From the NCBI GenBank assembly GCA_019695175.1, contig JAIBAM010000028.1, positions 1 through 32,615 of the forward strand: a DNA stretch of 32,615 nt. Reading direction: 5' to 3'. The position numbers and the translations under genes were made by a program. This document shows positions 1-32,615 of this stretch, in pieces. Position 1 is the first letter of the stretch, and each line of letters starts with the position of its first letter. This DNA comes from Bdellovibrionales bacterium. Lineage in GTDB: Bacteria > Bdellovibrionota > Bdellovibrionia > Bdellovibrionales > UBA1609. The notes beneath the pieces are model-generated. The model was not told where the DNA came from, did no database searches, and saw only the letters and a program-made list of their open reading frames with translations.

Positions 1-1
1 A

Positions 2-262
2 TCCATCTTTTCTGCTTTAGGAGTAAAACACCAAGAAAAACCTTACTTTCTCGAAACGTAGGGAACTAAACTGTCCCTAAGTTATTGAAATGACTTGCGT
101 TCATTTCCAAATCGACGAAGTCAGGATGAAGTTAAAAAACAATGGCCCCATGCAAAAATATTAGAACCCTACGATGTGGCCTCTTGGTTGCTATACTTGG
201 CAAGTCCCCTCAGCCAGGCTTTAAATGGGCAAAAAATTCTCTTAGACTACGGTACTATATAG
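2..262 (+). pseudogene. Remnant of a short-chain dehydrogenase/reductase (C-terminal part)
   Basis: Reading frame 2 ends with a stretch (about 128-262) that reads like the C-terminus of a classical SDR: EPYDVASWLLYLASPLSQAL followed by NGQKILLDYGTI and a stop. The family consensus there is a 'P-E-D-V-A ... L-A-S ... G-x-x-x-x-V-D-G-G' end. The same frame runs back to the window edge but is broken by stops at 59-61 and 86-88, and no start or SDR Rossmann N-terminus is available. The piece at 2-58 (SIFSALGVKHQEKPYF) could be the strand-5 serine region, which is weaker. I infer an old broken gene whose 5' part lies outside the window or is lost. The SDR assignment rests only on the C-terminal motif. 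Confidence 0.5.
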
Positions 263-414
263 ATAGAAAATAGAAATAAAAAATCAAAATACCTATTTAC
301 CCCAAAATCTCTGTAGACCTATTTCTGGTTATGCCCCCTGCAGCAGGTAATTTGTGGCCTTACCAAAAGACACTTAGAGCCTTTTCGATATACCGATGAT
401 TTTCGAAGTTGAAG
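263..414. other. Spacer without a recognised gene
   Basis: This stretch lies between the SDR remnant and the stop of the minus-strand TPR gene. I see no reading frame with family character and no hairpin followed by a T-run. It contains a short palindrome, CCTGCAGCAGG, at about 338-348, too small to interpret. No terminator for the large minus-strand block could be found here. Confidence 0.5.
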
Positions 415-1572
415 TTAAAAGAAACAAAAATCGATTTGAAGCTGACAAGGGACAGCTCTGTTTTTAAGTTGAGCCACTTTGGGGAGCAATTCTGCTTTTC
501 TAATTTGATTTAGGATTTGAAACGATTGGGTAAACTCCCCTTGTTTGAGTAAGGCATAAGCACGCGCATAACGTGAATCATCTGTTTCTTCCAACTGTGA
601 GGGTACTTTAAGGGAAGCGATCAGAGGGTACTTAGATTGGTTAACGTAGGATGTTAAACGAAGGCGGAATTTATCATTAATATTATTTATCCAGAGACTG
701 GCATAGGCAGACTGTTGATGTTCACCTAGCAAGCGATGGAATTCTGCCACATGGTAATAATATTTGGGATCAAGAAGAGCCGCTTTTTTAAAATAATAAA
801 GTACGGATTTCATAGCACCTATTTCATAATAGGTTTGAGCCGCAAGAATAAAAACGCTTAAATTATGCGGAAACAAGAGTTGTGCCAGTTCAATGAGGGC
901 GAGGCCTTCATGGGTAAAATGATGGGATTTGAATAATTCAAAAATATTTTGTAGCTGATCAGTCGTTAAACCTTCAAATTTTGAAAAAAAAATTTTTAAA
1001 GCGGTTTGTGGCAAAGAAAGCTTTAAAAGAAGTGCCATTTGTTCTCTGAATATAGGAAAGGATTCTTTTTGATTTTGGGAGGTCTGGTAGTTCTGGCCCT
1101 TCTGCAAGGAATCCCAGGCTTTGGCTTCCTTCTGTAGGACAAATTCACATCGTGATTTTTGTAAAATGGTTTTTTCGCTTTGCCGCCACAGTAATCCACT
1201 TTCTTGATAGTATTTGTCGCAGAGGTTGAAATCATTTTTTCCGTAGGAAGCCTGAGCCATTTTTAACTGACGTTCTAAAGAGTGTGGCGCCTTTTTATAG
1301 CTAAATAATGCCTGATCCCAACGATTTTGAGCGGCATAAAAATCACCTTGCACCAAAAAATCAGTGGAGTGAAGTTGAGTTTTATTTATCTCTTGCTCGG
1401 CCAAATCAAAACGTTGGTCCAATATTAACTGTTTTATAAGATGAATCCCTTCAAGTTCATCGTAGATAGGATCCTGTACGCTTGCTAAACAGGAAGAATC
1501 GAAACAATAAATAAATAAATAAATAGAAACTATAATCCATGTATAAAAAAATTTCTTTTTTGAAAAATTCAT
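415..1572 (-). CDS. Exported TPR protein, last gene of the TonB block
   Basis: A 385-residue protein with a basic N-terminus and a hydrophobic segment (residues 8-30) that looks like a signal peptide. The rest is helical with tetratricopeptide-like pairs, for example DFYAAQNRWDQALFSYKKAP (about 77-96) and the stretch ending in YFKKAALLDPKYYYHVAEFH in the second half. Start ATG is preceded by AGGAG at good spacing. It lies 56 nt downstream of tonB in the same direction. TPR proteins are regular partners of TonB2/TtpC-type clusters, so I infer a periplasmic scaffold of this energy-transduction system. The exact role is unknown, and the C-terminal tail (AVPCQLQIDFCFF) is unusual. TPR assignment is fairly safe, function is not. 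Confidence 0.75.
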   Translation of the reverse strand: MNFSKKKFFYTWIIVSIYLFIYCFDSSCLASVQDPIYDELEGIHLIKQLILDQRFDLAEQEINKTQLHSTDFLVQGDFYAAQNRWDQALFSYKKAPHSLERQLKMAQASYGKNDFNLCDKYYQESGLLWRQSEKTILQKSRCEFVLQKEAKAWDSLQKGQNYQTSQNQKESFPIFREQMALLLKLSLPQTALKIFFSKFEGLTTDQLQNIFELFKSHHFTHEGLALIELAQLLFPHNLSVFILAAQTYYEIGAMKSVLYYFKKAALLDPKYYYHVAEFHRLLGEHQQSAYASLWINNINDKFRLRLTSYVNQSKYPLIASLKVPSQLEETDDSRYARAYALLKQGEFTQSFQILNQIRKAELLPKVAQLKNRAVPCQLQIDFCFF

Positions 1573-1628
1573 AAATATAGCTCCTATAAATCTAAAGCAA
1601 AAGTTTAATACAATGGCTTCATTTCAAC

Positions 1629-2249
1629 TTAGTCCAGTTCAAATTTGAACTTTTGCGTGATCCATGCGGATACAAACTTTCCACCAACTTGGGCGGGAGT
1701 AAACTTCCAAGCATGAATGGCTTTAAGTGCCACTTGATCAAAATATCCTTTTGGCTGACTGTCTTCTACATTCACCACCTCAATGGCTCCATTTTCACTC
1801 ACTTTAATTTTTAAAGTGACAAATCCTGTGATTCCTCTGGAACGAGCTTCTTGAGGGTACTCAGGAGGATTTTTAAAAGAGGCTTGGGGTGGGCGATCTG
1901 GCGCATTTTCATTTTTCATTATTTGATGGGGGTCGCTACCGAATCCCCCTCCTCCCGCCAAACCAGATCCCGAATTTTGACCTGAAAATGCCATTCCCCC
2001 CAACGAGACAAAGTTTTCCGCCTGGAGTGTGGGAGCTAAATCCTGACTCGAATTTGGGGAGGGGGTTTTTTTGAGTTCAGGAGGAGGTTGGGAAGTGGGG
2101 GGGAGTTGTACAGGAATAGAGGAATTTTTTTTGCTTGCTAAGGGGTTTGAAAGAAGTGACGGATCTAAAGCAAAAATATTGGCAATGAGAGCAAGGGCCA
2201 TCACTAATAGACCGGCCGAAGTAATTAGAAATAAAAATCTTTTTAACAA
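1629..2249 (-). CDS. tonB: TonB-family energy transducer
   Basis: A 206-residue protein with classic TonB order: one N-terminal membrane anchor (about 4-26), a proline-rich periplasmic stretch (46-65, including PVQLPPTSQPPPELKKTP), a glycine-rich hinge (GLAGGGGFGSD, about 97-107), and a C-terminal TonB domain (about 125-206) with the PPEYPQEARSRGITGFV entry and KAIHAWKFTPA core. TonB spans the periplasm and passes proton-motive force from ExbB/ExbD to outer-membrane receptors. Start is TTG with GGAAGG upstream at suitable spacing; no ATG alternative keeps the anchor. It sits 42 nt after the TtpC-like gene and in the same operon as exbB, exbD and a receptor, so it probably serves that receptor. 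The anchor lacks an obvious SxxxH motif as in E. coli TonB, typical of divergent TonBs. Confidence 0.9.
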   Translation of the reverse strand: MLKRFLFLITSAGLLVMALALIANIFALDPSLLSNPLASKKNSSIPVQLPPTSQPPPELKKTPSPNSSQDLAPTLQAENFVSLGGMAFSGQNSGSGLAGGGGFGSDPHQIMKNENAPDRPPQASFKNPPEYPQEARSRGITGFVTLKIKVSENGAIEVVNVEDSQPKGYFDQVALKAIHAWKFTPAQVGGKFVSAWITQKFKFELD

Positions 2250-2291
2250 ACAAACCTTCCAAATTTAAGTTTAAAAACTAAAAGAAAAAAT

Positions 2292-3086
2292 TTAGATCTT
2301 AATGAGCATCGCAAAAAGGGCGGTAATAAATCCTAAAACTATGGCTAAAAAGAGAATGGGTCCTAAGTCAGCCAATTTTTCAATCCAAGAGCTGGCATAG
2401 GAAATACGTGCTGCCTCGTTCAAGTTTCCAATCAGATACCACTGATTATTTTGACTCTTTTGAATTAACTTGAGCGGACCTTTACCGTAGGGCTTTAATG
2501 GTTTTAGCGATTCGTTGGAGTCCTTTAAAAAAGCAGTGACGGTGCCTTGCCTGACCAGCGACCCTTTTTGTAAGTGATCCTTTTCATCTAAAAAATATCC
2601 TGTAAACTCCTCTTCTTGAGCTGAAGACTTGAGTAAAAGCAGGGCCTTTGTAAAAAGAGAATCTAAGTTTGCTAAACTGATTGAATCACTGGACAGAACC
2701 GTTTCATTAGATTTTTCCCAGTTAAAATGCAGTTCATTTTCCTTTTGCTGCAAAAAGGAGTTCATTTTTGTGTATAAATTTTGAGTAAATGATTCTTGTT
2801 GACCTAGAGACTTTATTCTTTTTTCAATTTTTTGTAGTCTTTCGAATTGCACGTCATTTTCTGCAGATTGTTGGCTCACCTCTTGCTGCATTTTCTCGAC
2901 TAAATGTTTGAGTTGGGAAATTCTTTGAGTAAAAGTTTTTTCCATTTGTGCTTTTTGCTTTAATAAACTTTCCTTTTGATAATTCAAATCACTCCATTCA
3001 TTTTGAATGAGCTGGGGTAAAGAGGTTTCTGTAGCAAATAGAGATAGGGGAAAGAGGAATAAGTTGAGGAAAAAAAGATGTTTCAT
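2292..3086 (-). CDS. TtpC-like periplasmic coiled-coil protein with a single C-terminal membrane anchor
   Basis: 264 residues: signal peptide (1-18, ending LFATE), long coiled coil (about 28-125, rich in K/E/Q heptads), a globular part with FTGYFLDEKDHLQKGSLVRQ near the middle, and one terminal membrane helix (about 241-264, GPILFLAIVLGFITALFAML), after which the protein ends. In TonB2 systems TtpC carries such a coiled-coil periplasmic region fused to an ExbB-like three-helix domain. Here the ExbB-like part is missing and a separate exbB lies upstream, so this looks like the periplasmic half of a split TtpC. The start overlaps the stop of the DUF3450-like gene by 4 nt (ATGA), implying translational coupling. 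Family call is by pattern and context, not a search. Confidence 0.65.
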   Translation of the reverse strand: MKHLFFLNLFLFPLSLFATETSLPQLIQNEWSDLNYQKESLLKQKAQMEKTFTQRISQLKHLVEKMQQEVSQQSAENDVQFERLQKIEKRIKSLGQQESFTQNLYTKMNSFLQQKENELHFNWEKSNETVLSSDSISLANLDSLFTKALLLLKSSAQEEEFTGYFLDEKDHLQKGSLVRQGTVTAFLKDSNESLKPLKPYGKGPLKLIQKSQNNQWYLIGNLNEAARISYASSWIEKLADLGPILFLAIVLGFITALFAMLIKI

Positions 3087-3844
3087 AAATCCTTCTTTGA
3101 TGAAAGTTCTGAAAAAAGACTAAAAGAATAAAGTCCAGAGTCTTTTTTAGTTTTTAAATTTTCCATGAGACGGGAAATTTCATTTTGTTTTTCACTGCTT
3201 AGTATTTCCTGCCAGCGCCATTGATTTTGGATTTGAAGCAGTTGCTTAAAAGAGCCTTTGGTGTCCTTGATAAAAAGAGTGAACAATCCCAGGCGCACGA
3301 TTTCAAATTTTTCACTTTGACTTTGTCCGTCTAAAGTCCCAAGGATGTACTCGTGGGAGTTCACCTTTTTAAATTCCTCTTGATAAAAATTCCAAATATC
3401 ATTGGCGATAAATTCCAGGTTTTCTTGATTTTTTTGTAATCGCGCGGCGAAACTTTTAACGGTTTCCAATCTTTGTTCTCGATGGAAGGGGAGAGAGTCT
3501 TGGATCCAACCTTGTAATTGAACTATCCTTTGCAGATAAGATTTTTTAACTTTTTCTATTTGAGGAGTTATTGCTGCAAGGGACGACAAGCGAGTGAGTT
3601 TTTCTTTAATCTGAATTTTCCTTAAACTTTCTTTTTGTAAAGCCGCTTCCAATTCCAACTTTTTTTGTAACCAAATGTCCAATTCAGCTTGATATTGTTT
3701 GTTAGATCCTTCCATTTCTCGACCCAAATTTTCCAACTGTAGACGAAGATCAATAATTTCTTTCACTTTTGAATTGGGGACATTGATCGTTTCCGCAAAT
3801 GAAAAAAAGTTTAAAAAAAATATTAAATAAAAAAATTGAAGCAT
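3083..3844 (-). CDS. DUF3450-like periplasmic coiled-coil protein
   Basis: 253 residues with a signal peptide (1-17, LNFFSFAE), a long coiled coil (about 25-110), then a segment typical of DUF3450: IQDSLPFHREQRLETVKSFA (about 113-132), followed by an E-rich helix and a small C-terminal part containing GQSQSEKFEIVRLGLFTLFI. DUF3450 proteins are found beside TtpC, ExbB, ExbD and TonB in TonB2-type clusters and are thought to be periplasmic partners of that complex. Here the gene lies between exbD (15 nt upstream) and the TtpC-like gene (4-nt overlap), matching that arrangement. No membrane anchor besides the signal peptide. The role in energy transfer is inferred from context. Confidence 0.75.
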   Translation of the reverse strand: MLQFFYLIFFLNFFSFAETINVPNSKVKEIIDLRLQLENLGREMEGSNKQYQAELDIWLQKKLELEAALQKESLRKIQIKEKLTRLSSLAAITPQIEKVKKSYLQRIVQLQGWIQDSLPFHREQRLETVKSFAARLQKNQENLEFIANDIWNFYQEEFKKVNSHEYILGTLDGQSQSEKFEIVRLGLFTLFIKDTKGSFKQLLQIQNQWRWQEILSSEKQNEISRLMENLKTKKDSGLYSFSLFSELSSKKDL

Positions 3845-3859
3845 AGGGATTTTCTCCTT

Positions 3860-4279
3860 TTAATCGATGGCGTCAACGGGTTGATCAGTGGTGACTGAAA
3901 AATTTTTAACTCCACTGGACTTAACCCAATCCAAAACCTTAATGACTTTTCCATAGGGTAAACTGCGATCGGCAATGATGATGGCTTGAACTTCAGGATT
4001 GCGTTGAAACTCCACTAAAGCCTGATCCTTTACTTTTGTCTCATCGGCGACCTCATTATTAATCATCACTTGTCCTTCACCGGTAATTGCTATGTTGAGT
4101 AGGCTCGGTTCTGTGGAGTCTCCGTGGGAGGCCTCGGGTAAATTGACCTCGATACTGGGTTTTACCAGCGCAGGGGCTGTCACCATAAAAATAATTAGAA
4201 CTACAAGTACAATGTCTACAAGAGGAACAACATTTATTTCAGAAATGGTATCCATACTATCACTTGTTTTGCTTGCCAC
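3860..4279 (-). CDS. exbD: ExbD/TolR-family proton-channel subunit
   Basis: 139 residues when started at GTG 4279. The open frame extends to 4333, but that part lies inside exbB. GGAAGGGG sits 6 nt before the GTG, leaving 1 nt after the exbB stop, so I chose the internal GTG. The protein has a short cytoplasmic N-terminus, one membrane helix with the essential aspartate in context (VVPLVDIVLVVLIIFMVTAP, Asp about residue 20), and a periplasmic domain ending with the typical ADRSLPYGKVIKVLDWVKSS stretch. ExbD pairs with ExbB in the inner membrane to convert proton flow into TonB motion. Translational coupling to exbB is likely. Confidence 0.92.
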   Translation of the reverse strand: MASKTSDSMDTISEINVVPLVDIVLVVLIIFMVTAPALVKPSIEVNLPEASHGDSTEPSLLNIAITGEGQVMINNEVADETKVKDQALVEFQRNPEVQAIIIADRSLPYGKVIKVLDWVKSSGVKNFSVTTDQPVDAID

Positions 4280-4280
4280 T

Positions 4281-4904
4281 TTAATTCCCCTTCCTTTTTG
4301 CAAAAGCCATGGAGGCCTCTTTAAAAGTTTCAATACCAGAAATGATGGACTTGACCTGTTTTTGAAAAAAATTGAATGCCAAAATATTAGGTATGGCGAC
4401 TAAGAGTCCAGCAGCTGTCGCTATGAGTGCTCCAGATATTCCTGCCATCACAGTCTGTTGTCCGGCATTGGTAGATGAAGCCAAGTCATTGAAGGATTTC
4501 ATAATGCCGAGAACCGTACCAAAAAGCCCTATATACGGAGCATTGGATCCAATTGTTGCTAAAAAAGTCAGAGATTTTTCCAATCGTGGCTGTTCGAATT
4601 TTATGAAAGTGTTGAATTGCTCTTCCAATCCATTGATTCCTGAAATTTTAATATGGGAGAGGGCGCGAGTCATAATTTTGGCTTCAAGGGAATCGGGTAA
4701 GAGTTCTGTTTTGTCGAGAGGAAATGAAGGATCTGAAAGGGCCAGTTCCAATTTATTTTTCTGCAGCTTACTGATTTTAAATATTTTACCTAATACAAAA
4801 AATCTTTCAATAATGACCAGGAGACTGGTCAAGCTAAGTAGGATGAGTAAGTATAAAACGGCTTGATCTGCAAGATGGGCCATCGCAAAAATTCGTTCTT
4901 TCAT
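4281..4904 (-). CDS. exbB: ExbB/TolQ/MotA-family proton-channel subunit
   Basis: 207 residues, the usual size of compact ExbB2-type proteins. Three membrane helices: about 15-37 (VLYLLILLSLTSLLVIIERF), about 118-138 with the conserved GLFGTVLGIMKSF loop, and about 152-176 (GISGALIATAAGLLVAIPN). The last two motifs are diagnostic of ExbB/TolQ. Start ATG is preceded by AAAGGAA. It forms the channel with ExbD, encoded 1 nt downstream. The TtpC-like protein lacks this domain, so this is the only ExbB-type protein in the block and should serve the single TonB. Confidence 0.93.
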   Translation of the reverse strand: MKERIFAMAHLADQAVLYLLILLSLTSLLVIIERFFVLGKIFKISKLQKNKLELALSDPSFPLDKTELLPDSLEAKIMTRALSHIKISGINGLEEQFNTFIKFEQPRLEKSLTFLATIGSNAPYIGLFGTVLGIMKSFNDLASSTNAGQQTVMAGISGALIATAAGLLVAIPNILAFNFFQKQVKSIISGIETFKEASMAFAKRKGN

Positions 4905-4916
4905 AAAGAGATTCCT

Positions 4917-5630
4917 TTATTCCTCTGCTTTGAGGTTTTGGAGTAATTCAACAATATCTGGTTGGTTGGTTTGTAGGGCTAGTTTAAGGGGCTTAATATT
5001 ATCTTTGTTGGGTAAATTGATATTAGTATTGGTGATTCCATAGGGGTCCTCCCATTGAGCAATAATTTGAATGCTGACCTTTTTTTTTTTGAGAATGGCT
5101 AGAGTGAGTGGAGTTTCACCGTCATCTGTTAAAAAGTTGGGATTCACCCCTTCATCTTGCAAAAGTTTGGTCAGAGGATCCGCACTTCCTCGATTGAGGA
5201 ATTTTAAAAATTGTACTTTTAATTGATTTTGTCTTTCCAAGTCCAAAAGAGTCCACACTCGCGAAATTTCTTTTTCTCGAGCATAATCAAGAGCTGTTTT
5301 TCCCGTATTGTCTTTTAGATTAATATCAGCATTATTTTTTAAAAATAAATCGACCAGAGTTACTCTTGTCTGGAGTGTGCTTTCTATAAGAGCCGATCTT
5401 CCATCTTCAAATTGAGAATTAATTGGGAAACCTTCTTTTAATAACTCCAAAACTTGAGTGGTAGAGTCGGAGGCAATGGCCTCTCTCATTTTACCTAAGG
5501 GATCGGTGGATTTTTGCCCTTGATGATCGTTATTGGTGGCTCGATACATATAATTTGAGGATTCGTGTTGCCCACACCCTCCATTTATAATGGAGAACAA
5601 AAATATAAAAATAATTCCACCATAAAACAT
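4917..5630 (-). CDS. Exported ankyrin-repeat protein, possible lipoprotein
   Basis: 237 residues. The N-terminus is hydrophobic and ends in NGGC (Cys 19), which may be a lipobox, though position -3 is unusual; otherwise a normal signal peptide. From about 45 onward there are ankyrin repeats: DGRSALIESTLQTRVTLVDL, NADINLKDNTGKTALDYARE, and DDGETPLTLAILKKKKVSIQ, followed by NKDNIKPLKLALQTNQPDIV. Ankyrin repeats bind proteins. Lying between the receptor (27 nt upstream) and exbB (12 nt downstream) suggests a periplasmic binding partner of the receptor or energy complex, which is not a usual component of TonB clusters. The ribosome binding site contains a run of eight G (see 5640-5647). Confidence 0.8.
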   Translation of the reverse strand: MFYGGIIFIFLFSIINGGCGQHESSNYMYRATNNDHQGQKSTDPLGKMREAIASDSTTQVLELLKEGFPINSQFEDGRSALIESTLQTRVTLVDLFLKNNADINLKDNTGKTALDYAREKEISRVWTLLDLERQNQLKVQFLKFLNRGSADPLTKLLQDEGVNPNFLTDDGETPLTLAILKKKKVSIQIIAQWEDPYGITNTNINLPNKDNIKPLKLALQTNQPDIVELLQNLKAEE

Positions 5631-5639
5631 ACTTGAAAT

Positions 5640-5647
5640 CCCCCCCC
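5640..5647 (-). repeat. Poly-G (G8) tract upstream of the ankyrin gene, part of its ribosome binding site
   Basis: The plus strand has eight consecutive C; on the coding strand this is G8 inside AGAGGGGGGGG, 9 nt before the ankyrin ATG, in the 27-nt gap between receptor and ankyrin genes. It provides the Shine-Dalgarno sequence. Homopolymeric G tracts can vary in length by slipped-strand mispairing, which here would change RBS spacing. Confidence 0.6.
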
Positions 5648-5657
5648 TCTCAATTTT

Positions 5658-8210
5658 TTAAAAAACAGCACTCATATTCAAAGCGGCGTACCTTTTGCGA
5701 TGAGTGGAGCGCACAAGCTCATCACCTTGTTTGGCCTCAATCGCAGGATCCAGTAAATTAGCGATTTTAAATCCCAGATTCCAGGTCTTATATATTTTTT
5801 TACTAGCCACAAAATCCACTTGATGAATGGTCTGCTCATAAGTATCGGGGCGTTGATTAGTTCCAACTTCGGTAATTCGTGGTCCAACAGCATTGTAAAG
5901 TAGAGTGGCAGAAAGTCCCCAAAGCGGTCGATCATATTGAATTTGAAAATTAACTACAAAAGGAGACTGCCCTTGTAGAGGTCGGGAATCTGTAGTTTGA
6001 ATCCCTCTATTGTCAGGCGAGAGTTCAATTTGGGATTTAATTAGGGTGAGATTTCCCAGTAAGGACCAGCGCCTGAGTGAGCGGGAAACACGACGCAATC
6101 CAATCCTGGATTCAAATTCTAAACCAAAATTAGTTGCTGAGCTGGCATTGGCAAAGGTTTGTATATTATTAACACCTGGCTTAAACATCACTTCTATGGG
6201 GTTTATAAATTTTTTGTAAAATCCGGCAAGGGACACATATTCATCCGTGGTTAAATAATATTCCCAGCGATGGTCTATATTTTTAATGAGCGTTCCTTTA
6301 AGATGGGCATCTCCCTCCACCAAGTATCCCGTTTCATCATCAATAAAACCCACTTCAGAGAGTTCACGAAAGTCAGGTCGGGCTAGGGTTTCACTATACA
6401 CCCAACGGGCGCGCCATTGATCAGTGGGCTTCCAAGTGAGTGAGTACATTGGTAAAAGATCTTTCATGACCAAGTCGGATCGAGTCAGAGGATGATTTTG
6501 ATCATAGTAATAAAAGGTCTGAACCGTCTGATGGGATTTCTCTTGGCGAGCGCCCCACTGTAGAGTCCAATTTTTGTGGGGTTCATACTCCAGTGAAAAG
6601 TATTGTGCAGTAAGGTCTTGTTTTCCTGAGTAGCTATCAGCTGCATCGGTAATGTTCTGCAGTTGGTACTTTCCAGAATCGATATTTTCTGCTTGAAATT
6701 GCATTTCCGGAGGATCGGCTAAGCGAATCGAGGGGGAGGAATCAAAGTCTCTAGCAAAATAAAGTCTAAAGACATCTGATTTACGCTGGCGTTGCAAAAC
6801 CATTAGGCCCCATTTACTTTTAATGGGTAATGCAGGCAAAAAAACGGGAAAGGATAAGTCTAAGCCTAATTCAGTGGATTGGTCGCTTAGATCTGAGTAG
6901 GTGCGTCGGTTTCCATCACTTCCACCTCGAATTTGATAGGAATCTGTAGTTCGATCGTAAGAATAATCGCGGCGGTCAGGTTGTTTGCGCGAAGCATTTG
7001 ATTGTCCCACCCGCCACTGTAGACCCACGGGTTTTTTATTGATTTCAAATTCACTTTTACCTTGTAGTTGATGGGTCCAGAGTTGTCTCTCTGTCCATTC
7101 TAAAGTGGTGGATTCGGTTGTTGAAGGGGAATTAATTTCATTTTTGTTATCCAATTGAGTTAAATTGGAGCTGTGTCGTAATAAAAATGAATTCAAACTA
7201 ATTTGATGTTGATGATTCCAATCAAAACCCAGTTGTACAGATCCTGCCAACTTATTTTCAACCAGGGAATACTGGGTATTTTTTTCTGAATCCAGTTCGA
7301 GTCGATTTTGACTTCCTACATTATAAGTACGAGAGAGTTTTTTTCCATCAGTGAAATCTTGACCATAAAGAAAAGAGGAGGAAGAGCCAAAGCTGCCCCC
7401 TAAAAGTTGGAAGCGATTTCCTATGGCTAAAGTCAATCCGGGTATTTGAGGTGAAGTATCAGAAGAAACTTGATAATGGTTAGGCAAGGACCGACCCATT
7501 TGAGTCAGTTCTTCGCGAGGGACTCCATTTGTAATACCAGGTTGCAAAGGGATTAATTTTTTACCAGATTTTAAATGGTTTAATATAGAATTTGGCATTT
7601 TTCGGCCGCCATCATCCACGCCTAGCCAATCCCATTTACCTCCATAATAAGACAGAGAATTATTTCGGGACTCTAAGTTGGATGAGAGGCTCGCCTTAAA
7701 GAAGAATTGCTCGGGTAGAGATTTTGTATAAAGTTGAATGAGTCCTCCGCCAAATTCAGCCGGATACTCTGGAGAAAAGCTTTTTTGTACGGTGATACTT
7801 TCCATGGTGGAGGAAGGGAAAAGATCCATGGGAACCACTCTTCTTGAAGGTTCAGGACTGGGTAAATTAAATTGATTCATTTGCACACTGGAGTAGCGCT
7901 CCCCCAAGCCCCTCACATAAATAAACTTACCTCCCATAAGGGTAAGTCCGGTCACCCGACGTAAAGACGTTGCGACTTGACTGTCGCCAGATCTGGCCAT
8001 TTGCTCAGACCCAAGAACTTCACTAACATTGTTTGATTTTTTTCTGGATTCAACCAGGAGAGCCGTTGAACCTTTAATTTTTGGAGCCAAAATTAAAACC
8101 TCATCTAACTCATTTTGTTGAGTTGCAAAAGACTTGGGGGAATTAAGAATTCCCCCAAGCATGATCAGATAAAGACAATTTTTAAAACAATATTTTCTTT
8201 TAATGATCAT
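5658..8210 (-). CDS. TonB-dependent outer-membrane receptor
   Basis: 850 residues. Signal peptide (about 1-29, ending SFA), then a TonB-box-like stretch (DEVLILAP, about 36-43), a plug domain (about 60-165) with VSEVLGSEQMARSGDSQVAT, the motif YVRGLGERYSSVQMNQFNLP, SPEPSRRVVPMDLFPSSTME, and the closing EFGGGLIQLYTK, and then a beta barrel ending in Phe (NMSAVF) as expected for insertion by the BAM complex. The plug type resembles a broad group of receptors of unknown substrate; no siderophore-, B12- or sugar-specific feature is visible. It is preceded by the beta-helix gene (48 nt) and followed by ankyrin and the TonB machine, so the block carries both the receptor and its own motor. Substrate unknown. 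Confidence 0.92.
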   Translation of the reverse strand: MIIKRKYCFKNCLYLIMLGGILNSPKSFATQQNELDEVLILAPKIKGSTALLVESRKKSNNVSEVLGSEQMARSGDSQVATSLRRVTGLTLMGGKFIYVRGLGERYSSVQMNQFNLPSPEPSRRVVPMDLFPSSTMESITVQKSFSPEYPAEFGGGLIQLYTKSLPEQFFFKASLSSNLESRNNSLSYYGGKWDWLGVDDGGRKMPNSILNHLKSGKKLIPLQPGITNGVPREELTQMGRSLPNHYQVSSDTSPQIPGLTLAIGNRFQLLGGSFGSSSSFLYGQDFTDGKKLSRTYNVGSQNRLELDSEKNTQYSLVENKLAGSVQLGFDWNHQHQISLNSFLLRHSSNLTQLDNKNEINSPSTTESTTLEWTERQLWTHQLQGKSEFEINKKPVGLQWRVGQSNASRKQPDRRDYSYDRTTDSYQIRGGSDGNRRTYSDLSDQSTELGLDLSFPVFLPALPIKSKWGLMVLQRQRKSDVFRLYFARDFDSSPSIRLADPPEMQFQAENIDSGKYQLQNITDAADSYSGKQDLTAQYFSLEYEPHKNWTLQWGARQEKSHQTVQTFYYYDQNHPLTRSDLVMKDLLPMYSLTWKPTDQWRARWVYSETLARPDFRELSEVGFIDDETGYLVEGDAHLKGTLIKNIDHRWEYYLTTDEYVSLAGFYKKFINPIEVMFKPGVNNIQTFANASSATNFGLEFESRIGLRRVSRSLRRWSLLGNLTLIKSQIELSPDNRGIQTTDSRPLQGQSPFVVNFQIQYDRPLWGLSATLLYNAVGPRITEVGTNQRPDTYEQTIHQVDFVASKKIYKTWNLGFKIANLLDPAIEAKQGDELVRSTHRKRYAALNMSAVF

Positions 8211-8258
8211 AATTCCATAAACCGTAAATCATTGGATTCCCTTAAAGGGTACATTAGT

Positions 8259-9608
8259 TTAGTGAGCTTTATTGGACCATCCCAAGGACCAATCTTCATC
8301 TGCATAAGGGCTAAAAGCTCCTATAAAGTCCACGGGAGTGAACTGCCAAGAACCACTGACAACAGGGACTTTTCCTGCGCCAACGACTGGACTGGTTTCT
8401 TCTGGTAAATAAAAATCAATTAGTTTTGGGTCCACGATTTGGTTAGCGTTTTCATTATTAATTCCTTTAAACCAAGAACTCACAGGATAGAGATCAGTGG
8501 CTTGTTCATCAAAATTATTTCCGGCATCACATTTGACTAATGTGTTTACAATTTTAGTTCCAGTTTGAACCACTCCATTTTCTGCTTTAGTACCGGCAAA
8601 TCTAAAGGTTTCTTCGTCATCCAAATTGATACAGGCCACTTTAAATGTTCCAGTCACAATGGTGTTGTAAATTTGAGCGCCAGTTCCACGACGCAATAAA
8701 ATTCCACTAAATAATCGAGGATTTTTTTCGTTATGCCCAACAATAGTTACGTTAGAAAGAGTTGGGTTGGAACGTGGCTCAGCTGTCATGGGTGATTTTA
8801 AATTATCAGCTTCAATTCCGTTGGATTCTTCAGATCCATTATTAACATCAATCCATACAAATTGAGCGTAACCTCTCCAACCCATATCCCAATCTAGACC
8901 ATCGTCGTCACTATCACTAATAATGATATGACGAAGATTGACCGTTCCCCCAAAAACCTCAATGCCATCATCTGCACTTCTCAGTATTTGGACATAGTCA
9001 ATCTCGGTAGCAGAACCAACTCCGTAGAGCGTGAGACCATTGAGTTCATTGTCTTTAGAAAGTTCATAACCAGCGTACTCAATTCGGGTGTATTTAATCT
9101 TACCAGAATTGTCAGCGTCATTATTTCCCCCGAACAAGGGAACATTTTCTTTAATTCCCTCATCGCTTCCTTCACAAACGGAGGTTCCCGGTTTACAGTT
9201 GTTGATTCTAGCATTGCCGTTGACAACCACACCACCCCACAAGCCGGGTCTTAAATTTTCCCTTTGTAGTGCGGTGAACACGACCGGTGCGACGGACGTT
9301 CCATTGGCGTAAATTTTTGAACCACGAAGGATCACTAAAAAGGATCCCGGAGCACCATATATTGTTGTTCCCGGCTCAATGTTCAAAATCGATGAATTAT
9401 TATTGTCGCCACCGAATCGAGTGTCGCCTTCTAGAACATAAGAAAAATCTGATTTTAAATTGAGAATTTCATTGAGATGGTTACCACTGAGAGTGCATGA
9501 GGGCTTTCCACCTATGTTTTCATTTCGTGCAGTTGTATTGTTAGGACAAGCAAGAGCCTTCCAAGATAACAAAATTATTGTCGACACAAAGAAATTTTTC
9601 AATTTCAT
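8259..9608 (-). CDS. Secreted right-handed beta-helix protein, first gene of the TonB block
   Basis: 449 residues. Signal peptide with ALA-C cleavage site (Cys 21; it may be a lipoprotein, but the lipobox is poor). The mature part has repeated G/N-rich beta-strand turns: GTTIYGAPGSFLVILRGSKI, PGLWGGVVVNGNARI (121-135), FGGNNDADNSGKIKYTRIEY (159-178), GIEVFGGTVNLRHIIISDSD, and an Asp-rich DSDDDGLDWD (232-241) that may bind calcium. This type of beta-helix protein occurs near TonB-dependent receptors in other bacteria, to my recollection, but I know no assigned function. SD AAGGGGA lies before the ATG. As the first gene it likely carries the operon promoter in 9609-9756. I infer a surface or periplasmic partner of the receptor, perhaps a substrate-binding protein. 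Confidence 0.8.
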   Translation of the reverse strand: MKLKNFFVSTIILLSWKALACPNNTTARNENIGGKPSCTLSGNHLNEILNLKSDFSYVLEGDTRFGGDNNNSSILNIEPGTTIYGAPGSFLVILRGSKIYANGTSVAPVVFTALQRENLRPGLWGGVVVNGNARINNCKPGTSVCEGSDEGIKENVPLFGGNNDADNSGKIKYTRIEYAGYELSKDNELNGLTLYGVGSATEIDYVQILRSADDGIEVFGGTVNLRHIIISDSDDDGLDWDMGWRGYAQFVWIDVNNGSEESNGIEADNLKSPMTAEPRSNPTLSNVTIVGHNEKNPRLFSGILLRRGTGAQIYNTIVTGTFKVACINLDDEETFRFAGTKAENGVVQTGTKIVNTLVKCDAGNNFDEQATDLYPVSSWFKGINNENANQIVDPKLIDFYLPEETSPVVGAGKVPVVSGSWQFTPVDFIGAFSPYADEDWSLGWSNKAH

Positions 9609-9756
9609 TATATTCCCCTTATTGTTTTGGTTGTTTCTTGTGTGATTAATAATTGATAATTAAATATTTGCGAAATCAGAAAAGAGTTAGGTCATTTGTA
9701 AAAAACTAACCATTTCCTAAAAAATAGGGCTTTGTTCTGCTTTGAGGGGGGAGTAA

Positions 9757-10239
9757 ATGAGGATTCTTATCTGCTTGGTGCGACTGCATTTGGGTTTAGG
9801 ATTATTTTTCTATTTCCCGACACATGGGGACACTTGTGTTCATCAAGAAACAGCATTTCACTGTGTGAAATACATTAAAAATTATGATGGCGACACCATA
9901 ACGGTGGACATTCCAAATGTCCATCCGTTGTTGGGTAAACATATCAGTGTTAGAATTCGACACATTGATAGTCCAGAAGTGAAAGGGGATCTACCTTGCG
10001 AAAAGGATAAAGCAAGAAGAGCTAAAAATTTAGTGGAAAATCTGTTAAAAAGAGCCAAAAAAATTGATCTGGTCAATGTGGCTAAGGACAAGTATTTTCG
10101 TATCCTAGCTGACGTTATGGTAGACAATGTTTCTCTTAAAGATGTTTTAATTAAAAATCATTTGGCCTATCACTATGAGGGTGGAACGAAACAAAAAAAT
10201 AATTGGTGCGAAAGACTTCCCGCGAATCTTTCCTTATAA
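9757..10239 (+). CDS. Exported staphylococcal-type nuclease (SNase fold)
   Basis: 160 residues: a signal peptide (about 1-25, ending THGDT) and an SNase domain. Visible motifs: NYDGDTITVD with D44 and D46 (calcium ligands), VRIRHIDSPE with R66, D71 and E74 (matching R35, D40 and E43 of the staphylococcal enzyme), and DKYFRILADV with R115 (matching R87). All catalytic residues are therefore present. The enzyme would cut DNA and RNA outside or in the periplasm. Cysteines 27, 36, 81 and 151 could form disulfides. SD is GAGGGGGGAG before the ATG. Divergent from the TonB block. The stop overlaps the convergent M16C gene by 6 nt. Confidence 0.9.
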   Translation: MRILICLVRLHLGLGLFFYFPTHGDTCVHQETAFHCVKYIKNYDGDTITVDIPNVHPLLGKHISVRIRHIDSPEVKGDLPCEKDKARRAKNLVENLLKRAKKIDLVNVAKDKYFRILADVMVDNVSLKDVLIKNHLAYHYEGGTKQKNNWCERLPANLSL

Positions 10240-13221
10240 AGGAATAATTCCTTTCTGATCAAACAAGGCTTTCATCTGGTTCTCATTTCCCATTCCACTA
10301 AATGAAGATTCTTTTTGTAAAATGGTATTTAAATTTTCACCCCACTTCTTTAAATTTTTGCTGTTGGTGGTAAGGACTTGATCTCTTATCCTTTGCAATT
10401 CTTCTTGATTTATATTTTCAAAATACCAAGATAGACCTCGTTTCAAAGTTTCAGCCGCCGTTATAGGCATATCTATTGTACCAATAGTTTTAATAATGGC
10501 TCGATCCATCTGGTGCTGATCTATTGTGTTTTGTACCAAGAAGTTACCAGCATTTCTCAGGTCCATTTCAGATTCTTTGGCTCTGGGATCTCGGGAAGTG
10601 AAAAGGTTGATTTCACCGCCATGATTGACGATCATGCCGACAGTATAAGCGCCACCCTGTTCGCGGAGTCGAGGATATAAATATTGAAATCTGAGAATAT
10701 TTGTAGCTACCATTAATTGTCCAAAGGAGTCGAGCCTATTGGGTTGGAAAGAAAAGAGTGATAAATACTGCACTTGACTCGGAAAACTAATTCCTTGTTT
10801 AAGGGTTGCGGATAAAGTACTGGTCTCACCTGTAGCCAAAGGATCTTTTACATTGGTACTTTCTGGCAATTGTTTGAAAAATTTTACCAATTTATCTCGC
10901 GCTTCAGCGCAAAGGGTTTCAGAACAAGCCAGCCCCACAACAAGATTTTTTTTATTAAAAATGAGTTGGGATAGTGAAGCCAGTTTTTCATTGATTGGAT
11001 CGAATTTTTTAAGCTTTTGTTGTTCTTTTAAAAAAGAAAATTGGGAAATCCCTGCAACTAAGTTTTCATATCTTGCTGACTTTAGAAAGGCTGATTTAGA
11101 ACTAATTCTTGCGTAATTTAGCGCGTTATTTGAAAGGCTTGATTCCAGATTGGAAAAATAAGATTGGAAAATTTGCTCCATCCGTTTTTTTGAGGTGAAC
11201 TTACTGGAAAGTAATATTTCCTGGAGTAATTTTAAGGTGTCTTCTAACCTTGAGGCCTCCACTTTAAAATTAACGGCAAAGCGACTTTCAAACTGATTGG
11301 ACGGTGTTCTCTTATTATAAAATTGAACGGAGTAATTAGTGCCTCCCACTAGACTATAGAGGTCGAGTTCCAAATCCTTATAGGAATGATTGCGGGTGTC
11401 AACTTTTTCCAAAGCTTCTGTTAGAAGAGGAAGATAAGGATAAAGTGATTCTGGAACTGGTTTTAAATCAAAGTAGAGCGTGGCATAGATGATTCCTTGG
11501 GTGTCGATAGGTGTTTCAATAAGAGTGACATCTTCTAAATTAAAATTATTTTGTTTTAAAATTTTGTTTTTGCGATTTAGATCCTTAACAGAAATTAAAG
11601 GAATTTTCTCAAGATCTTTCTTTGGGGTAGAAGACTTATTCCATTGATTGAAGGCCTGGATTTCTTCTTTTATTTTTTCCAAGTTCAACGTTGATTTTTT
11701 TTGCGCTAATTCTTTTTTGAGTATGAGCTCATTTTTTTCTAGCAATCCGGGTTCCGCATTAAGTGTAACTAAGGTTTGTCTGGGTGATTTTAGTAATTTT
11801 TCGGCCCAACTTTTACTGAGTGTCGGGTCACCTAATTTAACTTTAATAGCTTCAAATGCTTTCTCATATTGTACAAACTCCAATGGGTCGTGTCCATAAA
11901 CCCAGGATTTTAAAACTTTTTTTTGTATGGTAAGGCCACGGTCAATGGTTTTGTATTCACGAATGTTAAACTCTAGAGCATTGAACGCGGCTTGGATCAG
12001 TTGTTTTTTAAGGCCATTTTTTTTCACCTGCGCTAACATTTTATCCACATGGGAGTTGAATTTTTGGCCATTTTCAGGGTCAGATCCACTGCAAATAAAA
12101 GTGGTTTCATAATAAGCAGTCAGATCCAGACCACTCTGTAGATCTGAGCATAATTTATGGTTGATGAGAGTTTGGCGTAAGGGGGATGCTTGAAATTCCG
12201 TAAGTGCAATCAAAAAGATATTTTCAATTAAATACTCTTCATAGGAGGGTCTAAGCGTAGTTGAAAGGCTTCGTGCATGAAAACTTTTACCGGTTTTTTT
12301 CTCTTTGGAACTTATTTCGTAGGTGAAGGTTGTCTGTATTAACTCTGGTTTAGCTCCAACTCTGAAGTCAGGAATCGGAACTTCTATTTTTTCTTTCCTT
12401 GATGAAAATAGACTTAAATAATCTTGATTAACAATTTGTAAATGCTCAGAAATATTACCGTTGCCATAAAACATGATGATGCTGTTTGAGGGATGATAGA
12501 ATTTTTTATGGACAGATATTAGTTCATTAAATGTAAGTTGAGGTAGGACTAAAGGATCGCCTCCAGAGTCAAATGCATATGGGGAAGAAGGAACGATAGT
12601 TTCAGCAATTTTTTTTGATAAAATTCGGTAGGGATTGGAAGAGAGGCCTTTCATTTCACTGTAAACGATGCCGTTGTAAGTGAGTTGCTCTTTTGCATCT
12701 AATTCATAACGCCAACCTTCTCTGCGAAAAATATTTTCATTTTGCATCACTTGAGGGAAGAAAACAGCATCAAGGTAAATGTTCACAAGATTATTGAAAT
12801 CTTTGTTGTTGGTACTTGCTACAGGATAGAAGGTATGGTCAGGGAAAGTTAGCGCATTTAAAAATGTGTTAACTGAGGAACCTGCCACTTCAAAAAGAAG
12901 TGACTTGGCGGGATACTTTCTGGAACCGGCAAGGACGGCGTGTTCAAAAACGTGGAACACCCCAGTGGAGTTGTTGGGTAGAGTTTTAAAAGCTATTCCA
13001 AAAGTTTTATTTTCATCTCCGTTGGAAAAGTAAATGAGGGGAGTACCGGTTTTTTTGTGCTCAAAAAAAAACACGTTCCCTAGGATTTCTTGAACAGCGG
13101 TGATTTTTTTAAGCTCAAATCCGGAATAGATTTCTCCAATTTTCCAGTCGGCACTGTGAGCAAAATTAAAATTTGTGAAACCTAAAAACAAAGAAATCAG
13201 TAACAGGTGAAATTTTCCCAT
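10234..13221 (-). CDS. Exported M16C (presequence-protease-type) metallopeptidase
   Basis: 995 residues, full length for PreP/Cym1-type peptidases. A signal peptide (1-23, ending FAHSA) indicates export, unlike mitochondrial relatives. The inverted zinc motif HVFEH is at 90-94 (ligands H90, H94; base E93), with the distal ligand E189 in NGIVYSEMKG. The second half carries the M16 LREQGGAYTVGM region used for substrate contact. These enzymes form a closed chamber and digest unfolded peptides up to several tens of residues. It is the last gene of a three-gene operon (5 nt after the small exported protein). Likely role: degradation of peptides in the periplasm, possibly feeding the peptide importer at 22911-28301 (inference). 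Confidence 0.92.
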   Translation of the reverse strand: MGKFHLLLISLFLGFTNFNFAHSADWKIGEIYSGFELKKITAVQEILGNVFFFEHKKTGTPLIYFSNGDENKTFGIAFKTLPNNSTGVFHVFEHAVLAGSRKYPAKSLLFEVAGSSVNTFLNALTFPDHTFYPVASTNNKDFNNLVNIYLDAVFFPQVMQNENIFRREGWRYELDAKEQLTYNGIVYSEMKGLSSNPYRILSKKIAETIVPSSPYAFDSGGDPLVLPQLTFNELISVHKKFYHPSNSIIMFYGNGNISEHLQIVNQDYLSLFSSRKEKIEVPIPDFRVGAKPELIQTTFTYEISSKEKKTGKSFHARSLSTTLRPSYEEYLIENIFLIALTEFQASPLRQTLINHKLCSDLQSGLDLTAYYETTFICSGSDPENGQKFNSHVDKMLAQVKKNGLKKQLIQAAFNALEFNIREYKTIDRGLTIQKKVLKSWVYGHDPLEFVQYEKAFEAIKVKLGDPTLSKSWAEKLLKSPRQTLVTLNAEPGLLEKNELILKKELAQKKSTLNLEKIKEEIQAFNQWNKSSTPKKDLEKIPLISVKDLNRKNKILKQNNFNLEDVTLIETPIDTQGIIYATLYFDLKPVPESLYPYLPLLTEALEKVDTRNHSYKDLELDLYSLVGGTNYSVQFYNKRTPSNQFESRFAVNFKVEASRLEDTLKLLQEILLSSKFTSKKRMEQIFQSYFSNLESSLSNNALNYARISSKSAFLKSARYENLVAGISQFSFLKEQQKLKKFDPINEKLASLSQLIFNKKNLVVGLACSETLCAEARDKLVKFFKQLPESTNVKDPLATGETSTLSATLKQGISFPSQVQYLSLFSFQPNRLDSFGQLMVATNILRFQYLYPRLREQGGAYTVGMIVNHGGEINLFTSRDPRAKESEMDLRNAGNFLVQNTIDQHQMDRAIIKTIGTIDMPITAAETLKRGLSWYFENINQEELQRIRDQVLTTNSKNLKKWGENLNTILQKESSFSGMGNENQMKALFDQKGIIPL

Positions 13222-13226
13222 AATTT

Positions 13227-13754
13227 TTAGTGCCTCTTATTTGATGCCTTTCCGAGGGATTCCCCTTCTCTGAACTCAGTTAAGGTTTCCTTTAAAAACA
13301 AGCCATTAGATATTATTGCCTTTCCAATTCTGGCAGTAAGAGTATTGCTTTTGCAATTGGAAGGACTGGATAGCCTTCCATAAGTTGTAATATCTAGACT
13401 ATAATTAGTAACAGTATTTCCGGAATACCCAATCATAGGGACTGAAACGTAAGAACTGTTAGAGTTAAACTGAGTTGTTCCCTGGGCGATGATTTGCTCG
13501 TCTTGATTAAATTCAATAACATTAATAGATAAACTATCTAGAAAATAGTCAGAAATGGAAATTTTAAATCCACCAACACTGGTGTAAGAGTCTTCCGTTT
13601 TAAAATATAATACCTTCTTAAAAATAGGGGACTCAACCAGGGGAATTTGGCACGTCCCCCAAGGCCAGGGAAAGACATCGGCTTGCAGGTTTTTACTGTG
13701 CAATGAAAAAAGAAAAACTGTGGAAAGAAGTATTTGGTTCACTAATGAAATCAT
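13227..13754 (-). CDS. Small exported protein of unknown function
   Basis: 175 residues, not recognised. Signal peptide (about 1-25, ending LQADV), then a mostly beta-strand, Ser/Thr/Asn-rich domain with two cysteines (C35 and C134) that could form a disulfide, and a short basic tail. It lies 6 nt after the regulator and 5 nt before the M16C peptidase, so the three proteins are made together. ATG start with GAGGG immediately upstream. Could be an inhibitor, cofactor or substrate of the peptidase, but nothing in the sequence decides this. Confidence 0.7.
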   Translation of the reverse strand: MISLVNQILLSTVFLFSLHSKNLQADVFPWPWGTCQIPLVESPIFKKVLYFKTEDSYTSVGGFKISISDYFLDSLSINVIEFNQDEQIIAQGTTQFNSNSSYVSVPMIGYSGNTVTNYSLDITTYGRLSSPSNCKSNTLTARIGKAIISNGLFLKETLTEFREGESLGKASNKRH

Positions 13755-13760
13755 TAACCC

Positions 13761-14888
13761 TCACTGTTCTAGTAGTAGCCTGATATTTTTACTGAAATAA
13801 TATCCTTCTTTTGCACGAAAAATGTACTTTGGTTTATTAAAATCAGGCTCAATTAATTTTCGCAATCTTTTTATTGTGACATAAATTTTGTTATCATGAA
13901 CTGTTGGATCGTAATGCTGTTGCCAGACCATTTCAACAAGTGCCTCTTTGCTATAAATTTCTCCTGGGTTATTAATAAATAATCGCAGGAGGTCAATCAG
14001 AATAAACTGATTGTTAAATTGAACGACTCCTTTTTTACTTTCAAAAAGAGATTTTGTTGTGGAATTAAAAATCATATCATAGTGGTGATTTGGGTTTTGT
14101 ATAGGACGTAGCAGGCGTTCATCCAGTCTTCTTGAGAAGTAGCGTAGATTTTCAGGATCAATTGTTTTTTTTACGAGGTTTAAATAGGTTCGTCCTAAGG
14201 TATCTTCCCCAGCATCAAGATGTGTGATTCCAATGGCATAAATAATATTCATATACATATAGAGATTTTTTTGTTCTTTTAGGGAAGAGTAGGCTTGCCA
14301 AAACTTTTCTAAAGCCGCAATAAATTTTTTATTTTTCCTTAATATATGTCCACTCATTATTTGAGCAGATATTTGTAACTCTGGAATTTGAATGTACTGC
14401 AGCGAGGTTTCCAGATTTTGAATTTCCTTCGCTGAATCTTCCAGTCGATTGAGGGCAAAATAAATCACTGCCAACCCATGAATGGCATAACAGATTTCTT
14501 TTTGCTTCTTAGAGGCAAGCGCGAGCGACAAGGATTGTTCTAAATACTGGAGAGCCAAAGCATTTTCGTTTTTATAGGACGCACAAAGGGCTAGAGTATA
14601 ATAAATTTTTGAATTTAATTGTAAGGACCCAGCGGAGACGAGCCACTGTAGCTTTTCTTTTATTCCTTGAATTCCCGATTCATTTTCCATTTCAGCGAAG
14701 ACACGGAGAAGCAAATTTTGACAGTTTAAGTATTTAGAGAAGTTTTTTTCATGTTCAAATCCTTGCGAAGCTTCTAAAAGGATGGGCGTTGCTTTTTTAA
14801 AATCACCTCGATCACAGAGAAGTTTTGCAAAATCCAGTAAATTTTGATTTTTGCATTTGTTTATTTTATCTAATTTTTTTATAGACAA
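13761..14888 (-). CDS. TPR protein with C-terminal OmpR-type winged-helix DNA-binding domain
   Basis: 375 residues. The N-terminal part (about 15-265) is helical with TPR-like pairs (DFAKLLCDRGDFKKATPILL, YYTLALCASYKNENALALQY, ALEKFWQAYSSLKEQKNLYM). Residues 274-366 match the OmpR/PhoB effector domain: strand, FILIDLLRLFINNPGEIYSK, ALVEMVWQQ, a recognition helix HDNKIYVTIKRLRKLIE (331-347), and a wing YIFRAKEGYYF. There is no receiver domain. TPR first and DNA-binding last is the reverse of SARP/AfsR order. Start is TTG with GAGGTGGGG upstream. First gene of the operon; probably senses a protein or peptide signal and may autoregulate through the palindrome at 14971-14991 (inference). Confidence 0.82.
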   Translation of the reverse strand: MSIKKLDKINKCKNQNLLDFAKLLCDRGDFKKATPILLEASQGFEHEKNFSKYLNCQNLLLRVFAEMENESGIQGIKEKLQWLVSAGSLQLNSKIYYTLALCASYKNENALALQYLEQSLSLALASKKQKEICYAIHGLAVIYFALNRLEDSAKEIQNLETSLQYIQIPELQISAQIMSGHILRKNKKFIAALEKFWQAYSSLKEQKNLYMYMNIIYAIGITHLDAGEDTLGRTYLNLVKKTIDPENLRYFSRRLDERLLRPIQNPNHHYDMIFNSTTKSLFESKKGVVQFNNQFILIDLLRLFINNPGEIYSKEALVEMVWQQHYDPTVHDNKIYVTIKRLRKLIEPDFNKPKYIFRAKEGYYFSKNIRLLLEQ

Positions 14889-14970
14889 AACCCCACCTCA
14901 AACGAATGACTGAAACGGTTCAAAAAGAATGAATCTAAAAAACCATTTTTAATGTAAAGTACATAACTTC

Positions 14971-14991
14971 ACTTCAAATTAAACTTGAAGT
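14971..14991. promoter_or_regulatory. Perfect inverted repeat upstream of the TPR/winged-helix regulator
   Basis: ACTTCAA, 7 nt, TTGAAGT: a perfect 7-bp dyad, 83-103 bp upstream of the regulator's start, in otherwise AT-rich spacer. Position suits an operator; no T-run follows on either strand, so it is not a terminator. Confidence 0.45.
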
Positions 14992-15045
14992 AACTGTCCT
15001 TCATGAGGTTTGGATCTGTCAACTGACTTATAACAATGATTTATG

Positions 15046-15076
15046 AACCCCACTTCATCCCAACGGAAGTGGGGTT
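15046..15076 (-). terminator. Hairpin after lon, likely terminator
   Basis: AACCCCACTTC (15046-15056) and GAAGTGGGGTT (15066-15076) form a perfect 11-bp stem with a 9-nt loop, starting 5 nt after the lon stop on the minus strand. The following bases are AT-rich but lack a true T-run, so it may act as terminator, 3' stabiliser or both. Confidence 0.65.
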
Positions 15077-15081
15077 GAAGC

Positions 15082-17586
15082 TTAGTGTTGGGTGGGTTGT
15101 TGAGAGGACCCTGTATATTGGGCTCTTAATCCAGAACCTCTTTCCCCTCGGGCTTTAAATAACTCTTTGGCCTGCTTAATATCCAAGGCGTTGACTAAAA
15201 CTTGATCCACATGATCTACAAGTAAGACTTTCAAATCTTTTATAACTTCCTTAGGTATATCTTTTAAGTCTTTCTCATTTTCCTTTGGGCAAATAATCAT
15301 TTTAATGCCACCGCGATGTGCAGCAAGAACTTTTTCCTTTAATCCTCCGATGGCGAGGACTCTTCCTCTTAAAGTGACCTCACCCGTCATACTTATATTT
15401 TTTTTGACCGGTATTTTAGTCATGGCAGAAACAATACTTGTGGTGATAGCAATTCCTGCAGATGGGCCGTCTTTTGGAATAGCGCCTTCTGGTACGTGGA
15501 TATGAACATCCATATTGGCAAAAAAGTCTTTATCCAAATGAAATAAAGGTCCTCTGGAACGGACGTAGCTCATGGCCGCAGAACAGGACTCTTTCATGAC
15601 GTCTCCCAATTGTCCTGTAACAGTAAATTTTCCTTTGCCGGGGACTACGGAGGCTTCAACCACGAGTAAATCTCCACCAACTTCTGTCCAAGCCATACCA
15701 TTGGTAAGACCGATTTCATTGGCTCCCTCAATCTTTCCGAATTTGTATTTATTGGGTCCTAAGTACTCAATGACTTTTTTGGGTGTTAAAGTGTGAGCTT
15801 GGGCTTTTGATTTTGTTTTAATAGCCGAAAGGTCCTTACTTCCCTTTGAGCTTTTGACCTTGGCTTTTTCTTCAGCTTTAAGTTCTTCTTTAACGATATC
15901 CTTAGCCAGTTTTCTACAGACTGTGGCAATTTGCCTTTCTAAATTACGCACGCCAGCTTCTCTCGTATAGGAACGAATCACTTCTTTGATGGAGAGTTCG
16001 TTAAAGTTGACTTTATAGTCTTTAAGTCCGTGAAGTTCGATTTGTTTTGGGACCAAATATTTTTTTGCAATATTGAACTTCTCAGTCTCTGTATAACCTT
16101 CAAGATTAATAACTTCCATACGGTCCAGCAAGGGTCTGGGAATGGGATGCAGTGAATTGGCTGTAGTTATAAACATGATGGGTGATAAATCATAATCTAC
16201 TTCAAGGTAATGATCCTGAAAGGAGTTATTTTGTTCCGGATCTAGAACCTCAAGAAGGGCTGCGGAAGGGTCGCCGCGGAAATCCATACTCATTTTATCC
16301 ACTTCATCAAGTAACAAAAGAGGATTTCCTTTGTCGACTTTTCTCATAGCCTGAATGATTTTTCCAGGCATGGCACCTACATAAGTTTTGCGATGCCCTC
16401 TGATTTCAGCTTCATCACGAACTCCTCCCAGGGAAATGCGGGCAAAAGGTCGATTCAGCGATCTCGCTACGGAGCGGGCCAGAGAAGTTTTTCCCACCCC
16501 TGGAGGACCAACCAAACATAAGATAGGCCCACGTAATTTATCAGTTAATGATTGGACCGCTAAATGTTCTAAAATTCTTTCTTTGACCTTTTCAAGACCC
16601 CAATGATCTTCATTGAGAATATTTTCAGCTTCAGCCAAATCGTGCTTTTCTTCAGCAAAGTCTCTCCAGGGCAGGTCCAGCATCCAATCTATGTAGTTGC
16701 GAACGACAGTGGCCTCCGCACTCATTGGAGACATCATTTTAAGTTTTTTAATTTCTTTTTTTAAACGATCTGAGGCTTCTTTAGGCCAATTTTTTTTGCT
16801 CGCTTTTTCCTCAAGTTCTAAAATCTCCTGTTGGTAGTCATCCTTTTCACCCAATTCTTTTTGAATGGCTTGCATTTGTTCATTCAAATAATATTCTTTT
16901 TGCGATTTTTCCATTTGCTTTTTGACGCGGTTGCGGATCTTTTTTTCAACCTCAAGGATTTCAATTTCGCTTGTCATCAAATTTAATAACTCTTCCAACC
17001 TTTGTGTGGGATCCACAATTTCTAAAATTCTTTGTTTGTCTTCGAGTTTTAAATTGAGTTGTGCCACAATAATATCAGCTAGCTCGCCAAATTCTTCGAT
17101 TGTGGACACACGCATAAGAATTTCGGGTGGAATACGTTTGTTCAGTTTGACGTAAGTTTCAAAAGTGGATTTCACTGAACGCATCAAGGCTTTAGCTTCG
17201 GTTTCATTCACGGGGGTCTCAGTAAGTTCATCTACTTCGACTTGAAAAAAAGACTCATGGGCGTGGTAATGAGTGATTTTAACTCTTTTTTTCCCCTCCA
17301 CTAAAACCTTTACCGTTCCGTCGGGTAAGCGAAGCAACTGGATGATCGTGCCCAAAGTTCCCACTGTAAAAATATCTTTCGGTTCTGGATTGTTGGTTTT
17401 TGCATCCTTTTGCGCTGCCAAAATTATATCAACCTGCTTGCTCATCGCTTCTTCAAGGGCATTGATGCTTTTTTCACGGCCAACAAACAAAGGCATCATC
17501 ATGTGTGGAAAAATAATAAGGTCTCTCAAGGGGAGTAAGGGATAAATGGGGGTTTTGTTTGCAGATTCAGAATTGTTTTCGACCAT
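15082..17586 (-). CDS. lon: ATP-dependent Lon protease
   Basis: 834 residues from ATG 17586. The open frame extends 5 codons to a TTG, but GGAGGA lies 7 nt before the ATG and overlaps that TTG, so the ATG is right. Order (numbering from this ATG): LON substrate domain with [20 protein letters not shown] at 16-35, coiled coil, AAA+ module with Walker A GPPGVGKT at 360-367 and Walker [10 protein letters not shown] at 423-431, then the protease domain with catalytic S709 (KDGPSAG) and K752 (GGLKEKV), spaced 43 apart as in E. coli Lon. A Lys/Ser-rich linker (about 568-600) separates ATPase and protease and is longer than in E. coli. Cytoplasmic quality-control protease. Single gene with its own hairpin; divergent from ndk across a dyad-bearing spacer. 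Confidence 0.97.
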
Positions 17587-17664
17587 GAGAGAGTCCTCCA
17601 AAATGTAATTTGTGCTAAGTTTGAGTCCTTTTTAATCACTTGCAAGGAAGCTTGGTAAAGGATG

Positions 17665-17700
17665 ATGTCATATTAAGAATCATTCTTTGGAATATGACGT
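17665..17700. promoter_or_regulatory. Nested dyad in the lon-ndk divergent promoter region
   Basis: GTCATATT (17667-17674) and AATATGAC (17691-17698) form an 8-bp perfect inverted repeat, extended to 10 bp by one G-T and one A-T pair. Inside it is AAGAAT-C-ATTCTT (17675-17687), a second perfect dyad. It lies about 80 bp from lon and 130 bp from ndk, with no T-run on either side, so an operator is likelier than a terminator. Confidence 0.45.
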
Positions 17701-17831
17701 GGTTTTATCATCTATGTCTATTTTGAGTGAAAATGAATTTTCAGTCAAAGTCCGAATCAGTGGACTAGGACACTGTTTTGAGTCATAAGTTCATAAATAA
17801 CAATAAATAACTCGATTAAATGGGAGATTTT

Positions 17832-18257
17832 ATGGCAGTGGAAATGACTTTTAGCATTATTAAACCTAATGCAGTCAAAAAAAATGCAGTGGGATCTATT
17901 ATTAAAATTTTTGAGGACAAAGGTCTAAAAGTTACGGCCGCAAAAATGGTGCGTTTGAGTCGATCAAAATGTGAGGAGTTCTATGCAGAACATAAAACTC
18001 GTCCTTTTTTTGGTGAGTTAGTTGATTTTATGACTTCAGGTCCTGTGGTCTTGATGTGTTTGAAAGGTGAAAATGCAGTCAGTAAAAACCGTGAAATTAT
18101 GGGCGCAACGGACCCTAAAAAAGCTGAGAAAGGAACGATTCGAGCTCTTTTTGGCGACAATATGGGTGAAAATGCAGTTCACGGTAGCGACAGTCCAGTG
18201 AGCGCAGATCGGGAATTAAAACTCTTTTTTGAATCCAACGAGTTGGTAAATCCCTAA
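17832..18257 (+). CDS. ndk: Nucleoside diphosphate kinase
   Basis: 141 residues, typical for Ndk. I start at ATG 17832 rather than ATG 17820, because GGGAGA lies just before the second ATG. The sequence begins [20 protein letters not shown] and includes the active-site stretch [12 protein letters not shown] with phospho-acceptor H117. It transfers phosphate from ATP to other (deoxy)nucleoside diphosphates in the cytoplasm. All expected residues (K11, Y51, R104, H117) are in place by counting. Followed after 6 nt by the rRNA methyltransferase, probably one transcript. Confidence 0.97.
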
Positions 18258-18263
18258 GAGTAA

Positions 18264-19430
18264 ATGGGAACACTTCAGTTACTTGTTGGCCAAATAATAA
18301 CCTTGACCATTGAACGGATGGCTTTTGACTCTGACTACGGAGTCGGACGATTCGATGGCAAGGTCATTTTTGTCCCTAGGACTTCTCCCAAAGAAAAAGT
18401 CCGGGTGGTCCTTACCAAGGTTCGTTCCACCTACGCGGTTGGTAAACTAGAACAAATTCTTGAAAAAGGTCCTTATCGAAGGTTACCTCCCTGTCCTGTG
18501 GCCGGTCGCTGTGGTGGGTGTGATTGGCAACATATTAAATATGAGGAACAATTAAAGCAGAAACAGGGGCTGCTTTCTCACATTCTAACACCCTTAAATT
18601 CCTATGGTAAGTTTACACTTTTACCTTTTATTGGAGCCGAAGAAGAGTTTCGTTATCGCAACCGTATTCAACTTCATAGAGAAAAAAACCAGGTTGGATT
18701 TTATGCTCGGGGTTCAAGACAACTCATCCCTGTAAAAGATTGCCTTCTTGCCGAAAAGGTTTTGGTGGAGCACTTTCAAAATATCGAGTTGAGGGCCAAA
18801 GATACAAGTTTACCCTTGCAGGAAAGAGTCGAATTAGCCCGTTTAGTAGATGGTAGTATTTTGAAACAGTTTGGACCGCCAACAGCTGAAACTCGGTTTT
18901 TTGCTCAAGTTAATACCAGGCAAAATGATGTGCTAAAAAATCTCATTTCTGCAAAAATTCAGACAAGCAATCACGATGAAATTATCGACCTGTATTGTGG
19001 GAGTGGGAATATAACGGCTTTACTGCTGCAACTTTGGCCACGGGCCTCTATTACAGGGGTTGACCTTAGTAAAACCTTAATTCAGCAAGCGCAAAAAGAA
19101 TTTAAATCGATTTTATTTGAAAATCTAAAATGGGTTGTGAGTTCAACGGCTCAATATTTAAAAGAAGAACTAGTTGAGATGAAGAAAAAATGTTCTTTGC
19201 TCGTTCTTGACCCTCCTAGAGTGGGTTTGGATAGGGAATCTTGTCATTGGATTGGGGAGTTATCACCAAAAGAAATCATCTATGTGAGTTGCAATCCCAT
19301 GACTCTTGTTAGGGATTTAAAACTCATTTTAGCAAAAGGGAGATTAAGAGTAGATTCTATTCAAGGTGTGGATATGTTTCCACAAACAACACACATGGAG
19401 ATTATAACCATTCTCAAAAATAGGGTGTGA
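18264..19430 (+). CDS. 23S rRNA (uracil-5-)-methyltransferase, RlmD/RlmC family
   Basis: 388 residues. N-terminal TRAM domain (about 8-65, VGQIITLTIERMAFDSDYGV), then a 4Fe-4S cluster motif with C77, C83, C86 and C160, the spacing seen in E. coli RlmD. The SAM domain has IDLYCGSGN (241-249), the LVLDPPRVGLD stretch (313-323), catalytic C343 in YVSCNP, and the general base E379 in TTHMEI. It makes 5-methyluridine in 23S rRNA; TrmA is excluded by the cluster cysteines, but RlmC, RlmD and dual RlmCD cannot be separated here. Forms an operon with ndk. Downstream hairpins at 19508-19567 may end this transcript. Confidence 0.9.
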   Translation: MGTLQLLVGQIITLTIERMAFDSDYGVGRFDGKVIFVPRTSPKEKVRVVLTKVRSTYAVGKLEQILEKGPYRRLPPCPVAGRCGGCDWQHIKYEEQLKQKQGLLSHILTPLNSYGKFTLLPFIGAEEEFRYRNRIQLHREKNQVGFYARGSRQLIPVKDCLLAEKVLVEHFQNIELRAKDTSLPLQERVELARLVDGSILKQFGPPTAETRFFAQVNTRQNDVLKNLISAKIQTSNHDEIIDLYCGSGNITALLLQLWPRASITGVDLSKTLIQQAQKEFKSILFENLKWVVSSTAQYLKEELVEMKKKCSLLVLDPPRVGLDRESCHWIGELSPKEIIYVSCNPMTLVRDLKLILAKGRLRVDSIQGVDMFPQTTHMEIITILKNRV

Positions 19431-19507
19431 TTGAAAGCTTTTTTGTTTCAGATGAAGTTCAAATGCAAAGTGCAATAGCAACAGGGACTGGTTCACACCG
19501 CGACATC

Positions 19508-19567
19508 TTCATAGTCAAAATCATCGTCAGACTATGAAAATTTAAAATTTCATAGTACCTTTTTTTT
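19508..19567 (+). terminator. Two mutually exclusive hairpins with a U-tract (terminator or attenuator)
   Basis: TTCATAGTC (19508-19516) pairs perfectly with GACTATGAA (19530-19538). The latter also belongs to ACTATGAAA (19531-19539), which pairs perfectly with TTTCATAGT (19548-19556), and this second stem is followed by eight T (19560-19567). Only one stem can form at a time. The U-tract touches the ATG of the next gene. It may simply end the ndk-methyltransferase transcript or act as an anti-terminator/terminator pair for the next operon. Confidence 0.6.
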
Positions 19568-20329
19568 ATGAAAGTATATTTTTGTATTTCTATTTTATGT
19601 TTATCAACATTGAGTTTTATTAATTGTGCCAGCAAAGGACTGAATGATTCCCAGCGAGCGGCCTATCATTTGCAAATGGGTAATGGTCATTTGCATAAGG
19701 GGAACTATCCCGCGGCACTGGGGGAATTTTTAAAGGCCAATGAGCTGGATCCAGGTAATCCGCTTATTAACAATCAGTTGGGCTTGGCCTATTTTGTTCG
19801 AGGACGTTTGGATTTAGCCGAGCAATACTTTCGTTCAGCCTTGAAAATAAATGAAAAGTTTACTGAGGCTCGTAATAACTTGGGACGAACCCTTATAGAG
19901 GAGAAAAAATACAAGGCGGCCTTGTCAGAACTTAAAATAGCTGCCAGTGATTTAGTCTATGGGACACCTGAAAAAACCTATGCAAACCTGGGCACAGCTT
20001 ATTTCCACTTACAGGACTTTAATAATGCGGAAAAAAATTTTCTCGAAGCTCTTCGTTTGCGAAGAAATAATTGTTCTGTGAATATGTACTATGGTCGTAC
20101 CCTTTATGAAATGGGAGTCTATGAAAAAGCGGCTTTGGCTTTAGATCAAGCGATTGATTTTTGTAAAACCACTAAAATCGAAGAACCCTACTATTTTTCG
20201 GCGCTTACTTATCTTAAGATGGGAAGTAAAGAACAGGCGATTGAAAGGCTCGAACAACAAATTGCCGAGTTCCCAAGCGGACAATATAAAGAAAAATCAC
20301 TGAGTTTACTTAATTTACTTAAGCTGTAA
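19568..20329 (+). CDS. TPR lipoprotein (PilF/Tgl-like)
   Basis: 253 residues. Hydrophobic signal ending in FINC (C20), a weak lipobox but followed by ASKG as in lipoproteins. TPR units start at about 31: AAYHLQMGNGHLHKGNYPAA, NNQLGLAYFVRGRLDLAEQY, ARNNLGRTLIEEKKYKAALS, YANLGTAYFHLQDFNNAEKN, NMYYGRTLYEMGVYEKAALA. This arrangement is like PilF/Tgl pilotins that help assemble the type IV pilus secretin, though such TPR lipoproteins have other roles too. No Shine-Dalgarno sequence is visible because the U8 tract of the hairpin leader abuts the ATG. No later start keeps the signal. First gene of a three-gene operon with the RodZ-like and PHP-like genes. Confidence 0.78.
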   Translation: MKVYFCISILCLSTLSFINCASKGLNDSQRAAYHLQMGNGHLHKGNYPAALGEFLKANELDPGNPLINNQLGLAYFVRGRLDLAEQYFRSALKINEKFTEARNNLGRTLIEEKKYKAALSELKIAASDLVYGTPEKTYANLGTAYFHLQDFNNAEKNFLEALRLRRNNCSVNMYYGRTLYEMGVYEKAALALDQAIDFCKTTKIEEPYYFSALTYLKMGSKEQAIERLEQQIAEFPSGQYKEKSLSLLNLLKL

Positions 20330-20358
20330 TTTTCGACCAGATCAAATAAGGAAAAATT

Positions 20359-21651
20359 ATGAAAGAGACTGGACAACTTCTAAAAAATCGTCGCGAAGAA
20401 TTAAAGGTTTCCATTGCAGAAGTCTCCATTTCTACAAAAATCACACCTCGAATGCTCCAAGCTATAGAGAATGGAGAGATGACTCGTCTTCCGGCTCGAA
20501 CTTTTTTGCGGGGTTTTGTAAAGTCCTATGCACTTTTTTTGAAAATGAATGTGGAAACTACTTTAGAAAAGTTCAATTTAGAAATGGATGCGCTTTTGCC
20601 GCAACCCGTTTTTCCAGCACGGGATATTGAAAGCTCTTCAGAAGGTGGTGTGAAAAGTCTGATGCCTTCAGAAGATGGTCGAAGTCCAGAGGGATCCCAT
20701 GATCGAACTCAATCTGGTGTGAGAAGTGAAAGTCCCTCTACTAAGATAACCCCGCCCCTTTGGGAACGGAACCCCACAAAATTACAAAAAGTTTTTTTTG
20801 TTTGTGGTTTTTTGGGTCTTTTTATATCAATTTTTTTTGTTTATAAGATGGTGCAAAAATACGAAAGAGAGGGGTATGTGGAAAAGGAGTTGGTCACGGA
20901 TCCAACAGCTCTTCCCAAAGGGTCCACGCCAACCCTTGAAGCTCAAAGCAATTCGACTCTTGAAAGTAAAGAGAGTTTACAAAAAACACATGATTCTGAT
21001 TTGAAGTCTGCCCTGAAGGAAGAGCAAGAACTTCCAGCTAAACCCACAGCCAAGCCTACAGCTCCTTTGGTTGTTGAATCCAAACCTCAAACAATCACAG
21101 ATCCTGCCACTTCTCAGACAAACTCTTTGGAAAAAAATAGAGATCAAAATATTAAAACACCTCCGCATGTGAATACTCAACCCGTAAAGACTTCAGAACC
21201 GAGTCAGCCATCCGAGAGAAACCAACTTGAGAAAACTCAACTTGAGAAAGCTCCACTCGAGAGAAATCAAATAGTGAAGACTCAACCACAGAAGATTCAA
21301 CCGCAAGAGATTAAGGCACCAGCTTCAGTTCTAGAAGCTAAAACCTCATCATCACCGTCGTCTTCAATCAAATCACCTGAGGTTAAGTTGGAGAATGCAA
21401 AAAAGGAAAATGAAAAAAAAACCAATGAAATTATTGTGGAGGCTTTAGATAAAGTAAATTTGGTATTTAAATTGGAAAATGGTCAAGAGCGACGGGTTTC
21501 TTTGCTTCATGATCAAGTCCATACCCTAAAGGCTGTTGGTAAAGTTATTATCGAAATAAGTGATGGCGGAGCGGTGAATATTGTATACAACGGTCGTGAT
21601 ATAGGAGTTCCAGGGGAGCTAAAGCAACCTAAAAAAATGACGCTTCAATAA
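20359..21651 (+). CDS. RodZ-like membrane protein with N-terminal HTH
   Basis: 430 residues. N-terminal HTH of the RodZ type (about 3-70: TGQLLKNRREELKVSIAEVS, ITPRMLQAIENGEMTRLPAR, TFLRGFVKSYALFL), a low-complexity stretch, one membrane helix (about 144-164), a long Ser/Pro/Gln/Lys-rich periplasmic linker (about 175-345) with a 15-bp tandem repeat, and a C-terminal beta domain (about 365-430) ending GRDIGVPGELKQP, like DUF4115 of RodZ. RodZ links MreB to the wall-building machinery. There are no mre genes in the window, so a true RodZ role is unproven. SD AAGGAAA before the ATG, 29 nt after the TPR lipoprotein. Confidence 0.85.
   Translation: MKETGQLLKNRREELKVSIAEVSISTKITPRMLQAIENGEMTRLPARTFLRGFVKSYALFLKMNVETTLEKFNLEMDALLPQPVFPARDIESSSEGGVKSLMPSEDGRSPEGSHDRTQSGVRSESPSTKITPPLWERNPTKLQKVFFVCGFLGLFISIFFVYKMVQKYEREGYVEKELVTDPTALPKGSTPTLEAQSNSTLESKESLQKTHDSDLKSALKEEQELPAKPTAKPTAPLVVESKPQTITDPATSQTNSLEKNRDQNIKTPPHVNTQPVKTSEPSQPSERNQLEKTQLEKAPLERNQIVKTQPQKIQPQEIKAPASVLEAKTSSSPSSSIKSPEVKLENAKKENEKKTNEIIVEALDKVNLVFKLENGQERRVSLLHDQVHTLKAVGKVIIEISDGGAVNIVYNGRDIGVPGELKQPKKMTLQ
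21208..21312 (+). repeat. 15-bp tandem repeat in the RodZ-like linker (7 imperfect units)
   Basis: Seven imperfect 15-bp units encode five-residue repeats: PSERN, QLEKT, QLEKA, PLERN, QIVKT, QPQKI, QPQEI. The pattern is in frame, so unit gain or loss would only change linker length. Units 2 and 3 differ by two bases or fewer, showing recent duplication. Confidence 0.75.
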
Positions 21652-21675
21652 GTGTCCAAAAGCTTTGAGTTATAG

Positions 21676-22887
21676 ATGACTTTATTGAGATTTTTGACAG
21701 TGATTGGACTCTCCTATTTGCTCTATGGTTTGTATTTGAGTCATTATAATGTAAAAATTGTTGCGAATGATTTGGTCAATAAAGAGATCATAGGTCCCTA
21801 TGATTATAAGGGAATTGTGAATGTGCATGGTTTGCATTTGGAAGGTTCCAACCCCTTAAATGATATTGTGGAAGCAGGACAAGAGGCTGGACTGGACTTT
21901 TTGTTTTTCAATGAATTAAATGATTTTAGTTTGTTAGGTAAAAAAAATGAGGGATATTTTGGCCGACTTCTCGTGCTCTATGATGGGGAGTATAGTTATC
22001 TAAATTCAAGACTTTTAAATCTAGGTGCCACCGCCACAAGAGAAATTTCTGGTCCGGGTCAAGCGCAAGTATTTTTTTCGGATATGTTGAGTCAAACGCA
22101 CCGAAATATAAATCAAGGTATTTTTGTTCTGGCCCATCCTTTTAAGCCAAAATACAGTTGGATTGGTGAGTACCCTGTTGGACTCGATGGGATTGAAATT
22201 ATTAATTTAAAGTCAGCTTGGCAAAACGGTTGGTTGAAGTCGCGCTGGTCCTTTCTTTGGTCTATGATTATTTTTCCTTTTAACGAACAACTGTCTTTAT
22301 TGAGGCTATTTACTGATCCTATTGATGAAGTGCAATTATGGGATGAGCTCAATATTAAAAGAAAAACCCTTGGTATTGCAGGGGTTGATTCTGGAACTAT
22401 TTTGCATTTTGGACAAACATTTTCTTTTCATTTTCCTTCTTATAAAACTTTATTTAGTTTAGTGAGCAATCATATTTTACTCAATTCCGAACTAACTGGG
22501 GATCTTGTTGCCGACCGAAAAAAAATTATTAATGCTTTAGCTCTAGGTCAGTTCTATTTTTCCTTGGACATTTTAGGAAATCCAAAAGGTTTCAATGCAC
22601 GAATTCTCAGTGAAAAAGGGGAGTCTTTTTCATTGGGATCTGAATTGACTTGGCGTAGAGGGTTGCAGTTAGAAATTCATCTGAGTCAAAAACCCCAAGT
22701 GCCTTTTGAAGTGGAGGTCTACAAGGATGGGGAAAAAATATTTCAAACCAATGCCACTGAAACAAAAACTCCAATTCCAAGTCCTGGGGTATATAGAGTT
22801 AAAGTGAGGGTAATACCAAATTTACCATTTCCTAAGGGAAAAAAATGGAAGCCTTGGATTTTTACCAACCCATTCTATGTCAGGTAA
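21676..22887 (+). CDS. PHP-fold-like membrane-anchored protein with altered metal-binding motifs
   Basis: 403 residues. One N-terminal membrane segment (about 5-22). Residues 45-82 (GIVNVHGLHLEGSNPLNDIV then EAGQEAGLDFLFFNELN) align by eye with the start of PHP domains, where the family has H-x-H and T-D-H-N. Here the histidines are H51 and H54 and the later motif is FFNELN, so two usual metal ligands are gone. Other PHP landmarks remain: LAHPFKP (H154) and GIAGVDSG (D238) followed by H244. The C-terminal part (about 300-403) looks like a beta domain. Either a PHP hydrolase with a rearranged metal site or an inactive one. Co-transcribed with the RodZ-like gene (24 nt upstream). Substrate unknown. 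Confidence 0.7.
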   Translation: MTLLRFLTVIGLSYLLYGLYLSHYNVKIVANDLVNKEIIGPYDYKGIVNVHGLHLEGSNPLNDIVEAGQEAGLDFLFFNELNDFSLLGKKNEGYFGRLLVLYDGEYSYLNSRLLNLGATATREISGPGQAQVFFSDMLSQTHRNINQGIFVLAHPFKPKYSWIGEYPVGLDGIEIINLKSAWQNGWLKSRWSFLWSMIIFPFNEQLSLLRLFTDPIDEVQLWDELNIKRKTLGIAGVDSGTILHFGQTFSFHFPSYKTLFSLVSNHILLNSELTGDLVADRKKIINALALGQFYFSLDILGNPKGFNARILSEKGESFSLGSELTWRRGLQLEIHLSQKPQVPFEVEVYKDGEKIFQTNATETKTPIPSPGVYRVKVRVIPNLPFPKGKKWKPWIFTNPFYVR

Positions 22888-22910
22888 AAATTCACGCGGA
22901 CTTTTGAGAG

Positions 22911-24623
22911 TTATGAAATTCCCTTCGGAATGGCACTGAGAAGCTTTTTAGTGTAGTCGTGTTGGGGATTTTCATAAATACTAATAGCGTCGTTATACTC
23001 AACCACTTTTCCGTTATACATGACGGCGATGTCATCGGAGATAAATTTAACCACGGCAAGGTCATGGGAAATAAAAACATAGGTTAAATTAAATTCGTCC
23101 TGAAGATCAAAAAGTAAATTTAAAATTTGTGCTTGTATGGAAACATCAAGTGCCGAAACAGATTCATCGCAGATAATAAATTCGGGGCGAACGGCTAAAG
23201 CACGTGCGATACAAACCCTTTGCCTTTGCCCACCTGAAAATTCATGGGGATAGCGATTTAACATACTTGCTTCCAACCCAACCTTTTTCATGAGGGAAGC
23301 AGCTATATCAGACCTTTCCTTTTTATTTTTTCCAATATTGTGAATATACATTGGTTCTGCAATGGCAGCCCCAATGGTCATTCTGGGATTAAGCGAAGCA
23401 TAAGGGTCTTGAAAAATAATTTGCATCTTTCGACGCATCCCTCTCATGGACTCTCGATCCAAACTGGTAATGTTAGTTCCATTGTAAAGAATAGAACCTT
23501 CAGAGGGCTCGACAAGACGTAAAATGGTTCGTCCTAAAGTGGTTTTTCCGCAACCAGACTCTCCAACTAGCCCTAAAGTTCTTCCCCGTCTTACTTTAAG
23601 GGTCACATCGTCGACAGCCTTCACATAGCTCTGAGTTCCGCCTAAAAAACCCTTTTTTAAGGGGAAATATTTTTTGAGATTTTTAATTTCTAGGACAACA
23701 GGATTTTGCTCATCACTGGAAACGCGGTTGGTTTTTTTTTGTTTGAGTTGACTCATGTCATAGGGTTTTTCTTTTCCATCCTCACTCATAAAATCACTGA
23801 CAACGGGAAGTCGATTTGGATTTCGATCCAAAGAGGGCCGACATGCTAAAAGCCCTTTGGTGTAGGGGTGTTGGGGTTTGGAAAAGATATTTGTAGCGGG
23901 CCCTTTCTCGACGATGTTTCCTTTGTACATGACTACCACTTCGTCAGCGATATCTCCAATCACTCCCAAATCATGGGTAATGAAAAGCATGCTCATTTTG
24001 TATTTTTCTTTTAAGTTGGCTAGCAACTCAAGAATTTGTTTTTGTATAGTCACATCTAGGGCCGTTGTTGGCTCGTCGGCAATGAGTAATTCGGGTTCGC
24101 ACGCGATTGCCATTGCAATCATAACTCGTTGTCTTTGTCCTCCACTCATTTCATGGGGATAAGATTTAATTCTTTCTGCAGGTTTTGGAATGCCAACTTG
24201 ATTTAATAAATCAATGGATTTTTCCCAGGCTGCTTTTTTACTTAATTTTTGATGAAGAATGAGAGTTTCACTAATTTGATCACCTACTGTAAAAACCGGA
24301 TTTAAACTGGTCATAGGTTCTTGGAAAATCATGGAAATTCGATTTCCCCTTACCTTTCGCATTTCAGCTTCAGGCAAGGTCAATAAATTCTTTTGATCGA
24401 ACAAAATTTTTCCATTAGTGATTTTTCCAGGAGGACTTGCGATCAGTCTCATGATGGCAAGGGAGGTGATACTTTTCCCAGATCCAGATTCACCAACCAG
24501 TCCTACTGTTTTTCCTTTAGGGATGGAAAAAGAAATATTTTTAGCCGCATGGACCAACCCTTCATCCGTTTTAAATTCAACCGCCAAGTTTTCAATTTCA
24601 ATTAAGTTTGGGTTGGAATTCAT
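22911..24623 (-). CDS. Fused peptide ABC-transporter ATPase (DppD-DppF/OppD-OppF type)
   Basis: 570 residues containing two full ATPase domains. Domain 1: Walker A GESGSGKS (44-51), signature SGGQRQRV (160-167), Walker B LLIADEP (179-185), ending with [14 protein letters not shown], characteristic of the OppD/DppD C-terminal segment. Domain 2: Walker A GESGCGKT (354-361), then a second SGGQRQRV and a Walker B FIICDES. Such fusions occur in YejF and GsiA-like importers. It powers the inner-membrane permeases encoded upstream (10 nt gap). Last gene of the operon. ATG preceded by GAGGT. A charged linker (about 285-305, [10 protein letters not shown]) joins the two domains. Confidence 0.95.
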
Positions 24624-24633
24624 TGAAGTAACC

Positions 24634-25545
24634 TCATTTATTTTTTAATTTAGGATCAAGGGCATCCCGTAGAGCATCGTTGAAGAGTATTAAAGATAAA
24701 ACTAAAAAAAACATAAATCCAGTGGCGCCAGCAAGTCCCCACCAAACTTGTCGGGAGAGTTCAAGCTTGGCATCGCTAATCATCATACCCCAAGAAGGAA
24801 CACCAGGTTCAACCCCCAACCCTAAATAACTTAACATGACTTCACTCATAATTGCAGTCACTACACCTAAGCTGAAATTGATCAAAACAAGATGGGAAAC
24901 ATTGGGAAGTATATGGATAAATATTCGTCGTAGATGGGAAGCCCCTAAGCTCACAGCACTTTGTACATATTCCCGATCTCTGTGCTTCATAAACTCGGCC
25001 CGCATGACGCGACAGTGATTCACCCAAAAAGTTAAACCAATAACCAAACAAATTGTATTTAACCCTGACCCAATCACCATTGAAAAGGCGATGACAAGCA
25101 AGATGTAGGGGACTGTATCAATGGTTGTATAAAACCAAACAATGGCTTCGTCCATTTTTCCCCCAAAGTAACCGGCAAGGGCACCCAGAACAGTTCCAAT
25201 CACCATGGATAGACCCGTTCCCGCAAAACCAACGGTTAGCGAAGTAACCGTCCCATGGGCGGCACGAGCTAAAACATCTCTACCGAACAAATCTGTTCCG
25301 AGCCAATGTTCCCAACTGGGGCTTTGGTAGGCAATTTCGTTATTGACCAAATCAAAGTTGGAAAAAATAATTCCCAGTTTACTTAACGCTGCCAGAATTA
25401 AATAAAAAACTATAACTACAAAACTAACCATAGCCACTTTATCTTTGGCGAGTCTGTGTAAAGCATCTTGCCAAAGAGATCGTCCTTTTTGTTCAGAGGA
25501 CTTTTCTTGCCAGGGCAGCGGTGAGGATAAAGATATTTCTTTCAT
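24634..25545 (-). CDS. oppC: Peptide ABC-transporter permease, OppC/DppC type
   Basis: 303 residues with an N-terminal cytoplasmic tail and membrane helix (about 40-62), the OppC_N feature [19 protein letters not shown] (about 96-114), and the conserved cytoplasmic EAA loop ([20 protein letters not shown], about 194-213) that contacts the ATPase. Further membrane helices follow. Together with the OppB-type partner it forms the channel for oligopeptides. Lies 7 nt downstream of oppB. opp versus dpp cannot be decided from sequence alone. Confidence 0.92.
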
Positions 25546-25552
25546 ATTTGAT

Positions 25553-26488
25553 TTACCTTAGCTGAATTTTTGGATCAACTACCGCATAGAGAACATCAGA
25601 AATCAACTGGAAGATCATATACAATACAGCACTCAGAAACGTCATAGCTTTTATCACAGGGAAGTCTGCATTTTGAATGGCAAGAACAACAAGACCTCCG
25701 ATTCCAGGTATACCAAAAAAAGACTCTAACAATAAGGAACCTAAAATAAGGAAAGGCATTTCTTGCACCACACGAGTAATAATGGGAATCATGGCGTTGC
25801 GAAGAACGTGTTTAAATAAAATTCCGGACTCATTAAGTCCTTTAGCTCGTGCAGTTCGAACATAGTCATGATAAATTTCATCTAAAAATACAGTTCTAAA
25901 GAACAAAATATTGGAGCCAAGGCTCAGAAGAACAAAAATAACAATGGGCAAACCTAAAAATTCCCAACGTCCTGCCCAGCTCGGGTCCCAACCCGAAATC
26001 GGAAAAATATCCCACTTATAAGCCAATACGTATTGTCCCCAAAGAATGTAAACTAAACTGGAGAGGCTGAGCATGGCGAGACAAGTTATTTTTGTCACAC
26101 GGTCAAAAAGAGAATCTCTCCATCTTGCGAGAAGAAGAGCTAGGGAAATGGTCAATACTTCTGCAATTAAAAAAGCGGGTAAAGTTAAAGAAAGTGAAGG
26201 TCCAACCCCTTGAGTAAACATGGTCCAAATATTTTGTCGTGAAGACCAGCTTCGACCAAAATCTAGAGTGAAAATTTGGTGGAGAAACTGAAAGTATTGC
26301 ACGTACAAGGGACGATTGAGTCCTAAGCTTTGACGAATGAGTTCAATTTGCTCAGGGGTGGCGTGTTTTCCGGCTGCAAGTACAGCAGGATCGCCACCTA
26401 CCACATGAAACAAAGTAAATGTCAGCAGAGTGACGCCAAAAAGAATAGGAACCATATAGATGGTGCGACGGAATATATATTTAAACAT
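25553..26488 (-). CDS. oppB: Peptide ABC-transporter permease, OppB/DppB type
   Basis: 311 residues starting MFKYIFRRTIYMVPILFGVT, the typical OppB N-terminus (one membrane helix after basic residues). The family motif DPAVLAAGKHATPEQIELIR, QSLGLNRPLYVQYFQFL, and the EAA loop DYVRTARAKGLNESGILFKH are present, with LLLESFFGIPGIGGL near the C-terminus. Six membrane helices expected. The gene starts 1 nt after the stop of the binding-protein gene, implying translational coupling. Confidence 0.93.
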   Translation of the reverse strand: MFKYIFRRTIYMVPILFGVTLLTFTLFHVVGGDPAVLAAGKHATPEQIELIRQSLGLNRPLYVQYFQFLHQIFTLDFGRSWSSRQNIWTMFTQGVGPSLSLTLPAFLIAEVLTISLALLLARWRDSLFDRVTKITCLAMLSLSSLVYILWGQYVLAYKWDIFPISGWDPSWAGRWEFLGLPIVIFVLLSLGSNILFFRTVFLDEIYHDYVRTARAKGLNESGILFKHVLRNAMIPIITRVVQEMPFLILGSLLLESFFGIPGIGGLVVLAIQNADFPVIKAMTFLSAVLYMIFQLISDVLYAVVDPKIQLR

Positions 26489-26489
26489 A

Positions 26490-28301
26490 TTATAGTTTTG
26501 CTTTCATTTCCCCACGTTCTTTAGTGTCAATTCGAAAGTATTTTAGGTTGTCGTTTATCACACTGTGAAATTTAAAGTTTTTCAACCAATTGTGGTAAGT
26601 ACTGTAGGATAGACGATGAACTCCGGGAATCCAGGGGAGTTCTTTTGTAAAGATATCTCTCATTTTTTGATAAATTTTGTCCCGTTCAACACCAGGTAGA
26701 AGATGGCTGGCTTGCTCATAAAGCTCGTCAAATTCTTTATTTTTATAATTAGCACCATTGGGTCCAGGGCTCCCGTTGGGACCGTAGAGAAGTTGTAAAA
26801 AGTTTTCGGCATCAGGGTAATCTGCCAACCAGGCGATACCCCAAAGCTGTGCTTTTTTCTCAGTAATTTTGGTAGTAAACTGAGGCCAAGAGCTTGTCAC
26901 AATATTAATTTTAACACCAATTTTTTCCATATTTTGTTTGAAAAACTCGGCCGTCTGCCTATTTGTGGTGGAATTGGGTGAAGAAAACTCAATAGGGGCC
27001 AATCCTTTACCTTCAGGGTAACCCGCCTTTACCATAAACTCTTTTGCTTTAGATAAGTTGTATTCTTTATAGGGATTTTTATAGTTGGGATCATAAGCAT
27101 CTACCTCTGGAGGAATGGGACTTTGTGCAGTGATAGCTCGACCGTTGTAGAATTTTTTTATAGAGGTGTCTGTATCGTAAGCAAGAGACATGGCTTTTCT
27201 TAAGTTCTCATTTTTCCCGAGAATGGGATCGTTCATATTAAAAGCAGTGTAGGTCACATCAGGTTCACGGTTGATTTGTAAATGGATACCCTTGTCATTA
27301 AGTTCTTTGGTTGTTTTTCCGTTTTGAACTGCGGAATCAAAATTGTCTTTAGGGATTGATGTGTAGTCTAAATTCCCCTTCATAAAATTAAGCCATCGGG
27401 GTTGATCCTCAATAATCTCTTGAATGACAACTTTATCTACGAATGGAATTTTTTTACCAGCATCTTCTAGATAGTTTTGCGCCTTATCACTGGCTTCCCC
27501 TTCCGTGGGGTAGGTGTGTAAACTCCAATCTTTGTTACGGGTAAGGACCAATTGATTGTTCCGTGTCCAACTTTCAAATTTGAAAGGACCTGTTCCCACC
27601 GGGTGGTTCAGAAACTCTTTTCCATATCTTTCCACAACTTCTTTTGCAACCACACTGGTGTAGCTCATTGTAAGTACGTAGTGAAGTTGGTAAAAAGGCT
27701 TTTTTAACTTAATGATTAGCGTGTAACGGTCTGGCGCCTGAAGTCCTTCAATTGGGGTCTCGTAAGTGGCTTTTCCTTTACTTACTTGTTCACGCCATTC
27801 ATTTAGACCTAAAATTTTATTGTCAAAAACCCAAAAGCCTTCACTTTTATTGTTGGGATCCGCAAGCCTCTTCCAAGAATAAATGAAATCTGAAGCGGTT
27901 AACTCTCGTCCTTTTCCCTCTGGGAAAGCACTGTCGTCTTGAAACTTAATTCCTTGGCGAAGAGTGAAAGTGTGAGTCAGTCCATCTTTAGAAACCTTTG
28001 GCATTTGAGCAGCTAACAGAGGTTCTAATTGCAGCGGTCGTTTGAGAAAGTGATAGTGCAAAAGCCCTTCATAGACTTGTGCCACCGCACCACTAGAATA
28101 CACATCCGAGGCTTCAATGGGATCTAAGGTTTTTATATTGGATGTAGCTACAATGTTGAGTGTATTTTCAGCATCTTTGTTTTTACGGGTGCAACCCATA
28201 GATAAAGTTAATAACAAAGAAAGTGTTGTTATTAACATTGCTTTTCCCTTTCGGATAAAGAACTGAACGGATAGTTTTAGTGAAAAAGTCGCAAAGTTCA
28301 A
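26490..28301 (-). CDS. oppA: Peptide-binding lipoprotein of the ABC importer (SBP family 5)
   Basis: 603 residues from TTG 28301. A lipobox LSMGC gives lipidated C37. An internal ATG at 28238 (residue 22) has AAGGGA upstream, but starting there would leave the signal without positive residues, so I keep the longer start, which has a run of G at SD distance. The mature part is a family-5 binding protein: LNIVATSNIKTLDP, VYEGLLHY, LTHTFTLRQGIKFQDDSAFP, NHPVGTGPFKFESW, TAFNMNDPILGKNENLRKAM. It captures peptides in the periplasm for OppBC. First gene of the operon oppA-oppB-oppC-ATPase fusion; the 97-nt gap upstream likely holds the promoter. Confidence 0.93.
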   Translation of the reverse strand: MNFATFSLKLSVQFFIRKGKAMLITTLSLLLTLSMGCTRKNKDAENTLNIVATSNIKTLDPIEASDVYSSGAVAQVYEGLLHYHFLKRPLQLEPLLAAQMPKVSKDGLTHTFTLRQGIKFQDDSAFPEGKGRELTASDFIYSWKRLADPNNKSEGFWVFDNKILGLNEWREQVSKGKATYETPIEGLQAPDRYTLIIKLKKPFYQLHYVLTMSYTSVVAKEVVERYGKEFLNHPVGTGPFKFESWTRNNQLVLTRNKDWSLHTYPTEGEASDKAQNYLEDAGKKIPFVDKVVIQEIIEDQPRWLNFMKGNLDYTSIPKDNFDSAVQNGKTTKELNDKGIHLQINREPDVTYTAFNMNDPILGKNENLRKAMSLAYDTDTSIKKFYNGRAITAQSPIPPEVDAYDPNYKNPYKEYNLSKAKEFMVKAGYPEGKGLAPIEFSSPNSTTNRQTAEFFKQNMEKIGVKINIVTSSWPQFTTKITEKKAQLWGIAWLADYPDAENFLQLLYGPNGSPGPNGANYKNKEFDELYEQASHLLPGVERDKIYQKMRDIFTKELPWIPGVHRLSYSTYHNWLKNFKFHSVINDNLKYFRIDTKERGEMKAKL

Positions 28302-28398
28302 AGTAAGCCCCCCTTTTTTTTTAACGCTTGCAATTCAAAGTGATTGACCGATCCCCCGCTATGAAAAGTGGCATTTCACAGCTTTATCTTAGGTAGCG

Positions 28399-29076
28399 TT
28401 AGCGGGCGAGGAAGTCAATCTGATCAAGGCGTTCGATGTGGGACATAATTTGATTAAAATGACTGATATGAAATTCTGCACCCAGAGATTTAAGTTCAGC
28501 CAAGGGGGAGTAACCAAAGTCAACAGCCAATAAGTGACTTTTACAGGCTAAGGCAACTCCAACATCAGGTGGTCCATCCCCTACCATAAGGGTTTGGTTG
28601 GGGGTCACTTTCGCTGCGGACATTACCGTCTTGAGGGGAAGGGGGTTCGGTTTACACTCGGGGTGAGTGTCTCCTCCAACAATGGAAACCCATGGGTAAT
28701 GATCCAACTTAAGGTGGCGAAAGATTTGGTGGATATATCTTTCTGGCTTATTTGATACGACTGCAATTTTAAGAGGACAACTTTTTAAAAAATCTTCCAC
28801 CCCATCAAATAGGACGGGTTCTTCTAAAACAAACTCATCGTAAATTTTGGAAAACTGATTTTCAACATGAGCTGCAATTTCGGGGTGATGTTCAGCCTCT
28901 GGGATTACTCCTCGGATCAGACCGACGAGACCCATTCCAATATGATCGATGATCTCAAGATCGCTGAGTGGTTTTCGACCATGTAGTTGTAAGAAGGCGT
29001 TGGTCGCTTTTATAATATCTGGAGCTGTATGAACCAGAGTTCCATCAAAATCAAAAGCGATCAATTCAATTGACAT
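28399..29076 (-). CDS. HAD-superfamily phosphatase, phosphoglycolate-phosphatase (Gph)-like
   Basis: 225 residues from ATG 29076; a GTG frame start at 29088 is rejected because AGGTGGA at that place is the Shine-Dalgarno sequence, 7 nt before the ATG. HAD motif I is FDFDGTLV (nucleophile D9, acid D11), the cap follows (TNAFLQLHGRKPL), motif II is VVSNKPERY, the lysine is in CKPNPLP, and motif IV is VGDGPPDVGVA. This matches Gph/PpaX-type phosphatases of the HAD-IA group; the true substrate is uncertain. Upstream of the peptide importer, 97 nt apart; divergent from the O-methyltransferase. Confidence 0.88.
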   Translation of the reverse strand: MSIELIAFDFDGTLVHTAPDIIKATNAFLQLHGRKPLSDLEIIDHIGMGLVGLIRGVIPEAEHHPEIAAHVENQFSKIYDEFVLEEPVLFDGVEDFLKSCPLKIAVVSNKPERYIHQIFRHLKLDHYPWVSIVGGDTHPECKPNPLPLKTVMSAAKVTPNQTLMVGDGPPDVGVALACKSHLLAVDFGYSPLAELKSLGAEFHISHFNQIMSHIERLDQIDFLAR

Positions 29077-29170
29077 GAAATCGTCCACCTGTTTTTTATT
29101 TTAATTTTCAATGTATGAATTCACATATAGATTTTACGAAAAGAAAAACCAATTAAAAAGTGGAGTGAAT

Positions 29171-29821
29171 GTGCGTCAATCTAATAAAAAAGAGGAATAT
29201 ATCGTTAAGAACTTTCCTTGTCAGGATCCTATTCTTACAGAGATAAAACACAGTCTTTACGAAGATCGTATGGACGGGATTCAAATTGGTGAAATTGAAG
29301 CTCGATTTTTACAATTTTTGATCAAAACCCACGGCGTTCGTTCGATTGTGGAAATTGGCACGTTATATGGATTTTCAACCCTAGCAATGGCACAAGCATT
29401 GCCAGAAAATGGTAAAATCTACTCCTTAGATTTAAGCCCGAAACACCATGAAAAAGCTCATTTTTTTTTACAAAAAAGCCCCCATTGGCCTCGCATTGAG
29501 CTACTGACTGGTGATGCAAAACAGTCTCTGTCGGGGCTCGAAGAGAAAGGCCCTTTTGATTTGGTTTTTATTGATGCGGATAAAAGTTCTTATTTGCATT
29601 ATCTTGATTGGGCTGAACAACACACACGCACAGGAAGCCTTATTATCGGCGATAACACCCTTTTATTTGACACATTATGGGGTGGAGACCGAGGTATTGA
29701 GGTTTCGCCGCAAAGTCAAAAAGTGATGACAGAGTTTAATCGTCGTTTGGCCGACCAGCAAAACTATAACTCAGTTCTTATTCCAACAGCAGAAGGACTC
29801 ACTGTTGGCATAAGGAATTAA
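29171..29821 (+). CDS. SAM-dependent O-methyltransferase (caffeoyl-CoA OMT-like family)
   Basis: 216 residues from GTG 29171, which has GGAG 5 nt upstream. The frame also opens at ATG 29111 with no SD, and those 20 extra residues (YEFTYRFYEK...) are not usual for the family. Motifs: VEIGTLYGFSTLA (60-72, SAM binding), SLDLSP (85-90), LVFIDADKSSY (131-141), and IIGDNTLLFDTLWGG (158-172) with the metal-binding D161-N162 region. The family methylates small hydroxylated or catechol-like molecules in the cytoplasm; substrate not visible. Divergent from the phosphatase; followed by a hairpin at 29857-29881. Confidence 0.9.
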   Translation: MRQSNKKEEYIVKNFPCQDPILTEIKHSLYEDRMDGIQIGEIEARFLQFLIKTHGVRSIVEIGTLYGFSTLAMAQALPENGKIYSLDLSPKHHEKAHFFLQKSPHWPRIELLTGDAKQSLSGLEEKGPFDLVFIDADKSSYLHYLDWAEQHTRTGSLIIGDNTLLFDTLWGGDRGIEVSPQSQKVMTEFNRRLADQQNYNSVLIPTAEGLTVGIRN

Positions 29822-29856
29822 GAAAAAACTTAAAAACGTACATTCTGTTCTCTCTG

Positions 29857-29881
29857 AGTGTGATTGAAAAACAATCACACT
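29857..29881 (+). terminator. Hairpin between convergent genes, probable terminator
   Basis: AGTGTGATTG, loop AAAAA, CAATCACACT: a perfect 10-bp stem, 36 nt after the methyltransferase stop and 33 nt beyond the stop of the convergent gene at 29914. Only a weak T-rich stretch follows, so efficiency is uncertain; it could serve both directions. Confidence 0.6.
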
Positions 29882-29913
29882 TGTATAAACTTCTTGTGAC
29901 CCTTCGGCATAGT

Positions 29914-30471
29914 TTATAACCCTTGTTCAGAACCTTGTTCAGAAGTCATTAATAATAATGTTTGAGCAAATTTATCTAAGACACGGCAGATTAATTTAGA
30001 ATCCATTTCTAATTTTTCACTGTTGATTTCTGAAGTTAACCTTAAACGTCTTGCATCGACAAATATTAGGGTAGGTAAATTATTGCGTTCTACTGAACTT
30101 ACTACAACGGATCCACCACTTGTTTTTACGAAATCAAGAGTACAAATTGTCTGAGCCATGCTAACCATCGCGGCAAGATCCAAGCTAATAAAAGTATGAG
30201 CTAATGAAGAAAAGGCAGGGTTTTGTTCAGGTTTTTGATCAGTTTGAAGGCTGGTGCAAGAGGAATCATCCATTTTAGAGTAACTATGAGGTTCCAATAA
30301 AGAATTTTTTTCCTTTGCAATCGCTTCAAGGTAAACTTGATGATTTTGACTCACATAAATCATCAATTCTTTCAACGCTACCACCTGATTCTCGTATTTT
30401 TCGGCGGAAGCTTGTACATCAGCCCTAGCGTTATGAATCAGCGACAACAAAATTAGAACACAAATTCTCAC
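29914..30471 (-). CDS. Exported protein of unknown function
   Basis: 185 residues, not recognised. GTG start with GGAG 5 nt upstream, signal peptide (1-17, ending NARADV), then a helical region (about 20-60, coiled-coil-like), and a mixed domain with four Cys in the mature part (about positions 73, 112 and others) and DARRLRLTSEINSEKLEMDS near the C-terminus. It ends in SEQGSEQGL, produced by a 12-bp tandem duplication. Single gene flanked by spacers. Confidence 0.65.
   Translation of the reverse strand: MRICVLILLSLIHNARADVQASAEKYENQVVALKELMIYVSQNHQVYLEAIAKEKNSLLEPHSYSKMDDSSCTSLQTDQKPEQNPAFSSLAHTFISLDLAAMVSMAQTICTLDFVKTSGGSVVVSSVERNNLPTLIFVDARRLRLTSEINSEKLEMDSKLICRVLDKFAQTLLLMTSEQGSEQGL
29921..29944 (-). 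repeat. 12-bp tandem duplication at the 3' end of the unknown exported gene
   Basis: CCTTGTTCAGAA occurs twice without gap (29921-29932, 29933-29944). It encodes the repeated SEQG just before the stop, and being in frame it is neutral for the reading frame. Confidence 0.8.
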
Positions 30472-30500
30472 AAAGACTCCTTTGAATTTTTGATAACGTT

Positions 30501-30528
30501 AATAATTTTTATTTTTATAAAAATTATT
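30501..30528. other. AT-only 12-bp hairpin in the 30472-30702 spacer
   Basis: AATAATTTTTAT, loop TTTT, ATAAAAATTATT. Perfect 12-bp inverted repeat made only of A and T, in the 231-nt spacer between the glycosidase stop and the unknown gene's start. It could be a weak terminator of the glycosidase or a promoter-region feature; stability is low. Otherwise I see no gene in this spacer. Confidence 0.35.
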
Positions 30529-30702
30529 TATAAATTTCTTATATTTTATAATGTGCAGAATCTGTGCCAATGAAAAATTGCACTGTCCAGTGTTTGGGTA
30601 GTGGCTTTTATTTTTTTAAAGAAGACAGAATATAATTTTTATAAGCTTGGTATTGTTTTGGGTTTTTAAACTGATATTATTTATTTTGTACTGATTGAAA
30701 TT

Positions 30703-32403
30703 TTATCGACAATACCCTTCGTTTTTGTTGGCGATTTCTTGAATGGACCAGTTAATAACTTTAATTTGTGCTAAGTTTTGATTAAAGTCTTTGCCAGTAA
30801 GAAGACTGTAGGATTCAGGGGAGGAATAATTACAATAAGATTTTCCATTGGAATAAAAGACCGCCCAACCTTTCCAAGTGCTAGTCATGGACCAAATTTT
30901 AAACTCTCCCACAGGGACGAACGGCTTTTGTGTTTGAGTTGTAGGAGGTGGTTCAGAGAAAGGTGATGGCGTTGGTGGTAAAGGTTGTGGTTGTGGAGGG
31001 ATTGGAACGGGAGATTTGGGTGGGTTTAAAGAACTTAAATCTGTTTGGTTGCCACAAATCGTGTTTAATGAAACCGGTGCTAGAAGTCCATTAAAGGCAC
31101 CACCTTCTTCAGCGAGGGTCCAGAAGCTAGGCCCTTTTTGTTCCAAGGTATTCCATGTCCAATAGCCCCATCCGGAAATATTATAGTTGCAACTTAAACT
31201 AAGAATGCTTTTTATCAAATTAACAGCAGAATTTTTTTGAGGAAAACGCTCTTTGGCGGCACCAAATTCACCTAATACAATGGGTTTCGACCAAGAAATG
31301 TTTTTATTGATTTGGGCACTTGAGAGATCTTCATCAAAGTTTGAAGTGGACTCAGGATAGGAATGAATATCAACAAAATCTATACTACTATATTTCATTA
31401 GAATTGTTGTGCGTAGGGGATATCTTGGATCTTGTCCTGATTTCGACAACCAACGGACACCGTCAAATCCTTCCCTGCCGATGGCTTTTGGCGTAAATTG
31501 GCTTACAGTTACGAGGAGGTCTTGGTCTATTTTTTTGATCGCAAGACTTACAGTATTAAACCAATCTACAGATGCTTGATCTATTAACTGTTGTCTTGCC
31601 TCCAGGTTTTGCATGTCGAATTTGAAACCTTTCCAATCTATGACTCCTGTTTTCAGAGAAAAAGGTTTTAAGTCCACTCGTATGGAGGCTTCGTTAAAGA
31701 TATCGATAGCAAAAATATTGTTTAGAAGGCCTTCATTAGACGATTTAATCTTCTTTAAAAGATCGGTGTAAAATTGTGCCAAAGCCGTTGCGTATTCTGG
31801 ATGTAAAACAACCGAATTTTCGCCTTCCACTTGCGGAGAGAGAGAAGATTCATTGGCAATGCGGTTATAGTTTTTTGGCAACCATTGTCCGGTCAGGATT
31901 ACATAAAGCCCTAAACTCTGTGACCTGAGTAAAAAATCTACTACCAGATTCACATATTCTTCACTAACTTCAGGTTCTTTTAAACCAAAGCCATTGTCCA
32001 AGTAATCACTACTTAAAAAAACTCTGACGTAATTATATCCAGAATTCTTGATTGCGATCAAATCGGATTGAACTTTTTCAGGAGAATAATTTTGGGGATC
32101 AAATAATGAATGCCAATTTTTTGAATTCAGACGAACATAGTTGACTCCACGTGGAGCGAATGGACTGTTCTCTCCGTTAAAAAACAATGGCTTGGAGTCT
32201 CTATTTTTTATTGATATTTTTTTCTGAAAGTGAAGGAAAATGTCCTGTTGATTTGAGCTTTGACTTAACAAATTGGAGTTTTGCATTGCTGCAATTTCAG
32301 TACTGTTATTGTTTTTAATTCCACTCATTGGGCTGCAATTATGAAATAAGAAAATCGTGACAATACTGGTTGAAATCAAATTAAGAAAATAAATTTTTTT
32401 CAT
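30703..32403 (-). CDS. Exported GH5-like glycoside hydrolase lipoprotein with C-terminal accessory domain
   Basis: 566 residues. Signal peptide with probable lipid Cys 23 (FHNC; weak lipobox). A TIM-barrel of the cellulase/mannanase (GH5-like, clan A) type spans about 65-445: GVNYVRLNSKNWHSL, SGYNYVRVFLSSDY, AIDIFNEASIRVD with acid/base E238, a DFVDIHSYPES strand, PIVLGEFGAAK with nucleophile E379, and GWGYWTWNTLEQKG. A proline-rich linker (461-496) leads to a small C-terminal domain (about 498-566) with cysteines 524 and 565, possibly a binding module. Would cut beta-linked polysaccharide outside or at the surface. Alone in its transcript; a palindrome lies at its ribosome binding site. Confidence 0.85.
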   Translation of the reverse strand: MKKIYFLNLISTSIVTIFLFHNCSPMSGIKNNNSTEIAAMQNSNLLSQSSNQQDIFLHFQKKISIKNRDSKPLFFNGENSPFAPRGVNYVRLNSKNWHSLFDPQNYSPEKVQSDLIAIKNSGYNYVRVFLSSDYLDNGFGLKEPEVSEEYVNLVVDFLLRSQSLGLYVILTGQWLPKNYNRIANESSLSPQVEGENSVVLHPEYATALAQFYTDLLKKIKSSNEGLLNNIFAIDIFNEASIRVDLKPFSLKTGVIDWKGFKFDMQNLEARQQLIDQASVDWFNTVSLAIKKIDQDLLVTVSQFTPKAIGREGFDGVRWLSKSGQDPRYPLRTTILMKYSSIDFVDIHSYPESTSNFDEDLSSAQINKNISWSKPIVLGEFGAAKERFPQKNSAVNLIKSILSLSCNYNISGWGYWTWNTLEQKGPSFWTLAEEGGAFNGLLAPVSLNTICGNQTDLSSLNPPKSPVPIPPQPQPLPPTPSPFSEPPPTTQTQKPFVPVGEFKIWSMTSTWKGWAVFYSNGKSYCNYSSPESYSLLTGKDFNQNLAQIKVINWSIQEIANKNEGYCR

Positions 32404-32412
32404 AATATTTTA

Positions 32413-32424
32413 TTCTCATGAGAA
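32413..32424. promoter_or_regulatory. 12-bp palindrome overlapping the glycosidase translation start region
   Basis: TTCTCATGAGAA is a perfect palindrome ending 9 nt before the glycosidase ATG. The only Shine-Dalgarno-like sequence (TGAGAA) lies inside it, so a bound protein could block initiation. The rest of the spacer to the window end is AT-rich with nothing else recognisable. Confidence 0.4.
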
Positions 32425-32615
32425 AAACTTCGAGTAGGGTAGTTTTTCACAAAATATTTGATATTTATATTAAAATAAATTTTTTTTTATTTATTATATA
32501 AATAAAAAGTTTCCCCTGCCTATTCCATAATTCAAGGTGCAACACTTGTTCCAGATTAAAATGAATTAATTTAAGTGTGGTTAGAAATTTCTATACAACT
32601 GTCGATTTAAATAAA

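Follow-up and report, generated by a model that had tools for sequence, protein, structure and literature searches.

Does a run of nine genes that combines a TonB motor, a receptor, a beta-helix protein and an ankyrin protein encode one import machine, and which substrate does it serve? The block lies in a stretch of 32,615 nucleotides (the window), the whole contig of a 2.6-Mb genome from a relative of predatory bacteria, and its nine ORFs are all located on the (-) strand, from 9608 to 415 (Table 1). The intergenic gaps are, in block order, 48, 27, 12, about 1, 15, -4, 42 and 56 nt, which agrees with the earlier description of a nine-gene block running in one direction with gaps mostly below 60 nt and a 4-nt overlap. 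The block is presumably transcribed as a single unit; a scan for internal promoters and terminators gave counts not above those of shuffles (19 versus 23.7 and 11 versus 9.9), so that co-transcription is neither backed nor broken by the scan. An Rfam scan gave no match.

Table 1. Features of the nine-gene block and of the region upstream of it (positions in the window).
Feature	Position	Strand	Length	Basis or remark
BH, secreted right-handed beta-helix protein, ElpS-like	8259..9608	(-)	449 aa	AF2, fold matches, family alignments, synteny
TonB-dependent receptor	5658..8210	(-)	850 aa	Plug + barrel, PF07715 + PF00593
Ankyrin-repeat lipoprotein (Ank)	4917..5630	(-)	237 aa	PF12796, E 6e-17
ExbB, TolQ-side lineage (order-A clade)	4281..4904	(-)	207 aa	PF01618, trees, PDB matches
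ExbD	3860..4279	(-)	139 aa	PF02472; GTG start 4279
TtpB-like DUF3450 protein	3083..3844	(-)	253 aa	PF11932
Short TtpC, periplasmic half + one TM	2292..3086	(-)	264 aa	hhalign to full TtpC
TonB	1629..2249	(-)	206 aa	PF03544, E 3e-18
TtpD-like helical-repeat protein, last gene of the block	415..1572	(-)	385 aa	Position and homology across clusters
Degenerate Pho-box-like sequence CTAACTCTTTTCTGATT	9674..9690	(-)		Putative; 65 nt upstream of BH start codon

No curated family of Pfam or NCBIfam covers BH, the TtpC-like gene or the last gene. The DUF3450 gene matches PF11932 at 35.2 bits, barely over the cut-off of 32.6, while the last gene matches no Pfam TPR model above cut-off, ANAPC3 alone appearing at 0.0062; the relatives of this gene align with proteins in the TtpD position. 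The start of ExbD is most likely the GTG codon at 4279, which is preceded by AAGGAAGGGG, rather than the TTG at 4333. The receptor matches TIGR01782 below cut-off and contains a TonB-box-like DEVLILA at residue 36, which is a single observation, since a regular expression for the TonB box mostly found no match in the receptors of relatives. The N-terminus of the window Ank reads ..NGGCGQHE, and the N-termini of its relatives are lipobox-like, the motif C-[GE]-x-H being common; among the matches listed, Ank is found in the clusters of this phylum only.

A search with BH as query found the protein in 35 of the 291 genomes of the phylum, and 34 neighbourhoods were retrieved, the gene labels coming from BLAST and from HMMs made with the matches. 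Leaving out the clusters cut by contig ends gave 28 unbroken ones, which comprise 13 of the window type (order A: BH-receptor-Ank-ExbB-ExbD-TtpB-short TtpC-TonB-TtpD), 14 of a second type (order B: BH-TtpB-TtpC-ExbB-ExbD-TonB-TtpD-receptor-Ank) and one with a variant order (L054/L080). BH is present in 28/28 and Ank in 26/28 of these clusters; as they were collected via BH, its presence is by construction, and the independent tests are the Ank count and the control below only. The ORF picker skipped BH in L044 and TtpB in L046 and L064, all of which were found by genome searches, while ExbB of L052 and TonB of L039 were not recovered. As control, ten DUF3450 loci with strong scores were taken from the same phylum; all ten are ttp clusters (ttpB-ttpC-exbB-exbD-tonB-ttpD), most with an adjoining large ORF in the receptor position, and BH and Ank each occur in none of these ordinary clusters, so that both are true members of the present cluster type. 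The nine-gene set is repeated in many genera and is thus not a product of chance. The comparison of gene content shows that BH and its cognate receptor are passed on as a set with the ankyrin lipoprotein and a complete TonB2/TonB3-type energiser. The proposal of one dedicated machine, in which the beta-helix and ankyrin proteins are constant members, is therefore borne out by these counts (28/28, 26/28 and 0/10): missing beta-helix and ankyrin genes in related clusters, fixed beforehand as the finding that would speak against it, were not what was seen.

BH has a signal peptide ending at ..KALA|CP, and Cys21 and Cys38 are conserved in the family alignments. Its AF2 model (pLDDT 90, pTM 0.90) is a right-handed beta-helix with fold matches of Z up to 23 and low Foldseek TM (Foldseek/VIA). 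As NosD, AlgE4, AlgG, tailspikes and PL6 match at similar Z (VIA), all being generic and mutually unrelated beta-helix proteins, a specific enzyme function is not supported, and the fold gives no function. Comparison with Pfam, NCBIfam and PDB sequences gave no family, and a profile search returned weak, chance-like GlmU matches only. A Ca2+ site as in the pectate lyase Pel9A was considered, which we take to be putative, involving the conserved DDxxE/DDxxDW/ExD residues.

At least 79 BH loci occur in named genomes of Gamma-, Alpha- and Betaproteobacteria, Myxococcota and others, and the close named matches, among those listed, are MAGs of Bdellovibrionaceae and Bacteriovoracaceae, from which the phylum is taken to be Bdellovibrionota. 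The gene is also carried by Bacteroidota plasmids. Outside the phylum, many BH proteins among the matches listed are lipoproteins, the number of beta-helix domains ranging from one to three, and BH is usually adjoined by the receptor gene, as in the window (a 48-nt gap, 8211-8258), often with ttpB-ttpC-exbB-exbD-tonB-ttpD in order B as well; five alphaproteobacterial loci among these matches (L103, L108, L112, L114 and L116) have the order BH-receptor-gsp. The same neighbours are known from Caulobacter crescentus, where phosphate-starved cells produce the surface lipoprotein ElpS (CC0170), whose gene cc0170 is next to the TonB receptor gene cc0171 and gspC-N, and ElpS is reported to be conserved in Shewanella and Bacteroides (PMC2996285); the distribution of BH over Shewanella, alphaproteobacteria and Bacteroidota agrees with that report. 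FI, FII and FIII of Flavobacterium, which share 31-36% identity with the Caulobacter protein, are strongly induced by low phosphate (PMC8115612). BH is thus assigned, as a probable member, to the ElpS/FI-FIII phosphate-starvation family from synteny, distribution and the identity of FI, FII and FIII to the Caulobacter protein. The earlier note had called the beta-helix and ankyrin proteins undescribed subunits, which holds for the ankyrin lipoprotein, seen in the clusters of this phylum only, and not for BH.

The Caulobacter pair resembles the window in having a BH-type protein beside a TonB receptor in a phosphate-starvation context, but type II secretion genes follow instead of ttpB-ttpD and there is no ankyrin protein (PMC2996285). 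ElpS is moreover a lipoprotein (LAGC; PMC2996285), whereas the signal peptide of the window BH is a plain one. Gamma- and alphaproteobacterial members have a lipobox, which the window BH (..KALAC-P) lacks, and this is why the label ElpS-like is used. As a family criterion the lipobox is weak, since close BH relatives do without it. Flavobacterium johnsoniae likewise encodes FI/FII/FIII, low-phosphate-induced surface proteins with a pectate-lyase/polygalacturonase-like fold, beside TonB receptors (PUSIII, PUSIV), but no ExbB, ExbD, TonB or Ttp genes are described in these clusters, and PUSIII has proteins with T9SS secretion domains (PMC8115612).

The closest known energisers are those of Vibrio. 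The block holds the full TtpB, TtpC, ExbB, ExbD, TonB and TtpD set of a Vibrio TonB2/TonB3-type energiser, in the order exbB-exbD-ttpB-ttpC-tonB-ttpD rather than the Vibrio-type ttpB-ttpC-exbB-exbD-tonB-ttpD, which the order-B relatives have. The TonB3 system of Vibrio vulnificus comprises a receptor and ttpB3-ttpC3-exbB3-exbD3-tonB3-ttpD3, and is reported not to transport iron compounds (PMC6957404); it differs from the window in that no BH or ankyrin gene is reported and in its order-B-like layout, as opposed to order A with an ExbB of another lineage. The TonB2 system shares TtpB, TtpC, ExbB, ExbD, TonB and TtpD, of which TtpB2 and TtpD2 are essential, but its operon has no receptor, carries a putative Fur site and serves iron-regulated siderophore uptake (PMC6957404).

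The order-A clusters also differ in their motor. TtpC is short in 13/13 of them (253-284 aa, one ORF being extended to 360) versus 402-483 aa, aligns to columns 5-271 of the 452 of full TtpC, i.e. its N-terminal half (hhalign, prob 99.9, E 1e-32), and in the window contains neither a PF01618 match nor a MotA/ExbB domain. The V. vulnificus TonB3 system has a full TtpC. In the trees, ExbB of order A forms one clade (100/100), placed beside a genomic paralogue and TolQ and split (99/96) from classical ExbB, order-B ExbB and the TtpC domains, where the TolQ label of the own-genome sequence comes from a Tol-Pal-like gene layout and not from a family search; the nearest PDB sequences to the window ExbB are also TolQ. 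Long branches in these trees call for caution on the exact source of the order-A ExbB. Its origin as the split-off half of TtpC was considered and is ruled out by the trees. In the BH tree, the order-A sequences form a single clade (98/95) surrounded by those of order B, the deeper forks being weak, and the simplest reading of the sequences is that order A may stem from one event of rearrangement, ExbB replacement and loss of the ExbB-like half of TtpC. The block is a real, conserved import cluster, which couples an ElpS-receptor pair to an energiser of the TonB3 type and has a motor exchange specific to its lineage.

As to the substrate, pst or pho genes lie within 10 kb of BH in about 13 of 67 extra-phylum loci among the matches listed, several of which are closely related, against a roughly estimated chance expectation of ~1% per locus. 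phoB-phoR-pstS is directly upstream of BH in four Alteromonadaceae loci (L085, L105, L113 and L142), PhoR and pst genes are beside it in Lysobacterales (L091 and L093), and a PhoX-like gene with pstSCAB in Nitrosomonas (L081 and L084), while pst is near BH in Kordiimonas, Aliidiomarina and one Pseudomonadales MAG; beyond the eight loci numbered above, those linked are L095, L100, L103, L109 and L112. Outside the phylum, Pho-box scores are higher upstream of BH than of other genes of the same loci (Mann-Whitney p 1.5e-14), with 4/58 BH upstreams above the 98th control percentile, a small number in part because some controls have real Pho boxes, e.g. the pstS promoter L091_10. Fur and Zur boxes upstream of BH are not enriched over control genes.

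Inside the phylum, an E. coli-type Pho-box matrix gave no signal upstream of BH. A local Pho box, CTGACAnAAtCCTGACA, built solely on pstS promoters within the same order, is enriched there (p 5.2e-9, where Pho-box p-values overstate independence as the BH loci are related), 16/34 BH upstreams scoring higher than the 95th percentile of the 97 promoters used as control. The genome of the window encodes, on another contig, pstSCAB, phoU and a neighbouring PhoB/PhoR-like pair, whose matches are below the NCBIfam cut-offs, and the BH promoter shares with its own-genome pstS promoter the sequence TAACTnnnnTCTGA, picked post hoc from comparing both sites. Several results count against the phosphate reading: the Pho-like site of the window itself reaches 1.8 bits, close to the median of the controls; a looser Pho-like pattern is not enriched genome-wide (15 matches versus 12 for a control pattern); the window contains no pst operon, and none turned up close to the phylum's clusters; and cc0171 is reported without phosphate regulation, with intracellular phosphate unchanged (PMC2996285). 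Taken from genomic linkage and promoter motifs, the substrate class is probably phosphorus.

We consider it likely that the nine genes together encode a single import machine for phosphate starvation. BH, on the cell surface or released, would capture, or assist in processing, a phosphorus-containing molecule that exceeds the size limit of porins and which the receptor, pulled by TonB via the DEVLILA box, would carry into the periplasm. ExbB-ExbD would turn the proton gradient into force, with TtpB, the truncated TtpC and TtpD as a putative periplasmic scaffold between TonB and the motor and the ankyrin lipoprotein as a possible periplasmic adaptor near the receptor. Phosphate may then be freed by phosphatases and enter via PstSCAB, encoded elsewhere in the genome. 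In the lineage of the window, the original ExbB would have been swapped once for a TolQ-side ExbB, and TtpC would have lost its ExbB-like half.

The same machine may instead have been retuned in this lineage for a glycan or a prey-derived polymer, with the beta-helix protein binding or cutting polysaccharide, as would suit a fold nearest to polysaccharide lyases, epimerases and tailspikes, the weak Pho-like site of the window and the lack of pst neighbours in the phylum. This reading is unlikely, as a common beta-helix fold is no proof of function, the local Pho box is enriched upstream of BH in same-phylum relatives, and an unsystematic look revealed no recurring carbohydrate-enzyme neighbour. 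That the block is dedicated to iron or siderophore uptake, as Vibrio TonB2 is, and responds to iron limitation appears quite improbable: in neither set does the Fur-box score upstream of BH exceed control, the genes found linked are pho/pst, and the ordinary ttp clusters, which possibly serve iron, are without BH and Ank, even if the same TtpB/TtpC/ExbB/ExbD/TonB/TtpD set imports siderophores in Vibrio (PMC6957404). Very little credence is given to the receptor and BH acting as a phosphate-starvation sensor or phosphatase helper and not as an importer. Extracellular alkaline phosphatase activity does rise on ElpS overproduction, but ElpS is still produced after deletion of cc0171 (PMC2996285), and the complete, co-inherited energiser points to transport.

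ElpS-type proteins are among the most induced of phosphate-starved bacteria, FI being the most abundant exoprotein (PMC8115612), and the finding that they are inherited alongside a receptor and a TonB energiser of their own suggests a role in energised import, for which the block offers a compact gene set for testing ElpS-type function. The joining of a TonB2/TonB3-type energiser to the ElpS-receptor pair, the ankyrin lipoprotein and the motor exchange of the lineage looks new, no description of this gene combination having been found in open-licence papers. The phosphate link, the TtpC without its ExbB-like half and the ExbB of another lineage go beyond the earlier note. Judging by the motor exchange, the TtpB-TtpD scaffold may work with ExbB proteins of more than one lineage, and TtpC may in some settings do without its ExbB-like half; this bears on why TonB2-type systems have two ExbB-like proteins. 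More tentatively, and with somewhat less than even confidence, the cluster may represent a phosphorus-import nanomachine that is complete in itself and occurs widely across proteobacteria and Bdellovibrionota, where an ElpS-like surface beta-helix protein and its receptor have a private TonB motor and one lineage uses a TolQ-like motor with TtpC as a motorless scaffold. If so, orphan TonB3-like systems with a BH gene are predicted to take a phosphorus-type substrate.

The DUF3450 (PF11932) proteins of Bdellovibrionota seem to fall into two distinct classes across the phylum: those of the ten ordinary ttp clusters examined score above 160 bits, those of the clusters containing the secreted right-handed beta-helix protein (BH) about 24-115 bits. 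Within the genome, the window's ExbB has its closest paralogue in the exbB/exbD pair of locus L195, which lies on another contig. At L074, L113, L142 and further gammaproteobacterial loci, the BH homologues are lipoproteins with two or three beta-helix domains in tandem, and these multi-domain proteins reach about 1400 aa.

The window's BH gene and that of a predicted secreted staphylococcal-nuclease homologue are divergently transcribed, with about 148 nt of upstream sequence in common. Such an enzyme could supply a system that scavenges phosphorus. Among the other genes of the window (see table), the domain search found no receiver domain in the regulator, and the RodZ-like protein has a long middle part rich in Lys, Pro, Thr and Ser.

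Features of the window and the paralogous exbB/exbD pair
Feature	Location	Strand	Domain	Remark
Staphylococcal-nuclease homologue	window 9757-10239	+	PF00565	predicted secreted
Regulator	window 13761-14888	-	PF00486	OmpR-type winged-helix C-terminus after TPR-like repeats
RodZ-like protein	window 20359-21651	+	HTH_25	
Lipoprotein-like gene	window 30703-32403	-	PF00150	glycoside hydrolase family 5 domain
exbB/exbD pair	L195 (G000:C27) 4418-5480			located at contig end
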